The translations under genes and the position numbers were made by a program. This document shows positions 1-53,808 of a DNA stretch of 53,808 nt, piece by piece. Source of the DNA: Oscillospiraceae bacterium (lineage in GTDB: Bacteria; Bacillota; Clostridia; Oscillospirales; Oscillospiraceae); NCBI GenBank assembly GCA_015067765.1, contig SVLV01000009.1, forward strand, positions 1 through 53,808. Direction: 5' to 3'. Numbering within the stretch: the stretch's first letter is position 1; the number at the start of each line of letters is the position of its first letter. The notes beneath the pieces were generated by a model. That model was not told the origin of the DNA, did no database searches, and was given only the letters and a program-made list of their open reading frames with translations.

Positions 1-30
1 GTACTTTTTATACCGCAAAAGCACTCAAAA

Positions 31-62
31 CCCCGGAATTATCGCAATTCCGGGGTTTTTCC
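31..62 (+). terminator. intrinsic terminator at the window's left edge
   Basis: A perfect 10-bp stem (CCCCGGAATT at 31-40, AATTCCGGGG at 46-55) with a 5-nt loop is followed by a T-run. An A-run on the other side means it could also work leftward. It probably ends a gene lying left of the window, plausibly the integrase or another terminal gene of the mobile element whose remnant follows; that is inference. Confidence 0.85.
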
Positions 63-108
63 TTTGATATGGTTTAACGCAATCTGACCTAACCTATCCT
101 CGTTTATA

Positions 109-168
109 TGGGTTAAAATCCCCTAATGGGTTAATGGATGGGTTAAATTATGGGCTAAAAATGGGCTA
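109..168. repeat. cluster of TGGGYTAA direct repeats
   Basis: TGGGTTAA occurs at 109-116, 127-134 and 139-146, TGGGCTAA at 151-158 and a partial TGGGCTA at 162-168. The last four are spaced 11-12 bp apart, about one helical turn, so a protein could bind them along one face of the DNA. The place, beside a terminator and a broken element gene, suits recombinase arm-type sites or iterons. Which of these, if either, cannot be told from sequence. The rest of 1-331 holds no gene that I can see. Confidence 0.6.
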
Positions 169-278
169 TATTTCAGCCTCTTCCGAAGCCCTCAAATGGA
201 TGTGATCGGTAGCTAAAATGCTGACTGGTTTTGATATCGTTTGCCTGATTTTGACCTCAATAAAATAATCCTAAATCC

Positions 279-313
279 GAGCGCTCAGTGATTTCATTCG
301 CTGGGCGCTCTTT
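279..313 (+). terminator. hairpin ahead of the ParB fragment
   Basis: GAGCGCTCAG (279-288) pairs with CTGGGCGCTC (301-310) as a 10-bp stem with one U-G pair and a 12-nt loop, followed by TTTGCATTT. It may be a weak terminator or a leader hairpin. It lies just upstream of the Shine-Dalgarno site CGGAGG at about 321-326. Confidence 0.4.
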
Positions 314-331
314 GCATTTGCGGAGGTAATC

Positions 332-697
332 ATGGAAAACAACGATACTTTAGAAGTCATTCAGCGCATCCCTTTGGACAAGCTGCGGCCATACCCCGAC
401 CATCCTTTCGGCGTCCGTGATGATGATATGATGCAGCAGACGGTTGAGAGCATCAAGCAGTTCGGTGTGCTTGTACCCGGCATCGCGCGTCCCCTCCCCG
501 ATGGGACATTTGAACTGATCGCGGGGCATCGACGAAAACAGGCATCTGCGTTTGCCGGTCTCGATGACATGCCCATCATCGTCCGCAACATCGACCGCAA
601 CGCGGCAACCATCATCATGGTAGACAGCAACCTTCAGCGAGAAAACATCCTCCCTCTTTGGAGCGGCAGTTTTTTACTTTCTGCAAAATATTGGTGA
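332..697 (+). pseudogene. truncated ParB/Spo0J-type N-terminal domain protein
   Basis: The first 108 residues read as a ParB-like nuclease/CTP-binding domain of the kind carried by integrative elements of Firmicutes: a partner-site strand near residue 40, GHRRK at 65-69 and VDSNLQRENILP at 97-108. Full-length relatives, as I recall them, go on after this last motif with a conserved helical region and a DNA-binding part, usually 250 residues or more in total. Here the reading frame changes at about base 656 into an unrelated 13-residue tail and stops. A good ribosome site lies upstream, so a 121-residue product could still be made, but it lacks the helix-turn-helix. I read it as a remnant cut by a deletion or by the boundary of an integrated element. 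The ccdA promoter begins directly after it. Confidence 0.75.
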
Positions 698-723
698 CAA
701 GCAGGGGTGAAATATGGTATACT
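694..723 (+). promoter_or_regulatory. sigma-A promoter for ccdA-tlpA
   Basis: -35 GTGACA (694-699) and -10 TATACT (718-723) lie 18 bp apart. The -35 box overlaps the stop of the ParB fragment, so the redox operon starts right at the element junction. Confidence 0.6.
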
Positions 724-765
724 GGCAAACACTATCCACCTATGATATCGAGAGGAGGGCCGCTT

Positions 766-1428
766 TTGACATACTTCATATCATTTCTGGAAGGTGTCCT
801 GACCTTCATTTCCCCCTGTCTGCTGCCTATGCTGCCCATCTATCTGTCCTATTTTGCCGGCGGCGAGGAGCGTGACCTGCGCAGGACCCTCACCGGCGCG
901 TTGGGCTTTGTGCTGGGCTTTACGCTGGTGTTTGTGGCGTTGGGCACACTGGCCGGTACTGTGGGCAGCTTTCTGGTCCGGTACCGGACGGCGGTGAACA
1001 TCGTCTCCGGTTTGATCGTGATCCTGTTCGGTCTGAATTTTCTGGGGCTGTTCCAGCTGCCCATCTTTCAGGGGAACGGATGGTCCGTCAACACAAAGCG
1101 GATGGGGTTTTTCTCTGCACTGGTGTTCGGACTGGTGTTCTCCGTCAGCTGGACCCCCTGCGTCGGCGTCTTTCTGGGCTCGGCACTGATGCTGGCCTCT
1201 CAGCAGGCACATGTGCTGGAGGGCACCCTAATGCTGCTGGCCTACTCTCTGGGTTTGGGGATCCCCTTTCTGCTGAGCGCCCTGCTGATTGACTATCTGC
1301 GCTCGGCCTTCGGCTGGATCAAGGCACATTACAAACAGATCAACATCGTCTGCGGCGCCATTTTGGTGCTGGTAGGCATTTTGATGGCCACCGGCAGTCT
1401 GGGACTGCTGTTGAATCTATTGAATTAA
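766..1428 (+). CDS. ccdA: CcdA-family thiol:disulfide interchange membrane protein
   Basis: This 220-residue, six-helix membrane protein belongs to the CcdA/DsbD-beta family, which carries electrons from cytoplasmic thioredoxin across the membrane to extracytoplasmic thioredoxin-like proteins. The two redox cysteines are in place: C18 in the SPCLLPMLP motif of helix 1 and C132 in SWTPCVG of helix 4. I chose the TTG start at 766 because GAGGAGG (752-758) sits 7 nt before it; an ATG at 742 has no ribosome site. The next gene, a membrane-anchored TlpA/ResA-type thioredoxin 11 bp downstream, is the expected electron acceptor. In other Firmicutes such pairs serve cytochrome c maturation or spore envelope assembly; no cytochrome gene is near here, so the final target is unknown. 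Confidence 0.88.
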   Translation: MTYFISFLEGVLTFISPCLLPMLPIYLSYFAGGEERDLRRTLTGALGFVLGFTLVFVALGTLAGTVGSFLVRYRTAVNIVSGLIVILFGLNFLGLFQLPIFQGNGWSVNTKRMGFFSALVFGLVFSVSWTPCVGVFLGSALMLASQQAHVLEGTLMLLAYSLGLGIPFLLSALLIDYLRSAFGWIKAHYKQINIVCGAILVLVGILMATGSLGLLLNLLN

Positions 1429-1439
1429 GGAGTTTACCG

Positions 1440-2111
1440 ATGAAAAAGAAATTTCTCTTGCCTCTGCTGATCGCGGCATTTGTGGTGGTGCTGGGCGGCA
1501 GCTATCTGCTCTACAACCACTTCAGCGGTGATGTGGATCCCGATCCCAACGGCGGCGCCGGCACTGGCATCACGGATCCCAACGGCGGCAACACCGATTC
1601 CAATGGCGGTAATGGTGATGGCGATGGTGACATCAATCCGGACGATTATATCGCCCCAAACTTCGCTGTCTTTGATGGAGACGGCAAAGTGGTGCAGCTC
1701 TCCGACTTTAAGGGCAAGCCTGTCGTAGTCAACTTCTGGGCCACCTGGTGCCCCAACTGCAAGGCAGCACTTCCCACCTTCCAGAAGCAGTACGAGGAGT
1801 TGGGGGACAAGGTCCACTTCCTGATGGTAAATATGACCACCAGCCAGGGCGAGTCCCTGGAGGCCGCTCAGGAATTTGTCAAAAATTCCGGCTACACCTT
1901 CCCTGTCTACTATGACGAGCAGGGCAGCGCATCCTCTACCTACGCTGTCACCACCCTGCCTCGCACGCTTTTCATTGACTCTGACGGTTATCTCATGAAT
2001 GTTGTTCCCGGCCCCCTCGGCCAGGAGGAGTTCGAAGTGAATCTGGGCACCATCCACCCCCAGTCGCTTCTGCAGTACATGATCGAACAGGGCATCATCA
2101 CCAAAAACTAA
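1440..2111 (+). CDS. membrane-anchored TlpA/ResA-like thioredoxin
   Basis: The 223-residue protein has an N-terminal anchor (residues 5-25), a flexible linker (about 31-68) very rich in Gly, Asn and Asp with repeated DPNGG and DGDGD units, and a thioredoxin fold of the TlpA/AhpC-TSA class. The active site is WCPNC (C104, C107), and the cis-proline loop is TLPRTLF. It should act outside the membrane as a disulfide reductase kept reduced by CcdA, encoded just upstream; the ribosome site AAGGAG overlaps the ccdA stop. The linker resembles calcium-binding Asp-rich segments, but no complete EF-hand is seen. The substrate is unknown. Confidence 0.88.
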   Translation: MKKKFLLPLLIAAFVVVLGGSYLLYNHFSGDVDPDPNGGAGTGITDPNGGNTDSNGGNGDGDGDINPDDYIAPNFAVFDGDGKVVQLSDFKGKPVVVNFWATWCPNCKAALPTFQKQYEELGDKVHFLMVNMTTSQGESLEAAQEFVKNSGYTFPVYYDEQGSASSTYAVTTLPRTLFIDSDGYLMNVVPGPLGQEEFEVNLGTIHPQSLLQYMIEQGIITKN

Positions 2112-2120
2112 TCAAAAAAA

Positions 2121-2147
2121 CCGGATCGCATCTGCGATCCGGTTTTT
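2121..2147. terminator. bidirectional terminator between tlpA-like gene and NifX-like gene
   Basis: CCGGATCGCA (2121-2130) and TGCGATCCGG (2133-2142) form the stem. An A-run lies to the left and a T-run to the right, so it can serve both converging genes. Confidence 0.9.
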
Positions 2148-2151
2148 CCGT

Positions 2152-2544
2152 TTAATGACAGCTGTGGCTGCCGCAGCCATGATTGCCGCAGGCATGCCCC
2201 TCCTCATGGTCGTGGTGATCGCAGCGGACATCGGGATTATAGTCCAGCTGACCGGCCAGATAGGCCTCCACCGCTGCATCGGCACTGCCGACACAGCCGC
2301 CGTACAGTTTCACACCGGCCTGTGCCAGCGCCATCTGGGCACCGCCGCCAATGCCGCCGCAGATAAGAATATCTGCCTGCAGGCCCTGCAGCACACCGGC
2401 CAGGGCACCGTGCCCCTGTCCGTTGGTATCCACCACAGCGGAGGATGCTACCTTGCCATCCACAATGTCATAAACCTTAAAGGTCTGCGTGTGGCCAAAA
2501 TGCTGAAAGATCTGACCTTCTTCGTAAGTAACTGCAATTCTCAT
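2152..2544 (-). CDS. NifX/NifB-like iron-cofactor-binding domain protein with His/Cys-rich tail
   Basis: Residues 1 to about 104 form a dinitrogenase iron-molybdenum cofactor (NifX/NafY) domain: the start MRIAVTYEEGQIFQHFGH, the ILICGGIGGGA loop, and a C-terminal GS..AVEAYL segment. In nitrogen fixers such domains carry Fe-S or FeMo cofactors. In non-fixing Clostridia, stand-alone copies are common and of unknown role. Odd here is the last 26 residues, with seven His and four Cys (pattern HHDH...HACGNHGCGSHSCH), a probable metal-binding tail. AAAGGAG lies upstream of the ATG. It has its own strong promoter and diverges from a ZIP metal transporter, which supports a role in metal storage or delivery; this is inference. 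Confidence 0.8.
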   Translation of the reverse strand: MRIAVTYEEGQIFQHFGHTQTFKVYDIVDGKVASSAVVDTNGQGHGALAGVLQGLQADILICGGIGGGAQMALAQAGVKLYGGCVGSADAAVEAYLAGQLDYNPDVRCDHHDHEEGHACGNHGCGSHSCH

Positions 2545-2571
2545 GGAAACATCTCCTTTCGCTTTGGCCGT

Positions 2572-2599
2572 ATTATACGCCCTTTTCCGGAGAAGTCAA
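2572..2599 (-). promoter_or_regulatory. promoter of the NifX-like gene
   Basis: On the minus strand, TTGACT (2599-2594) and TATAAT (2577-2572) are 16 bp apart. It lies back to back with the ZIP promoter, only 8 bp between the two -35 boxes, so one regulator could control both genes. Confidence 0.75.
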
Positions 2600-2607
2600 G
2601 AACCGCA

Positions 2608-2636
2608 TTGACAAGAAAAACTATTTTGCATATACT
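2608..2636 (+). promoter_or_regulatory. strong promoter of the ZIP transporter gene
   Basis: TTGACA (2608-2613) and TATACT (2631-2636) are separated by 17 bp, nearly full consensus. Confidence 0.8.
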
Positions 2637-2640
2637 GTGA

Positions 2641-2682
2641 TGACAGAAAAGGCATCGCCTTTCTTGCCGCTATTTCCTGTCA
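2641..2682 (+). promoter_or_regulatory. leader hairpins ahead of the ZIP gene
   Basis: TGACAG (2641-2646) pairs with CTGTCA (2677-2682), enclosing a second hairpin AAAGGC-ATC-GCCTTT (2648-2662). The outer stem ends on the first base of the Shine-Dalgarno AGGAGG (2682-2687), so it could limit ribosome access. It matches no riboswitch class that I recognise. Confidence 0.45.
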
Positions 2683-2693
2683 GGAGGTCTTTT

Positions 2694-3446
2694 ATGCAGA
2701 TTGTATTGCTGACAGCCCTGGGAGTAGGCGGAGCCACCATTGCCGGATCTTTGATCGGCTTTGTGTTCCGTTCCCTCTCCCACCGTTTTTCCGATATTGT
2801 ACTGTCCTTTGCCGCAGGCGTCATGCTGGCGGCCTCTGTGCTGGGTCTGATCCTGCCTTCGCTGGATTACGGCGGAGCCTGGGGGCTGCCGGTCACCATC
2901 GGGGGAATCTTTTTGGGTGCTCTGTGCCTGAATCTAATCGACCATGTGGTCCCCCACCTGCACAAACTGATGGGTCCCGATCCGGAGGCCCACCATAACG
3001 CGGACTTGAGCAAGGTGCTTTTGTTTGTCACCGCCATCGCCATCCATAATCTGCCCGAGGGTATCGCGGCGGGCGTTGGTTTTGGGTCCGGGGATATGGC
3101 CAACGCCCTGATGATTGCAGGCGGCATTGCCCTGCAGAATATCCCCGAGGGCATGGTCATCATCGGCCCCATGCTGGCCGCCGGTGTTTCTCCCCGCAAG
3201 ACCTTTGTCTGCGCTATGATCACCGGACTTGTGGAAGTAGCCGGAACCCTGCTGGGCTATCTTGCCGTCCATGTGGCTTCCGTCATCCTCCCCTTCGCCC
3301 TGGCCTTTGCCGGCGGCACCATGCTCTATGTGATCAGCGATGAAATGATTCCCGAAACACACGCCCATGGCAGCCAGCGAGGCGCCACTTATGCCCTTCT
3401 GGTGGGATTCTGCCTGATGCTGGCCGCCGATGTTCTGCTGGGGTAA
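2694..3446 (+). CDS. ZIP-family divalent metal transporter
   Basis: This 250-residue protein has about eight membrane helices. The two metal-coordinating helices of the ZIP family are plain: IHNLPEGIAAG and, 30-odd residues later, LQNIPEGMV. ZIP proteins bring zinc, iron, manganese or other divalent metals into the cytoplasm. A His-containing loop (VPHLHKLMGPDPEAHHN) lies between helices 3 and 4, as in many relatives. Start 2694 has AGGAGG 6 nt upstream; a frame extension back to 2637 overlaps the -10 box and is not used. The divergent neighbour is the metal-tail NifX-like protein. The metal carried cannot be told from sequence. Confidence 0.88.
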   Translation: MQIVLLTALGVGGATIAGSLIGFVFRSLSHRFSDIVLSFAAGVMLAASVLGLILPSLDYGGAWGLPVTIGGIFLGALCLNLIDHVVPHLHKLMGPDPEAHHNADLSKVLLFVTAIAIHNLPEGIAAGVGFGSGDMANALMIAGGIALQNIPEGMVIIGPMLAAGVSPRKTFVCAMITGLVEVAGTLLGYLAVHVASVILPFALAFAGGTMLYVISDEMIPETHAHGSQRGATYALLVGFCLMLAADVLLG

Positions 3447-3451
3447 TGACC

Positions 3452-3480
3452 TTTACTTTTCCCCTGCGCTCTGCTATAAT
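3452..3480 (+). promoter_or_regulatory. promoter of the PAP2 gene
   Basis: TTTACT (3452-3457), 17 bp, then perfect TATAAT (3475-3480). It starts 6 bp after the ZIP stop; no terminator is visible between the two genes. Confidence 0.65.
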
Positions 3481-3542
3481 GCAGCCGGTGTTTGTGAAAG
3501 TTATGGAGCGGAAGGTCATTATACAAAGGAGCGCTCTTTCTT

Positions 3543-4241
3543 ATGCAAAAATTCCCCTTTGCCACGGATCATCGCCGGCTGCGCCTGAGCCGCATTCTGC
3601 AGCCTGAGTTTCGTCCTCTGTTGGGGCTGCTGTACTGGCCGATTTTTGGGTTCCTGTTCTACTATGTGGAGCGTCTGCGCCCGGTGGAACACTATTATGA
3701 GGTATACATCCCTTTGGATGACTATATCCCCTTTCTGGAGATTTTTCTGCTTCCTTACCTATTCTGGTTTGTATTTTTGTTTGGGATTCACCTGTACACA
3801 GTTTTTTTTGATCTCCGGGCATATCGCGGCCTGATCCGCTTTGTGATCATCTCCTATTCCATTGCTTTGGTGATATTTTTTCTTTGGCCCACTGTACAGA
3901 ATTTGCGTCCAGATGTTCTGCCTCGAGACAATTTTCTTTCCCGTTTTATGGCTGCCTTCTATCAGTTTGACACCAATACCAATGTTTGCCCCTCCCTGCA
4001 TGTGGTTGGGTCTGCAGCAGTTTGGTGCACTTCCTGGCACATTCCCCGTTTCCGCACCCCCGGTTGGCGCGTATTCTTCACCGTCAGCACTATCCTTATC
4101 AGCTTTGCCACCGTTTTTCTCAAACAGCACTCTCTCATCGATGTAATCGTTGCTGTTCCTGTTTGCACTGTGTCTTACCTGCTGAGCTTCGGTCGCTTTG
4201 GTCTGCGTTACCGCATAGCAAAGCCCCCCATCAAATCCTGA
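3543..4241 (+). CDS. PAP2-superfamily membrane phosphatase/phosphotransferase
   Basis: The 232-residue protein has about six membrane helices and belongs to the PAP2 (type 2 phosphatidic acid phosphatase) superfamily, of the branch related to inositol phosphorylceramide synthase-like proteins. The active-site blocks CPSLHVVGS (the PSxH block) and, later, FLKQHSLIDVIVA (second catalytic His and Asp) are present; the first KxxxxxxRP block is not clear. Likely substrates are membrane lipid phosphates such as phosphatidate or undecaprenyl pyrophosphate, with the active site facing outward. AAGGAG lies 5' of the ATG. It is a single-gene unit with its own promoter and terminator. Confidence 0.8.
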   Translation: MQKFPFATDHRRLRLSRILQPEFRPLLGLLYWPIFGFLFYYVERLRPVEHYYEVYIPLDDYIPFLEIFLLPYLFWFVFLFGIHLYTVFFDLRAYRGLIRFVIISYSIALVIFFLWPTVQNLRPDVLPRDNFLSRFMAAFYQFDTNTNVCPSLHVVGSAAVWCTSWHIPRFRTPGWRVFFTVSTILISFATVFLKQHSLIDVIVAVPVCTVSYLLSFGRFGLRYRIAKPPIKS

Positions 4242-4247
4242 TGACTT

Positions 4248-4281
4248 CATCCGGCAGACCTTGTCTGCCGGATGCTTTTTT
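4248..4281 (+). terminator. terminator of the PAP2 gene
   Basis: Perfect 12-bp stem, CATCCGGCAGAC (4248-4259) with GTCTGCCGGATG (4263-4274), a 3-nt loop and a T-run. Confidence 0.93.
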
Positions 4282-4368
4282 GCTGAAATTGTCCCATTTC
4301 CTCACCATTTCAAGAAAAAACTGTCATTTTTGCAGGGGAATCTTGAATGCATTTCGGCAAGATGCCTA

Positions 4369-4397
4369 TGGACTTCCCAAGAAAGCTGTCATATAAT
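4369..4397 (+). promoter_or_regulatory. promoter of the cys leader-cysK-cysE operon
   Basis: TGGACT (4369-4374), 17 bp, then TATAAT (4392-4397). Transcription should begin near 4404, giving a leader of about 230 nt before cysK. The word CTGTCAT occurs at 4321-4327 and again at 4386-4392, flanking the promoter. Confidence 0.7.
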
Positions 4398-4425
4398 AGA
4401 AATAATCATTTTAAGGAGAATGCGT

Positions 4426-4521
4426 ATGAAAGGCTTTGTCTGCGTCATGACCTGTCGGGCCGCCTGTTGGATGGCCTGCTGTTGTTGTGCCCAAAACTGT
4501 CATGCGCTTTCTGCCTGTTGA
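4426..4521 (+). CDS. cysteine-rich leader peptide (31 residues, 9 Cys)
   Basis: A short frame encodes a 31-residue peptide with cysteines at positions 6, 10, 14, 18, 19, 20, 21, 25 and 31. Four are consecutive codons (4477-4488). GGAG (4415-4418) sits 7 nt before the ATG at 4426, better placed than the ATG at 4420. It ends 113 bp before cysK and is followed by an intrinsic-terminator-like hairpin. This is the layout of an amino-acid attenuator, in which ribosome stalling at cysteine codons reports low Cys-tRNA. Polycysteine leaders regulating sulfur operons are known in mycobacteria; Clostridia normally use Cys T-boxes or CymR instead. I found no T-box here. That it is translated is inference from the ribosome site and its composition. 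Confidence 0.75.
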   Translation: MKGFVCVMTCRAACWMACCCCAQNCHALSAC

Positions 4522-4559
4522 GTCGATGGAAGTTTTCTCTTCCTGCGGATTGTCTGTTT

Positions 4560-4601
4560 GCAGCAGAGGGCGTATGCAGCCCCTCTGCTGCTTTGTATGT
4601 T
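4560..4601 (+). terminator. attenuator-type hairpin between cys leader peptide and cysK
   Basis: GCAGCAGAGGG (4560-4570) and CCCTCTGCTGC (4581-4591) form an 11-bp perfect stem with a 10-nt loop, followed by TTTGTATGTT. The 5' arm can pair instead with the end of the leader frame, CCTGTTG at 4514-4520 (seven pairs including one U-G, with one bulge), a possible antiterminator. A third option pairs it with CTGCTG inside the Cys codon run (4476-4481). A ribosome stalled on the Cys run would leave 4514-4520 free; one reaching the stop at 4519-4521 would cover it. Confidence 0.65.
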
Positions 4602-4634
4602 CCGGGATTTCCCCCGCGAGAAAGGATGCTGATC

Positions 4635-5564
4635 ATGAATGTGTATACTTCCCTCAGCCAGCTGGTAGGCGGTACGCCTCTGCTGGATCTGCAGCGTTAC
4701 AGTGAAAAGAACGGATTGTCTGCCAGGCTGCTGGCCAAGCTGGAAAGCTTCAACCCCGCCGGCTCCGCCAAGGATAGAGTCGCCCTGCAGATGATTGAAT
4801 TGGCCGAAGAACAGGGCCTTCTGCAGCCCGGTGGAACCATCATCGAGCCCACCTCCGGCAACACTGGTATTGGTCTGGCCGCTATGGCCATCGCCCGTGG
4901 CTATCGTGTGGTGCTGACCATGCCCGATTCCATGAGCGCCGAGCGTCGTGCTCTGCTGGCCGCTTACGGCGCCCAGTTGGTGCTGACCGACGGCAGCCTC
5001 GGCATGGCCGGCTGCATTGAAAAGGCCAACGAGCTGGCCCGCAGCACCCCCAACAGTTTTGTGGCCGGCCAGTTTGAGAATCCCGCCAATCCTCAGGCAC
5101 ATTACCGCACCACCGGCCCGGAGATCTGGACCGATACGGATGGGCAGGTAGATGTCTTTGTGGCTGGTGTGGGTACCGGTGGCACCTTGTCCGGCACCGG
5201 CCGGTATCTGAAGGAGCAGAATCCCAATGTGCGCATCATCGCTGTGGAGCCCGCCTCCTCCCCCCTGCTCAGCGGCGGTCAGGCGGGCCCGCACGGTCTG
5301 CAGGGCATCGGCGCAAACTTCATTCCGAAGAATCTGGACCGCAGCCTGATTGATGAGGTAATTCCCGTAAAGGAAGAGGACGCCTATGCTGCCGGCCGCC
5401 AGTTGGCCGCTACGGAAGGCGTACTGGCCGGCATCACCTCCGGCGCAGCCCTGTGGGCTGCCGCACAGCTGGCCCGCAGACCGGAATATGCCGGCAAGAA
5501 CATCGTGGTCCTGCTGCCGGATACTGGTGACCGTTACCTGTCCACTCCCCTATTTGCAGATTGA
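4635..5564 (+). CDS. cysK: cysteine synthase A (O-acetylserine sulfhydrylase)
   Basis: The 309-residue PLP enzyme makes cysteine from O-acetylserine and sulfide. Family marks in order: the PLP lysine in NPAGSAKDRV, the substrate-carboxylate loop PTSGNTGIG, the phosphate-binding GTGGTLSGTG loop and the late SGAAL segment. Length is normal. Start 4635 has GAAAGGA 8 nt upstream; an ATG at 4626 overlaps that site. The frame stays open far upstream into the leader, but that part has no protein-like character. cysE follows 10 bp later, so donor-making and sulfide-fixing steps are coupled. Control is probably by the Cys leader/attenuator. Confidence 0.95.
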   Translation: MNVYTSLSQLVGGTPLLDLQRYSEKNGLSARLLAKLESFNPAGSAKDRVALQMIELAEEQGLLQPGGTIIEPTSGNTGIGLAAMAIARGYRVVLTMPDSMSAERRALLAAYGAQLVLTDGSLGMAGCIEKANELARSTPNSFVAGQFENPANPQAHYRTTGPEIWTDTDGQVDVFVAGVGTGGTLSGTGRYLKEQNPNVRIIAVEPASSPLLSGGQAGPHGLQGIGANFIPKNLDRSLIDEVIPVKEEDAYAAGRQLAATEGVLAGITSGAALWAAAQLARRPEYAGKNIVVLLPDTGDRYLSTPLFAD

Positions 5565-5574
5565 GAGGTGCACT

Positions 5575-6435
5575 ATGTATAACGAGCATATTCAAAAAGC
5601 CGCCCGGGAGATGTCCCGGAACTTCGACCAGTGCGTCGTCCCCCTGTACGGCAGCCAGCTGCGTCTGCCTGACCGCCGTGCGGTCATCCGCCTGCTCAAG
5701 GACATCCGCAAGCTGATGTTCCCCGCCTATTTTGGTGATGTGGAACTGATGACGCTGGATGCAGAGAGCTACTGCGCGCTGCTGCTGGAGCGCATCGAAA
5801 GTGCACTGGCCCGTCAGATCGCACTGGCTCTCCCGGAATCGGAAGCACAGCGCGCTGCAGATACTGCCCGGGAACTGGTGGAAAAGCTTCCTCAGATCCA
5901 GTTGATGCTGCAGCATGATTTGGACGCCACCTTTGACGGCGACCCCGCTGCCGGCTCCAAGGAGGAGATCATCTTCGCCTATCCCGGTCTGTTTGCCATC
6001 TTTGTCTATCGCATTGCCCACGAGCTGTACCTGCAGAAGGTGCCGCTGATCCCCCGCATCATGAGTGAGTATGCCCACAGCCGCACCGGCATTGACATCA
6101 ACCCCGGCGCCACCATCGGCTCCCACTTCTTCATCGACCACGGCACCGGCATCGTAGTGGGCGAGACCACCATCATCGGCGAGCGCGTGAAACTGTATCA
6201 GGGCGTCACACTGGGCGCACTGTCCCCCCGCGGCGGCCACAGTTCCATGCCCGGCAAGCGCCATCCCACGGTGGAGGACGGCGTGACCATCTATTCCGGC
6301 GCCTCCATTCTGGGTGGGGAAACCGTCATCGGCGCCAACACCGTAGTGGGCGGCAACGCCTTTTTGACCAATTCCGTAGACCGTGATACCCGCGTAGTCA
6401 TCAAGGGACCGGAGACCACTTTCAAAAACACCTAA
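5575..6435 (+). CDS. cysE: serine O-acetyltransferase
   Basis: The 286-residue enzyme transfers acetyl from acetyl-CoA to serine, giving O-acetylserine for CysK. An N-terminal helical domain of about 170 residues, longer than in the short Bacillus type, precedes a left-handed beta helix of hexapeptide repeats (GIDINPGATIGSHFFIDH, then GIVVGETTIIGERVKLYQGV), with the catalytic His-Asp region at the GSHFFIDHGTG turn. The C-terminal tail is short and lacks the final Ile of the classical CysK-binding tail. GAGAGG at 5563-5568 serves the ATG. It lies between cysK and a transporter in one operon. Confidence 0.93.
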   Translation: MYNEHIQKAAREMSRNFDQCVVPLYGSQLRLPDRRAVIRLLKDIRKLMFPAYFGDVELMTLDAESYCALLLERIESALARQIALALPESEAQRAADTARELVEKLPQIQLMLQHDLDATFDGDPAAGSKEEIIFAYPGLFAIFVYRIAHELYLQKVPLIPRIMSEYAHSRTGIDINPGATIGSHFFIDHGTGIVVGETTIIGERVKLYQGVTLGALSPRGGHSSMPGKRHPTVEDGVTIYSGASILGGETVIGANTVVGGNAFLTNSVDRDTRVVIKGPETTFKNT

Positions 6436-6450
6436 GGAGAATCTGTACTT

Positions 6451-7767
6451 ATGAATCAAAAACCTGCTACCAAACCCATTGCCCTGCTGCCCATCGGCGT
6501 TTTTCTGGTGCTGTATCTGGGCTTGGGTATCGTATTTGAATATGTGCTGAAAATCGAGATGGGCTTTTACAAGATCCCCATCGTCGTAGCCTTCCTGGCC
6601 TCCCTGCTGGTGGCCTGCCTGCAGAACAAGGCGGTCTCCTTTGAGGAGAAACTGGATCTGATGGCCAAGGGCGTAGGCGACAAAAACATCATGACCATGA
6701 TCCTGATCTTTTTGGTGGCCGGTCTGTTTGTCGGTGTCACCGGCCGCTCCAGCGCTGAGGCTGCCGCCTATTTCCTGCTGTCCATTGCACCGGCGCAGAT
6801 GGCCGTAGCTGTCCTGTTTGTGGTATCCTGCTTCATCTCAGTTGCCATGGGCACCAGCGTGGGCACCATCACTCTCATTACCCCCATTGCTGCAGCAGTT
6901 GCCGACACCTCCGGTTTTTCTCTGCCTCTGGTGATCGCTTCGGTCATTGGCGGTGCTATGTTTGGCGACAATCTGTCCTTCATTTCCGACACCACTATTG
7001 CTGCCTGCAGCACCCAGGGCTGCGAAATGAAGGATAAGTTCCGGGCCAACTTCAAGATCGCCCTGCCTGCTGCGCTGGCTACGCTGGTGCTGATCCTGGT
7101 GCTCTCCATGCAGCAGGATGTCACCGCCGGCAATTATCAGGTGGATAACCTGCTTCTGCTGATCCCCTATCTGCTGGTGCTGGTGGGCGGCATTATCGGC
7201 CTGAATGTGTTTGTTGTGCTTCTGGTTGGTATTCTCTCCGGTGCAGTCATTTCTCTGGCCACCGGCCAGATGACCGCCATGGATCTGCTGGCCGGCATGG
7301 GTGCCGGCGTAAACGGTATGTTTGAGACCATTCTGGTCACCATTCTGGTGTCCGCTCTGTGCGGTCTGATCCGCGCCTACGGCGGTTTTGAGGCACTTCT
7401 GTCTGCCATCCGCCGTCTGTTCCGCGGCAAGCAGGGCGGCCAGCTGGGCATCGGCCTGTTGGTGGGCCTGATGGATATCGCTACCGCCAACAACACGGTA
7501 GCCATTGTTATGGCCGGTCCCATCGCCAAGGAGGTCAGTGAGGAATATGGCATCACCGCCAAGAACTCCGCCTCTCTGTTGGACACTTTCTCCTGCATCT
7601 TCCAGGGCATCATCCCCTATGGTGCTCAAATGCTGGTGGCCATCTCCACCTGCTCCACGCTGGGCTTTACGGTCTCCTCTTTTGAGGTGATCCCCTTGCT
7701 GTTCTATCCCTTCCTGCTGGCACTTTCCAGTCTGCTGTTTATTGCTTTTGACAAGAAAAACGCCTGA
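6451..7767 (+). CDS. NhaC-family antiporter-type transporter in the cys operon
   Basis: This 438-residue protein has about eleven hydrophobic segments and the NhaC-type repeat features, including MGTSVGTITLITPIA near residue 130, FGDNLSFISDTTIAA, and a second-half ATANNTVAIVMAGPIA segment. NhaC proteins are usually named Na+/H+ antiporters, but the family also contains amino-acid carriers; MetT-like members move methionine. Placement 15 bp after cysE, behind a Cys leader, points to uptake of cysteine, cystine or a related sulfur compound. That is inference from context. AAGGAG lies 11 nt before the ATG. Confidence 0.82.
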   Translation: MNQKPATKPIALLPIGVFLVLYLGLGIVFEYVLKIEMGFYKIPIVVAFLASLLVACLQNKAVSFEEKLDLMAKGVGDKNIMTMILIFLVAGLFVGVTGRSSAEAAAYFLLSIAPAQMAVAVLFVVSCFISVAMGTSVGTITLITPIAAAVADTSGFSLPLVIASVIGGAMFGDNLSFISDTTIAACSTQGCEMKDKFRANFKIALPAALATLVLILVLSMQQDVTAGNYQVDNLLLLIPYLLVLVGGIIGLNVFVVLLVGILSGAVISLATGQMTAMDLLAGMGAGVNGMFETILVTILVSALCGLIRAYGGFEALLSAIRRLFRGKQGGQLGIGLLVGLMDIATANNTVAIVMAGPIAKEVSEEYGITAKNSASLLDTFSCIFQGIIPYGAQMLVAISTCSTLGFTVSSFEVIPLLFYPFLLALSSLLFIAFDKKNA

Positions 7768-7775
7768 TAAAAAAA

Positions 7776-7810
7776 GGATGCCCGACCAACTCGGTCGGGC
7801 ATCCTTTTTT
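7776..7810. terminator. bidirectional terminator between cys operon and argS
   Basis: GGATGCCCGACC (7776-7787) and GGTCGGGCATCC (7793-7804) form a 12-bp stem flanked by an A-run and a T-run, extending the pairing and serving both strands. Confidence 0.95.
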
Positions 7811-7835
7811 ATCATTTGATCTCCGGAATCTTTGC

Positions 7836-9578
7836 TTACATCTTCTCCGGAGCGCGGCAGCCGATCAGGGCCATACCGCCGGCCAGCACGGCGCGGGTGG
7901 TATCGGCCAGCTTCAAACGGGCACAGAGGACGGACTCCTCCTCACCCTTGATGCGGCAGGCGCTGTAGAACTTGTGGAATGCGGCAGCCAGATCAATGAG
8001 ATAACGGTTGATGTGGCTGGGATCATAGTTCTGGGCGGCCAGGCGAACGGCCTCACAGTACACGGCCAGCTGCTTGATCAGGGCCAGTTCCGCATCGTCG
8101 GTCAGCAGTGCAAAGTCCACATCAGCAGCTGCGGGCACAGCATGTCCCTCAGCAGCCAGTGCCTTCAGCAGAGTGCAGATACGGGCATGGGCATACTGGA
8201 CATAGTAGACGGGATTCTCGCTATCCTCCCGGACGGCCAGACCCAGGTCAAACTCCATCTGGGTCTCAGGCTTGGCATTGAAGAAGTAGCGGCAGGCATC
8301 CACCGGCACCATATCCAGCAGATCGGTGAGGCTGACGGCCTTGCCGGTACGCTTGGACATACGCACCACTTCGCCGTTCTCCACCAGCTTCACCAGCTGC
8401 ATCAGCACGATATCCAGGCGGTTCTCCCCGTCCAGACCCATGGCATCCATGGCGCCCTTCAGACGGGCCACATGGCCGTGGTGGTCGGCGCCCCAGATGT
8501 TGATGACTTTATCGAAGCCGCGGACGGCGAACTTATTGCGGTGGTAAGCGATGTCCGCAGCAAAGTAGGTGTAGAATCCGTTGGCGCGGCGCAGCACATC
8601 GTCCTTCAAATCCAGCTTCTCAATATCCTCTTCCTTCTTACCGGCCTTACGCAGGTTCTCCCGCAGGATCTCAGCCGTCTTCAGCCACAGGGCACCGTCC
8701 TTTTCATAGGTCCAGCCCTTTTCGGTCAGTGCCTGAACAGAGTCTGCCACATAGCCGCTGTTATGCAGGCTGGACTCAAAGAACCACTCATCATACTGGA
8801 TGCCGTAGCGGGCCAGATCGGACTTCATCTTGGGGATATTGTGCTCCAGACCGAACTGAGCCAGCGCATCGTGGCGAGCCTGCTCATCGGCATTGACATA
8901 GGCCTCACCGTGGATCTCATAGAACTTCTTGGCCAGTTCACGGATATCATCACCCTGATAGCCATCCTCCGGGAAGGCAACGGCCTCCTCACCGTGGATG
9001 ATCTGCAGATAGCGGGCCTCCAGACTCTTTGCAAACTTCTCGATCTGGTTGCCTGCATCGTTGACATAGAACTCACGCCACACCTCGGCACCGGACTTTT
9101 GCAGCACGGAGGCCAGCGTATCACCCAGCACGCCGCCGCGGGCATTGCCCATATGCATGGGACCGGTGGGATTGGCGGAGACGAACTCCACCATATACTT
9201 CTTGCCGGCCAGCATCTCGTTGCTGCCGTATGCCTCACCTTCAGCCTCCACACAGGTGACGGTATCGGCAAACCACTTGCTGCCCAGGCGGAAATTCAGG
9301 AAACCGGGGCCTGCGATCTCCACGGAGGTGAAGTAGGAACCCTCCAGTTCCATGCGTTCACACAACAGCTGTGCCACCTCGCGGGGATTCTTCCGCAGCG
9401 CCTTGGCGGCAGCCAGGCAGAAGGTAGTGGTATAGTCACCGTTGGAGGTATCCTTGGGGATCTCCACAGAGGGCTTGACGGCAACTTCCTCCGGCAGCAA
9501 ACCCTCGGCAGCAGCTTTCTGATAGGCCTGCAGGGTCAGGCTCAGCACCTGATCTTTGGCATTCTGAATCATATTCAT
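7836..9578 (-). CDS. argS: arginyl-tRNA synthetase
   Basis: This class I synthetase of 580 residues charges tRNA-Arg. It has the Arg-specific N-terminal domain (first ~110 residues), the HIGH-type signature SANPTGPMHMGNARGG, the KMSKS counterpart VVRMSKRTGKAV, and a C-terminal DALR anticodon domain ending in CRAPEKM. The ATG at 9578 is preceded by AAGGAGAG 7 nt upstream; the frame extends back to a GTG at 9599, but that lies before the ribosome site. It is the last gene of murI-DUF1934-argS, 17 bp after its neighbour. No T-box is visible in the short leader. Confidence 0.96.
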   Translation of the reverse strand: MNMIQNAKDQVLSLTLQAYQKAAAEGLLPEEVAVKPSVEIPKDTSNGDYTTTFCLAAAKALRKNPREVAQLLCERMELEGSYFTSVEIAGPGFLNFRLGSKWFADTVTCVEAEGEAYGSNEMLAGKKYMVEFVSANPTGPMHMGNARGGVLGDTLASVLQKSGAEVWREFYVNDAGNQIEKFAKSLEARYLQIIHGEEAVAFPEDGYQGDDIRELAKKFYEIHGEAYVNADEQARHDALAQFGLEHNIPKMKSDLARYGIQYDEWFFESSLHNSGYVADSVQALTEKGWTYEKDGALWLKTAEILRENLRKAGKKEEDIEKLDLKDDVLRRANGFYTYFAADIAYHRNKFAVRGFDKVINIWGADHHGHVARLKGAMDAMGLDGENRLDIVLMQLVKLVENGEVVRMSKRTGKAVSLTDLLDMVPVDACRYFFNAKPETQMEFDLGLAVREDSENPVYYVQYAHARICTLLKALAAEGHAVPAAADVDFALLTDDAELALIKQLAVYCEAVRLAAQNYDPSHINRYLIDLAAAFHKFYSACRIKGEEESVLCARLKLADTTRAVLAGGMALIGCRAPEKM

Positions 9579-9595
9579 GGCAATTCTCTCCTTGT

Positions 9596-10033
9596 TCACT
9601 CTTCGTTACTGCTCGTCAGCAGTATGGTTACAGACAGACCGGAAACCGGTTGGCCATCTGTCAGCAGCATATATTCCAGCTGGATATTTCCCTCACTGGG
9701 GTCGTCCAGTTTCCACTGCACCTGCCTGGTTTGTACCTGCAGCAGCAGTTCTCCCACATCGGTACGCATCCGGATCCCGGTCTGCTGGGTGGGATCCAGC
9801 AGCAGGCCGTAGCCGGCCTCACCGTTTTTGATCAGCGCCCGGCCGCTCTCTTCCTCTACGCGCACCTCAGATCGGACTCCGTTGCGATGGTCCGTATCTT
9901 CCACGGCCCGGTAAAACAGTTCCCAACCGTAATCGGTGCGTTCCAATGCGCCGAATCCGGTGAAGTGCAGTTCCTCCTCACCGCCGCGGAACATGCTCCG
10001 GCTGGTTACTTTAACTTTTACATTCCCCTCCAT
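9596..10033 (-). CDS. DUF1934 (YwiB-like) beta-barrel protein
   Basis: The 145-residue protein is predicted almost all beta strand, with the pattern of DUF1934/YwiB: a start such as VKVKVTSRSMFRGGEEE, a central YLLY-like stretch replaced by GWELFYRAVED, and a final LEYMLL...SVTILL strand. In Firmicutes this family, of calycin-like fold and unknown function, is very often placed directly before argS, as here. The ATG at 10033 has GAGAGG 9 nt upstream; the overlapping TTG at 10039 has the same site only 3 nt away. The gap to murI is 2 bp. Confidence 0.8.
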   Translation of the reverse strand: MEGNVKVKVTSRSMFRGGEEELHFTGFGALERTDYGWELFYRAVEDTDHRNGVRSEVRVEEESGRALIKNGEAGYGLLLDPTQQTGIRMRTDVGELLLQVQTRQVQWKLDDPSEGNIQLEYMLLTDGQPVSGLSVTILLTSSNEE

Positions 10034-10035
10034 GC

Positions 10036-10842
10036 TCAATACCTCTCAATATCCAGCTGCAGGGCATGGCAGGGCTCGCCCAGAATTCGTTCCGCAAGTG
10101 CAGCGAAGGGTTCCGGCTGCCCACTGGCATACAGCTGCAGACTGCCCGGCCCTTTCGGTGCCAGCATATCCCGCTGCTGCAGCATCTGCATTAGATGTCC
10201 GGCTGCCTCTGCACCGCTGTCCACCAGCGTCACCTCTGGGCCGAGGATCGCCCGGATCGCCTCTGACAGCAGCGGATAGTGGGTACAGCCCAACAGTAAG
10301 GTATCCACCTGATCCCGCTGCATGGGTTCCAGATACTCCCGCAGAGCTTCCATGGTTTCCACATCATCGGTGCTGCAGCGGCCACTCTCCACCAGCGGCA
10401 CCAGCTTGGGGCAGGCCTGCGCAGTTACCTGCTGCACATTGCCGCAAGCCTCTATCGTGCGCTGATAAACGCCGCTGTTAATCGATGCCTGCGTGGCGAT
10501 CACACCAACTTTTCCGCTGCGGGTCACCTCGATACTGCGCCGGCAGGCAGGATCCATAACGCCCACCATGGGCAGATCGGACTCCTCCTGCAGCCGGGGC
10601 AGGCAGGTGGTACTGATGGTACCACAGGCAGCCACCACCGCCTTTACCTGATGGCTCTGCATAAAGGAAAGCACCTGACGGGCATAGCCCAACAGGGTCT
10701 CCCGATCACGGCCGCCATAGGGCACACGGGCAGTATCTCCAAAATAGAGGATGTGTTCAGAGGGCAGAATCTTCTGTAGCTGGCGCACAACGGTTAATCC
10801 GCCCACGCCGGAATCAAATACACCAATCGGTCTGGGATCCAT
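10036..10842 (-). CDS. murI: glutamate racemase
   Basis: The 268-residue enzyme makes D-glutamate for peptidoglycan. The N-terminal GVFDSGVGGLTV and the second catalytic site LGCTHYPLL are canonical. The first catalytic cysteine sits in VAACGTIST, where Gly replaces the usual Asn of the CNT motif; I believe this variant is common in Clostridia. ATG 10842 has AAGGAGGG 5 nt upstream; a GTG two codons earlier abuts that site. First gene of an operon ending with argS. Confidence 0.94.
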   Translation of the reverse strand: MDPRPIGVFDSGVGGLTVVRQLQKILPSEHILYFGDTARVPYGGRDRETLLGYARQVLSFMQSHQVKAVVAACGTISTTCLPRLQEESDLPMVGVMDPACRRSIEVTRSGKVGVIATQASINSGVYQRTIEACGNVQQVTAQACPKLVPLVESGRCSTDDVETMEALREYLEPMQRDQVDTLLLGCTHYPLLSEAIRAILGPEVTLVDSGAEAAGHLMQMLQQRDMLAPKGPGSLQLYASGQPEPFAALAERILGEPCHALQLDIERY

Positions 10843-10876
10843 AGACACCCTCCTTCATCACATACTAAATCAATTT

Positions 10877-10905
10877 ATTATACTATGGAAGAGCTCTCTT
10901 CACAA
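10877..10905 (-). promoter_or_regulatory. promoter of the murI-DUF1934-argS operon
   Basis: On the minus strand TTGTGA (10905-10900), 17 bp, TATAAT (10882-10877). Confidence 0.65.
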
Positions 10906-10959
10906 GCCAAAAATTGGTGCTTTTCCCCTGTTTTTTCAGTAGTATTTTTGATGGGCCTC

Positions 10960-10968
10960 TGCTATACT
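10960..10968 (+). promoter_or_regulatory. extended -10 promoter of the 136-residue hypothetical gene
   Basis: TGCTATACT is an extended -10 element about 34 bp before the ATG. No good -35 box is seen, which fits an extended -10 promoter. Confidence 0.5.
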
Positions 10969-11001
10969 GTCCTTACCAAGAAATTCTCCGGAGGTGAAGC
11001 C

Positions 11002-11412
11002 ATGGAGATCAAACTGACAGAAAAACAGTTCCGGCGTCTGCTGGATCTGGTCTATATCGGAAACTGGATTCTTAACTCCACTCGCGGGGATGACCGCATC
11101 CGGGAATATGACGAGGTGGAGAGTCTGATCTTCTCTCACTGTCTGACCCACGGCATGGTCCCTCTCACAGAGCTGTATGAGGGAGAGCTGATCCCCTCCC
11201 GCGCCTTTGCCGAGGGCGGCATTCAGGAAGCCATCATGGCCTACGAGGACAATATTTTCTTCGAGATCCTGGCTCAGGAACTGGCTCTGCGGGATATGGG
11301 AGACCCCATCATCACCCCGGAAAATCACGAGGATGTGATGGAGCGGATGAATACTTATCTGGGCGAATTTGCCCAGTACGGCACCGATCATGTCACTGTG
11401 GACATGGACTAA
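11002..11412 (+). CDS. conserved hypothetical protein, 136 residues
   Basis: I do not recognise a named family. The protein is soluble, acidic and mostly helical: a basic N-terminal strand-helix (EIKLTEKQFRRLLDLVYIGNWILNS), then an acidic middle and a late helix (NHEDVMERMNTYL), ending VDMD. There is no signal peptide, membrane segment or metal motif. GGAGGTG precedes the ATG by 5 nt; upstream in-frame ATGs lie before the promoter. It stands alone between divergent murI and a bidirectional terminator. Confidence 0.8.
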   Translation: MEIKLTEKQFRRLLDLVYIGNWILNSTRGDDRIREYDEVESLIFSHCLTHGMVPLTELYEGELIPSRAFAEGGIQEAIMAYEDNIFFEILAQELALRDMGDPIITPENHEDVMERMNTYLGEFAQYGTDHVTVDMD

Positions 11413-11430
11413 TGAAATCTATCCATAAAA

Positions 11431-11460
11431 AACCTCCGGAACAATGTTCCGGAGGTTTTT
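11431..11460. terminator. bidirectional terminator
   Basis: AACCTCCGGAAC (11431-11442), loop AAT, GTTCCGGAGGTT (11446-11457), with A- and T-runs on the two sides; ends both the 136-residue gene and the convergent transporter gene. Confidence 0.93.
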
Positions 11461-11480
11461 CGTATGCAGAGAAACTTCGC

Positions 11481-12587
11481 TTACTGCTTGTTTTCCTTGT
11501 CGGCTTTGATGATCTTGTAGACACCCAGAGTCATCATGGGAGCCACATAGACGATCAGGAAGCCCCAGCAGATGGTGCCATAACCCTCGGCGATCAGGCC
11601 GGTCAGACCGAAGGTGGAGACGCCCACGCCAATCAGGGTGCTGACCACGGCAACGGTGGGACGAACCCACTTGGGCACCACACCGCCCTTGGCAGCAACC
11701 GTCAGCTCAATACGGTCGTCCACAGCCTTGATAAAGCCGGTACCGGTCTCGATGAGGGTGCCGAACAGCACGATCTCGAAGGCCCAGTACAGCCAGGGCA
11801 TATTCAGCTGGTGGAACACTTCGGTAACAGGAACCTCGGCAGTGATGCTGGCGGGTACACCAAACAGGACGATCAGCAGCAGCACAGCGGGGATAATACC
11901 AATGGCGCCGGCCAGCAGACCGGAGGTCACAGCTTCCTTGCGGGTCTCGCACTCGCGGACGGTGTACAGGCAGGCGGGAACGATACCCAGGTTATAGAAG
12001 GCATACTGAGCGCCACTCATAACCCAGCTGCCGCCGGAGACTTCACTGTTGGCCCACTCGCTGCCGATGGTACTGCCGAACTTGACGAATACAATAACCA
12101 TGAACACAATATACACGGCATACAGCACATAGGACCAGAAGGACAGCACGTTCTCGATGGTCTTGGTGCCCTTGATGATCAGCAGGATGATGCCCACGGA
12201 CAGCAGGATGATGCCAAACCACTGGCTGATGCCCAGCAGATCGGACACCATGGAACCGGCAGTCGCATTCACCACGCCCAGCACGATCAGCAGCAGCACG
12301 ATGTAGCAAACCTCATACAGGACGCCGGCCTTACCCAGCACCTTACCCATCATGCTCTTGTAGTCATAGGTCTTGAACATGCGGCTGAACTCGAAGGTAA
12401 CAGCGCACAGCACGGACCAGATCACCAGGGTGACCAGCATGCCCAGCATGCCGCCCACGAAGCCCTGCGTACCGAAGTACTGAGCGATCTCAGCGCCGGT
12501 ACCGTAACCGCCGCCGATGACCACGGACTGGAAGATGAATCCGGGGACCAGATACCGCATCCAGCTCTTCTTTTTCTTAGTTTCCAT
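11481..12587 (-). CDS. YkvI-family membrane transporter (APC-like superfamily)
   Basis: The 368-residue protein has about ten membrane helices. The first (residues 9-35) carries the broken-helix glycine run GGGYGTGAEIAQYFG typical of LeuT/APC-fold transporters, and the whole resembles the YkvI family of uncharacterised membrane proteins. It has no large soluble domain. AAGGAG lies 8 nt before the ATG. It is 77 bp downstream of a class III aminotransferase in the same direction with no terminator between (only a 6-bp GCTGCC hairpin), so the pair is probably co-transcribed. The likely cargo is the amine or amino acid that the aminotransferase uses. Confidence 0.75.
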   Translation of the reverse strand: METKKKKSWMRYLVPGFIFQSVVIGGGYGTGAEIAQYFGTQGFVGGMLGMLVTLVIWSVLCAVTFEFSRMFKTYDYKSMMGKVLGKAGVLYEVCYIVLLLIVLGVVNATAGSMVSDLLGISQWFGIILLSVGIILLIIKGTKTIENVLSFWSYVLYAVYIVFMVIVFVKFGSTIGSEWANSEVSGGSWVMSGAQYAFYNLGIVPACLYTVRECETRKEAVTSGLLAGAIGIIPAVLLLIVLFGVPASITAEVPVTEVFHQLNMPWLYWAFEIVLFGTLIETGTGFIKAVDDRIELTVAAKGGVVPKWVRPTVAVVSTLIGVGVSTFGLTGLIAEGYGTICWGFLIVYVAPMMTLGVYKIIKADKENKQ

Positions 12588-12664
12588 TTTCTCGACTCCT
12601 TTTTCTCGGAACTATTACTTACAGCTGCCGGACAGGCAGCAGTATGCACAAAATTGGGTTCGGC

Positions 12665-14005
12665 TTACCAACCGGCCTGATACTGCAGCACATCATCGCT
12701 GATGCGGCCGGCCTTGAAATCATCCATGGCCTGGCTGATGATGGCAAAGCCCTTGCGGATCTCCTCTGCTTCAATGATCAGCGGAGGCTGGATGCGCAGG
12801 ATATGGCCGGCCAGAGAGATGACGATCAGACCCAGCTCATAGCAGCGGAACAGGATCTTGAAGGTGGCGACGCCGTCCTCCTCCTGCTTGCCGTCCTCCA
12901 GGGTGCGGCAAATGCCGATACCCATGGACATGCCCAGGCTGCGGACAAAGTGCACCAGCTCGGGATGCTTGGCCTGCAGCTTGGCGGCCTCCTCCTCCAG
13001 CAGGGCAGTATTCCGGGCCAGAATGGACTGGAACTCCTCGCTCTTATAGTAATCAAAAGCGGCAATGCCGGCTGCGCAGGCGATGGAGTTGCCGCCCAGC
13101 GTAAACAGATGTGCCGGGGCGGGCAGAGAATCCATGATCTCACTGCGGGCCATGAACGCACCCAGAGACAGGCTGGCGCCAACGGACTTACCCATAATGA
13201 TGCCATCGGGAATGATGTCGTAATTCTCAATGGAGAACCACTTGCCGGCACGCCAGAAACCCTGCTGCACTTCCTCGCTGATAAACAGGATGCCGTTCTT
13301 CTTGCACAGCTCGTAGAGCTTCTTCATGAAGATGGGGTGTGCGGGCAAAATGCCGCCGTCACCCTGCACGGGCTCGATGATCACGGCAGCCACTTCATCA
13401 GCAGGCATCCAGGTGGCAAAAGCGCGCTCCATCTCCTCCAGGCAGCGCTCCTCGCAATAGGCATCGCTGACATCGGTACCGAAGAAGGGGAAGTGATACA
13501 CTTCCGGCAGGAAGGGGCCCATCTTCTGGCGCATACGGGTGGTGCAGCTGGTCATGGTGCAGGAACCGTAGGTGTTGCCGTGGTAGCCGTTGATAAAGGT
13601 GATAATCTTCTGCCGGCCGGTATAGGCGCGGGCAAACTTCACTGCGGCGTCATTGGCATCGGAACCGCAGTTGCCAAAAGCCACCTTGGCCGGCACGCCG
13701 CCGGGATAGATGGACACCAGACGCTCAGCGTAAGCAGTCGTCATCTCATTATAGCAGTAGGCCGCAGTATACTGCGTAAACTTATGGGCCTGCTCTTCAA
13801 TGGCCTTGGTCACCACCGGATGGCAGCTGCCCAGGTTCAGGGAAGAAGCGCTGGACAGGAAATCAATATAGGTGTTGCCGTCCAGATCCGTGATCTGGGC
13901 GCCCTGGCAGCGATCCACCACCAAGGGGAAATAGGACAGATGCTGGCAGGGGGCAACGACTTTTTTATCCCGCTCCACCAGACTCTTGCATTTTTCAATG
14001 CTCAT
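12665..14005 (-). CDS. class III PLP aminotransferase (GabT/ornithine-type)
   Basis: The 446-residue protein is a class III (omega) aminotransferase. Visible marks: cofactor-binding NCGSDANDAAVKFAR, INGYHGNTYGS, the Asp-type region VAAVIIEPVQGDGG, ISEEVQQGFWR, and the PLP lysine in IIMGKSVGASLSLGAF. The ISEEVQ motif replaces the usual (F/I)DEVQ spacing. Substrates in this group include GABA, ornithine, lysine, putrescine and 5-aminovalerate; sequence alone does not choose. ATG 14005 has GAGGAGG 6 nt upstream; the frame begins 15 bp earlier without a site. A transporter gene follows, and a long AT-rich regulatory region precedes. Confidence 0.85.
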   Translation of the reverse strand: MSIEKCKSLVERDKKVVAPCQHLSYFPLVVDRCQGAQITDLDGNTYIDFLSSASSLNLGSCHPVVTKAIEEQAHKFTQYTAAYCYNEMTTAYAERLVSIYPGGVPAKVAFGNCGSDANDAAVKFARAYTGRQKIITFINGYHGNTYGSCTMTSCTTRMRQKMGPFLPEVYHFPFFGTDVSDAYCEERCLEEMERAFATWMPADEVAAVIIEPVQGDGGILPAHPIFMKKLYELCKKNGILFISEEVQQGFWRAGKWFSIENYDIIPDGIIMGKSVGASLSLGAFMARSEIMDSLPAPAHLFTLGGNSIACAAGIAAFDYYKSEEFQSILARNTALLEEEAAKLQAKHPELVHFVRSLGMSMGIGICRTLEDGKQEEDGVATFKILFRCYELGLIVISLAGHILRIQPPLIIEAEEIRKGFAIISQAMDDFKAGRISDDVLQYQAGW

Positions 14006-14101
14006 AGACAGCCTCCTCATTCCGTTTCATAATTGGAAACTTTTTCTTGTCAATTCGTCCAAAAACAGGGAAATCAGGCAGGAAATTGAAACGGATATTT
14101 T

Positions 14102-14130
14102 ATATTAGCACTCTGCCGCTTTCCTGTCAA
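14102..14130 (-). promoter_or_regulatory. promoter of the aminotransferase-transporter pair
   Basis: On the minus strand TTGACA (14130-14125), 17 bp, TAATAT (14107-14102) with an extended TGC before the -10. The leader to the ATG is about 90 nt. Confidence 0.65.
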
Positions 14131-14313
14131 TGTGGATTTGCAATTCCGTCTATTTAGACGAAAATATTTCAATATTTTTTTGTGTTTTCGAGCACTTAGG
14201 CAATTTTGCCTCACCAGAAGCTTCAATATTTTTCTTTTAAGGAAACTTTTCTCATTTGCCGCCAAGTATTGTATCCGTCCGTTCGCTGCAGGCAAGCTCC
14301 CCGGAATTCCCCC

Positions 14314-14342
14314 TTGCCACTCAAACTGCATCATGATACAAT
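14314..14342 (+). promoter_or_regulatory. promoter of thyA-folA
   Basis: TTGCCA (14314-14319), 17 bp, TACAAT (14337-14342). A second -10-like TATAAT sits at 14344-14349 without a matching -35. Confidence 0.6.
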
Positions 14343-14376
14343 ATATAATACATTTACGATACGGGAGGGATATGCC

Positions 14377-15207
14377 GTGAGCTATGCCGATAGAATTTTT
14401 AAGGAAAACTGCCGCCAAATTCTGACCCAGGGTGTCTGGGACACGGATCAGCAGGTGCGCCCCCACTGGGAGGACGGCACTCCCGCCCACACGGTCAAAA
14501 AGTTCGGCATTGTCAACCGTTACAATCTGCAGGAGGAGTTCCCGATCCTCACCATCCGCCGCACCTACTTCAAGACTTCGATTGATGAGCTGCTGTGGAT
14601 CTGGCAGAAAAAGTCCAACAACATCAAAGATCTGCGGGGCCACATCTGGGACAGCTGGGCAGACGAGACCGGTTCCATCGGCAAGGCCTACGGCTATCAG
14701 CTGGGCATCAAGCACCATTATCCCGAGGGAGACATGGATCAGGTGGACCGGGTCATTTACGACCTGAAGCACAATCCCGCCAGCCGCCGGATCCTGACCA
14801 ATATCTACAACTTCCAGGATCTGCACGAGATGGGCCTGTATCCCTGCGCCTATTCCATGACCTTCAATGTATCCGGCAACACGCTCAATGCCATCCTCAA
14901 CCAGCGCAGTCAGGATATGCTGGCCGCCAACAACTGGAATGTGGTGCAGTACAGTGTGCTGGTGCACATGATGGCTCAGGTAGCCGGGCTGCAGGCAGGC
15001 GAGCTGATCCATGTGATCTCGGATGCCCACATCTATGACCGCCATGTTCCCATCATCGAGAAGATGCTGGAGCAGGAGGAGCGTCCCGCCCCCCGCTTTG
15101 TTATGGATCCCTCCGTCACCGATTTTTATCAGTTCACTCGGGACAGTTTCTCTTTGGAGGGATATGATCCTCAGCCTTTTGAGGATACCATTCCGGTGGC
15201 TATCTAA
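14377..15207 (+). CDS. thyA: thymidylate synthase
   Basis: The 276-residue enzyme methylates dUMP to dTMP with methylenetetrahydrofolate, producing dihydrofolate. It is a divergent ThyA. The catalytic Cys is in LYPCAYSMTFNV rather than the usual PPCHxxxQF, the nucleotide loop reads NQRSQDMLAANNW, and the C-terminus is DTIPVAI. The GTG start at 14377 is chosen because GGGAGGGA lies 7 nt upstream; the frame is open further upstream but non-coding in look. folA follows 12 bp later, so the dihydrofolate made here is recycled by its operon partner. Confidence 0.92.
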   Translation: MSYADRIFKENCRQILTQGVWDTDQQVRPHWEDGTPAHTVKKFGIVNRYNLQEEFPILTIRRTYFKTSIDELLWIWQKKSNNIKDLRGHIWDSWADETGSIGKAYGYQLGIKHHYPEGDMDQVDRVIYDLKHNPASRRILTNIYNFQDLHEMGLYPCAYSMTFNVSGNTLNAILNQRSQDMLAANNWNVVQYSVLVHMMAQVAGLQAGELIHVISDAHIYDRHVPIIEKMLEQEERPAPRFVMDPSVTDFYQFTRDSFSLEGYDPQPFEDTIPVAI

Positions 15208-15219
15208 GGAGTAGACAGT

Positions 15220-15786
15220 ATGTATGCAATCGTTGCAGTCAGCGAAAGCTGGGGCATTGGCAAAGACAATGACCTGTTGTTTCACATCAGTGCCGATCTG
15301 AAGCGCTTTAAGGAGATCACCAGCGGTCACACCATGATCATGGGCCGAAAGACCCTTCAGAGTCTGCCCGGCGGCAAGGGATTGCCCAACCGCCGCAATC
15401 TGGTTCTCACCACCAACAAGGATTTTTCCGCCGAGCGGGCGGAAACCGTCCCCTCTGCCGCCGCTGCCGTATTTGCCGGCGGCGCAGATGCCTTCGTGGT
15501 GGGCGGCGAAACCGTGTATCGGCAGTTCCTTTCCCTGTGCGAGCGGGTATATGTGACCCGTGTATTCGCCGATCCCGAGGCCGATGCCTTCTTCCCCAAT
15601 CTGGAGGAGGATCCCAACTGGGAGGTAGCCTGGGAGAGCGATGTGATGGAGGAGAACGGTTTGCGTTTCCAGTATGTGGACTATGTGCCCCGCCAGCAGC
15701 CCGAAGAGGATTTCCTCCTTCCGGAGATCTCCGCGCCCTCGGAGTTTGCCATGACGGATGGATTCCATCCCTTCACCGGTTTTTAA
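15220..15786 (+). CDS. folA: dihydrofolate reductase
   Basis: The 188-residue protein reduces dihydrofolate to tetrahydrofolate with NADPH. The N-terminal AIVAVSESWGIGKDNDLLFHI, the TMIMGRKTLQSLPGG motif and the VVGGETVYRQFL segment are the family's substrate and cofactor sites. It is about 25 residues longer than the usual 160, owing to a C-terminal tail (roughly 160-188, acidic then FHPFTGF) of unknown use. AAGGAG overlaps the thyA stop. Followed by a bidirectional terminator. Confidence 0.94.
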   Translation: MYAIVAVSESWGIGKDNDLLFHISADLKRFKEITSGHTMIMGRKTLQSLPGGKGLPNRRNLVLTTNKDFSAERAETVPSAAAAVFAGGADAFVVGGETVYRQFLSLCERVYVTRVFADPEADAFFPNLEEDPNWEVAWESDVMEENGLRFQYVDYVPRQQPEEDFLLPEISAPSEFAMTDGFHPFTGF

Positions 15787-15796
15787 GCAAAAAAAA

Positions 15797-15825
15797 GAAA
15801 CGGCCTGCCGGCCGTTTCTTTTTTA
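15797..15825. terminator. bidirectional terminator after folA
   Basis: GAAACGGC (15797-15804) and GCCGTTTC (15811-15818), extended by A/T flanks, with an A-run left and a T-run right. Confidence 0.9.
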
Positions 15826-17085
15826 TTCCAGGATATTGTCATGCACCAGCAGGGCAGTTCGCCCATCGTGCAGGGAGGTGCTTCTCCAATAGACCGTCTC
15901 CTGCAGGCGGTTTGCCACCTTCTGCATCTGTCGCTCCGTGGCCGTTTTGTCATATTCCGCAATGATCACAAGGGCCCATCTCCAACCGTGACGGCTATAG
16001 CCGCGGACCACCGCATCGGCCAGGCCGCTTGCGTCGGAGGAAGGCAGCGTGGCATCCACCGGCACACAGTAATTCTCCGTGCAGGGCGGGAACACCTCAC
16101 GGTTGCTGGCCGTATACTCCAGAAGTTCATCCGAGAAGGCGAAGCGGAAGCCCGCTCCCATGACGCTTCCTCTCTCCGGAATCGCGGACTCACTGACCGC
16201 ATCCAGATTGTACCACACCCCGTCGATCTCCATGCAGTTCCAGGTGTGGCCCTCCACCCCCTTCTCCTCGGAGAGAAAATTCTTCTCCGCGTTTTCAATC
16301 CCGGCCAGACGCAGCAGCAGCGCCAGCGAATTGGTATACCCATCGCAATGGGTCTTCCCCTCCACCAAGCCGTCATAGAGGTAGGAATAGACCACATCCA
16401 TCTCACTGTCGGGATAGTCGGCATAGGTGATCGTGTCCGCCACATGGCGGAACAAATGCTCCGCCTTCTCCATCTGAGAGAGTCCCTCCGGCAGGGCGGC
16501 CACCACAGTCCGGGCCTCCTGCAGGGCGGACTGTTTCTTTTCCCACAGGTCCGCAGTAAAGTTCTTGACCGACAGATATACCCCCTTCAGTTGGGCGGAA
16601 CGGGAGAAAATCCACACCACCGGCACCGAATGATACATCGTGAAGGTGCCTCCACCGAAAGAGAGATTTTGCTCCAGCAGAGGGGAATCCCACGACAGAT
16701 AGCGCAGCACCTTCTCCGCCGCCTCACGGTCTTCCACCAGCTGACCATCCAGCAGTACATTGGTGTACCCCTTTTCCATGGCGTACTCAAAGGCCCGGTA
16801 GACGATCTGTTCCTTTTCACTAAGGGCATTGAAGTGGAGCTGACTGCGATACTGCGCTCCCTCCAGCTGCTCCTCAAGAAGCTGCTCTGCCGTAAACAGG
16901 ATCTCCTCGCTGTCCTCAAACAGTTCCCCGTTGGAAAATGCCACATAGGGCGTCGCCTCCACCTGTGCCACGATCTCGTTGCCAAACAGGATATCCATCA
17001 GGCCACCCGGCACCAAAAATGCCGCCACAGCCACACACAACACGCTGAACACCGTCAGCACAACACGCTTGATATGCTCCACCTC
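15823..17085 (-). CDS. membrane-anchored transglutaminase-like domain protein
   Basis: A roughly 420-residue protein with one N-terminal membrane segment (RVVLTVFSVLCVAVAAFLVPGG) and an extracytoplasmic part carrying a transglutaminase-like (papain-fold) domain near residues 240-310. The Cys is in THCDGYTNSLALLLRLAGI; the His and Asp are in GHTWNCMEIDGVWYNLD. Such proteins act as cysteine proteases or amidases on envelope peptides in some cases; the role here is unknown. The start is uncertain. A GTG at 17085 has a weak GGAAG site 9 nt upstream, and the frame is open back to a TTG at 17163 that overlaps the promoter. It diverges from recG. Confidence 0.7.
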   Translation of the reverse strand, partial: EVEHIKRVVLTVFSVLCVAVAAFLVPGGLMDILFGNEIVAQVEATPYVAFSNGELFEDSEEILFTAEQLLEEQLEGAQYRSQLHFNALSEKEQIVYRAFEYAMEKGYTNVLLDGQLVEDREAAEKVLRYLSWDSPLLEQNLSFGGGTFTMYHSVPVVWIFSRSAQLKGVYLSVKNFTADLWEKKQSALQEARTVVAALPEGLSQMEKAEHLFRHVADTITYADYPDSEMDVVYSYLYDGLVEGKTHCDGYTNSLALLLRLAGIENAEKNFLSEEKGVEGHTWNCMEIDGVWYNLDAVSESAIPERGSVMGAGFRFAFSDELLEYTASNREVFPPCTENYCVPVDATLPSSDASGLADAVVRGYSRHGWRWALVIIAEYDKTATERQMQKVANRLQETVYWRSTSLHDGRTALLVHDNILE

Positions 17086-17146
17086 CTTTTTCTTCCATTT
17101 TATCTGTTTCCCGGCCAAATCGCAACCGTTTCCTCCTTCTCTTTCG

Positions 17147-17176
17147 ATTGTATTTCCTGCCAAAAACTGCTACAAT
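17147..17176. promoter_or_regulatory. mutually overlapping divergent promoters of recG and the transglutaminase-like gene
   Basis: Plus strand: TTGTAT (17148-17153), 17 bp, TACAAT (17171-17176) for recG. Minus strand: TTGTAG (17175-17170), 17 bp, TACAAT (17152-17147) for the other gene. The -35 of each is the -10 of the other, so two polymerases cannot bind at once. Confidence 0.55.
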
Positions 17177-17204
17177 GAGGAAAACGCGGGCGGGAGGTGA
17201 TCTC

Positions 17205-19259
17205 ATGGCTGATTTGCAGACCAATATCCGCTACATCAAGGGCATCGGGGAGGCCCGGGCCAAATCCCTGGAAAAACTGGATATCCACACGCTGCAGGAT
17301 CTGATCTCCTACTTCCCGCGGGGCTATGAGGACCGCACCCTGACCCGCCCGATCCGGGAACTGGTTCTGGGAGAGCATGCCTGTGTGCGGGCCATGATCG
17401 CCCATGAGCCCACCAGCCACCGCATCTCCGGCGGCCGTACCATTGTCAAAGCCCGGGCTGTGGATGACAGCGGTTCGCTTGAGTTGGTGTTCTTCAATCA
17501 GGAGTACCGCAAGAATAACCTCCACCGGGGAGAGACCTACATCTTCTACGGAAAGGTGGAGGGGGATCTGCTCCGCCGCCAGATGATCAATCCCATTTTG
17601 GAGCCGGAGGGCCGTCAGCAGCTGACCGGCCGCATCATGCCCCTCTATCCTCTTACCGCCGGCATCAGCCAGTTGATCCTGTCCCGCGCCGTGCGGCAGG
17701 GGCTGGATGCCTGCCGGGATCTCCTGCAGGATGTGCTGCCCGATGAGGTGCGACAACAGCACGACCTGTGCTTTTCCAACTTCGCTTACGAAAATATTCA
17801 TTTCCCCTCCTCTCCCGAGGCACTGGAGATCGCCCGACGCCGGCTGGTCTTTGAGGAGTTGTTCCTGCTGACCTGCGGCCTGCAGCAGCTGCGCTCCCGG
17901 CGACGGGATGTTACCGGTCCCCTCTGCCAATCCGCTGATCTGGAACCGTTTTTCCGGGCACTGCCCTTCTCTCTGACCGGCGCACAGCAGCGGGCACTGG
18001 AGGATTGCCGGGCCGACATGTGCTCCGGCCGTCCTATGAACCGGCTCTGTCAGGGCGATGTGGGCTCCGGCAAGACTATGGTGGCCGCCGGGTGTATCTG
18101 GTTTGCCGCCCAAAGCGGCTGGCAGTCGGCCCTGATGGCCCCCACCGAAATTCTGGCCCAGCAGCACTATGAGACGCTCGCTCCTCTGTTTGACCGTTTT
18201 TCCCTGCGCTGCGCCCTGCTGACCGGCTCCACCCGGGCCAAGGAGCGGCGGGAGATTCTGACGGGACTGGCCAGCGGAGAGATCCACCTGTGCATTGGCA
18301 CCCATGCCCTGCTGACAGAGGACGTGCAATATCATAAGCTGGGATTGGTCATCACCGACGAACAGCACCGGTTCGGTGTCAATCAACGGGCTTCCCTGTC
18401 TGCCAAGGCAGAAAACCCCCATATGCTGGTTTTGTCCGCCACCCCCATCCCCCGGACACTGGCGCTGATCATCTATGGGGATCTGGATGTGTCCATCATC
18501 GATGAGCTTCCTCCCGGCCGACAGAAGGTGGATACCTTTGCGGTGGGGGAGCGTTACCGGCAGCGGATCCAAGCCTTTATCCGTAAACAGGTTCGGGAGG
18601 GGCATCAGGTGTTCATCGTCTGCCCGCTGGTGGGAGAAGAGGACACTATCCCCGATGAGCGCAAGGCCGTCACCGCCTATGCCAGGCAGCTGCAGGAGCA
18701 GGTGTTCCCTGACTTGCGGATTTCCCTGCTTCACGGCAAAATGAAGCCCCGGGAGAAGGAGTCCGTCATGTCCGCCTTCGCCGCCGGGGAGAGTGATATT
18801 CTGGTCTCCACCACCGTTATTGAGGTGGGCGTAGATGTGCCCAATGCCAACACCATGGTGGTGGAAAATGCCGAACGATTCGGCCTTTCCCAGCTACACC
18901 AGCTGCGGGGCCGTGTGGGCCGGGGCAGCGCCAAGAGCTACTGCATCCTCCTGTCGGAGGGCGGCAGCGAGGAAACCCGCCAGCGGCTGCGGGTGCTGAC
19001 CCAAACCAATGACGGGTTCAAGATCTCCGAGGAGGATCTGCGTCTGCGTGGCCCCGGTGATTTCTTCGGTCAACGGCAGCACGGCCTGCCAGCCACCAAA
19101 ATTGCAGACCTGTCCTGCGATATGCGTCTGCTGGACGAGGCGCAGACCGCCGCCCGTCAGCTGCTGCAGCAGGATCCGCAGCTGAGCGCGCCGGAACACA
19201 GTGCGCTGCAGGCACGCATCCGCCAGCTTTTTGATCTCCACGCCGACACGCTGAATTAA
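17205..19259 (+). CDS. recG: ATP-dependent DNA helicase RecG
   Basis: The 684-residue superfamily 2 helicase reverses stalled forks and branch-migrates Holliday junctions. A wedge/OB domain lies in the first ~170 residues, then helicase motifs: Walker A GDVGSGKTM, the Walker B box ITDEQHRFGV, SATPIPRTLAL, STTVIEVGVDVPNA and the motif VI QLHQLRGRVGRG. The TRG segment follows near the C-terminus. The Walker B box reads DEQH where most RecG have DEQH/DEEH, so it should be active. ATG 17205 has GGGAGG upstream. Confidence 0.97.
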   Translation: MADLQTNIRYIKGIGEARAKSLEKLDIHTLQDLISYFPRGYEDRTLTRPIRELVLGEHACVRAMIAHEPTSHRISGGRTIVKARAVDDSGSLELVFFNQEYRKNNLHRGETYIFYGKVEGDLLRRQMINPILEPEGRQQLTGRIMPLYPLTAGISQLILSRAVRQGLDACRDLLQDVLPDEVRQQHDLCFSNFAYENIHFPSSPEALEIARRRLVFEELFLLTCGLQQLRSRRRDVTGPLCQSADLEPFFRALPFSLTGAQQRALEDCRADMCSGRPMNRLCQGDVGSGKTMVAAGCIWFAAQSGWQSALMAPTEILAQQHYETLAPLFDRFSLRCALLTGSTRAKERREILTGLASGEIHLCIGTHALLTEDVQYHKLGLVITDEQHRFGVNQRASLSAKAENPHMLVLSATPIPRTLALIIYGDLDVSIIDELPPGRQKVDTFAVGERYRQRIQAFIRKQVREGHQVFIVCPLVGEEDTIPDERKAVTAYARQLQEQVFPDLRISLLHGKMKPREKESVMSAFAAGESDILVSTTVIEVGVDVPNANTMVVENAERFGLSQLHQLRGRVGRGSAKSYCILLSEGGSEETRQRLRVLTQTNDGFKISEEDLRLRGPGDFFGQRQHGLPATKIADLSCDMRLLDEAQTAARQLLQQDPQLSAPEHSALQARIRQLFDLHADTLN

Positions 19260-19260
19260 A

Positions 19261-19293
19261 AAACACGCCGAACCGTGGTTCGGCGTGTTTTTT
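19261..19293. terminator. bidirectional terminator between recG and nudC
   Basis: AAACACGCCGAACC (19261-19274) and GGTTCGGCGTGTTT (19277-19290) make a long stem, followed by T-rich sequence; it begins right at the recG stop. Confidence 0.92.
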
Positions 19294-19299
19294 GTTTGC

Positions 19300-20178
19300 T
19301 TAAATCTGATGGTTGCGGAACAGCTCCATCATCTCGGCAGTGAGGCTCACATCACCGGCACGGGAGGGCATCTCCTCACGGGTGGCCCAGAAGGCCTCGC
19401 TGAGTTCACTGTCATCCCGATGGATCTCCGTGGGACCATCCACCTCGCACCAATAGCCCACCATCAGGGTATCACTGAATCCCCAGGGCTGGCTCTTGTA
19501 GTAGCGGAGGTTCTTGATCTTCAGACCTACCTCCTCCATAACTTCCCGCTCAATGGTCTGCTCCAGGCTCTCACCGATCTCCACATAGCCGGAAATCAGG
19601 GCATAGTTGCGGGTCACCAGCTGCTTGGAGCGGGTCAGCAGGATCCGGTCTCCATCGGTGATGGCCACGATCACACCGGGGCAGATGCGGGGATACTCCG
19701 TCAGTCCGCAGTGGGGACATACCATGGCGCGCTCCACCTTACTGGGCTCCATCCGCTCACCACAGCGGCCGCAGAAGCTACGGTTTTTGTACCAACGGCT
19801 CAGCTGCTGACCGGTCACGGCAGCGAAGGACACCGCCAGAGGGCGCACATCCCGGGCCTGCTGACCGGTATACCAGATCATGTCCTCCGGCAGCACACCG
19901 CTCTCCAGAATTCCGTCAGCCGGGACGGTCTCATCCAGGCAGACCTGACCCAGATAGCAATTCTCACCATCGATGCGGAACAGGTAGTTGCCCACCTTCA
20001 CCTCCGGGTATCCCTCCCCCTGCAGCTGGCACAGGCGGGGAATCTCCCAGGTCTCCTCATCGATCTTATGCAGCAGTACTTTGCCGGGAACACAGCACAG
20101 CACCCGATCCTCTGCCGTAGCGGGACGGGTATCGTAGCTGCGATCATATACGTGGGGTGCAATCTCCTGAATCATCAT
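19300..20178 (-). CDS. nudC: NADH pyrophosphatase (NudC-type Nudix hydrolase)
   Basis: The 292-residue protein has a N-terminal beta domain, a four-Cys zinc ribbon (CGRCG ... CPHCG), and a Nudix domain with the box GYVEIGESLEQTIEREVMEE. The NudC signature SQPWGFSDTLM follows it; E. coli has SQPWPFPxS. NudC enzymes hydrolyse NAD(H) to NMN(H) and AMP and can remove NAD caps from RNA. The start is the ATG at 20178, with GGGAGG 9 nt upstream; the open frame begins 21 bp earlier. It diverges from uvrC. Confidence 0.9.
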   Translation of the reverse strand: MMIQEIAPHVYDRSYDTRPATAEDRVLCCVPGKVLLHKIDEETWEIPRLCQLQGEGYPEVKVGNYLFRIDGENCYLGQVCLDETVPADGILESGVLPEDMIWYTGQQARDVRPLAVSFAAVTGQQLSRWYKNRSFCGRCGERMEPSKVERAMVCPHCGLTEYPRICPGVIVAITDGDRILLTRSKQLVTRNYALISGYVEIGESLEQTIEREVMEEVGLKIKNLRYYKSQPWGFSDTLMVGYWCEVDGPTEIHRDDSELSEAFWATREEMPSRAGDVSLTAEMMELFRNHQI

Positions 20179-20213
20179 AGTGGGGTTCCTCCCTTTCATT
20201 CACTTCGCTCCCT

Positions 20214-20241
20214 ATTATATCGCATCCTGTCGAAAACGCAA
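20214..20241 (-). promoter_or_regulatory. promoter of nudC
   Basis: On the minus strand TTGCGT (20241-20236), 16 bp, TATAAT (20219-20214). Confidence 0.6.
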
Positions 20242-20254
20242 CCGCCCTTTTATC

Positions 20255-20283
20255 TTGCAGGGCAGAAAACACCATGCTATACT
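20255..20283 (+). promoter_or_regulatory. promoter of uvrC
   Basis: TTGCAG (20255-20260), 17 bp, TATACT (20278-20283) with an extended TGC just before it. Confidence 0.6.
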
Positions 20284-20311
20284 ACCTATATACGGAAAGG
20301 AGGTGGTATCC

Positions 20312-22144
20312 ATGACCCATGAGGAGCTGAAACAGAAGGCCCACGATCTGCCCTTAGTGCCGGGCGTCTATCTGATGATGGATAAGAGCGGCCAAGTCAT
20401 CTATGTGGGCAAGGCCAAGAAGCTGAAAAACCGGGTCAGCCAGTATTTTCAGGACACCTCCTCCCATAACGAAAAGACCCGGGCCATGGTGGCGCAGGTG
20501 GATCACTTTGATACCATCTTCGTCTCCTCGGAGTTTGAAGCGCTGATTCTGGAAAACTCCCTCATCAAGCGTCATATGCCCCGCTACAATATCCTGCTGA
20601 AGGACGATAAGGGGTACCCCTTCGTCCGCCTGGAGCAGAATGTGCCCTATCCCCGCTTTTCCCTTGTGGGCCGCATGGCAGATGATGGTGCCCGCTATTT
20701 TGGTCCCTTTGGCGGTCGTCGGGAGACGCGGCTGGCCATCGAAGCAGTATGCGGCGCGCTGAAGCTGCCCACCTGCTCCCGCCAGTTCCCCCGGGACATC
20801 GGAAAGGAGCGGCCCTGTCTCAACCACCATATTGGCCGCTGCGACGGGTTCTGCCTGCCCGATGGCCCTTCTCAGCAGGAGTATCAGGAGCGGATCCGTC
20901 AGGCAGAGCACATCTTCAGCGGCCAGCATCGGCAGCTGACCGGTCAGCTGCAGCAGCAGATGCTGGAAGCAGCGGAGAATCTGGAGTTTGAGCGGGCAGC
21001 CGCTCTGCGGGATCGAATTCAGGCCATCTCCGTGCTGGGCAAAACCCAGCAGGTAATTGCCGGTGTCTGCGCCGATACGGATGTGTGGGGCATCTATACC
21101 GGACAGGTGCGCTGCGGCTGCAGCGTACTGCATATCGAAGACGGCAACCTGCTGGGCCGTGAGGTGGAGGTATTCCCCGCCGCCGCAGAGGAGGACGAGT
21201 CCGCCGTGCTGTTGGCAGTGCTGAGCCAGTACTATCTGGGCCGCGCCGTACTGCCGGCCGAGATCTGTCTGCCGGTGCTGCCGCCGGACAGCGACACCCT
21301 GGCTGAGGCTTTGAGTCAGCAGTGCGGCCACAAGGTGACCCTGCGCCTGCCCCAGCGGGGCAAGCGGATGGAGTTGCTGCGTCTGGCCGGGCGCAATGCC
21401 CGGGAGGAGGTGGAGCGGATCACTTCCGAGACCGAGCGCACCAACAAAACCTTGGAACAGCTGGGGGCATTGGCCGGGTTGGCCGGCATTCCCCACCGCA
21501 TCGAGTCCTACGACATCTCCAACACCGGTGCCTCCGATATGGTGGCTTCCATGGTGGTATTCTCCGACGGAAAGCCGCTGAAACGGGACTACCGCCGGTT
21601 TCAGATCAAGACATTGGATCAGCCCGACGACTACCGTGCCATGCACGAGGTTCTGACCCGCCGTTTTCGCCGTTACCTGGATGGGGACGAGCACTTCGAT
21701 CAGCTTCCGGACCTGCTGCTGATTGACGGCGGCGAAATGCACGCACGAACAGCACAGGCAGCCCTGCAGGAACTGGGACTGCATGTCCCCATTTTGGGCA
21801 TGGTGAAGGACGACCGGCATCGCACCCGTGCGCTGATGACTCCGCTGGGACAGGAGCTGGGCATCCAGCACAGTCCGCCGCTGTTTGCGCTGGTGGGCCG
21901 CATTCAGGAGGAGGTCCACCGTTTCGCCATCACCTATCACCACGAAAAGCACACTCGCAGCACCCTCACCTCCCGTCTGGACGGGATCCCCGGTGTAGGC
22001 GAGGCCAGAAAGAAGGCTCTGCACAAGCACTTCGGTTCCATAAAGGCTGTTGCTGCCGCAGAGCTGAGTGAATTACGAAAGATTCTGCCGGAACAGGCCG
22101 CGCAGGCCGTATATGAAAAGTTCCATGCACAGGCAAAAAAATAA
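20312..22144 (+). CDS. uvrC: excinuclease ABC subunit C
   Basis: The 610-residue nuclease makes both incisions in nucleotide excision repair with UvrA and UvrB. Domains in order: GIY-YIG nuclease (GVYLMMDKSGQVIYVGKAKK, residues ~15-35), a Cys cluster (CSRQFP ... CLNHHIGRCDGFC, about 155-185), the UvrB-binding UVR motif (LEFERAAALRDRI), the RNase H-like endonuclease (YDISNTGASDMVASMV, LLIDGG) and the C-terminal double helix-hairpin-helix. AAAGGAGGTGG precedes the ATG at 20312; an upstream extension overlaps the promoter. Length is normal. Confidence 0.97.
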   Translation: MTHEELKQKAHDLPLVPGVYLMMDKSGQVIYVGKAKKLKNRVSQYFQDTSSHNEKTRAMVAQVDHFDTIFVSSEFEALILENSLIKRHMPRYNILLKDDKGYPFVRLEQNVPYPRFSLVGRMADDGARYFGPFGGRRETRLAIEAVCGALKLPTCSRQFPRDIGKERPCLNHHIGRCDGFCLPDGPSQQEYQERIRQAEHIFSGQHRQLTGQLQQQMLEAAENLEFERAAALRDRIQAISVLGKTQQVIAGVCADTDVWGIYTGQVRCGCSVLHIEDGNLLGREVEVFPAAAEEDESAVLLAVLSQYYLGRAVLPAEICLPVLPPDSDTLAEALSQQCGHKVTLRLPQRGKRMELLRLAGRNAREEVERITSETERTNKTLEQLGALAGLAGIPHRIESYDISNTGASDMVASMVVFSDGKPLKRDYRRFQIKTLDQPDDYRAMHEVLTRRFRRYLDGDEHFDQLPDLLLIDGGEMHARTAQAALQELGLHVPILGMVKDDRHRTRALMTPLGQELGIQHSPPLFALVGRIQEEVHRFAITYHHEKHTRSTLTSRLDGIPGVGEARKKALHKHFGSIKAVAAAELSELRKILPEQAAQAVYEKFHAQAKK

Positions 22145-22173
22145 GACGGAGCAAGCCGCTCCGTCTTATTTTT
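22141..22173. terminator. bidirectional terminator between uvrC and the HPr gene
   Basis: ATAAGACGGAGC (22141-22152), loop AAGCC, GCTCCGTCTTAT (22158-22169), A-run before and T-run after. Confidence 0.92.
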
Positions 22174-22185
22174 ACTTATCTGTGA

Positions 22186-22449
22186 TTATTCACCGAAGTT
22201 GCTCTCAATCAGCTCGCGCAGGGCGGCAACAGCCTCCTGCTCATCTGCGCCATCGGCGATGAGGGAGATGGTGGTACCCTTCATGATGCCCAGGGACAGA
22301 ACGCCCAGCAGACTCTTGGCATTGACACGGCGCTCTTCCTTCTCAACCCAGATTCCGCTCTTGAACTCATTGGCCTTCTGGATGAAATAGGTGGCAGGTC
22401 TGGCATGCAGACCGACTTCGTTGGTAATGGTAATTTCCTGTGTAAACAT
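22186..22449 (-). CDS. HPr-family phosphocarrier protein
   Basis: The 87-residue protein has both marks of Gram-positive HPr: the phosphorylatable His15 in GLHARPA and the regulatory Ser46 in RRVNAKSLLGVL. It would relay phosphate from enzyme I to sugar-specific PTS components and, when serine-phosphorylated, act in catabolite repression. The active-site His separates it from Crh, which lacks it. No enzyme I or HprK gene is nearby; single-gene unit with its own promoter. Confidence 0.92.
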   Translation of the reverse strand: MFTQEITITNEVGLHARPATYFIQKANEFKSGIWVEKEERRVNAKSLLGVLSLGIMKGTTISLIADGADEQEAVAALRELIESNFGE

Positions 22450-22518
22450 GGACCAGCACTCCTTAGCTCACAATGAATTTGGTTGCGGTTATATCAAAGA
22501 TTTGTTTTTCCTATGATA

Positions 22519-22546
22519 ATTATACCGAAACGGGAGAATATTGCAA
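22519..22546 (-). promoter_or_regulatory. promoter of the HPr gene
   Basis: On the minus strand TTGCAA (22546-22541), 16 bp, TATAAT (22524-22519). No clear intrinsic terminator for mutS2 is seen in the same gap. Confidence 0.6.
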
Positions 22547-22622
22547 TGGCCAAATCCACAAAATTTGGTCTGCTCCGGGTGAAAATCCCACTTTCTTTTG
22601 TCGTTTTTCACGAAATCAGGCC

Positions 22623-25016
22623 TTATTTCAACTCCACAACCGTGACACCGGCTTCGCCCTCACCATATCGGCCCAAACGGATACTCTTGATGGCCTTGTT
22701 GCGGCGCAGTACCTGATGCACAGCGGCGCGCAATGCACCGGTTCCTTTGCCGTGAATAATGGTCACGGTACCCAGTTTAGCCATCACTGCCGCATCAATG
22801 TAATTCTCCACAATGCTCTCCGCTTCCAGTGTCTCATAGCCGCGAATATCCAGTTCCGAGGAGGCTCGGCTGGCCAGCTGCACCTGCGGACCGCCGGAAG
22901 ATTTCTGTGCTGCCGCCTTGCGCTTCTGCACGGCCTCCGCCGTCTCCAGCAGACGCACCTGAGCTGCCTTGGTGGTCATCTTCATCTTTCCGGCCTGCAG
23001 CAGCAGGGTCCCATCCCCATTGACCGCCAGCACACTGGCCGCCATCTTCACGCCGGGCAGCTCCACCTGGTCGCCCACCTGAATGGGACGGCTGGGTTTC
23101 TGCTCCAGCTCCGGAACTTCCTCCCGGCTATGGAGCAGCTGCTGAGCCTCGTTGAGATTCCGGCGCACCGCCACGCGGGCATCGTTAATCTTCTGATGGT
23201 CCCCCTGTCTGGCCTGCTCCTTGCGCAGACGGTCCAGTTCTGCGAAGATCTCATCCACCTTCTGCTGGGCCTCCCGCACAATGCGGCGGGCCTCCGCCTC
23301 ACCTTTGCTGCGGGCATTCTCCTTGCCCCGCTCCATCTGTTCCCGGAAGGTACGGGCCTTACGGGCATCCTCCTCCCGCTCACGCCACAGGCGATCCGCC
23401 TCATTCTGCGCCTTCTCCAACCGCTGGCGTTTCTCCTCCAGCTGAGTCAGCACATCCTCAAAGCGGACGGACTCCGTATCCATCTGCTCCCGGGCCAGAT
23501 CGATGACCTCCTCCGGCAGACCCAAGCGCCGGGAAATGGCAAAGGCATTGGATTTTCCGGGAATTCCGATCAGCAGCCGGTAGGTGGGCCGCAGGGTGGC
23601 CACATCAAACTCGCAGGAGGCATTCTCCACCCCTGCGGTGGTCATGGCAAAGGTTTTCAGTTCTGCATAATGGGTGGTGGCTGCCGTCAGCGAGCCCTTA
23701 CTGCGGGCATGTTGGATGATGGCGATGGCCAAAGCCGCACCCTCCACCGGATCGGTGCCGGCACCCAGCTCATCAAAGAGGATCAAACTATCCTCATCCG
23801 CCTGCTCCAGGATCTTCACCGTGTTGGACATGTGGGCAGAGAAGGTGGAGAGGCTCTGCTCAATGCTCTGCTCATCTCCCACATCCGCCAGGATCCGGTC
23901 AAACACCCGGATGGCGCTGCCGTCATCGGCAGGGATATGCAGTCCGCACTGGGCCATCAGGCACAGCAGACCAATCGTCTTCAGCGTCACCGTCTTGCCG
24001 CCGGTGTTGGGGCCGGTGATGACCAGTGTATCAAACTGGCCGCCCAGTTCCACCGTGATGGGCACTGCCTTGGCCGGATCCAGCAGCGGATGCCGGGCAC
24101 GACGCAGTGTGACCGCTCCGCGGCGGCGCACCTCCGGGCGGGAGGCATTCATATGGTCACTGAGCTGGGCCCGGGCAAAGATCATGTCCAGATGCACCAG
24201 AATATCATAGTTGAACTGGATGTTCTCCCGCTGGTCGGCACAGTCGGCCGACAGCTGCCGCAGGATGCGGTCGATCTCTTTCTCCTCCCGGGCCTGCAGT
24301 TCCTTCAGTTCGTTGTTGGCCTGCACCACGCCCATGGGTTCCACGAAGAGTGTTGCTCCTGAGGAGGAGATGTCATGGACCAGACCCGGCAGACTGCCCT
24401 TGTACTCCGCCTTCACCGGCACCACAAAGCGGCCGTCCCGCTGGGTGATGAGGGCCTCCTGCAGCACTTTGGCATAGGAGGGGGAGGAGATGATCTTCTG
24501 CAGGATCTGTCGGCCCTTGGTGGCCGCTATCCGCATCTTGCGGCGAATCTCCGCCAGCTCCGGACTGGCAGAGTCGGCAATGGTCTCCTCATCCACGATG
24601 GTGCTGCGGATCTTCTCTTCCAGATAGTGGTTGCCCCGCAGGGAAGAAAACAGATGGTCAATGACCGTAGCCTCTCCCTGCCGCTCCTCATCGTACTGGG
24701 CCACCCGCCGGATCGCTGTCAGCAGGCCTGCAATATCCAACAGTTCCCGGGTGCTGAGCATACCGCCCTGATCCGCCCGCAGCAGTGCCGCAGCCACATC
24801 CTTCACTCCGGTAAAGGGAGGACTTCCCCGCAGCACCATCCGGCTTCGGGCGGCATCCGTCTCGTCCAACAGGCGATTAACTTCCTCCCGGTCAGAGCTG
24901 GGATACAGCTTCAAGCTCCGGTCTTTGGCCGCCTGACTCACCGCCCGCTGTGCCAGCATGGCCCGCACGGCCGGCAGTTCCAGCGTCTCAATGGATTTTT
25001 CGAACAATTCACTCAT
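22623..25016 (-). CDS. mutS2: endonuclease MutS2
   Basis: The 797-residue protein has the MutS core without the mismatch-reading domain, the ATPase Walker A TGPNTGGKT and Walker B ILFDELGAGTDP. A long coiled coil (about 510-620) follows, then a KOW-like segment and a C-terminal Smr nuclease domain (LDIRGYE ... IIHGKGTGALR). MutS2 acts on recombination intermediates and, in Bacillus, on collided ribosomes. Its ATG overlaps the recO stop as ATGA, showing coupling. Last gene of the era-recO-mutS2 block. Confidence 0.96.
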   Translation of the reverse strand: MSELFEKSIETLELPAVRAMLAQRAVSQAAKDRSLKLYPSSDREEVNRLLDETDAARSRMVLRGSPPFTGVKDVAAALLRADQGGMLSTRELLDIAGLLTAIRRVAQYDEERQGEATVIDHLFSSLRGNHYLEEKIRSTIVDEETIADSASPELAEIRRKMRIAATKGRQILQKIISSPSYAKVLQEALITQRDGRFVVPVKAEYKGSLPGLVHDISSSGATLFVEPMGVVQANNELKELQAREEKEIDRILRQLSADCADQRENIQFNYDILVHLDMIFARAQLSDHMNASRPEVRRRGAVTLRRARHPLLDPAKAVPITVELGGQFDTLVITGPNTGGKTVTLKTIGLLCLMAQCGLHIPADDGSAIRVFDRILADVGDEQSIEQSLSTFSAHMSNTVKILEQADEDSLILFDELGAGTDPVEGAALAIAIIQHARSKGSLTAATTHYAELKTFAMTTAGVENASCEFDVATLRPTYRLLIGIPGKSNAFAISRRLGLPEEVIDLAREQMDTESVRFEDVLTQLEEKRQRLEKAQNEADRLWREREEDARKARTFREQMERGKENARSKGEAEARRIVREAQQKVDEIFAELDRLRKEQARQGDHQKINDARVAVRRNLNEAQQLLHSREEVPELEQKPSRPIQVGDQVELPGVKMAASVLAVNGDGTLLLQAGKMKMTTKAAQVRLLETAEAVQKRKAAAQKSSGGPQVQLASRASSELDIRGYETLEAESIVENYIDAAVMAKLGTVTIIHGKGTGALRAAVHQVLRRNKAIKSIRLGRYGEGEAGVTVVELK

Positions 25017-25777
25017 AGATGATTCCCTTGTTCCACAATGGATTTATAGTAGTCTAACGAACGGAAATTCCGTTCCAGCTGGGCAAACAAAAACTCCTCC
25101 ACCACATGATCCAGCTGCTGCAGCACCTGCTCCGGCAGGGTAAAGCTATACAGCCGCTTGGGATCACAGTACAGAATATGCTGCAGCGCCTCCAGCGCAT
25201 CCTGCGTCAGAGGCAGGGAGAAGCCCTTCCCCGGTTTCTTGCAGCCAGCGCAGTGTACCACACCCTGCATCACATCCAGCATAGGCTTATGGGGCTGAGG
25301 CCGCCCGCAGAAAGCGCACCCATCCGCCAGCGGCTCAAAGCCCGCCAGGGCCAAAAGTCGCAGCGTAAAGGCCGCTTTGACCAGTCTGTTGGGCCGATCC
25401 AGCGCACTGAGGGCATAGAGGGCGTTGAGCAAAAGCCGCAGGATTTCCGGAGAGTTTTCCATCACCAGCGTCTCTGCCAGCTCCGCAAAGCAGGAGGCCA
25501 GCGCTATTTTTTCAAAATCCGCCCGCATCCCGTCAAACAACTCGATGGTGCCGGCTTCATCCAGCATATACCAGTTGCCCCGCAGATACAGGGTCATCTC
25601 CGAGTAGACCAGCCACTGCGCCGAAGCGGCCAGACGGCTGTTCTTCCGCCGGGCACCCCGGGCGATGACAGAAATTTTCCCCAGTTCCGGGGTCAGGACC
25701 GTCAGAATCTTGTCGGCCTCCTTGGTATCTGTCTCCCGCAGCACCAACCCGGAGGTGACGATTTTTCCTGTTTGCAT
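25013..25777 (-). CDS. recO: DNA repair protein RecO
   Basis: The 254-residue protein loads RecA on SSB-coated DNA with RecR. It shows the N-terminal OB fold (SGLVLRETDTKEADKILTVLTPELGKI is within the first 35 residues), the helical domain and a zinc finger CAFCG ... CAGC near residues 153-180. It lies 30 bp after yqzL and overlaps mutS2 by 4 bp. The position downstream of era is the usual one in Firmicutes. Confidence 0.95.
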   Translation of the reverse strand: MQTGKIVTSGLVLRETDTKEADKILTVLTPELGKISVIARGARRKNSRLAASAQWLVYSEMTLYLRGNWYMLDEAGTIELFDGMRADFEKIALASCFAELAETLVMENSPEILRLLLNALYALSALDRPNRLVKAAFTLRLLALAGFEPLADGCAFCGRPQPHKPMLDVMQGVVHCAGCKKPGKGFSLPLTQDALEALQHILYCDPKRLYSFTLPEQVLQQLDHVVEEFLFAQLERNFRSLDYYKSIVEQGNHL

Positions 25778-25807
25778 CTATGTACCTCTCCTCCGGGAGG
25801 GACGGTT

Positions 25808-25903
25808 TCAGCCGTCCCTCTGTTCGGCAGCCCGGTAAAACAGATATGCCTCCGGCTCGCCGGTTTCCACAAACAATTGCCAGCAGAAATTCCGCTCATC
25901 CAT
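25808..25903 (-). CDS. yqzL: YqzL-like small protein, 31 residues
   Basis: A 31-residue frame starting MDERNFCWQLFVETGEPEAY and ending in YRAAEQRDG matches the YqzL pattern: an aromatic N-terminal stretch, a T-G turn, then AYL-Y. YqzL is a tiny protein of unknown function placed between era and recO in Bacillus, exactly the position here. AGGAGG lies 8 nt before the ATG. An 8-bp hairpin AGGGACGG/CCGTCCCT (25798-25819) overlaps its stop. Too short for most gene callers. Confidence 0.8.
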   Translation of the reverse strand: MDERNFCWQLFVETGEPEAYLFYRAAEQRDG

Positions 25904-25971
25904 CCAGACCGCCTCCTCCGGTCTTAGGGTCTGCCCCGGCGGCGGTATTTATGGATGGCATTTTTCTGCGG

Positions 25972-26304
25972 TTATTCCAAAATCTCCCGCAGCTTGTCCA
26001 GGAAGGATTCCTCCCCCCAGGTATTTACCTTAAAGAAGGTGGCCTGACTGCCGCCGGAGGTAATACCGCTCAGGTGCACCACTCCATCGGCCCCCTGAAA
26101 CAAGGTCACATTCATACTGACCCGGTTGCCGCCGGCATAGCTGTAGCGCTCAAAGACGCGGACGCTGCAACGAGCATCTCCGCTGCGGAAGTCGCTGCTC
26201 TCCTCCAAAGAGGAAGAGACACTGGTATCATAAATTCCTTTTTCAATCCGCTGCAGCAGCTGATCAAAATCCGTATCATACAGCGTCTTTTCCAATTTGG
26301 CCAT
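25972..26304 (-). CDS. conserved hypothetical protein, 110 residues (possibly DUF6054-like)
   Basis: The 110-residue soluble protein begins MAKLEKTLYDTDFDQLLQRIEKGI and has a mainly beta middle with alternating basic residues (CSVRVFERYSYAGGNRVSMNVTLF) and a closing helix (LDKLREILE). It resembles a Firmicutes family of unknown role that I associate with DUF6054, with modest certainty. AAGGAGGT precedes the ATG by 5 nt. It lies 10 bp after era and before yqzL, so it rides in the era-recO operon, an uncommon insertion in that order. Confidence 0.75.
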   Translation of the reverse strand: MAKLEKTLYDTDFDQLLQRIEKGIYDTSVSSSLEESSDFRSGDARCSVRVFERYSYAGGNRVSMNVTLFQGADGVVHLSGITSGGSQATFFKVNTWGEESFLDKLREILE

Positions 26305-26314
26305 TGTAACCTCC

Positions 26315-27211
26315 TTACTCCTCGTAGCCCTGGCTGCGGATAAAATTCATGTTATCCCGCCAGTTCTCCTTTACCTTCACCCAAGTCTCCATATAGACCT
26401 TGGTGCCCATAAACTTTTCAATATCCTGCCGGGCCTGGGTGCTGATGCGCTTGATCATCTCGCCGTGCTTGCCGATGATAATCCCCTTATGGCTGGCCTT
26501 CTCACAGTAGATGGTCACATCCAGATCAATGATCCCGTTCTCCCGCTCGGTAAAGCGGGTCACCTCCACCGCCGTGCCGTGGGGAATCTCCTTATCCAGA
26601 TTGCGCAGCATCTTCTCCCGGACGATCTCACTGCAAACCTGCTGATCCGGCTGATCGGTGGTCATCCCCTCCGGGAACAGCTGGGGGCCCTCCTGGGCAT
26701 AACCGGCCAGCAACTTCATCAGTTCCTCCAGACCGTCACCGGTATGGGCGGAGATGGGGAGGATGGCGGCAAAGTCGGGATAGATCTCGCTGTAGGCGGC
26801 GATGACCGCCAGCAGGTCGTCCTTCTTCTCTACCGTATCGATCTTATTGATGCAGAGGATGCAGGGGATCTTTTCCTCCTGTACCCGCTGCAGCAGCACC
26901 CGCTCGGGCTCACCCACATGAGCGATAGGTTCCACCAGCAACAGGGCGGCCTCCACCTCGGCCAAACTCTCCCGCACTACCTTCACCATATAATCGCCCA
27001 GACGGGAGCGGGGCTTGTGCAGACCGGGCGTATCCAGCAGGATGTACTGGGTGTCATCCCGGTTCACCACGCCGTAAATGCGATTGCGGGTGGTCTGGGG
27101 CTTGTTGGATACGATGGCGATCTTCTCGCCCACCAGTGCATTGGTCAGGCTGGACTTGCCCACGTTGGGACGTCCGCACACGGTGATCACAGCAGTTTTC
27201 GTAATATTCAT
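26315..27211 (-). CDS. era: GTPase Era
   Basis: The 298-residue ribosome-assembly GTPase binds the 3' end of 16S rRNA. G1 GRPNVGKSS, G2 around TTRNRI, G3 DTPGLHKP and G4 NKID are all present. The C-terminal KH domain carries GIIIGKHGEMIK. It follows ybeY and a 68-residue membrane protein in one operon; ybeY also serves 16S rRNA 3'-end processing, so the two act on the same RNA end. Confidence 0.97.
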   Translation of the reverse strand: MNITKTAVITVCGRPNVGKSSLTNALVGEKIAIVSNKPQTTRNRIYGVVNRDDTQYILLDTPGLHKPRSRLGDYMVKVVRESLAEVEAALLLVEPIAHVGEPERVLLQRVQEEKIPCILCINKIDTVEKKDDLLAVIAAYSEIYPDFAAILPISAHTGDGLEELMKLLAGYAQEGPQLFPEGMTTDQPDQQVCSEIVREKMLRNLDKEIPHGTAVEVTRFTERENGIIDLDVTIYCEKASHKGIIIGKHGEMIKRISTQARQDIEKFMGTKVYMETWVKVKENWRDNMNFIRSQGYEE

Positions 27212-27247
27212 TCAGATGATCCTCAACTTTCTTTTGTTGAACATTTA

Positions 27248-27454
27248 TTACCACCGGTTCCAGTAGTCCCGGCCGGTTTCCTTTTCCTCTTCTTCCTTCT
27301 CTTTCTTCTTGCGGTGCTTATACCAAAGATGCAGGGCCACTGCCAGAATCGGCAGGATGATCCGCATCTGCACAGGGCCGAAGCCGATATAGGCATCCAG
27401 CAGCACGCCAATGGTCCAGCCGATCAGAGCGGCCAACAGAATCGGTGCATACAT
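27248..27454 (-). CDS. small membrane protein, 68 residues, between ybeY and era
   Basis: Two hydrophobic segments (about residues 4-22 and 29-45) are followed by a strongly charged tail, KHRKKKEKEEEEKETGRDYW. The start has AAGGAGG 8 nt upstream and the gene fits between ybeY (15 bp) and era (36 bp). In Bacillus this slot holds dgkA and cdd, neither of which is here. The fold could be read as an AtpZ/AtpI-like or other two-helix small protein, but I do not recognise it. Confidence 0.7.
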   Translation of the reverse strand: MYAPILLAALIGWTIGVLLDAYIGFGPVQMRIILPILAVALHLWYKHRKKKEKEEEEKETGRDYWNRW

Positions 27455-27469
27455 CGTCTAGTCCTCCTT

Positions 27470-27964
27470 TTACCGTTTCAGATCCAGCCGGGCCAGAATC
27501 TCCTCTTCCCGACCGCGCATCTGCTGTTTCTGCGGACCCTCGTCCAAATGGTCATAGCCCAACAGATGCAGCACAGAGTGGGTCACCAGATAGGCCAGTT
27601 CCCGTCTCCGGGAGTGGCCGTATTCTTTTGCCTGGGCCGCCACCCGCTCCATGGAGATCACCATATCTCCCAGGGGAATGCGTCCCGTCCCGGGATCGGC
27701 ATCCTCTTCCTCCGGCAGCACCCCCGGTTCCAGTTCAAAGACCGGAAAACTCAGTACATCGGTGGGCCTGTCCACCTGCCGCATCTCCAGATTGATGGTA
27801 TGAATGCCCTCGTCGTTGGTCAGCAGCACATCGATCTCACAGGGATGGGTCAATCCTTCCGCCTCCAGTGCGGTGCGGATCACCCGGCGGATCAGCGCAC
27901 AGGTATGGCTGTTGCCTGCGCCGGACACCTCTGCGGTAATGGGAATATCATGTGTGATTGCCAT
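27470..27964 (-). CDS. ybeY: endoribonuclease YbeY (rRNA maturation factor)
   Basis: The 164-residue metalloprotein has the zinc motif in THSVLHLLGYDHLD (His-3x-His-5x-His) and the conserved TDVLSFP upstream. It matures the 16S rRNA 3' end and takes part in ribosome quality control. It follows phoH by 3 bp, the standard pairing. Confidence 0.96.
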   Translation of the reverse strand: MAITHDIPITAEVSGAGNSHTCALIRRVIRTALEAEGLTHPCEIDVLLTNDEGIHTINLEMRQVDRPTDVLSFPVFELEPGVLPEEEDADPGTGRIPLGDMVISMERVAAQAKEYGHSRRRELAYLVTHSVLHLLGYDHLDEGPQKQQMRGREEEILARLDLKR

Positions 27965-27967
27965 GGC

Positions 27968-28930
27968 TTATCTCCTGTTTTTCTTGTCTTCGAATTTGGC
28001 ATAGGCCTCGATGATCCGCTGAACCATCACATGACGCACCACATCCTGCTGGCTCAGCTGGCAGATCCCCACACCCTCCACACCGGAGAGCACCTTGATG
28101 GCCTCTTTCAGGCCGCTGGGCTTGTCCCCCGGCAGGTCGATCTGCGTCACGTCACCGGTGATGACCACCTTGGATCCGAAGCCCATACGGGTGAGGAACA
28201 TCTTCATCTGCTCCCGACTGGTATTCTGTGCCTCGTCCAGAATGATGAAGCTGTCGTCCAGCGTGCGGCCGCGCATATAAGCCAAGGGCGCCACCTCGAT
28301 ATTGCCCCGCTCCAGATATTTCTGATAGGTCTCTGCGCCCAGCATATCAAACAGGGCATCATACAGGGGTCGCAAATAGGGATCCACCTTGGACTGCAGA
28401 TCACCCGGCAAAAAGCCCAGCCGTTCACCGGCCTCCACCGCAGGGCGGGTCAGAATGATGCGGTTGACCTGCTTGTCCCGGAAAGCTGCCACCGCAGCCG
28501 CCACCGCCAAATAGGTCTTACCGGTACCGGCAGGGCCTACACCGATGGTGACGGTCTGCTGCATGATGGCATTGACATATTCCTTCTGGCCGATGGTCTT
28601 GGGCTTCACCGGCCGGCCCTTGGAGGTGATGCAGATCACATCCTGCGTCAACTCTCCGATGCGTTCGGCCTGACCACTGCGCACCAACCCCACCACATAG
28701 CGCACATGCTGCTCGGAGATGGTCTCGCCCTTGTTGGAGAGGGTCAGCAGGGCCTGGACAGCTTTCTCCGCCAGCATCACCTGTTCCGGATCACCGGAAA
28801 TCACGATCTCTCCGCCGCGGCTCACCACCTGCACGGAGAACTCCGCCTCCAGCAGACGAATATTTTCATCAAAGGATCCGAAGAGGTTGATGGCCTCCTC
28901 CATTCTCTCGATCCCAATGCGCTGTTCCAT
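27968..28930 (-). CDS. phoH: PhoH-family ATPase
   Basis: The 320-residue protein has an N-terminal KH-like part (first ~90 residues) and a PhoH P-loop domain: Walker A VGPAGTGKTYLA, then RPAVEAGERLGFLPGD and Walker B FIILDEAQNT. PhoH proteins are thought to be RNA helicases or nucleotide-driven ribosome factors working with YbeY. The ribosome site GGGAGG is made by the end of yqfD, which stops 3 bp upstream. Confidence 0.95.
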   Translation of the reverse strand: MEQRIGIERMEEAINLFGSFDENIRLLEAEFSVQVVSRGGEIVISGDPEQVMLAEKAVQALLTLSNKGETISEQHVRYVVGLVRSGQAERIGELTQDVICITSKGRPVKPKTIGQKEYVNAIMQQTVTIGVGPAGTGKTYLAVAAAVAAFRDKQVNRIILTRPAVEAGERLGFLPGDLQSKVDPYLRPLYDALFDMLGAETYQKYLERGNIEVAPLAYMRGRTLDDSFIILDEAQNTSREQMKMFLTRMGFGSKVVITGDVTQIDLPGDKPSGLKEAIKVLSGVEGVGICQLSQQDVVRHVMVQRIIEAYAKFEDKKNRR

Positions 28931-28933
28931 AGT

Positions 28934-30130
28934 TTATCCTCCCGGCATCTCTGCAATGGTGACAGTTTCTCCGATCTGCTCCAGGCATTCCGCCTGCAGC
29001 GTCACCAGCAGGAAATCTCCCTGCTGCTTTGCGGTGAACTGTGTATCCGTAATGCTGCCGCCATCGGTAAGTTTCTCTTCCAGCTGGCGCAGCAGCAACT
29101 CCTCTCCCTCCCGTTGTGCGTCCTCCGGAGTCCGCTCCCATGTGGTCGTTTCCCAGTGTGTTACTTCTTCCACCACCACCGTCAGCGGCAGGCGGAAGCC
29201 ACCCGGAAGAGAGATCGGTTTGTATCGTATTATTTTATCACAATTCCCACCGGTCACGCTACCCTTTCCGTAGAATTTTATCCGTTGTTTTCCGATATCC
29301 ACCGCATAATAGCGGTTCACCTCTCCCTCCCCGGTGCGCTGCTGCTCTGTCAGCGGGACCGCCACAGACAGTTCATGCCAGGTGCGGGCCCACACCTCGC
29401 CCAAACCGTGCAGCAGCCGCACCCCGCTTTGTGGAGAATCCACTACCCCGGAGATCAACAACTGTCCCTCTGTGACCGTGCTGCCCACACTCACTTTCGC
29501 CTCCCCATCCAGTGCCTGTATCTTGGTGATCAGTCCTGCCCGGGCCGCCACTACATTGCAGATCTCCTCATCCCGGATCGTCTGTGGCGGCCGCTGCCGC
29601 TCCACCACCTGCACATGGGCCACGCAGCCCCGCACATTTACCGCCAGCCAGGAGACATCCGGCAGCTTCAGCAGCACATGGTTGCGCATATCCTCCTGAT
29701 CGATGGAGAAACCCGATGTGCCCACAGTAATGCCGTATGCCTCCAGCTCCCGCAGGATGGTCTGGGTGGATACCACATCGTTTCCGGTCACCTCAAAGCC
29801 CCAGATGAAAAAATTCCCGCCAAACAGAAGCAGCCAAAACAGCGCAAAGCCCAGCAGCAGAGCATAGCGCCGCCGGAACTGTCTCAGGAAAAAGGGTGCA
29901 CCCTGTTTCTCCAGCAGTTCCACCTGCGCTCCTGTCTGCTCTGCCGCTTGCCAGAGATCCGGAAGGACCCCGGCCGCAAGACGCATCGTAAAGGACAGTT
30001 CCGACTCCCACCGCAGATCCCAGAAGGGGATTTTCCGAACGGCACAAAGATTCAACACCCGCTCCGGACAGGGGGATTCTACGCGGCACAGTACACTGCC
30101 CCGCAGATAGTTTGCCACTCGCTTATACAT
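28934..30130 (-). CDS. yqfD: sporulation protein YqfD
   Basis: The protein of about 398 residues has a cytoplasmic N-terminal part, one membrane segment (ALLLGFALFWLLLFGGNFFIWGF, near 90-112) and a large extracytoplasmic POTRA/FtsQ-like part with repeated beta units. This matches YqfD, a sigma-E-controlled sporulation protein in Bacillus. The ATG at 30130 has AAGGGG 9 nt upstream; an ATG two codons earlier is closer. Usually yqfC precedes it directly; here yqfC lies 3.5 kb away across a glycine reductase module. A sigma-E-like -10 (CATAGAGT at 30159-30152) may give it its own start, weakly supported. Confidence 0.93.
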   Translation of the reverse strand: MYKRVANYLRGSVLCRVESPCPERVLNLCAVRKIPFWDLRWESELSFTMRLAAGVLPDLWQAAEQTGAQVELLEKQGAPFFLRQFRRRYALLLGFALFWLLLFGGNFFIWGFEVTGNDVVSTQTILRELEAYGITVGTSGFSIDQEDMRNHVLLKLPDVSWLAVNVRGCVAHVQVVERQRPPQTIRDEEICNVVAARAGLITKIQALDGEAKVSVGSTVTEGQLLISGVVDSPQSGVRLLHGLGEVWARTWHELSVAVPLTEQQRTGEGEVNRYYAVDIGKQRIKFYGKGSVTGGNCDKIIRYKPISLPGGFRLPLTVVVEEVTHWETTTWERTPEDAQREGEELLLRQLEEKLTDGGSITDTQFTAKQQGDFLLVTLQAECLEQIGETVTIAEMPGG

Positions 30131-30198
30131 CGGCATTCACCCCTTCCCTCCACTCTATGCGGCCGCCTCCACAGGATAGAACGCCGCCGATTCTACAG

Positions 30199-30237
30199 AA
30201 AAGAGCCGCGCGTCTGGTATAGACGCGCGGCTCTTTT
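30199..30237 (-). terminator. strong terminator after grdB
   Basis: AAAAGAGCCGCGCGTCT (30199-30215) and its complement (30221-30237) form a perfect 17-bp stem with a 5-nt loop and a T-run in the grd direction. It separates the glycine reductase module from yqfD. Confidence 0.95.
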
Positions 30238-30258
30238 GTCAGTTGAAGGAAATTTTGA

Positions 30259-31560
30259 TCAATTTTCGAATACCGTCTGATCCTCCACCTCCGTGCACAG
30301 AGCACGCAGGGCAGCCTGCACCAGCTTCTTGCGCAGGGCATATTCCTCCTCAGCAGGCAGGGCGGGATTGCCCAGAGGATGAGGGATCGCCACCGTGGGC
30401 AGAATCCGGTTTGCGCCAACTGTCAGGGAAATGGGGGTAACCGTACACATGTGGACCACAGGGATCCCAACACGCTCAATCTCTTTGACCATCGTTGCAC
30501 CGCAACGCGTGCAGGTCCCTCAGGTACTGGTCATGATCACCGCATCTACCCCTGCAGAAAGCAGCCTCTGGGCATACTCAGCGGCAAATCCTTTGGCCGA
30601 GGCCACAGCCGTTCCATTGCCGACCGTAGCATAGTAGTAGTCATGCAGCTTTCCAATCACTCCGGTGCGCTCCATTTCACGAAGCACATCCACCGGCAGA
30701 ACACGGTTGGGGTCCTGATTGGCATAGACGGGATCATAGCCACCGTGGGCCGTTTCATAGGTCTGACTGGTCAGACGGTCTACACCGGCAATGTTATATT
30801 CCCCGTAGCGGGATGCAGAGGAGGATTCAATATGATCGGGATTTCCCTTGGGCACAATGCCGCCGGAAGTGCACAAGGCCACAGTTGCCTTGCTCAGATC
30901 ACGGATGGCAGGGCTGGGTTCCACCCGGTCAAAGGAGGGCATCGGATACTCTGTGACAAAGGGCTGCCCGGCCAGCTTTGCCTTCAGCATCTCCACAGCC
31001 CGTTTGGCACCGCGTTCCCGATCAAAGAAGTTGACACGCACGCCGTTATTCAGGTAACCATCCTCGCAGGAGGCGCCCAGTTTTTCGCCCCGCAGGAGCT
31101 TCAGCGCCAGCTTCGCCATGGTGGGAACTGCTTTGCGCATGCCGGCGGCGCTGTTGGCGGTAGCGGCGATCAGCACCTTGGTCCTCAGATCCGCACCGGG
31201 GTTTTCCTCGTACATACCCGTCAGGACAGGAATGCCCATATCCTGCACCGCAGCGCAGATGGTGGCGCAGGCATAACCATAGCGGCCGGCATTGAAGGCA
31301 GGACCAGCCAGAAACAGATCCGGTTTCTCCTCCGCCACCCAGGCAAGGATGGCTTCTTTTGCTTCTTTCTCATGCTCGGCAAAGTAGGAATCGCCGCAGA
31401 CGACAGTGGACACGATCTGCGCCTCGTCCTTCCATGCCTGTGCAAACGCCATGCCGGGACCCACCACGCCCTGGCGCAGCTGGGGTTCCACATGGGCCAT
31501 TTCTTCGCCGCCGATATTGGCAAAGAACTGGTTGATATAATGCATCACACGATAGCTCAT
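30259..31560 (-). CDS. grdB: glycine/betaine/sarcosine reductase component B, selenoprotein gamma subunit (GrdB type)
   Basis: Component B binds the substrate amine through a pyruvoyl group and passes a carboxymethyl group to selenoprotein A. The frame is interrupted by one TGA at 30522-30520. Reading it as selenocysteine gives 433 residues, the normal GrdB length, with Sec at 347 in the family motif VIMTST-U-GTCTRCG. The part after TGA (KEIERVGIPVVHMCTVTPISL ... PHPLGNPAL) is fully conserved-looking, so this is not a pseudogene. The start MSYRVMHYINQFFANIGGEE is the family start, with AAAGGAG 7 nt upstream. Which substrate form (glycine GrdB, sarcosine GrdF, betaine GrdH) is not fixed by sequence; the glycine riboswitch favours glycine. 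Confidence 0.93.
30488..30522 (-). promoter_or_regulatory. candidate SECIS hairpin following the Sec codon of grdB
   Basis: Downstream of the TGA (30522-30520), TGCAC (30513-30509) pairs with GTGCA (30500-30496) around the 8-nt loop GCGTTGCG, and ACC (30516-30514) can pair with GGT (30490-30488). Bacterial SECIS elements lie at this position, within the coding region just after UGA, to recruit SelB. Confidence 0.6.
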
Positions 31561-31580
31561 GGGTATTCTCCTTTCCTCTG

Positions 31581-32879
31581 TTATCGGGCGCTGAGACGGT
31601 TAAAGCCCATCTCGTTGGTGGCTCCGGTGATCACCTGAATCTCCGCCTCAATGGATCCGTCCTCCCGCAGAGATCCGGCATGACCGCCGGCAATTACATC
31701 GACGAAGTCAAGGGTACCGATGACCTTATCCAGCTTGGGCAGGACAATCACCTCATTGGCATTGCCGCCGGTGACCACTGCATCTGCCAGGGGATCGGCA
31801 TCCGCCAGCGACTGGGATCTGCCGTTCTGACCGGCATACTCGTCGGTGATGATGGTGGTCTTCACTCCCTGCAGTTCGATCTTCTTGGTGTTCATGATCA
31901 GGTCAGTATCGGGATTGCCAAAGCCCTCCTGGGACACGATCACGCCGTCCAGATCCAGCAGGCGGCACAGCTTCGCCGTCCAGTCAGAGGAACGCTGTTT
32001 ATCTGCCAGATAGACATTCTCGTTGGTGATGATATTGCAGACATAGTTCAGCGTCTTCCCATGCTCGGCAAACAATTCCGCCACCACGGGGTTGTTCTGA
32101 TGGTGATAGGTGGTGTTTTTGTCACAGGCGGACACACAGTTTCCGCTGATGATGGCACCATCCATGGTCTCGGTGGGATAGAGGATGGTGGTGAGAGTGC
32201 GTTTGGCATCCACGCCATATACATAGGTGTCGTGGAGTAGACCCTGGCTCTGCAGCATATGCACATAAGCCACACGGGGCAGGTCAGGATAACGCGCAAT
32301 CCCTTCCCGGATCCCCAGTGTTTCAAAGACCTGCACCTCGGCAGGCTCCACATTCCGACCCAGTTCCCCAAGGAATGTGGCTGCCCGAAGACCCGCCATA
32401 CGAACTGCATGCTCGTAGGCATGCTTATTGTCCTGATAGCCCTCTGCAGGCTCGGCCACCACCACCAGATTCAGCAGCTTGCTGAATGGGGTATAGGCCG
32501 CGCCGGGGCCGGTCATGTCAATGATTCCCTCCTGAAAACCCACGATCTTGCCGGCAGTGACCACCGCCATACCCCGCAAAACATGCGTCTTTCCGGAACC
32601 CACCGTGTCCACCTTGGCGATGACACCGGGGAATTGACCGCCCGGGCCCTCCACTTTCACGCGGGGCTCAATGACATCCTTCACAGGTGTAATACGCACG
32701 CTCTCTCCCGGTTTGGCGATGTCGAAGGTAAAGTCTTTCACCCACTGCCGCACATCATCATCCTGATACAGGAAGGCCTTCAGCGCCTCCTGATCCACAT
32801 ACAGTGTTCCATCCTCCACTTTGCTGACTTTGGCAAACTGAATGTCCGCAATTGGAATGTATCCCAGTTCCAGTTTCAA
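31581..32879 (-). CDS. grdE: glycine/sarcosine/betaine reductase component B, alpha/beta proprotein (GrdE type)
   Basis: This 432-residue proprotein is cleaved at an internal cysteine to give two subunits, the cysteine becoming the pyruvoyl group that forms a Schiff base with the substrate amine. The cleavage region SGNCVSACDKNTTYHHQNN (about residue 240) is intact. The N-terminus KLELGYIPIADIQF is the family start. I chose the TTG at 32879 because AAGGAGG lies 8 nt upstream; a GTG three codons earlier overlaps that site. The TTG overlaps the grdX stop (TTGA), implying coupling. Followed 20 bp later by grdB. Paralogues grdG and grdI serve sarcosine and betaine. Confidence 0.92.
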   Translation of the reverse strand: MKLELGYIPIADIQFAKVSKVEDGTLYVDQEALKAFLYQDDDVRQWVKDFTFDIAKPGESVRITPVKDVIEPRVKVEGPGGQFPGVIAKVDTVGSGKTHVLRGMAVVTAGKIVGFQEGIIDMTGPGAAYTPFSKLLNLVVVAEPAEGYQDNKHAYEHAVRMAGLRAATFLGELGRNVEPAEVQVFETLGIREGIARYPDLPRVAYVHMLQSQGLLHDTYVYGVDAKRTLTTILYPTETMDGAIISGNCVSACDKNTTYHHQNNPVVAELFAEHGKTLNYVCNIITNENVYLADKQRSSDWTAKLCRLLDLDGVIVSQEGFGNPDTDLIMNTKKIELQGVKTTIITDEYAGQNGRSQSLADADPLADAVVTGGNANEVIVLPKLDKVIGTLDFVDVIAGGHAGSLREDGSIEAEIQVITGATNEMGFNRLSAR

Positions 32880-33319
32880 AGCGAGCACCTCCTTGTCCGA
32901 TAATTGGTTTCATTTTTATGATGAAGCCCCTCCAGGGGATCTATTTCCAGCGCCGCACATAACAGAGAATAATCCACCAGCTGAAAATCCCGAAGCATCT
33001 CCTCCGTCAGTTCCCGGTGACGAGGGGTAAATTTCCCAAACGTTTCTATGGCCGAAGCGATCAGTGCCGCGTCGTCGCAGGAGAGTTCCTCTGCTGTGCG
33101 GGAAATCACGACAGACCGATAGGGGGTCTCATTGGGTTTGACGCTGCCGGCCAGCGGATGGGTATACAACCGGTGTCCGGCATACACACAGTCACGCACT
33201 TTGATGAGGATCTGTTCATAATTCAGTTGTTCCCACAACTGCACAGAATATGTCTCCGGCAGACATCTGGCCACCAGCGGATTGTTTGTGATCACAAGAT
33301 CGTGCAAGCTGCTTCTCAC
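32876..33319 (-). CDS. grdX: GrdX family protein
   Basis: The protein of 147 residues begins VRSSLHDLVITNNPLVARCL, the mark of GrdX, a protein of unknown function that opens glycine reductase operons in Clostridia. It is soluble, with a helical C-terminal half (PRHRELTEEMLRDFQLVDYS). The GTG at 33319 has GGAGGTGA 5 nt upstream and lies right after the riboswitch terminator; the frame extends upstream into that terminator and is not used. The stop overlaps the grdE start. Confidence 0.88.
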   Translation of the reverse strand: MRSSLHDLVITNNPLVARCLPETYSVQLWEQLNYEQILIKVRDCVYAGHRLYTHPLAGSVKPNETPYRSVVISRTAEELSCDDAALIASAIETFGKFTPRHRELTEEMLRDFQLVDYSLLCAALEIDPLEGLHHKNETNYRTRRCSL

Positions 33320-33333
33320 CGTCTCACCTCCGC

Positions 33334-33381
33334 AAAAAAAGAACAGGGCAACAAGGAGCATCATGTCCCTCGCCCTGTTCT
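33334..33381 (-). terminator. riboswitch-controlled terminator ahead of grdX
   Basis: On the minus strand AGAACAGGGC (33381-33372) pairs with GCCCTGTTCT (33349-33340), 10 bp, followed by seven Ts. The 5' arm overlaps the 3' edge of the second glycine aptamer, so ligand binding can compete with terminator folding. Confidence 0.85.
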
Positions 33382-33540
33382 GTAACCTGAGAGATTCCCT
33401 GCCCGCAGCAGGTTGCTCCTTCGGCGCTTACGCTTTTCCAGAGATCTGTCCGTTTTCGGTCCTTTGGCCTGAGATCTTCACAGCCTGTCTGACACACAGG
33501 CTGTTTATTCCTTCGGCTTTGCCTGACGGCAAATCTCCCG
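33372..33540 (-). promoter_or_regulatory. tandem glycine riboswitch
   Basis: Two consecutive aptamers are visible on the minus strand. Aptamer 1 (33540 to about 33446) has GGGAGAT, GCCGAAGGA (33517-33509), CTCAGG (33473-33468) and AAAGGAC. Aptamer 2 (about 33446 to 33372) has GATCTCT, GCCGAAGGA (33425-33417), CTCTCAGG and the AGAACAGGG end. These are the conserved parts of the glycine (gcvT) riboswitch. In the known systems glycine binding turns expression on by preventing a terminator. Here it would switch on glycine reductase when glycine is plentiful. Confidence 0.9.
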
Positions 33541-33591
33541 AAAACTTCATCCAGCATATATTATTTCGTCTGTTAGACTTCTTTATACCCT

Positions 33592-33619
33592 ATTATACAG
33601 ATTATTATTCCCTATACAA
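33592..33619 (-). promoter_or_regulatory. promoter of the riboswitch-grdXEB unit
   Basis: On the minus strand TTGTAT (33619-33614), 16 bp, TATAAT (33597-33592), in a very AT-rich stretch (33560-33665). The leader to grdX is about 265 nt. No terminator for yqfC is visible upstream of it. Confidence 0.65.
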
Positions 33620-33685
33620 TCCCTGTATTTATTATTTTTCTAAATAAACTATATAAATTTCCTTTCGCCGCAGAACTCCCATTTG

Positions 33686-33976
33686 TCAGTGGCTGATATC
33701 CACCAGTTCCAGCGCTGTAATCCGACCCGCAACACGCAGCTCCTCTTCGGTCATGGCGATGATCTGCAGCTGCTTTCCTGACAGCCGAACAATCAACCCA
33801 CCTCCGTTGATCTCCACCAGTTCCGTACTGTAGGACAGTACGCCCCGGTGATGTGCCAGATACAGTTCGGCATTCCCCACCAACTCCAGCTGCGGCATCC
33901 CCGCAGCCAACTGTCCGGGCAGATCCAATCGCTCTACGGCCGCCAGCCCCACCTGCGTCAGTTTCCGTTTCTCCAC
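33686..33976 (-). CDS. yqfC: sporulation protein YqfC
   Basis: The 96-residue YabP/YqfC-family protein has the typical all-beta pattern: LDLPGQLAAGMPQLELVGNA, then HRGVLSYSTELVEI and RLSGKQLQIIAMTEEELRVAG near the end. YqfC and YqfD act together in sporulation and are normally adjacent. The GTG at 33976 has GGAGGTGA 5 nt upstream; an in-frame ATG at 33991 lies before that site. A sigma-E-type promoter lies 22 bp further up. Downstream, where yqfD is expected, stands the glycine reductase module. Confidence 0.9.
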   Translation of the reverse strand: MEKRKLTQVGLAAVERLDLPGQLAAGMPQLELVGNAELYLAHHRGVLSYSTELVEINGGGLIVRLSGKQLQIIAMTEEELRVAGRITALELVDISH

Positions 33977-33997
33977 AGCGGTCACCTCCATAAAAAA

Positions 33998-34025
33998 ATT
34001 GTATGCGCAGCACAAGAAAAATTGC
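33998..34025 (-). promoter_or_regulatory. sigma-E-type promoter of yqfC
   Basis: The -10 CATACAAT (34005-33998) is a perfect match to the sigma-E consensus CATACAnT, and GCAATTT (34025-34019) matches five of seven positions of the -35, 13 bp apart. Mother-cell sigma-E control is known for yqfC in Bacillus. Confidence 0.65.
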
Positions 34026-34080
34026 CTGTCCTAAAACCCGTTTTTCTCACATAGATTGGCCACAATGGGAGGTGCCACCG

Positions 34081-34983
34081 ATGACAAAACGCTATTTTTC
34101 GATTCTGATCCTTTTGGGGACCATGCTCCTGCTCCTGTGGCAATCCGGCCCGGCAGCTGCCGCAGTGCGGGAAGGTCTTGCTCTCTGCGCCCATGCCGTG
34201 ATCCCGGCGCTGTTTCCTTTTCTTGTCCTGTCAGGCCTCTTTCTGGCGTTGGGGTACGGTGAAGCGCTGAACCCTCTGCTGCGGCCGGTAATGGGGCGGC
34301 TGTTTCATGCCGATGGTCTGGCCGGTGGGGTATTCTTTCTTGGGATTTTGGGCGGCTATCCGGTAGGAGCCCGCATGATCGGCCAACTGTATCGGGAGGG
34401 CCGCTGCGGCCGACAGGAGGCAGAATATCTGCTTTCCTTCTGCAACAATGCCGGCCCGGCCTTTGTGCTGGGAATGGTGGGGTTAGGTCGATTCGGCGAT
34501 CTTCGCCCGGGCCTTTACCTGTATGGCCTCCATGTTTTCTCCGCTATATTGGTCGGTATCCTCCTGCGCCCCAAGGAGAAACCCTCTGCCAGATCCCTGC
34601 CTGCTCCTCCACCGCCACGCTCTTTTGCACCGGCTTTGATTGGTGCCGTCCAATCTGCTTTTTCCGGGATTCTGCAGGTCTGCGGTTTCGTGATCTTCTC
34701 GCTGGTGATCCTGCAGCTGCTGACCCTGTTTCTCCCGTGGCAGCATCCGCTTCTGACCGGCTTTGTGGAACTGACCTGCGGCATCCTACAGTTGACCGGA
34801 GATCAGCAGGGCTTTCTGCTGGCCGCAATACTATTGGGCTGGGGAGGTCTCTCGGTTTTAGGGCAGACTGCCGCCATGCTGGCGGATACAGATCTGTCTC
34901 TGCGGCCCTATCTGCGGGGAAAAATCCTGCAGGCCGTGTTCTCGTTTCTGCTGGCCCTTCCCGTCAGCTTCTTCCTGCCATAA
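34081..34983 (+). CDS. YlbJ-like sporulation integral membrane protein
   Basis: The 300-residue protein has about eight membrane helices and the nucleoside-recognition/Gate-type motifs of YlbJ: ALFPFLVLSGLFLALG, ILGGYPVGARMIGQLYREG, and LLSFCNNAGPAFVLG. A Pro-rich linker (SLPAPPPPRS) separates the halves. YlbJ in Bacillus is a sigma-E-dependent membrane protein needed for spore coat or cortex formation. Start 34081 has GGGAGG 8 nt upstream. A sigma-E-like -10 (CATAGATT, 34050-34057) has no good -35. It diverges from yqfC, another sporulation gene, which supports the call. Confidence 0.85.
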   Translation: MTKRYFSILILLGTMLLLLWQSGPAAAAVREGLALCAHAVIPALFPFLVLSGLFLALGYGEALNPLLRPVMGRLFHADGLAGGVFFLGILGGYPVGARMIGQLYREGRCGRQEAEYLLSFCNNAGPAFVLGMVGLGRFGDLRPGLYLYGLHVFSAILVGILLRPKEKPSARSLPAPPPPRSFAPALIGAVQSAFSGILQVCGFVIFSLVILQLLTLFLPWQHPLLTGFVELTCGILQLTGDQQGFLLAAILLGWGGLSVLGQTAAMLADTDLSLRPYLRGKILQAVFSFLLALPVSFFLP

Positions 34984-35015
34984 AAAAAGAGGAGCGCAGC
35001 GGCGCTCCTCTCTTT
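34984..35015. terminator. bidirectional terminator between ylbJ-like gene and deoC
   Basis: GAGGAGCGC (34989-34997), loop AGCG, GCGCTCCTC (35002-35010), flanked by an A-run and T-rich sequence. Confidence 0.88.
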
Positions 35016-35020
35016 TCTTC

Positions 35021-35686
35021 TTACTGTTTGGCCAGTGCCTGCACCGCCTTGACCACACGGCTGGTTCCCAACCGATCGGCACCCAGGTCCAAAAAGTCCT
35101 GAGCATCCTTCAGATCGGCAATGCCGCCGGCGGCCTTTACCTTCACATGGGGGGCCACATGCTTGCGCATCAGCGCCACATCCTCGCGGGTGGCTCCGCC
35201 GCCGCCAAAACCGGTGGAGGTCTTGATATACTCTGCTCCGGAACGGGAGACCACCTGACACAGGGCGATCTTCTCCTCCTCTGTCAGCAGGCAGGTTTCA
35301 ATGATCACCTTCAGCAGGCGTCCATCGCAGGCCTCCTTGATGGCCCGGATCTCCTTCTCCAGCAGATCAAACCGCCCCTCCTTGGCCCAACCTACGCGGA
35401 TCACCATATCGATTTCCTCCGCGCCGTCCGCCACTGCCTGCGCCGTCTCAGCGCATTTGACAGAGGTGGCTGCATAGCCGTTAGGGAACCCAATCACGGT
35501 GCAGATGGGGAGCTTCCCCGCCACATATTCGGCCGCCTGCTTCACATAGCAGGGCGGGATGCACACACTGGCGCAGCCCCACTCCATCCCTTCATCACAA
35601 ATGGTCCGAATCTGTTCCCAGGTGGCGGTCTGGCTCAGCAGTGTGTGGTCTACCCGGCTGAGGATGTTTCTGTACTGTTCTTTCAT
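35021..35686 (-). CDS. deoC: deoxyribose-phosphate aldolase
   Basis: The 221-residue TIM barrel splits 2-deoxyribose 5-phosphate into acetaldehyde and glyceraldehyde 3-phosphate in nucleoside breakdown. The Schiff-base lysine is in YIKTSTGFGGGGAT, and the second active-site lysine in VKVKAAGGI. VDHTLL near the N-terminus is the conserved Asp region. It follows a DUF1292 gene by 3 bp; other deo genes are absent here. Confidence 0.95.
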   Translation of the reverse strand: MKEQYRNILSRVDHTLLSQTATWEQIRTICDEGMEWGCASVCIPPCYVKQAAEYVAGKLPICTVIGFPNGYAATSVKCAETAQAVADGAEEIDMVIRVGWAKEGRFDLLEKEIRAIKEACDGRLLKVIIETCLLTEEEKIALCQVVSRSGAEYIKTSTGFGGGGATREDVALMRKHVAPHVKVKAAGGIADLKDAQDFLDLGADRLGTSRVVKAVQALAKQ

Positions 35687-35689
35687 CTT

Positions 35690-35968
35690 TTACTCCTCTC
35701 GCTCAGCTGCCTGCTGCTCATACATCGCAAAGATATCGTCCAGCAGACCCTCATCCACTTCACCGAAACGACAATCCGCACCGTCCTCCAGCGAGCCCTC
35801 TACGGACAGGATCACAACACTGTCCTCTTCCTCCAGCGGGAGCAAAATCGCATATTCCTTCCCCCGATACAACACGGTATCCAGGATCTCCATCTCCACT
35901 TCTACGCCATTTTCATCGGTCAGCGCAACAACGATCTGCTCGTCCTCCTGAGGCTGAAACTGTTTCAT
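35690..35968 (-). CDS. DUF1292 domain protein
   Basis: The 92-residue acidic protein, starting MKQFQPQEDEQIVVALTDENG, is a DUF1292/YrzB-type small protein: beta-rich first half (EMEILDTVLYRGKEYAILLPL) and an acidic helical end. The function of the family is unknown. ATG 35968 has AAGGAGG 8 nt upstream; the longer frame crosses the promoter. First gene of a two-gene unit with deoC. Confidence 0.8.
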   Translation of the reverse strand: MKQFQPQEDEQIVVALTDENGVEVEMEILDTVLYRGKEYAILLPLEEEDSVVILSVEGSLEDGADCRFGEVDEGLLDDIFAMYEQQAAEREE

Positions 35969-35999
35969 GGGTCTGTCCTCCTTGCATCTTAGTATTTGT

Positions 36000-36028
36000 A
36001 TGATAAGACCACCTCGGACTTTTGTCAA
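36000..36028 (-). promoter_or_regulatory. promoter of DUF1292-deoC
   Basis: On the minus strand TTGACA (36028-36023), 17 bp, TATCAT (36005-36000). Its -35 box is 5 bp from the -35 of the divergent nadM promoter. Confidence 0.8.
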
Positions 36029-36033
36029 CTTCT

Positions 36034-36062
36034 TTGACAGATGCTGGGCTCTGTGCTATCCT
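36034..36062 (+). promoter_or_regulatory. promoter of nadM
   Basis: TTGACA (36034-36039), 17 bp, TATCCT (36057-36062) with an extended TGC before the -10. Confidence 0.75.
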
Positions 36063-36092
36063 ATGAACGACATTCCCTTTCAGGAGGTATTT

Positions 36093-36653
36093 ATGGTTGC
36101 ACTCGGGGCCGTCTGCGGCCGTTTTCAAATTTTCCACCGGGAACATCTGGAGTATGTACTGGCAGCCAAAGAGCGCTGCCAACATCTGATCGTTGGCATT
36201 ACTTCCCCCGACAGCTCCGTTGCCCCCACGGAAAAAGAGGATCTCAATCGGTCCCAGGCCCGGTCCAATCCCTGCAGCTATTATGAGCGCATGAGGATGA
36301 TTGAATCCGCTCTGCTGGAGGCCGGTATTGACCGGGCTGATTTTGATATTGTCCCCTTCCCCATCGGAGCACCACATCTGCTGCACTTCTATGTTCCCCG
36401 CACGGCCTGCATCTTTTTGACCATTCTGGATGACTGGGGCCACCGAAAGGCCCAGCGTTTGCAGGAGTTCGGCTATCAGACGGAGGTGTTGTGGGAGAAA
36501 ACGGACAAGGGCGTTTCCTCCAGTATGCTGCGGCAGTATATCACCGACGGACAGGACTGGTCGCCTTATGTGCCTGCGGCCACCTATCGTTACATCACCC
36601 AGCAGGGGATCGACCGGCGGATCCGTGAGGGCCGTTCTCCTATGGATGAGTGA
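36093..36653 (+). CDS. nadM: nicotinamide-nucleotide adenylyltransferase (NadM-type)
   Basis: The 186-residue nucleotidyltransferase joins NMN and ATP to NAD. The N-terminal GRFQIFHREHLEYV holds the HxxH nucleotide site of the cytidylyltransferase superfamily in the NadM/NMNAT form GRFQPxHxGH (Pro and Gly replaced here). VSSSMLRQY is the ISSTxIR phosphate motif near residue 155. A related possibility is another small NTP transferase. Start 36093 has AGGAGG 5 nt upstream; the frame extends upstream through the promoter. Confidence 0.8.
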   Translation: MVALGAVCGRFQIFHREHLEYVLAAKERCQHLIVGITSPDSSVAPTEKEDLNRSQARSNPCSYYERMRMIESALLEAGIDRADFDIVPFPIGAPHLLHFYVPRTACIFLTILDDWGHRKAQRLQEFGYQTEVLWEKTDKGVSSSMLRQYITDGQDWSPYVPAATYRYITQQGIDRRIREGRSPMDE

Positions 36654-36680
36654 TTTGCAGTCACCCGAATTTTCCTGCCA

Positions 36681-36717
36681 AAAACCGTTCCGACCCAATG
36701 GGTGCGGAACGGTTTTT
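36681..36717. terminator. bidirectional terminator between nadM and the GH3 gene
   Basis: AAAACCGTTCCG (36681-36692) and CGGAACGGTTTT (36705-36716), with an inner ACCC/GGGT stem, A- and T-runs outside. Confidence 0.92.
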
Positions 36718-36745
36718 CTCTTATCGCAACGGCCTGTTCACACAA

Positions 36746-39214
36746 TTATCCCAGATACTCCTTCTGGATCGCACTGTTGAGAATGGCCCGAATCACGCGG
36801 CCGCAGCACCGCCGCACATCCTCTTCGGTGATGCATCCTGCACGAACCCCCTTGAGAATATCTTTTTTATTTCCGCCGAGACCCGGCATGATCAGATCGT
36901 TGCCGGCCTTCATGGCAAGTGCGTTGCGCATGGTTCCGCCATTGGTTGCAAACCAGTCGGTCATCACCACGCCATCAAAGCCCCACTCGTTGCGCAGCAC
37001 CTTGGTGCAAAGATCATAGCTGTTGGGTGCATATACCCCGTTGATACGGTTGTAGGATGTCATGATGCCTTTTGCCTGCCCCTCCCGGACGCAAAGCTCA
37101 AATCCCCGCAGATAGATCTCCCGCAGCGCGCGTTCTCCCACATTGCTGCTGACCTTCATGCGGTTATCCTCCTGATTGTTGCAGGCAAAATGCTTCACCG
37201 TGACATAGAATCCCTCCTCCTGCTGGACACCTCTCGTGATCGCTGCAGCCATGAGTCCGGACAGGCGCGGGTCCTCGGAGAAATATTCGAAGTTTCTGCC
37301 GCAGAGCGGATTACGGTGAATGTTGATGGCCGGCGCCAACCAATAAGTACAACCATATTCCTTCATTTCCCGGAAGATCGCACTGCCCACCTCCTGCATC
37401 AGTTCCGTATTCCAACTCTGTGCCAGAGCATTGGCCACCGGGAAGGCTGTGGTGTACTGGTAGAGCAGCTGTCCCTTATCCGGATCACCCACCATAAATT
37501 TCCGAATAAAGTCCGGGAACGAGTTGAAAATGGCGATCGGCATCTCGATGGGCTTTACCTTCCCCTTCCTGTCGACTACGGAGATTTTCTGGATACGCAG
37601 ACCGGCCGGTCCATCGCACAATGTCACATTGGCCAACCCCCGGTCCCAGAATGCAGAGGTGGTGTTTCCTACAGAACCCGGCAGGGTAAACCGGGTCGCC
37701 GGATTATAAAATCCGGCACCAACGACGATCTCCGTCATCTCCTTCAGGGACAAAGTGTCCAGAATCGCCTGGACCTGCGGCTCATCGCAGACGGCGGGGT
37801 TCTCATAGTGGTACACCTTTGTTTCAAAGGCCGAGGACTCCACCTTCACCCGAGGTACCTCTGCCAACGGAGCCTGTTCCACCCGGGCTGCCTGTAATTC
37901 CTCCATCGGTGCCTGCAGCGGGCAGATCTGTTCATGCCGGGAGACGATCACTTCCTCTTCCAACACCAGTACCCCTACAGGAGTTGTATTCCGGGAGGAA
38001 TTGCCCAGCCGCAGAATATATTCTCCTGCTTCCAGCACGAAGCAGCCATCCGATTCCCGGTAACTGGCCATGTCACGCAGGTCAAAAGTCAGTTCCAATG
38101 TCTGGCTGGCTCCGGGCGCAAGGATCTCCGTCTTACCAAAGGCCGTCAGAGATTGATACTCTTTATGAAGCATTCCGGCCGGCGCAGACACATACAACTG
38201 CGCCACCTCTTTGCCGCTGTAAGTTTTCCCGATATTGGTGATCCGCGCAGTTACGGAAACCCTGCTGCTGTCCACCGCGATCCCATCGCTGCTCAGCACA
38301 AAATCCGTGTAGCTCATGCCGAAACCAAAGGGGAAGGCCGGCTCCACGCCAAAGGAATCGAAATAGCGATAGCCTACATAGATGCTCTCCCTGTAGAACT
38401 CCTCCTCCAGATTCCCATTGAGATAGCTGTATTCCTCCGCAAAAGGCAAATCGGCATATTGCTTGGCCCAAGTGTCGGACAATTTTCCGGAGGGAGTTAC
38501 CGCGCCGGAGATCACATCCGCAAATGCATGACCTCCCTCCGTCCCTAACTGGCAGAGGTACAGAATACCATCGATGCCCGGGATCTCCTCTGCAAATGCC
38601 ATGTCAATGGCCGAGCCGGCATTGATAGCCAACACAAAGTGGGGATAACTCTGTGCGCAGAAACGGATTGCCTCCCGTTCTTCCTCTGTCAGAAACAGAT
38701 CTCCCTTTTCCGCTCTGCGATCCCCGCCCTCACCGGCCTGGCGACTGACTACATAGATGCAGCTGTCTGTATCGGATGCCTCTACATAGGCATCGCAAAT
38801 GGCCGGCCCACTGGGTGCCCGGAAATTATCAAACAACATATCCATAATGGAATTGGGCTTTAAAAGGTTCAGCCGCTTCTTCTTTTCCACCTGATAGGCT
38901 TGTTCTGCCACTGCATAGGCATCCTCAAAATCCCGGATCCAGCCGCGGGTCGTGATTTCAAAGCCGCGATCCTCCATACCCTCCAAAATGGTGACCGAAT
39001 GCCGTTCATTCACCTCGCCGGATCCCGTGCCGCCCTTGATGGTCATGGATGCACCGGAACCGTAAAGTGCCACCCGCTTCGTCTGAAAGGGCAGCGCCCC
39101 ATCATTTTTCAGCAGAACGATTCCCTCACAGGCTGCCTGATAGGCCACCTGAAGATTCTTCTTCTCCCTCTGATTGGCCTCACTGGTGCAGGCTGCCTTT
39201 GTCAACAATGCCAT
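36746..39214 (-). CDS. glycoside hydrolase family 3 beta-glucosidase with swapped domain order
   Basis: The 822-residue enzyme carries the GH3 C-terminal (alpha/beta sandwich) domain first (residues ~1-330, ending FPFGFGMSYTDF). A fibronectin-like segment follows, then the catalytic TIM barrel last. The barrel shows GPAGLRI, ACNNQEDNR and the nucleophile Asp (about 753) in GFDGVVMTDWF. The same reversed order is known from some rumen bacterial beta-glucosidases. No signal peptide, so it acts inside the cell, probably on glucosides or short oligosaccharides. ATG 39214 has GGGAGGAG 6 nt upstream; the frame begins earlier without a site. Single-gene unit. Confidence 0.92.
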   Translation of the reverse strand: MALLTKAACTSEANQREKKNLQVAYQAACEGIVLLKNDGALPFQTKRVALYGSGASMTIKGGTGSGEVNERHSVTILEGMEDRGFEITTRGWIRDFEDAYAVAEQAYQVEKKKRLNLLKPNSIMDMLFDNFRAPSGPAICDAYVEASDTDSCIYVVSRQAGEGGDRRAEKGDLFLTEEEREAIRFCAQSYPHFVLAINAGSAIDMAFAEEIPGIDGILYLCQLGTEGGHAFADVISGAVTPSGKLSDTWAKQYADLPFAEEYSYLNGNLEEEFYRESIYVGYRYFDSFGVEPAFPFGFGMSYTDFVLSSDGIAVDSSRVSVTARITNIGKTYSGKEVAQLYVSAPAGMLHKEYQSLTAFGKTEILAPGASQTLELTFDLRDMASYRESDGCFVLEAGEYILRLGNSSRNTTPVGVLVLEEEVIVSRHEQICPLQAPMEELQAARVEQAPLAEVPRVKVESSAFETKVYHYENPAVCDEPQVQAILDTLSLKEMTEIVVGAGFYNPATRFTLPGSVGNTTSAFWDRGLANVTLCDGPAGLRIQKISVVDRKGKVKPIEMPIAIFNSFPDFIRKFMVGDPDKGQLLYQYTTAFPVANALAQSWNTELMQEVGSAIFREMKEYGCTYWLAPAINIHRNPLCGRNFEYFSEDPRLSGLMAAAITRGVQQEEGFYVTVKHFACNNQEDNRMKVSSNVGERALREIYLRGFELCVREGQAKGIMTSYNRINGVYAPNSYDLCTKVLRNEWGFDGVVMTDWFATNGGTMRNALAMKAGNDLIMPGLGGNKKDILKGVRAGCITEEDVRRCCGRVIRAILNSAIQKEYLG

Positions 39215-39266
39215 ACTGTACTCCTCCCAACCGTCACTTTCCCACGAACTGTCTGCTTCCTTTTTT

Positions 39267-39296
39267 ATCATACACCATACCCCACATGCTGTACAA
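39267..39296 (-). promoter_or_regulatory. promoter of the GH3 gene
   Basis: On the minus strand TTGTAC (39296-39291), 18 bp, TATGAT (39272-39267) preceded by TG. No clear catabolite-response site is seen. Confidence 0.55.
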
Positions 39297-39378
39297 CAAA
39301 ATATTGATGAGATCCCGTTTGTCCGGCGTGCCACCCAAAAGTCCGGTCAGCATCAGTTTCGTCCGTGTTCTCCTTTCG

Positions 39379-39407
39379 TTGACAAATTGCGTTCCTGCCG
39401 ATATACT
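39379..39407 (+). promoter_or_regulatory. promoter of the VanY-type carboxypeptidase gene
   Basis: TTGACA (39379-39384), 17 bp, TATACT (39402-39407). Confidence 0.8.
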
Positions 39408-39440
39408 GAATTTCAGAAAACAAAGGAAGGAGATGACATC

Positions 39441-40139
39441 ATGAAACGGTATTTATCCCTTCTGCTGGCGCTGCTGATGGTGTTGTCTCTGTCCTCCTGC
39501 GGCGGCAAACCGGCAGACCGCACAGATGATCAAAATCCTCCGGTATCCCCCATGGTGGGCAGCAGCGGTAACTCCGACAAGGACCGCTGGGAGCTGATTC
39601 TGGTCAATACCTGGCACAGCGTCCCCCCCGATTTCACTGTGGAGCTGACCCGGATCAATTACTCCCACTCCGTGGATAGCCGCATCTATCCCTACCTGCA
39701 GCAGATGCTGGATGCCATGCGCGCCGAGGGGCTCTCCCCTTTGATCTGCTCCTCCTATCGCACCCAGGAGACCCAGCAGCGCCTGTATGATAACCGGGTA
39801 GACCGCTTCATCTGGCAGGGCTACTCCCCCGCCGAAGCCCGCCAGCGGGCAGAACAGTGGGTGGCGCTCCCCGGTACCAGCGAACATCAGACTGGGCTGG
39901 CCGTAGATATCGTCTCCATGGAATATCAGGATCTGGACCGGGAACAGGAGAACACCGCCGAGCAGAAGTGGTTGATGGAAAACTCCTATAAGTACGGGTT
40001 TATCCTTCGCTACCCCACCGGAAAGAGTGCGCTCACCGGCATCAAATATGAACCCTGGCACTACCGCTATGTGGGCCAGGAGGTCGCCCGGGAGATCTAT
40101 GCCCGCGGGATCTGCCTGGAGGAATATCTGGGAAAGTGA
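39441..40139 (+). CDS. VanY-type D-alanyl-D-alanine carboxypeptidase lipoprotein
   Basis: The 232-residue protein has a lipoprotein signal (MKRYLSLLLALLMVLSLSSC, Cys20 as lipid site), a short hydrophilic linker and a peptidase M15B domain. The zinc and catalytic residues lie in SEHQTGLAVD and EPWHYRYV, with SSYRT upstream. It would trim the last D-Ala of peptidoglycan stem peptides outside the cell. A vancomycin-resistance role is not implied; no van regulator or ligase is present. AAGGAGATG precedes the ATG at 39441. Confidence 0.93.
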   Translation: MKRYLSLLLALLMVLSLSSCGGKPADRTDDQNPPVSPMVGSSGNSDKDRWELILVNTWHSVPPDFTVELTRINYSHSVDSRIYPYLQQMLDAMRAEGLSPLICSSYRTQETQQRLYDNRVDRFIWQGYSPAEARQRAEQWVALPGTSEHQTGLAVDIVSMEYQDLDREQENTAEQKWLMENSYKYGFILRYPTGKSALTGIKYEPWHYRYVGQEVAREIYARGICLEEYLGK

Positions 40140-40180
40140 TGGCGCGGCTTCCAATCCCAAAAAATCTTTCATCACAAATA

Positions 40181-40225
40181 AAAAACGAAAGAGAGACGCC
40201 GTTGGCGCCTCTCTTTCGTTTTTGT
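40181..40225. terminator. bidirectional terminator between vanY-like gene and ferritin gene
   Basis: AAAAACGAAAGAGAG and CGCC (40181-40200) pair with GGCG and CTCTCTTTCGTTTTT (40204-40223), one internal mismatch, 3-nt loop. Confidence 0.92.
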
Positions 40226-40254
40226 ATGGCTATCAGTAAGATGAGGAATATCTG

Positions 40255-40764
40255 TTACAGAGTCAGGCTGGGCGCGGCATACACGCGGCCGGCATACTCC
40301 TGATCCAGCATATACAGGCCCTTGGCATCGGTGCCAAACAGCTTGTAGCGGTTGACCATCTTGTCGGCGTTGTCCTCTTCCTCCCGCTGCTCGTCAATGA
40401 ACCAATCCAGAAACTTCATGGTACGGTAGTCGCGGTCCTCATAGGCCTCGTGATAGATGGCATTGATCAGGGCGGTGACATATCTCTCGTGCTCGGCAGC
40501 CACCTCCAGCGGATCCAAAATCGTCTGAAAGGTCTTATCCGGCTTGCCGATGGCCTCCAGGGTCACCTTCAGACCGATGGTCTGCATATACTCCATGAAA
40601 AGCAGCGCGTGATCCCGCTCCTCCTGGGCCTGAATCATATAGTAGTTCTTGTATCCGTCCAGATCCATCTCATCGTAGAAATTGGCCATGTCCAGATACA
40701 GGTAAGCGCTGTAGAATTCCTTATTGATCTGCTCATTGAGCAGGCGTGCGATCTTCTCGTTCAT
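40255..40764 (-). CDS. ftn: ferritin
   Basis: The 169-residue protein is a bacterial non-haem ferritin: helix A NEQINKEFYSAYLYLDMANF, ferroxidase ligands in QAQEERDHALLFMEYM, and helix C/D ligands around LDWFIDEQREEED. It oxidises and stores iron as a mineral core. AAAGGAG lies 8 nt before the ATG. It is 33 bp after a rubredoxin gene and shares its operator-bearing promoter, so it belongs to a Fur/PerR-type stress unit. Confidence 0.95.
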   Translation of the reverse strand: MNEKIARLLNEQINKEFYSAYLYLDMANFYDEMDLDGYKNYYMIQAQEERDHALLFMEYMQTIGLKVTLEAIGKPDKTFQTILDPLEVAAEHERYVTALINAIYHEAYEDRDYRTMKFLDWFIDEQREEEDNADKMVNRYKLFGTDAKGLYMLDQEYAGRVYAAPSLTL

Positions 40765-40797
40765 AACAGGATCTCCTTTCCTATCACTCGTCTTTCT

Positions 40798-40950
40798 TTA
40801 TTCCTCCGAAAAAGCTTCCTTGCTCAGTCCGCAGACGGGGCAGACCCAATCAGCGGGAACATTCTCCCAGGCCGTGCCGGGAGCCACACCGTTTTCAGGA
40901 TCACCGATAGCGGGATCGTATTCATATCCACAGGGGCAAATATATTTCAT
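40798..40950 (-). CDS. rubredoxin (50 residues) with a shortened first knuckle
   Basis: A 50-residue rubredoxin: the [19 protein letters not shown] core and the second iron knuckle CPVCG (C37, C40) are typical. The first knuckle is C5-P-C7-G, one residue short of the usual CxxCG. All four cysteines remain. Rubredoxins pass electrons to rubrerythrin-type peroxidases and flavodiiron proteins; a reverse rubrerythrin is encoded 1.2 kb away under the same operator. AGGAGG upstream serves the ATG. First gene of rubredoxin-ferritin. Too short for many gene callers. Confidence 0.88.
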
Positions 40951-40963
40951 AACTTTTCCTCCT

Positions 40964-41021
40964 TAATGATAATTATTCTTGTTTGTGATCTTACTTTATC
41001 ACACTTTCGTAGCTTTGTCAA
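40964..41021 (-). promoter_or_regulatory. promoter and Fur/PerR-like operator of rubredoxin-ferritin
   Basis: On the minus strand TTGACA (41021-41016), 17 bp, TAAAGT (40998-40993). The operator at 40964-40989 (forward TAATGATAATTATTCTTG then TTTGTGAT) is identical at 23 of 26 bases to the one at 43171-43196. It lies at the same distance (3 bp) from the -10, covering the expected start of transcription. Confidence 0.7.
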
Positions 41022-41038
41022 TAGGAATGATTCCTATT
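41020..41038. promoter_or_regulatory. 19-bp palindrome upstream of the rubredoxin promoter
   Basis: AATAGGAAT-G-ATTCCTATT is a perfect 9-1-9 inverted repeat with the AAT-n-ATT core of Fur-family boxes. It abuts the rubredoxin -35 box on one side and lies 46 bp before the divergent lipoprotein promoter on the other. Confidence 0.6.
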
Positions 41039-41083
41039 AAGGAAAATTTTTTCTGTCCTATCCTATCTGCTCTTCCATGTGCA

Positions 41084-41112
41084 TTGACTTTCCTCCCCGT
41101 TCTTTTTACAAT
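41084..41112 (+). promoter_or_regulatory. promoter of the 291-residue lipoprotein gene
   Basis: TTGACT (41084-41089), 17 bp, TACAAT (41107-41112). Confidence 0.65.
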
Positions 41113-41159
41113 GGAGGCACATCTATTGATCCAAATCCGGCAGAAAGGGAGGGCCCTCC

Positions 41160-42035
41160 ATGAAAAAGTTTCTCACGCTGCTTTTGGCGGCGGTTATGTG
41201 CCTGTCTTTGGTCGCTTGCGGCGGCGGTTCAGCCTCCACTCCCCCGGGAGACGACAGCGGTACCACCGACAGCACGGATCGCACAGGCGAATTGACACAA
41301 CTTCTTTGCGAAAAAAATGTGTGGTATGGAATGTGCCACGGCGAGGGTAACGAGGAAGAATTTACATTCTTTGAAGATGGACACTTTGAAAAGAATGGCA
41401 GTAGCTTCACCTGGACGCTTAAAGAATATCTCCCCAACGCGACGGAGTTTTTGGCAAGTTCTGCTTTTCAGACAACTCCAAACTACGACGCTGCGCGTGG
41501 TCTCTATGTAACAGACGAGTTTTTACTTGGCTATGATACAAACGGAAATCTTCTGCTCTATTGGCGCGATTATTTCTGCTACAACGAGAGCCAGTATGAC
41601 CTTATTGAGATCACCCTCGATAATTGGCAGGAATACTTTGAAAGGCGAGAATATCATAAGTTTGAAGAAAATGGTTTCGGCGAGTTTGAAAAAGTAACTA
41701 CATATTATTCTCTCGTGAGCAAAGATGCTATTGTTTTTGACGCAAGCAAAAGCAACGTTACTTTTGAGTTTACCTGTAACATTGAAACCAAACCGTATGC
41801 CGTTGATTTTGAAAACAAGACCGTTACATACGGAGAGACTACAAAAACCCAAACATCCAAACCTACCGTAGAAACTATGAATAATGTGGGGCAATACATT
41901 GGCGAAAATACAAATGATAGATATGGTGAATATTTAGGCGTGTGCAACTTCATAAAAGAGTTAGAGGGAGACGCACGAGAAGTAGTCAGCGTTGAAATCG
42001 TTAGAATTTCCGGCTCTTTCTGCGTGGCTAAATAA
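41160..42035 (+). CDS. lipoprotein of unknown function, AT-rich body
   Basis: The 291-residue protein has a lipoprotein signal (lipobox LVAC, Cys20), a Gly/Ser/Thr/Asp-rich linker to about residue 42, and a beta-rich acidic body with many Tyr, Phe and Glu. I recognise no family. The signal and linker are GC-rich like the neighbours, while the body (from about 41290, most plainly after 41480) is clearly AT-rich with different codon use, as if a foreign body was joined to a native signal. GGGAGG precedes the ATG by 7 nt. It lies between two peroxide-stress units and reads opposite to them. Confidence 0.78.
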   Translation: MKKFLTLLLAAVMCLSLVACGGGSASTPPGDDSGTTDSTDRTGELTQLLCEKNVWYGMCHGEGNEEEFTFFEDGHFEKNGSSFTWTLKEYLPNATEFLASSAFQTTPNYDAARGLYVTDEFLLGYDTNGNLLLYWRDYFCYNESQYDLIEITLDNWQEYFERREYHKFEENGFGEFEKVTTYYSLVSKDAIVFDASKSNVTFEFTCNIETKPYAVDFENKTVTYGETTKTQTSKPTVETMNNVGQYIGENTNDRYGEYLGVCNFIKELEGDAREVVSVEIVRISGSFCVAK

Positions 42036-42036
42036 C

Positions 42037-42080
42037 GAACATAGCGCGGGGCGTATGCTCCGTGCTATGTTCACTCTTTT
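42037..42080 (+). terminator. probable terminator of the lipoprotein gene
   Basis: GAACATAGC (42037-42045) and GCTATGTTC (42064-42072), with an inner CGGGG/CTCCG region, then ACTCTTTT. The T-run is short. Confidence 0.6.
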
Positions 42081-42091
42081 GATGGTTCCAA

Positions 42092-42124
42092 GAAAAAAGA
42101 GGAAGCGGAATAATCCGCTTCCTC
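42092..42124 (-). terminator. terminator of the rubrerythrin unit
   Basis: GAGGAAGCGGA (42099-42109) and TCCGCTTCCTC (42114-42124) form an 11-bp stem; in the minus direction it is followed by a T-run. Confidence 0.9.
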
Positions 42125-42140
42125 CCGATAATGTCTTATA

Positions 42141-42707
42141 TTAGCCGAAGTAGCGAGCCAGCAGACCCTCGAAAGCCTTGCCGTGGCGGGCCTCGTCACG
42201 AGCCATCTCATGGACGGTGTCGTGGATGGCATCCAGGTTGTACTTCTTAGCCAGCTTGGCCAGCTCGAACTTGCCGGCGGTAGCGCCGTTCTCGGCATCC
42301 ACGCGCATGGTCAGGTTCTTCTTGGTGGAGTCGGTGACCACCTCGCCCAGCAGCTCAGCGAACTTGGCGGCATGCTCAGCCTCCTCGTAAGCGGCCTTCT
42401 CCCAGTACAGACCGATCTCGGGATAACCCTCACGGTGTGCCACACGGGCCATCGCCAGATACATACCGACCTCGGAGCACTCACCCTCGAAGTTGGCACG
42501 CAGATCGCAGATGATCTGCTCCTGCACCTCGGCGGGGACATCGGCGCCAAACACCTTGCCTACGCCCACCACATGCTCGGCAGCCCAGGTCTTCTCGGCG
42601 GCCTGCAGGATGAACTTGTCACCGGGAACGTGGCAGATGGGGCACTCGGCGGGAGCGGAATCGCCCTCGTGAACATAACCGCAAACACTGCAAACATACT
42701 TAGCCAT
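42141..42707 (-). CDS. reverse rubrerythrin (NADH peroxidase family)
   Basis: The 188-residue protein has a rubredoxin-like domain first (CSVCG ... CPICH, residues 6-26) and a ferritin-like diiron domain after it ([46 protein letters not shown]). This is the reverse of classical rubrerythrin. Reverse rubrerythrins of Clostridia reduce hydrogen peroxide with electrons from NADH via rubredoxin. ATG 42707 has GGAGG 8 nt upstream. It follows the Fur/PerR-type regulator by 44 bp with no terminator between, so both are probably one unit. Confidence 0.93.
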
Positions 42708-42751
42708 AATCTTTTCCTCCAAAAATATTTTTAATAATAGATTTTTTGTAA

Positions 42752-43147
42752 TCAGGACGCTGTCCGCTTCCGACAGCAGGGGCAGATGCCCGTAAACTGG
42801 AGTGACACACTCCGGATCTCACAGTCGGAGCTCTCCTCCGCCTGCTTGAGGATGTTCTGCGGAAGACCGGTTTCCCACAGGTCCATCACTGCATCGCAGT
42901 TCTGACAGACAAAGTGTGTGTGGGAGTGGGTTTCGGCGTCGTACCGTTCCTGTCCGGAAACCACCGCCACCGATTGGATCATCCCCGCCTCCTTCATCTG
43001 GCCCAGGTTTCGGTAAACCGTTGCCAGGCTCAGATCCGGAAACTGCGGCTTCAACTGCCGGTATATCCAATCCGCTGTGGGATGGGTATCGGTAGAACGG
43101 AGACACTCGATGATGGCCTCCCGCTTCTTACTGAAGCGCTGGATCAT
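42752..43147 (-). CDS. Fur-family transcriptional regulator, PerR-like
   Basis: The 131-residue protein has the winged helix of the Fur family ([25 protein letters not shown]), the regulatory metal region [10 protein letters not shown] and two structural CxxC pairs (CQNC, CPCC). Linkage to rubrerythrin, rubredoxin and ferritin, and PerR-type motifs, favour peroxide sensing over iron or zinc sensing. ATG 43147 has AGAGGTGAG upstream; an earlier ATG in frame overlaps the operator. A matching operator lies in its own promoter, so it is likely self-regulated. Confidence 0.85.
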
Positions 43148-43170
43148 CCGCTCACCTCTCTTCTTGTTGC

Positions 43171-43228
43171 TAACGATAATCATTATTGTTTGTGATGCTA
43201 ATATAGCACACGGATTTTCATTTGTAAA
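43171..43228 (-). promoter_or_regulatory. promoter and Fur/PerR-like operator of the regulator-rubrerythrin unit
   Basis: On the minus strand TTTACA (43228-43223), 17 bp, TATATT (43205-43200). AACGATAAT-C-ATTATTGTT (43172-43190) is a 9-1-9 inverted repeat with one mismatched pair. The whole block 43171-43196 recurs upstream of the rubredoxin gene. Confidence 0.8.
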
Positions 43229-43275
43229 GAGGTTTTTTCAAATTTTTTTAAAAAAATTTTCGATCGAAGCGCAAA

Positions 43276-43311
43276 CAAAAAAACACCCCGAACATTCTGT
43301 TCGGGGTGTTT
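43276..43311 (-). terminator. terminator of the EF-G-like gene
   Basis: AAACACCCCGAACA (43281-43294) and TGTTCGGGGTGTTT (43298-43311) form a 14-bp stem; a T-run follows in the minus direction. Confidence 0.94.
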
Positions 43312-43325
43312 TGATTTCAGGAAGC

Positions 43326-45377
43326 TTACTCAGCCTCGGCCAGAGCCTTGGCCTCAGCGATGGCCTTCTCCTGAGCGGCGCCGGGGCAATCCTCATAGCG
43401 CACGAAGTCGAAGGTGAAGCTGCCGCGGGACTGGGTCATGGAGCGCAGATCGATGGCATAGCTCATCATCTCGGCCATGGGCACCTCAGCGGTCAGCACC
43501 TGCTCACCGTCACCGATGGGATCCATACCCATCACGCGGCCGCGACGCTTGTTCAGATCACCCATCACATCACCCAGATAGTTATCGGGAATGGTGACCT
43601 TCAGCTCGCCGATGGGCTCCATCAGCACGGGCTTGGCCTCGGGCAGAGCAGCCTTGAAGGCCAGACCGGCAGCCAGCTTGAAGGCGATTTCAGAGGAGTC
43701 AACGGGGTGGTAGGAACCATCCACCAGGGTGGCCTTCAGGAACACCACGGGATAGCCGGCCAGCACACCGTGCAGGCAGCTCTCGCGCAGGCCCTTTTCA
43801 ACAGCGGGGAAGAAGTTCTTGGGCACGGAGCCGCCGAACACGTTCTCTTCGAAGATCATCTCTTCCTGCTCAGCCTGAGGCTCGAAGATAATATGAACAT
43901 CACCGAACTGGCCGGAACCGCCGGTCTGCTTCTTATAGCGACCCTGCTTGCGGACGGTGGAGCGAATCTTCTCACGGTATGCAACGCGGGGGGAGCTCAG
44001 CTCGCTCTCCACACCGAAGCGGCTCTTCAGCTTGGCGCACAGGATATCGATCTGGATATCGCCGGCGCCGGAGATGACGGTCTGGTGGGTCTCGGCGTTG
44101 TTAACGACGGTAAAGGTGGGATCTTCCTCGTTCAGCTTGTGCAGGCCGGCGCCCAGCTTTTCAATCTCCTGCTTGACCTTGGGGGAGATGGCGCGGCTGT
44201 AGCAGGGCTTGGCATAGTTCATGCCCTGCAGCTTCACGATATGCTTGGCATCGCACAGGGTATCACCGGTCTTGACCTTGTCCATCTTGCCGATGGCAGC
44301 GATATCGCCGCAGCAGATCTCCTTGGTCTCCTCGGTCTTCTTGCCCTTCATGATATACAGGCGGCCCAGCTTCTCGGTGTTGCCGGTGGTGGGGTTGTAC
44401 AGAGCCATATCGCTGGTGACCTTGCCGCGGACGACCTTGACCATGGAGTACTTGCCGTACTGGTCGGAGATGGTCTTGAACACGATGGCAGCGGTGGTAC
44501 CGTTGGGATCATAGGCCACTTCCACAGCATTGCCGTCATCATCCTCGGCAGCCTCGGCGGGCATATCGGTAGCCACGGGAACCAGGTCCACGATGGTCTG
44601 CATCAGCATCTCAACACCCAGGCCGGTAGCCGCGGAACCGCACAGCACGGGGCAGATGGAACCTTCACGCACACCGATCTTCAGGCCCTTGGCAATCTCG
44701 GCATCGGTCAGTTCCATGGTGTCGAAGAACTTCTCCATCAGTTCCTCATCGGCACCGGCAGCAGTCTCCATCAGCTCAGCGCGCATGGACTCCACTTCGT
44801 CGGCCACTTCGCCGGGGATGGGGCACTCGCCCTTGGCATTATAGGCCTTATTGTGCAGCAGATCCACAACGGCGGTGACCTTTTTACCGCCATCAATCAC
44901 GGGCACCACAATGGGAGCAATGGCCTGACCGAACTTGGCCTTGATGGCCTCCAGGCAGGCGGCATAATCGCTGTTTTCCTCATCGGTACGGTTGATGAAG
45001 ATCATGCGGGGCTTCTTGCCCAGCATCTTCCAGGTGCGCTCCAGACCGACGGACAGACCGTCCTTAGCGCCGCCAACCAGCACAGAGCACTCAGCTGCAC
45101 GAATCGCAGACACAGCCTCACCGGAGAAATCGAAGTTGCCGGGAGCATCCATGACATTGATCTTCACACCCTTGTAGCTGACGGGAGCAAAGGCCAGAGA
45201 AATAGAGATCTGGCGCTTGGTCTCTTCGGCATCGTAGTCGCAGACGGTGTTGCCGTCAGCGGTCTTGCCCAGGCGATCGGTACCCTTGGTCATATAGAGC
45301 ATCTGCTCGGCCAGAGAGGTCTTACCGGAGCCACCGTGACCCAGCAGGGCAATATTGCGAATATCATTAGCAGTCAT
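43326..45377 (-). CDS. elongation factor G-like protein (second EF-G type)
   Basis: The 683-residue translational GTPase has EF-G domain order: G domain (G1 GHGGSGKTSL, G3 DAPGNFDF), domain II, III, IV and V. It is of the EF-G-like group (EF-G2/FusA-like) that accompanies the main EF-G in many Clostridia, marked by GHGGSGKT instead of GHIDAGKT and by G4 reading NRTDEENS instead of NKMD. The role of this group is not settled; some act in translocation or recycling. ATG 45377 has GGGAGA 10 nt upstream. The frame extends upstream through the promoter without coding character. Single-gene unit, strong codon bias. Confidence 0.9.
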   Translation of the reverse strand: MTANDIRNIALLGHGGSGKTSLAEQMLYMTKGTDRLGKTADGNTVCDYDAEETKRQISISLAFAPVSYKGVKINVMDAPGNFDFSGEAVSAIRAAECSVLVGGAKDGLSVGLERTWKMLGKKPRMIFINRTDEENSDYAACLEAIKAKFGQAIAPIVVPVIDGGKKVTAVVDLLHNKAYNAKGECPIPGEVADEVESMRAELMETAAGADEELMEKFFDTMELTDAEIAKGLKIGVREGSICPVLCGSAATGLGVEMLMQTIVDLVPVATDMPAEAAEDDDGNAVEVAYDPNGTTAAIVFKTISDQYGKYSMVKVVRGKVTSDMALYNPTTGNTEKLGRLYIMKGKKTEETKEICCGDIAAIGKMDKVKTGDTLCDAKHIVKLQGMNYAKPCYSRAISPKVKQEIEKLGAGLHKLNEEDPTFTVVNNAETHQTVISGAGDIQIDILCAKLKSRFGVESELSSPRVAYREKIRSTVRKQGRYKKQTGGSGQFGDVHIIFEPQAEQEEMIFEENVFGGSVPKNFFPAVEKGLRESCLHGVLAGYPVVFLKATLVDGSYHPVDSSEIAFKLAAGLAFKAALPEAKPVLMEPIGELKVTIPDNYLGDVMGDLNKRRGRVMGMDPIGDGEQVLTAEVPMAEMMSYAIDLRSMTQSRGSFTFDFVRYEDCPGAAQEKAIAEAKALAEAE

Positions 45378-45443
45378 AATAGAGTATTCTCCCTTCGTTT
45401 TGGTAAGCGCATACTGCAAATGCGCCATTTGCTCAACACTTGA

Positions 45444-45472
45444 ATTATACCGCACTTCCCAATCGCTGACAA
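45444..45472 (-). promoter_or_regulatory. promoter of the EF-G-like gene
   Basis: On the minus strand TTGTCA (45472-45467), 17 bp, TATAAT (45449-45444). The rest of 45378-45631 holds only the downstream terminator of the next gene. Confidence 0.75.
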
Positions 45473-45590
45473 CCAGAATTTTGGAGCGACTCCCCAAAAA
45501 TGTAGAAATCACCAACCACAAAGCCGTCTTTTTGCCGTTTTGCACAGGTTTTCCCGCATTTTTGATGCATTTCGCCCCTCTTAGACAACA

Positions 45591-45618
45591 AAAGACCGGA
45601 ATCCTCGTAGGATTCCGG
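45591..45618 (-). terminator. terminator of the P-type ATPase-like gene
   Basis: ACCGGAATCCT (45595-45605), loop CGT, AGGATTCCGG (45609-45618); the minus-direction side continues TCTTTTG. Confidence 0.85.
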
Positions 45619-45631
45619 CCTTTTCTCACAA

Positions 45632-47842
45632 TCAATAATGCCGTACCATTCCCGACAGCAGTGCCGTAGGCAGCAACCACAGAGCCGCAAATACCAGCAT
45701 CCGCAGCGGGCTCAGGGCATCAAAAGCACCCACACCGGTCAGGTAATAGGTCAGCAGCAGGCCGATCAGCGCCCCCACATAGCACAGGATCGTTCCCCAA
45801 CGGACTGCACGCAGCAGCCGGCGGCTGCCGATCACCGTCTCAGCAAAGGGCATCAACCCCTCCCGATAGATGATGGCATTGGGACTTCCCATCTCCCGGC
45901 TCAGTCCCGACAGGGCCAGGCGGGCGGATACATCCGGATAAATGGGCTTGATGTCCCGTCCAAACTTTTGCCGCAGAAGTCCCGGTGTGATATTGCTTCC
46001 CCGCACCGCCAACACCGGCTGGATTCTGCTGCGGCGCAGCAGTCGCAGTGCCCAGTCCACATTGCGGGAGGCGTGATACTGGATGGCAAAGATGGCGATC
46101 AGCTGACCGTCCACCGCCAGAAACACACCGGTTTTCACCTTCAGTTCCCGGGGCAGGGCCACCTTTCGCTTCTTCATGAAATAGGCGCTGCCCATGATAA
46201 CGGTCTCACCCCGGATGGTGCCGCCGCAGCCGCCCTCCTCAAAGAACTGGAAGTCCTGAATGGGCAGATGGCAGCCGCCTTCCGCCGTCAGCAGCTGTTC
46301 CAGCAGCGGGACCAGCTGACTGTCTGCCGCCCGAGCCACCGTCGCCGCATAGGACAACACCCGTCCGATCTCCTCGCCGTAGATCTTCATGCCGTTGAGG
46401 CTCACCGTTCCGGGCGGGAACAGATCGTTGTCCGTCAGCACCATCCGCTTGGAGGCGCTGACGCTGCGGGCGCCCTGATAGCCGGCCACCGCACTGCCGC
46501 TCTTGGCCAGCCGCCGGCTCACACGGTTCAGCGGCAGCGTTCCCGTCAGCGGCAGAGACAGCGGCAGGGATGCCGACAGAATTGCCGACCACACCCAAAG
46601 AAGATTCTCCTCATATCCGCCGCTGAGGCAAACCACACCGGCCAGTACCGTGGCCGTAGCCGTCAGCATGGGGACCAATACCGTCTGCCATCTGCCGGCA
46701 GGATCCTGCCGGCAGGCGGTACGGTAAAAGCCTTCCAGTTTTCCCTGCTGCTTGCAGGCGCCGGCCGCAGTTACCGATACCACAAAGGGTGGCGCTCCAC
46801 CCAGGTCCGCCAGCCGGAACGCCTCCCGCTTAGCAGAATTTTCCAGAAGCAAGCCATACTGGCAGGCCAGCAGCAGCAGACCGGCCAAAGCCGCAAAGGG
46901 AAAGAGTTCCGTTCCGTTCACCGCGCCATAGACGCAATCCCCTAAGCACACCAGCGTCAGCACACCGGCCCCCAGGCCTGTAGTAACCTGACCCCGACGC
47001 ATCCGCAGGGCCATCTCCCGCCACACATCCAGTGCCAGCAGCGCAGCAATCAGCAGCAGACCTCCCGGCACACCGCAGCGCAGCAGGGACATCTCCCACC
47101 AAATGGTCGGCAGTGGAGCAAGCGCATCTGCCACAGTCACCGCCACCAGCAGTACCACCGGGATCAGCAGCCACAACAGGTGACGATGCAGCTTGCTGCA
47201 GCAGCGCTTGCTCTCCAGAGCTGCCTGCTCCATATCCGGTTCCGGCTCCTCCGGAGGCTTGGGTTTTGCGGGGCGGGCGGGCCGTTTCACCTGCTTCAGC
47301 CGATCTGCCCACTGGCGAAGCGTATCCAGCCCTCCGGACAGTCCCATCTGCAGGCGTTTCTTTAGAGGAACTTCCTCATCCAGCAGCACATCATCCTCAT
47401 CCAAAACCGAGGAGACGGTCTGATTCATGATCTCCTCCAGGGACATAGACTGCCCGGGAGAGTCCTCCTCAGAATCTCCGCTCTCCGGTTCCTCCGGAGC
47501 AGGCTCCTGTACCGGCTCTGGCTCCTCCCGACGGACACCCGGGAATGCCACCACCTTTTCCTGACGGTGTTCCGGCGCAGGATTCTGTTCTGCTTCCGGC
47601 AGCACCTCTTTCACAGGGGTCCCGGCCACAGGCTCTGCCAGTTTTTCCTCCGGCAAAGCGGGCGGTTCTTCTGCAGGAACAGCAGTTGCCGGACGGTTCT
47701 GGGCAGGCTGCGCCGCACCCTGGCCAAATTCTGCCAGGATGTCATCCAGCGAGAAGGTCTCCTCCACAGTGGGAGCGCCCTCCAGCAGCCGTCCCGTTTC
47801 CGAGAGCAGCTGACCCAGTTGATCGTCCGAATAGTTGCGCAT
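45632..47842 (-). CDS. P-type ATPase-like membrane protein lacking catalytic motifs
   Basis: The 736-residue protein starts with an acidic, Pro/Glu-rich disordered region (1 to ~205), then about eight membrane helices. The stretch from LPLSLPLTGTLPLNRVSRRL through VLTDNDLFPPGTV (about 426-480) lines up with the CPC helix and the DKTGTLT phosphorylation loop of P1B-type ATPases. Here CPC is replaced by LPL and DKTGTLT by DNDLFPP (Asp471 at the phosphoacceptor place). TGE(S) and GDGxND are also missing, while the A/N/P domain framework (GETVIMGSAYFMKK, VFLAVDGQLIAIFAI) remains. I infer a pseudo-ATPase with a scaffold or sensor role. No clear Shine-Dalgarno precedes the ATG, 24 bp after rlmB. 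Confidence 0.7.
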   Translation of the reverse strand: MRNYSDDQLGQLLSETGRLLEGAPTVEETFSLDDILAEFGQGAAQPAQNRPATAVPAEEPPALPEEKLAEPVAGTPVKEVLPEAEQNPAPEHRQEKVVAFPGVRREEPEPVQEPAPEEPESGDSEEDSPGQSMSLEEIMNQTVSSVLDEDDVLLDEEVPLKKRLQMGLSGGLDTLRQWADRLKQVKRPARPAKPKPPEEPEPDMEQAALESKRCCSKLHRHLLWLLIPVVLLVAVTVADALAPLPTIWWEMSLLRCGVPGGLLLIAALLALDVWREMALRMRRGQVTTGLGAGVLTLVCLGDCVYGAVNGTELFPFAALAGLLLLACQYGLLLENSAKREAFRLADLGGAPPFVVSVTAAGACKQQGKLEGFYRTACRQDPAGRWQTVLVPMLTATATVLAGVVCLSGGYEENLLWVWSAILSASLPLSLPLTGTLPLNRVSRRLAKSGSAVAGYQGARSVSASKRMVLTDNDLFPPGTVSLNGMKIYGEEIGRVLSYAATVARAADSQLVPLLEQLLTAEGGCHLPIQDFQFFEEGGCGGTIRGETVIMGSAYFMKKRKVALPRELKVKTGVFLAVDGQLIAIFAIQYHASRNVDWALRLLRRSRIQPVLAVRGSNITPGLLRQKFGRDIKPIYPDVSARLALSGLSREMGSPNAIIYREGLMPFAETVIGSRRLLRAVRWGTILCYVGALIGLLLTYYLTGVGAFDALSPLRMLVFAALWLLPTALLSGMVRHY

Positions 47843-47866
47843 AGTATCTGAATTCTGTAATAATGT

Positions 47867-48646
47867 TTAACCCATACGGCGCTGCCGCACACCCTCATAC
47901 AGCAGAATCGCCGCGGCTGCAGAGGCATTCAGGGAGGAGATCTTCCCCTCCATGGGGATGCTCACCAGGAAATCACAGGTCTCGCGGACCAGGCGGCCCA
48001 TGCCGTCCCCCTCCGAGCCGATCACAATGGCGGCCGGCCCCTTCAGATCTGCCTCGTAGAGGGAAGTGGTTCCCTCGGCAGCAGTGCCAAAGACCCAGAC
48101 ACCCTGCTTCTTCAGTTCCTTCAGGGTCGCCGGCAGATTGGCCACACGGGCCACCGGCATATAGCTGACCGCACCGGCGGAGGTCTTGGCCACGATGGCC
48201 GTCAAACCTGCGCTGCGGCGCTTGGGGATAATCACGCCGTGGGCACCGGCGCACTCGGCCGTGCGGATGATGGCACCCAGATTGTGGGGATCGGAGATCT
48301 CGTCGCAGACCACCAGCAGGGGCTTTTCTCCCTTCTGATAGGCATTCTCCAGCAGACTCTCCACCGACACATACTCCCGCAGTGCCGCCAAAGCAATGAC
48401 GCCCTGATGGGAATGGGTGCGGCTCATGCCATCCAGCTTGCGGCGATCAGCCTCCACCACCACGACTCCCGCCTCACGGGCACGGGATGCGATGTGGCCC
48501 AGGGTCTTATCCTGCTCTCCCTTTGCCAGATAGATCTTATCAATGGCAGTACCGGCCCGCAGGGCCTCAATTACCGCATTGCGGCCCTCGATGATGCCAT
48601 CGGCCTCCAGTTCCTCCAAAGATCTCTTCTTCTCATTTTCTCTCAT
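47867..48646 (-). CDS. rlmB: 23S rRNA (guanosine-2'-O)-methyltransferase RlmB (TrmH family)
   Basis: The 259-residue SPOUT methyltransferase has an N-terminal substrate-binding domain (IIEGRNAVIEAL) and the knotted SAM fold with motif 1 NLGAIIRTAECAGAHGVI, motif 2 IVIGSEGDGMGRLV and motif 3 SSLNASAAAAILLYE. It 2'-O-methylates a guanosine in 23S rRNA; other TrmH-family targets cannot be excluded. ATG 48646 has AAGAGG 8 nt upstream. It diverges from ftsH. Confidence 0.92.
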   Translation of the reverse strand: MRENEKKRSLEELEADGIIEGRNAVIEALRAGTAIDKIYLAKGEQDKTLGHIASRAREAGVVVVEADRRKLDGMSRTHSHQGVIALAALREYVSVESLLENAYQKGEKPLLVVCDEISDPHNLGAIIRTAECAGAHGVIIPKRRSAGLTAIVAKTSAGAVSYMPVARVANLPATLKELKKQGVWVFGTAAEGTTSLYEADLKGPAAIVIGSEGDGMGRLVRETCDFLVSIPMEGKISSLNASAAAAILLYEGVRQRRMG

Positions 48647-48778
48647 ATTGAAGTCCTCTTTCATTTCAGGGCTGCGTTTTTACATTCCAAACGGATATTA
48701 TATGTATGATAGCACATCTTTCGGACAAGATAAAGCAACATTCATAGAAATTTTACAGAAAATCCGACCTGCCGCCGC

Positions 48779-48807
48779 TTGTGACTTTTATATTCTTATG
48801 GTATACT
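48779..48807 (+). promoter_or_regulatory. promoter of ftsH
   Basis: TTGTGA (48779-48784), 17 bp, TATACT (48802-48807). The transcript leader is about 45 nt. Confidence 0.65.
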
Positions 48808-48858
48808 GCCAAATAATCAAATCACCGCATGACGCGGACAGTATGGAAGGAGCCCGGA

Positions 48859-50997
48859 ATGGAGCCCAACAAGAAGAACGACAGAAACAACCGAAATAAG
48901 AAAAACCTGCGAGGTATCTCCACTCTGGTGGTATGGGCTGTGGTGTTGACCATTGTGTTCAACTATCTCAGCGCCTACAGCAGCGATGATACCCGGAAGT
49001 CCACCAGCCACGAGATCCAGTACAGTGATCTGATCTCTCTGGTAGAGCAGGATAAGATCGAAGGGATCCGCTACGAGGGCGGCATCCTCTATGCCACGCC
49101 CATCAACGGCTATCTGCACACGGAAGAGGCCGAGGACGGCAAGGGAGAACCCAAGTACTATACCCACACGGAGGAAACTCCCGTCATCCTGTATACCACC
49201 GCCTTTAACGATGCCAACTTCCTGCCCCTGCTGAAAGAGCATGGCGTGGATATCACCAGCCCGGTCCAGCCGGAAATGAACCCCATCCTGGAGTTCATGA
49301 TGGCCTATATCCTGCCCACGGTGATCATGGTAGGCGGCTTCATGCTGCTGATGCGTCTGCTCAGCCGCAACGGCGGCGGAATTGGCGGCATCGGCAATGT
49401 GGGCAAGTCCAATGCCAAGGTCTACATGGAGAAGTCCACCGGCGTTACCTTCAAGGATGTGGCCGGTCAGGACGAGGCCAAGGAGAGTCTGGAGGAGATC
49501 ATTGATTTCCTGCACAATCCCGGCAAGTACACCGCCATCGGTGCCAAGCTGCCCAAGGGTGCTCTGCTGGTAGGCTCCCCCGGTACCGGTAAGACGCTGC
49601 TGGCCAAGGCAGTGGCCGGCGAGGCCGGTGTCCCCTTCTTCTCCATCAGCGGCTCTGACTTTGTGGAGATGTTTGTGGGCGTGGGTGCCAGCCGTGTCCG
49701 CGACCTGTTCAAGGAGGCCGCCAAGGTGGCTCCCTGCATCATCTTCATCGATGAGATCGATACCATCGGTAAGTCCCGTGACGGCGGCCGTTTCGGCGGC
49801 AACGACGAGCGGGAGCAGACCCTCAACCAGCTGCTGGCTGAGCTGGACGGCTTCGACCCCTCCAAGGGCGTTATCGTTCTGGGTGCCACCAACCGTCCCG
49901 AGGTGCTGGACAAGGCCCTGCTGCGTCCCGGCCGTTTCGACCGGCGCATCACGGTGGACCGTCCCAATCTGGCCGGTCGTCTGGCCACTCTGCAGGTCCA
50001 CACCCGCACCATCCATCTGGCAGAGGATGTGAATCTGGAGAAGATCGCCCAGGCCACCGCAGGCTGCGTGGGTGCCGACCTGGCCAATTTGGTCAATGAG
50101 GCCGCCCTGCGCGCCGTCCGCAAGGGCCGCAGGGCCGTCAACCAGGAGGACCTGCTGGTCTCCTTCGAAGTGGTGATCGCCGGTGCCGAGAAGAAGGGCA
50201 CCATCATCACCGAGGAGGAAAAGCGCATCATCGCCTACCACGAGGTGGGTCATGCACTGGTGGCTGCCAAGCAGAAGAACGCGCAGCCCGTCTCCAAGAT
50301 CACCATCGTCCCCCATACGCAGGGTGCACTGGGTTATACCCTGCACCTGCCTGAGGAGGAGAAGTTCCTCATGTCCCGGGAGGATATTCTGGCCGAGATC
50401 CGCACGCTGCTGGCCGGCCGCTCCAGCGAGGAGGTGGTGTGCAACACCATGACCTCCGGCGCTGCCAACGATATCGAGCGCGCCACGGAGCTGGCCCGGA
50501 ATCTGGTTGCCCGCTTCGGCATGACCGAGGAGTTCGATATGATGGCTCTGGGCACGGTACAGAACCAGTATCTGGACGGCACCTACTCCATGGCTTGTGC
50601 TCAGGAGACTTATGCCGCCGCTGACCGTGCCACCATCGCGATCATCCGCCAGTGCCATCAGGAGGCCAAGCAGATCCTCATGGACAACCGCGAGCTGCTG
50701 GATCAGATTGCTGCCTACCTGCTGAAGAAGGAAACCATCACCGGTCAGGAGATGATGGCCATCATCGAGGGCCGTGATCCCGAGACGGTGGATAACTACG
50801 GTGTCAGCCGCGAGAGCGCTCAGACCGGTTTCCGCCCCTCCACCCCCGATGTGATCGAGGCCCCTGCCAAGCACATCAGCATGGTGTCCGAGGTGATCCC
50901 CGATCCGCAGGACATGGTGGAGGACTCCGCCGGGGATGCTCCTGTTGAGGATTCCCCCGTCGAAGAGCTTCCCACTGAGGAAAAACCCGAGGAATAA
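48859..50997 (+). CDS. ftsH: ATP-dependent zinc metalloprotease FtsH
   Basis: The 712-residue membrane AAA protease degrades misfolded membrane proteins and regulators. Order: basic N-terminus, membrane helix (~20-38), extracytoplasmic region, second helix ([18 protein letters not shown]), AAA domain with Walker A GSPGTGKT and Walker B IIFIDEID, second region of homology ending RPGRFDR, and the zinc site HEVGH. An acidic tail of about 50 residues ends it ([11 protein letters not shown]). The start at 48859 has AAGGAG 6 nt upstream. Confidence 0.97.
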
Positions 50998-51008
50998 TAT
51001 ATTCCACA

Positions 51009-51039
51009 GAAAACCGGCCCTGCGGCCGGTTTTCTTTTT
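51009..51039 (+). terminator. terminator of ftsH
   Basis: GAAAACCGGCC (51009-51019), loop CTGC, GGCCGGTTTTC (51024-51034), then TTTTT. Confidence 0.93.
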
Positions 51040-51111
51040 ACTGCGGCGGTGCGGCATCTGGTATCATCACAAAATACGAAACTGGCCCTTTTTCTCATAC
51101 CAGTTCTGTGG

Positions 51112-51117
51112 TATACT
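51112..51117 (+). promoter_or_regulatory. -10 element upstream of the pyridoxamine kinase gene
   Basis: TATACT at 51112-51117, preceded by TGTGG; no convincing -35 box is seen at the right distance. Confidence 0.4.
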
Positions 51118-51149
51118 GTATCAACTATGATGCGAAATAGGGTGTATGT

Positions 51150-52004
51150 ATGAAACGAATTGCTTCTATTCAGGATATTTCCTGTTTGGGCCGCTGCTCT
51201 TTGACCGTGGCACTGCCTGTACTGGCAACCATGGGGGTGGAGTGTGCCATTATCCCCACCGCCGTGCTGAGCACCCACACCATGTTCCCGGATTTTACCT
51301 GCCACGATCTGACAGAGGAGATTCTCCCCATCGCTCACCACTGGCAGAGCCAGCAGCTGCAGCTGGATGCCATCTATACCGGCTATCTGGCCTCCCCCCA
51401 GCAGGCAGAGACAGTGTGCCGCGCCTTCGACCTGCTGAAGGGCCCCGATACCCTCATCGTAGTGGATCCCGCCATGGCGGATCACGGCAAGCTGTATCCC
51501 CCCTTCCGGCCGGACTTTCCGCTGGAGATGGCCAAGGTCTGCCGCCGTGCTGATGTGATCCTGCCCAACCTTACAGAGGCCGCTCTATTGACCGGGACCC
51601 CCTATCTGCCTGAGCCCAACGAGGCGCAGGTGAAGGATCTGCTGAAACGGCTGGCCGATCATCTGCAGGTACGCCGCCCGGTGCTGACGGGCATCTCCTT
51701 CACGCCGGACCGCCTGGGTGCTATGTGCTACGATGCGCAGACCGGCGACTTTTTCCACTACGACAACCAGCGAATCCCCGCCCACTTCCACGGCACCGGT
51801 GACATTTTCTCCGCCACCACCGTGGGCGGTCTCATGCGGGGCCGCAGTCTGGAGGAGGCACTGATGCTGGCCGTGGACTTCACGCTGGCCAGCATCCACT
51901 GCAACCGGAATGCGCCCGCCTCCAGCTGGTACGGTGTGGAGTTTGAACGGGCACTGCCCCAGCTGATCCATATGCTGGAGGCACAGGAGGGGCCCCTATG
52001 CTGA
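51150..52004 (+). CDS. pyridoxamine/pyridoxal kinase
   Basis: The 284-residue ribokinase-fold enzyme has the PdxK/PdxY start SIQDISCLGRCSLT, a VDPAMADHGKLY segment, ILPNLTEAALLTG and the catalytic anion-hole GTGDIFSA (HGTGDIF here). It phosphorylates B6 vitamers toward PLP, the cofactor of several enzymes in this window (CysK, the class III aminotransferase). The ribosome site is weak (AGGGTG). It overlaps the following HD-domain gene by 7 bp. Confidence 0.9.
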   Translation: MKRIASIQDISCLGRCSLTVALPVLATMGVECAIIPTAVLSTHTMFPDFTCHDLTEEILPIAHHWQSQQLQLDAIYTGYLASPQQAETVCRAFDLLKGPDTLIVVDPAMADHGKLYPPFRPDFPLEMAKVCRRADVILPNLTEAALLTGTPYLPEPNEAQVKDLLKRLADHLQVRRPVLTGISFTPDRLGAMCYDAQTGDFFHYDNQRIPAHFHGTGDIFSATTVGGLMRGRSLEEALMLAVDFTLASIHCNRNAPASSWYGVEFERALPQLIHMLEAQEGPLC

Positions 52005-52492
52005 TCGCCAAAGCAGCCGAAAAGATGGTGCGTTTTTATGAGGACAGCACCCATGACATCAACCATTTCCTGAAAGTTTGGGCCTATGCCCGCACCATCG
52101 GCCAGCTGGAGGGGCTGGATCCGCTGACCCAGCAGACCCTGGAGCTGGCCGCTATCGTCCATGACATCGCCTGTCCCCTGTGCCGCCGGCTCTACGGCAG
52201 CACGGACGGTCCGCTGCAGGAGCGGGAAGGCGCCGTTATGGCAGAGGAGTTTCTGAAGGAGTTCCGACTCCCTCCGGAGCAGTTGGGACGGATCTGCTAT
52301 CTGGTGGGCCATCACCACACCTTCACCGGTGTCAACGGCTTGGACTATCAAATCCTTCTGGAGGCGGACTATCTGGTCAATGCCGAAGAAAAGGAACTGG
52401 ACAGCAAGACGGTGGCCTATACCGAAGAGCGGGTCTTCCGCACGGCAGCCGGCAGCCGCCTGCTGGAGAGCATTTTTCTCAGCCACGAATAA
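51998..52492 (+). CDS. HD-domain phosphohydrolase
   Basis: The 164-residue protein is a small HD hydrolase: metal His at HDINHFLKVW, the HD pair in AAIVHDIA, and further His in VGHHHTFTG. Related stand-alone HD proteins hydrolyse nucleotides or phosphate esters, often unassigned. The ATG at 51998 lies inside the end of the kinase gene, with AGGAGGGG 5 nt upstream, so translation is probably coupled. What the pairing with a B6 kinase means is not known. Confidence 0.85.
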   Translation: MLIAKAAEKMVRFYEDSTHDINHFLKVWAYARTIGQLEGLDPLTQQTLELAAIVHDIACPLCRRLYGSTDGPLQEREGAVMAEEFLKEFRLPPEQLGRICYLVGHHHTFTGVNGLDYQILLEADYLVNAEEKELDSKTVAYTEERVFRTAAGSRLLESIFLSHE

Positions 52493-52501
52493 CCAAAAAG
52501 A

Positions 52502-52535
52502 AACGGGACAGGCTTCTGCCTGTCCCGTTGTTCTT
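52502..52535. terminator. bidirectional terminator between the HD gene and speB
   Basis: AACGGGACAGGC (52502-52513), loop TTCT, GCCTGTCCCGTT (52518-52529), with T-rich sequence after and A-rich before. Confidence 0.9.
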
Positions 52536-52538
52536 CTC

Positions 52539-53516
52539 TTATTTGCCCCGTTTCTCTTTCGCCTTGGTCAAAAAGCTCATGGCATCCAGCATCAGCTGCG
52601 CACCATACATGGAGGTCATGTTCTGCACATCGCAGGGAGGGGAGATCTCCACCATGTCCATGCCCACGATGTCGCCCCGCTCCGCCACCGCCTCGATGAT
52701 GGCGGAGGCCTCCTCATACAGCAGGCCGAAGGGCACCGGGGAGCCGGTACCGATGGCGATGGAGGGATCCAGCCCATCAATATCGAAGGTGATGTAATAG
52801 TACTTGGCCTCCGGGATCTGGCTGATCACATAGTCCACACCCTTCTGCCGCACCTCGCGGGAGGTGATGATGGTATTGCCGTAGGCCCGGGCATCCTCAA
52901 AATCACTCTTCTGGGAGCTGCCGATGCCACGCATACCGATCTGCAGGATCTTCCCCACATGGGCCATTTCCGAAGCCCGGCGCATGGGGCTGCCGGGGCC
53001 CTCCGGAATCCCGTGGGGATCCTTGGTAAAGTCCAGATGGGCATCGAAATGGATGATGCACAGATCCTCATAGCAATCAAAGGCCCGCAGGATGGGGGTG
53101 GTGATGGCATGGTCGCCGCCGATGGTGAAGGGGATCGCCCCCTTGGCCAGAATCTCGCGGATGGCCGCCTCGCAGTTTTCAAAGCTGCGGCGCTGCTCCG
53201 TGTGCAGCACATCGATGTCACCGCAATCCACGATCCGCCAGTCGCCGCCCAAATAGGTCTCCTGCCGAATGGGATCGTACCAGCCCTCGTGGGCATAGCA
53301 GTTGTAGGTGGAGGCCTCCCGCACACCGCGGGGACCAAATCGGGCACCGGTATTGACAGAGGTGCCCATGTCGTAGGGCATGCCGATCACGGCGATATCC
53401 GCCTCCAGCTTGTCCAGATCAAAGCACAGCGGCGCCATCAAAAAGGTAGGAATCCCCACAAAGGGATTGCACATGGGGCTCTGCTCGATGGTGAAAGGCT
53501 TGTTTTCCATCTTCAT
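52539..53516 (-). CDS. speB: agmatinase-type ureohydrolase
   Basis: The 325-residue protein is a ureohydrolase (arginase/agmatinase family) with the manganese ligands in GGDHAI, FDAHLD and FDIDGLDPS, and a final VEISP segment. SpeB releases urea from agmatine, giving putrescine. Related guanidino substrates are possible, since no arginine decarboxylase is nearby. ATG 53516 has CAGGAGAG 6 nt upstream; a TTG two codons earlier is too close. Single-gene unit. Confidence 0.88.
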   Translation of the reverse strand: MKMENKPFTIEQSPMCNPFVGIPTFLMAPLCFDLDKLEADIAVIGMPYDMGTSVNTGARFGPRGVREASTYNCYAHEGWYDPIRQETYLGGDWRIVDCGDIDVLHTEQRRSFENCEAAIREILAKGAIPFTIGGDHAITTPILRAFDCYEDLCIIHFDAHLDFTKDPHGIPEGPGSPMRRASEMAHVGKILQIGMRGIGSSQKSDFEDARAYGNTIITSREVRQKGVDYVISQIPEAKYYYITFDIDGLDPSIAIGTGSPVPFGLLYEEASAIIEAVAERGDIVGMDMVEISPPCDVQNMTSMYGAQLMLDAMSFLTKAKEKRGK

Positions 53517-53546
53517 AGACAACTCTCCTGTTTCGCTATTTTCTTC

Positions 53547-53575
53547 ATTATATCTGCTTTTTATCGTCTGCGCAA
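53547..53575 (-). promoter_or_regulatory. promoter of speB
   Basis: On the minus strand TTGCGC (53575-53570), 17 bp, TATAAT (53552-53547). Confidence 0.7.
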
Positions 53576-53580
53576 CAGAA

Positions 53581-53612
53581 AAAGAAAGTCCGCCGGCCTA
53601 AGCCGGCGGACT
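53581..53612 (-). terminator. terminator of the sortase-anchored protein gene
   Basis: GTCCGCCGGC (53588-53597), loop CTAA, GCCGGCGGAC (53602-53611); T-rich sequence follows in the minus direction. Confidence 0.9.
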
Positions 53613-53636
53613 TTTATGCTCTTGAAAGGGGGTCGC

Positions 53637-53808
53637 TTAGAAAGCCTTCTTCTTCAGCACCACGACGCCCATGCCCAGAACGGACAGCATGGCCATTGCG
53701 CTGTACAGAGCCACATTGCTGTAGTCACCGGTGTCGGGAGAGCCATCGGGCTTCTCGGCAGCGATCACGTACTTGGAGAAGTGCTCCAGCACGAACACCA
53801 CGATGCCA
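53637..53808 (-). CDS. C-terminus of a sortase-anchored surface protein (partial)
   Basis: The last 56 codons of a gene entering from the right edge are visible. They end with a cell-wall sorting signal: SPDTGD, a hydrophobic stretch (VALYSAMAMLSVLGMGVVVL) and the basic tail KKKAF. This is the pattern of class B/D-like LPxTG substrates of Clostridia, here with SPDTG. Sortase would cleave at the T-G bond and link the protein to peptidoglycan. What the rest of the protein does cannot be seen. Confidence 0.8.
   Translation of the reverse strand, partial: GIVVFVLEHFSKYVIAAEKPDGSPDTGDYSNVALYSAMAMLSVLGMGVVVLKKKAF

Follow-up and report, generated by a model that had tools for sequence, protein, structure and literature searches.

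Leader-peptide attenuators and the control of sulfur amino acids

Attenuators of the trp, his and leu type, which act through a leader peptide, are classical systems of the Proteobacteria, and Firmicutes typically control their sulfur amino-acid genes by means of T-boxes, SAM riboswitches and the regulator CymR. The proteobacterial attenuators, as summarised in PMC9413887, consist of a short open reading frame (ORF) led by a Shine-Dalgarno site, runs of cognate codons, an antiterminator and an intrinsic terminator before the first gene. Within Firmicutes, there are descriptions of a Leu-rich leader-peptide attenuator of the ilv genes of S. aureus, with mutants (PMC5794164), as well as of His leaders in Bacilli, called the first outside Proteobacteria and Actinobacteria (PMC2965389), and in three Firmicute lineages including Peptostreptococcaceae (PMC9413887); taken together, the His leaders occur in Bacilli, Erysipelotrichales and, among Clostridia, Peptostreptococcaceae. 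For cysteine, the literature includes Cys-run leaders predicted in Actinobacteria without clear intrinsic terminators (PMC1262725), polycysteine work in mycobacteria (cited in PMC13236596), and uORFC-8-2 before cysS of Rhodobacterales, a predicted ribosome-mediated attenuator with tandem Cys codons and a terminator (PMC8632094).

The window analysed here is a stretch of 53,808 nucleotides from the genome of a gut clostridium, an Oscillospiraceae bacterium (1.54 Mb, 58 contigs, 79% complete). Ahead of cysK and cysE it carries a short Cys-rich frame that very probably acts as a ribosome-mediated transcription attenuator of the trp/his type. The locus resembles the trp, his and leu systems in all the parts named above and differs from them in using Cys and Met codons rather than Trp, His or Leu; their protector lies in the control-codon region, whereas a possible strand 1 is formed here by the start-codon region of the leader. 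With the S. aureus Leu and the Firmicute His leaders it shares ribosome-mediated attenuation in a Firmicute but neither the amino acids nor the genes. uORFC-8-2 differs in belonging to Alphaproteobacteria, in preceding cysS and not cysK-cysE, and in having two conserved Cys codons.

The mycobacterial polycysteine leader ORFs, those of Canestrari 2020, are reportedly leaderless. They resemble the window leader in placing a Cys-run ORF ahead of cysteine genes, and differ from it in being leaderless and, according to the earlier prediction (PMC1262725), without clear terminators, whereas the window ORF has both a Shine-Dalgarno site and a terminator. The mycobacterial leaderless type does not fit the window leader, which has a Shine-Dalgarno site at 4413-4418 and a promoter-like site upstream. 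The initial annotation had raised the prospect of a route undescribed in Firmicutes; leader-peptide attenuation is already known there, but its use for Cys and Met was not found in print. Specifically, no Cys or Met leader-peptide attenuator in Firmicutes was recognised in the open-access literature searched, and a narrow literature search found no described Met attenuator. The mechanism is known, and the specificities and the host group are new as far as the literature was searched.

The leader frame and the genes behind it

The leader frame translates as MKGFVCVMTCRAACWMACCCCAQNCHALSAC. A scan of both strands of the window found no other frame of 20-45 codons with at least nine Cys, and its run of four TGY codons occurs once in the window, in agreement with the initial annotation, which had placed a 31-codon frame with nine Cys, four of them adjacent, before cysK. 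Another ATG, at 4420, is also in frame with the leader but lies overly near the Shine-Dalgarno site. The same annotation spoke of a good promoter; a promoter-like site is indeed present at 4369-4397, but "good" amounts to a consensus match, and since 0.6 such sites are expected by chance in the 501 bases scanned, the site is weak evidence. The RNA from 4369 to 4660 folds with a z of -3.4. An 11-codon frame without Shine-Dalgarno site, MFRDFPREKGC (4597-4632), ends in Cys-stop 2 nt 5' of the cysK start and is probably due to chance.

Table 1. Coordinates of the leader, its signals and the genes behind it in the window, with the loci bearing CGA frames
Feature	Location	Strand	Basis or remarks
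Sigma-70-like promoter, TGGACT-17-TATAAT	4369-4397	+	consensus match only, 10/12 positions
Shine-Dalgarno AAGGAG of leader	4413-4418	+	sequence; 7 nt 5' of ATG
Strand 1, start-codon region GCGTATGA, complementary to 4500-4507; possible 1:2 protector	4422-4429	+	proposed
Leader peptide ORF	4426-4521	+	31 codons and TGA; 9 Cys = 7 TGT, 2 TGC
Control codons 18-21, Cys x4 (TGY x4)	4477-4488	+	sequence; switch calculation
Strand 2, leader 3' end CATGCGCTTTCTGC, antiterminator 5' strand	4501-4514	+	pairing, duplex test
Terminator: hairpin 4560-4591 (strand 4 = 4581-4591) and weak T tract 4592-4601	4560-4601	+	fold
Strand 3, GCAGAGGGCGTATG, common to antiterminator and terminator (5' arm and loop)	4563-4576	+	pairing, duplex test
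cysK, cysteine synthase A	4635-5564	+	TIGR01139 442.4 bits, cut-off 350.95
cysE/epsC-like serine O-acetyltransferase	5575-6435	+	NF041874 156.9 bits, cut-off 150; TIGR01172 161.9, below cut-off 210.65
NhaC-superfamily transporter, possible operon member	6451-7767	+	TIGR00931 84.1 bits, far below cut-off 370
CGA-TGT frames upstream of cysK	L012, L019, L022, L031, L033, L034, L038, L041, L051, L054, L057, L095		
CGA-ATG frames upstream of metQ	L186-L200 except L187		

Codon choice separates leaders from genes. Cys is encoded by TGT 46 times and by TGC 40 times in the cysK leaders, against 4 TGT and 23 TGC in the cysK genes behind them; eleven genes of the window have 9 TGT and 41 TGC. An NhaC-like gene lies 3' of cysE in 9 of 15 other cysK-cysE loci as well, and from this context the transporter is perhaps a carrier of cysteine or of a precursor.

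Elsewhere in the window, on the minus strand, a selenoprotein frame (30193-31560) has an in-frame TGA within VMTSTUGTC; its product we take to be glycine/betaine-reductase-like. A SECIS_4 match (30482-30519) falls within this frame, and a glycine riboswitch (33447-33550) lies upstream of it.

Terminator, antiterminator and the predicted switch

The hairpin at 4560-4591 has 11 outer pairs and a folding energy of -23.1 kcal/mol. It had been credited with a T-rich tail; the hairpin is borne out, but the tail, TTTGTATGTT, is weak. The 5' arm of the hairpin can pair instead with the end of the leader, as had been proposed, although the partner is 4501-4514 and not 4514-4520, and the resulting pairing, 14 unbroken base pairs between 4501-4514 and 4563-4576, is stronger than the one first put forward. 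This antiterminator duplex reaches -25.4 kcal/mol against -23.1 for the terminator; 300 shuffled versions of the leader end gave no duplex as good.

The mechanism suggested by these elements follows the trp/his scheme. A translating ribosome would follow RNA polymerase along the leader. If Cys-tRNA runs short, this ribosome would stall in the CCCC run (codons 18-21), leaving 4501-4514 free to pair with 4563-4576; the terminator would be blocked, and cysK-cysE, perhaps with the NhaC-like gene, would be transcribed. With Cys-tRNA plentiful, the ribosome would reach the stop codon and cover 4501-4514, the hairpin 4560-4591 would form, and transcription would end near 4600. The cue is probably charged tRNA-Cys, and tRNA-Met too.

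The proposal that a stalled ribosome frees the leader end and a ribosome at the stop codon covers it held in a folding calculation, in which the ribosome footprint was masked and the transcript folded to 4578, i.e., before the 3' arm of the terminator. The antiterminator forms with a probability of 0.97 as long as the ribosomal A site lies on codons 18-21; this falls to 0.006 with the A site at codon 24 and to 0 from codon 25 to the stop, so that the border of the switch is located just 3' of the CCCC run. Setting the leading edge of the footprint anywhere from +10 to +15 moves this border by about one codon. In the transcript extended to its full length, to 4600, the terminator prevails in all ribosome states tried, and the choice would therefore have to be kinetic. 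Under equilibrium folding of the ribosome-free RNA, the antiterminator ranges from 0.03 to 0.9 with the transcript end. In 8 of 9 loci, pairing between the start region and strand 2 scores a z of -2.6 or lower, and the ribosome-free outcome hangs on the transcript end.

Spacing was compared across loci. The last adjacent Cys pair lies 13-18 nt from strand 2 in 7 of 9 loci and 31 nt from it in the other two (L014, L015); a distance of 13-18 nt is roughly what a stalled ribosome covers.

cysK-cysE leaders in related genomes

Loci of cysK were sampled from 29 of 32 genomes of the genus (E 1e-60) and from 58 of 60 relatives (E 0.001). In 16 loci (L001, L003-L017) cysE follows cysK directly, with a gap of 14-20 nt, and a Cys/Met-rich leader precedes 15 of them, as exemplified by L011 (MTRFTMAGSMCMDMMCIMPCCCRVRTGHTFSAA) and L006 (MNRFAMNNMVMCMPMCMCMCCCAQFCHAFSADGIGA). 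The sixteenth, L012, has its leader cut by the contig end and retains a terminator-like hairpin. At L040 cysE also lies behind cysK, but the gene start is absent; at L018 cysE is 191 bases further on and the leader is of a different kind, ending RVCFAIPICLS. This second kind recurs in two Oscillospiraceae MAGs, L051 and L057, where the fetched stretch (about 460 bases downstream for L057) gave no cysE match.

Among the 22 other cysK loci (L002, L019-L039), no cysE match was found and none has a leader of this type by the criterion used. Three of them say little, since L002 and L038 offer 251 and 2 bases downstream, respectively, and L039 is a partial gene match; the exceptions in the group are a long unrelated-looking frame at L021 and a 13-codon CCCC frame at L023. 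Upstream of the stand-alone cysK genes (L002, L019, L028 and others), inverted repeats near the promoter, resembling repressor operators, were seen by eye, such as ATAGGTTTATAGG...CCTATAAACCTA at L002 and CCAACCTACCGAGTTGGTAG at L019.

Pairing of strands 2 and 3 persists despite differing sequence in eight leaders that end HTFSA, HAFSA, PAFSA or HTAS, the window leader itself ending HALSA. In L011, for instance, strand 2 GTCATACGTTTTCTGCC pairs with GGCAGAGGGTGTATGAC, and in L017 TCACACAGCTTCT pairs with AGGAGCGTGTGA, one base being bulged; in L005 the pairing is divided between Cys codons and leader end. In the RNA made before strand 4, the 5' arm of the terminator is paired to leader sequence in all 10 loci drawn, the partner being strand 2 in 8, partly so in L005, and another stretch in L004. 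In a duplex test of the leader end against the 5' arm of the terminator, ten of 16 cysK leaders did better than chance (z < -1.5), the others being L003, L007-L010 and L018; for L007-L010, a fold using bases 3' of the stop codon is likelier. L003 also has Leu-Ser in place of the Cys-Cys of its near relative L004 in an otherwise similar peptide, either a real loss or an assembly error.

In alignment A4, whose seven rows exclude leaders of another sequence type as well as L016 and L017 (misregistered by MAFFT in A3), antiterminator pairs fill 96.2% of cells, compared with 31-66% when the strands are slid. Two-sided changes affect 1 of 15 antiterminator pairs in A4, most variation being one-sided, and the covariation score was reached by 114 of 500 column shuffles and is not significant; for the terminator, 2 of 12 pairs change on both sides and the score, reached by 6 of 500 shuffles, is significant. 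When the switch calculation was applied to seven relatives, 2:3 pairing was higher with the ribosome stalled than at the stop in five (L005, L006, L011, L013, L016), at 0.56-0.98 against 0-0.03. Placing the ribosome on the chosen Cys codon brings 2:3 pairing to only 0.01 in L014 and 0.03 in L017. In L005 and L011, 2:3 pairing already stands at 0.52 and 0.98 with no ribosome on the RNA. Several relatives satisfy the structural tests only in part.

Comparison with related leaders had been named as one way to check the proposal. Cys and Met codons, the Shine-Dalgarno site and the terminator are kept while other residues drift, but two-sided covariation is sparse; conservation of Cys codons, which had been predicted, is seen across relatives, although the family signal is Cys and Met rather than Cys alone. 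The trp-type layout for cysteine is supported by the relatives and by the exclusive pairing. Sequence and comparison support the frame, its Shine-Dalgarno site, the terminator, the exclusive pairing, the spacing and a codon bias of the family that matches the operon; from these we infer translation, stalling, termination and tRNA charging as the cue.

Leaders of methionine genes

The same architecture was sought elsewhere with a covariance model (R1) and two leader profiles (A5, A6). R1 matched 40 of 250 genomes at E 0.01 and returned 30 loci; inspection of 15 found a real leader in six (L135, L136, L137, L139, L143, L151), and the other nine were rejected as lone hairpins or coding sequence. 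A5 matched 23 of 300 genomes at E 0.05; the 20 rows inspected comprise 8 real leaders and 12 chance matches, the three remaining rows being the window and two known congeners. A search of the order with A6 matched 8 of 394 genomes at E 0.001; two were known, and the six new loci all hold a real leader.

By these searches, similar leaders were located before metQ, metY-like and cysE-like genes in further genera and in two more families. The name metQ rests on the L183 protein, which resembles NF008285 and TIGR00363 below their cut-offs, and on likeness to L183 for the other loci; metY-like is based on a protein fragment, and cysE-like (L136, L139) on resemblance to the window gene, since the fragment has no NCBIfam match. 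In the genus, 15 of 32 genomes have a metQ match, with a Met-rich leader upstream in all 15 (for example L187, MKRNVTMMMCEMCMGMMSMCMFRRAEKVISFPKTV); the window's own genome, at 79% completeness, gave no metQ match. L201 and L204, from another family of the order, have a leader rich in Met and Cys ahead of a metY-like gene (O-acetylhomoserine sulfhydrylase); this leader is followed by a frame with CGA-ATG (Arg-Met).

The ratio Cys/(Cys+Met) is 0.38-0.82 in 16 cysK leaders and 0-0.38 in 22 metQ leaders, with p 2.4e-7 computed over related rows, or p 2e-4 with one leader per cluster (9 against 11). This comparison of 38 leaders is confined to those before cysK and metQ, with start codons picked by hand; it omits the cysE-like loci L136 and L139, metY loci L201 and L204, and metQ loci L203 and L205-L207, and counts once each of the identical pairs L183/L186 and L176/L202. 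The leader codon content tracks the operon. Met codons also occur in the cysK leaders, where a pure Cys sensor would have no need of them, and prevail ahead of Met genes; joint sensing of the sulfur amino acids by the family is therefore probable. An SD-like motif precedes all 38 leaders, some motifs being 4 bases only. Three of the 22 metQ leaders passed the duplex test (z < -1.5); many have instead a shorter CTTTCC:GGAAAG complementarity, noted by eye.

Competing explanations

The family-wide data also bear on other accounts of the window leader. In one, it works like the polycysteine attenuators of mycobacteria, and the effect of the stalled ribosome would be exerted by way of Rho or of the accessibility of the cysK start site, not by way of an intrinsic terminator. 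The weak T tract of the window fits such a device, as do the Cys-codon runs that stand before actinobacterial cys operons without a clear terminator (PMC1262725). Nevertheless, each of the 38 leaders is followed by a hairpin with 5 T or more among the 8 bases after it, and the 3' end of the window leader is complementary to the 5' arm of its hairpin; this account is improbable.

Marginally less probable still is that the frame encodes a functional Cys/Met-rich peptide, binding thiols or metals, and that the hairpin is merely a terminator internal to the operon. Recurrent CxC and MxM patterns in relatives would agree with this, but the peptide drifts outside its Cys and Met positions, the balance of Cys to Met goes with the gene downstream, and RNA pairing engages the leader end in the window as well as in eight relatives. 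None of 10 leaders scanned had a Pfam or NCBIfam match, and a known peptide family was rejected on this ground.

Control of the operon by a tRNA- or metabolite-binding riboswitch (T-box, SAM), with the frame incidental, is very unlikely. T-boxes occur in 32 of 32 congeneric genomes, with 12 matches (E 0.001) in the window's own genome, but Rfam has no match at positions 4300-4700, with E allowed as high as 1, and tRNA and tmRNA genes were all that two scans, each of 20 related loci, brought up. With no T-box or other Rfam family at the leader, leader peptides appear to occupy the place where a T-box, a SAM riboswitch or a CymR site would be expected. Chance, with a Cys-rich frame that means nothing next to the ordinary terminator of the upstream unit, has just as little to recommend it: frames of 20-45 codons are common (544 on one strand and 619 on the other, counted per start codon), but only 0.025 as Cys-rich as the leader are expected per shuffled window (40 first-order shuffles), frame and context are conserved in the genus, and a terminator-like site at 4248-4274 already belongs to the upstream gene, so that chance is excluded for the window frame.

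A second short frame with CGA before the cognate codon

Besides the ribosome-mediated attenuator favoured here, many relatives have a further SD-led ORF nearer the gene than the Cys/Met leader. At metQ loci, 12 of 13 non-redundant cases contain CGA-ATG in this second ORF. At cysK loci, SD-led frames with CGA-TGT occur in 12 of 109 non-redundant cases, a count that includes L005, where the motif lies inside the Cys leader, but neither L012, whose frame is too long, nor the redundant L057; the runner-up among the codons that follow CGA is found in 2. The hexamer CGATGT is present in 17 of 109 cysK upstream regions against 4.95 expected. CGA is itself rare: of 131 Arg codons counted over ten genes of the window, 3 are CGA, and of 28 in metQ genes, none is. 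Several of the CGA frames terminate in Arg-Cys-stop.

Both frame types occur together in L051, L057 and 14 of 15 congeneric metQ loci; L012 has a CGA frame and the terminator of a first leader that is itself cut by the contig end. The window has no CGA-TGT frame between leader and cysK. A tentative reading, given somewhat less than an even chance, is that sulfur amino-acid genes of this clostridial order carry two tiers of leader ORFs, a Cys/Met attenuator and then a CGA-cognate ORF nearer the gene. Perhaps the CGA ORF brings about an arrest that requires both a slow CGA codon and an undercharged cognate tRNA, and it may represent a further sensor class. A narrow literature search found no description of a CGA-cognate sensor; if the reading is true, the second tier would be a sensor of a kind for which no description was found.

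Implications

Control of cysteine synthesis and methionine uptake by leader peptides seems to operate inside a genus rich in T-boxes. Methionine would join the list of amino acids sensed by attenuators. The leaders of the Cys-synthesis and Met-uptake genes favour Cys or Met codons in keeping with the operon behind them, and would provide a natural series for studying how the specificity of an attenuator changes.
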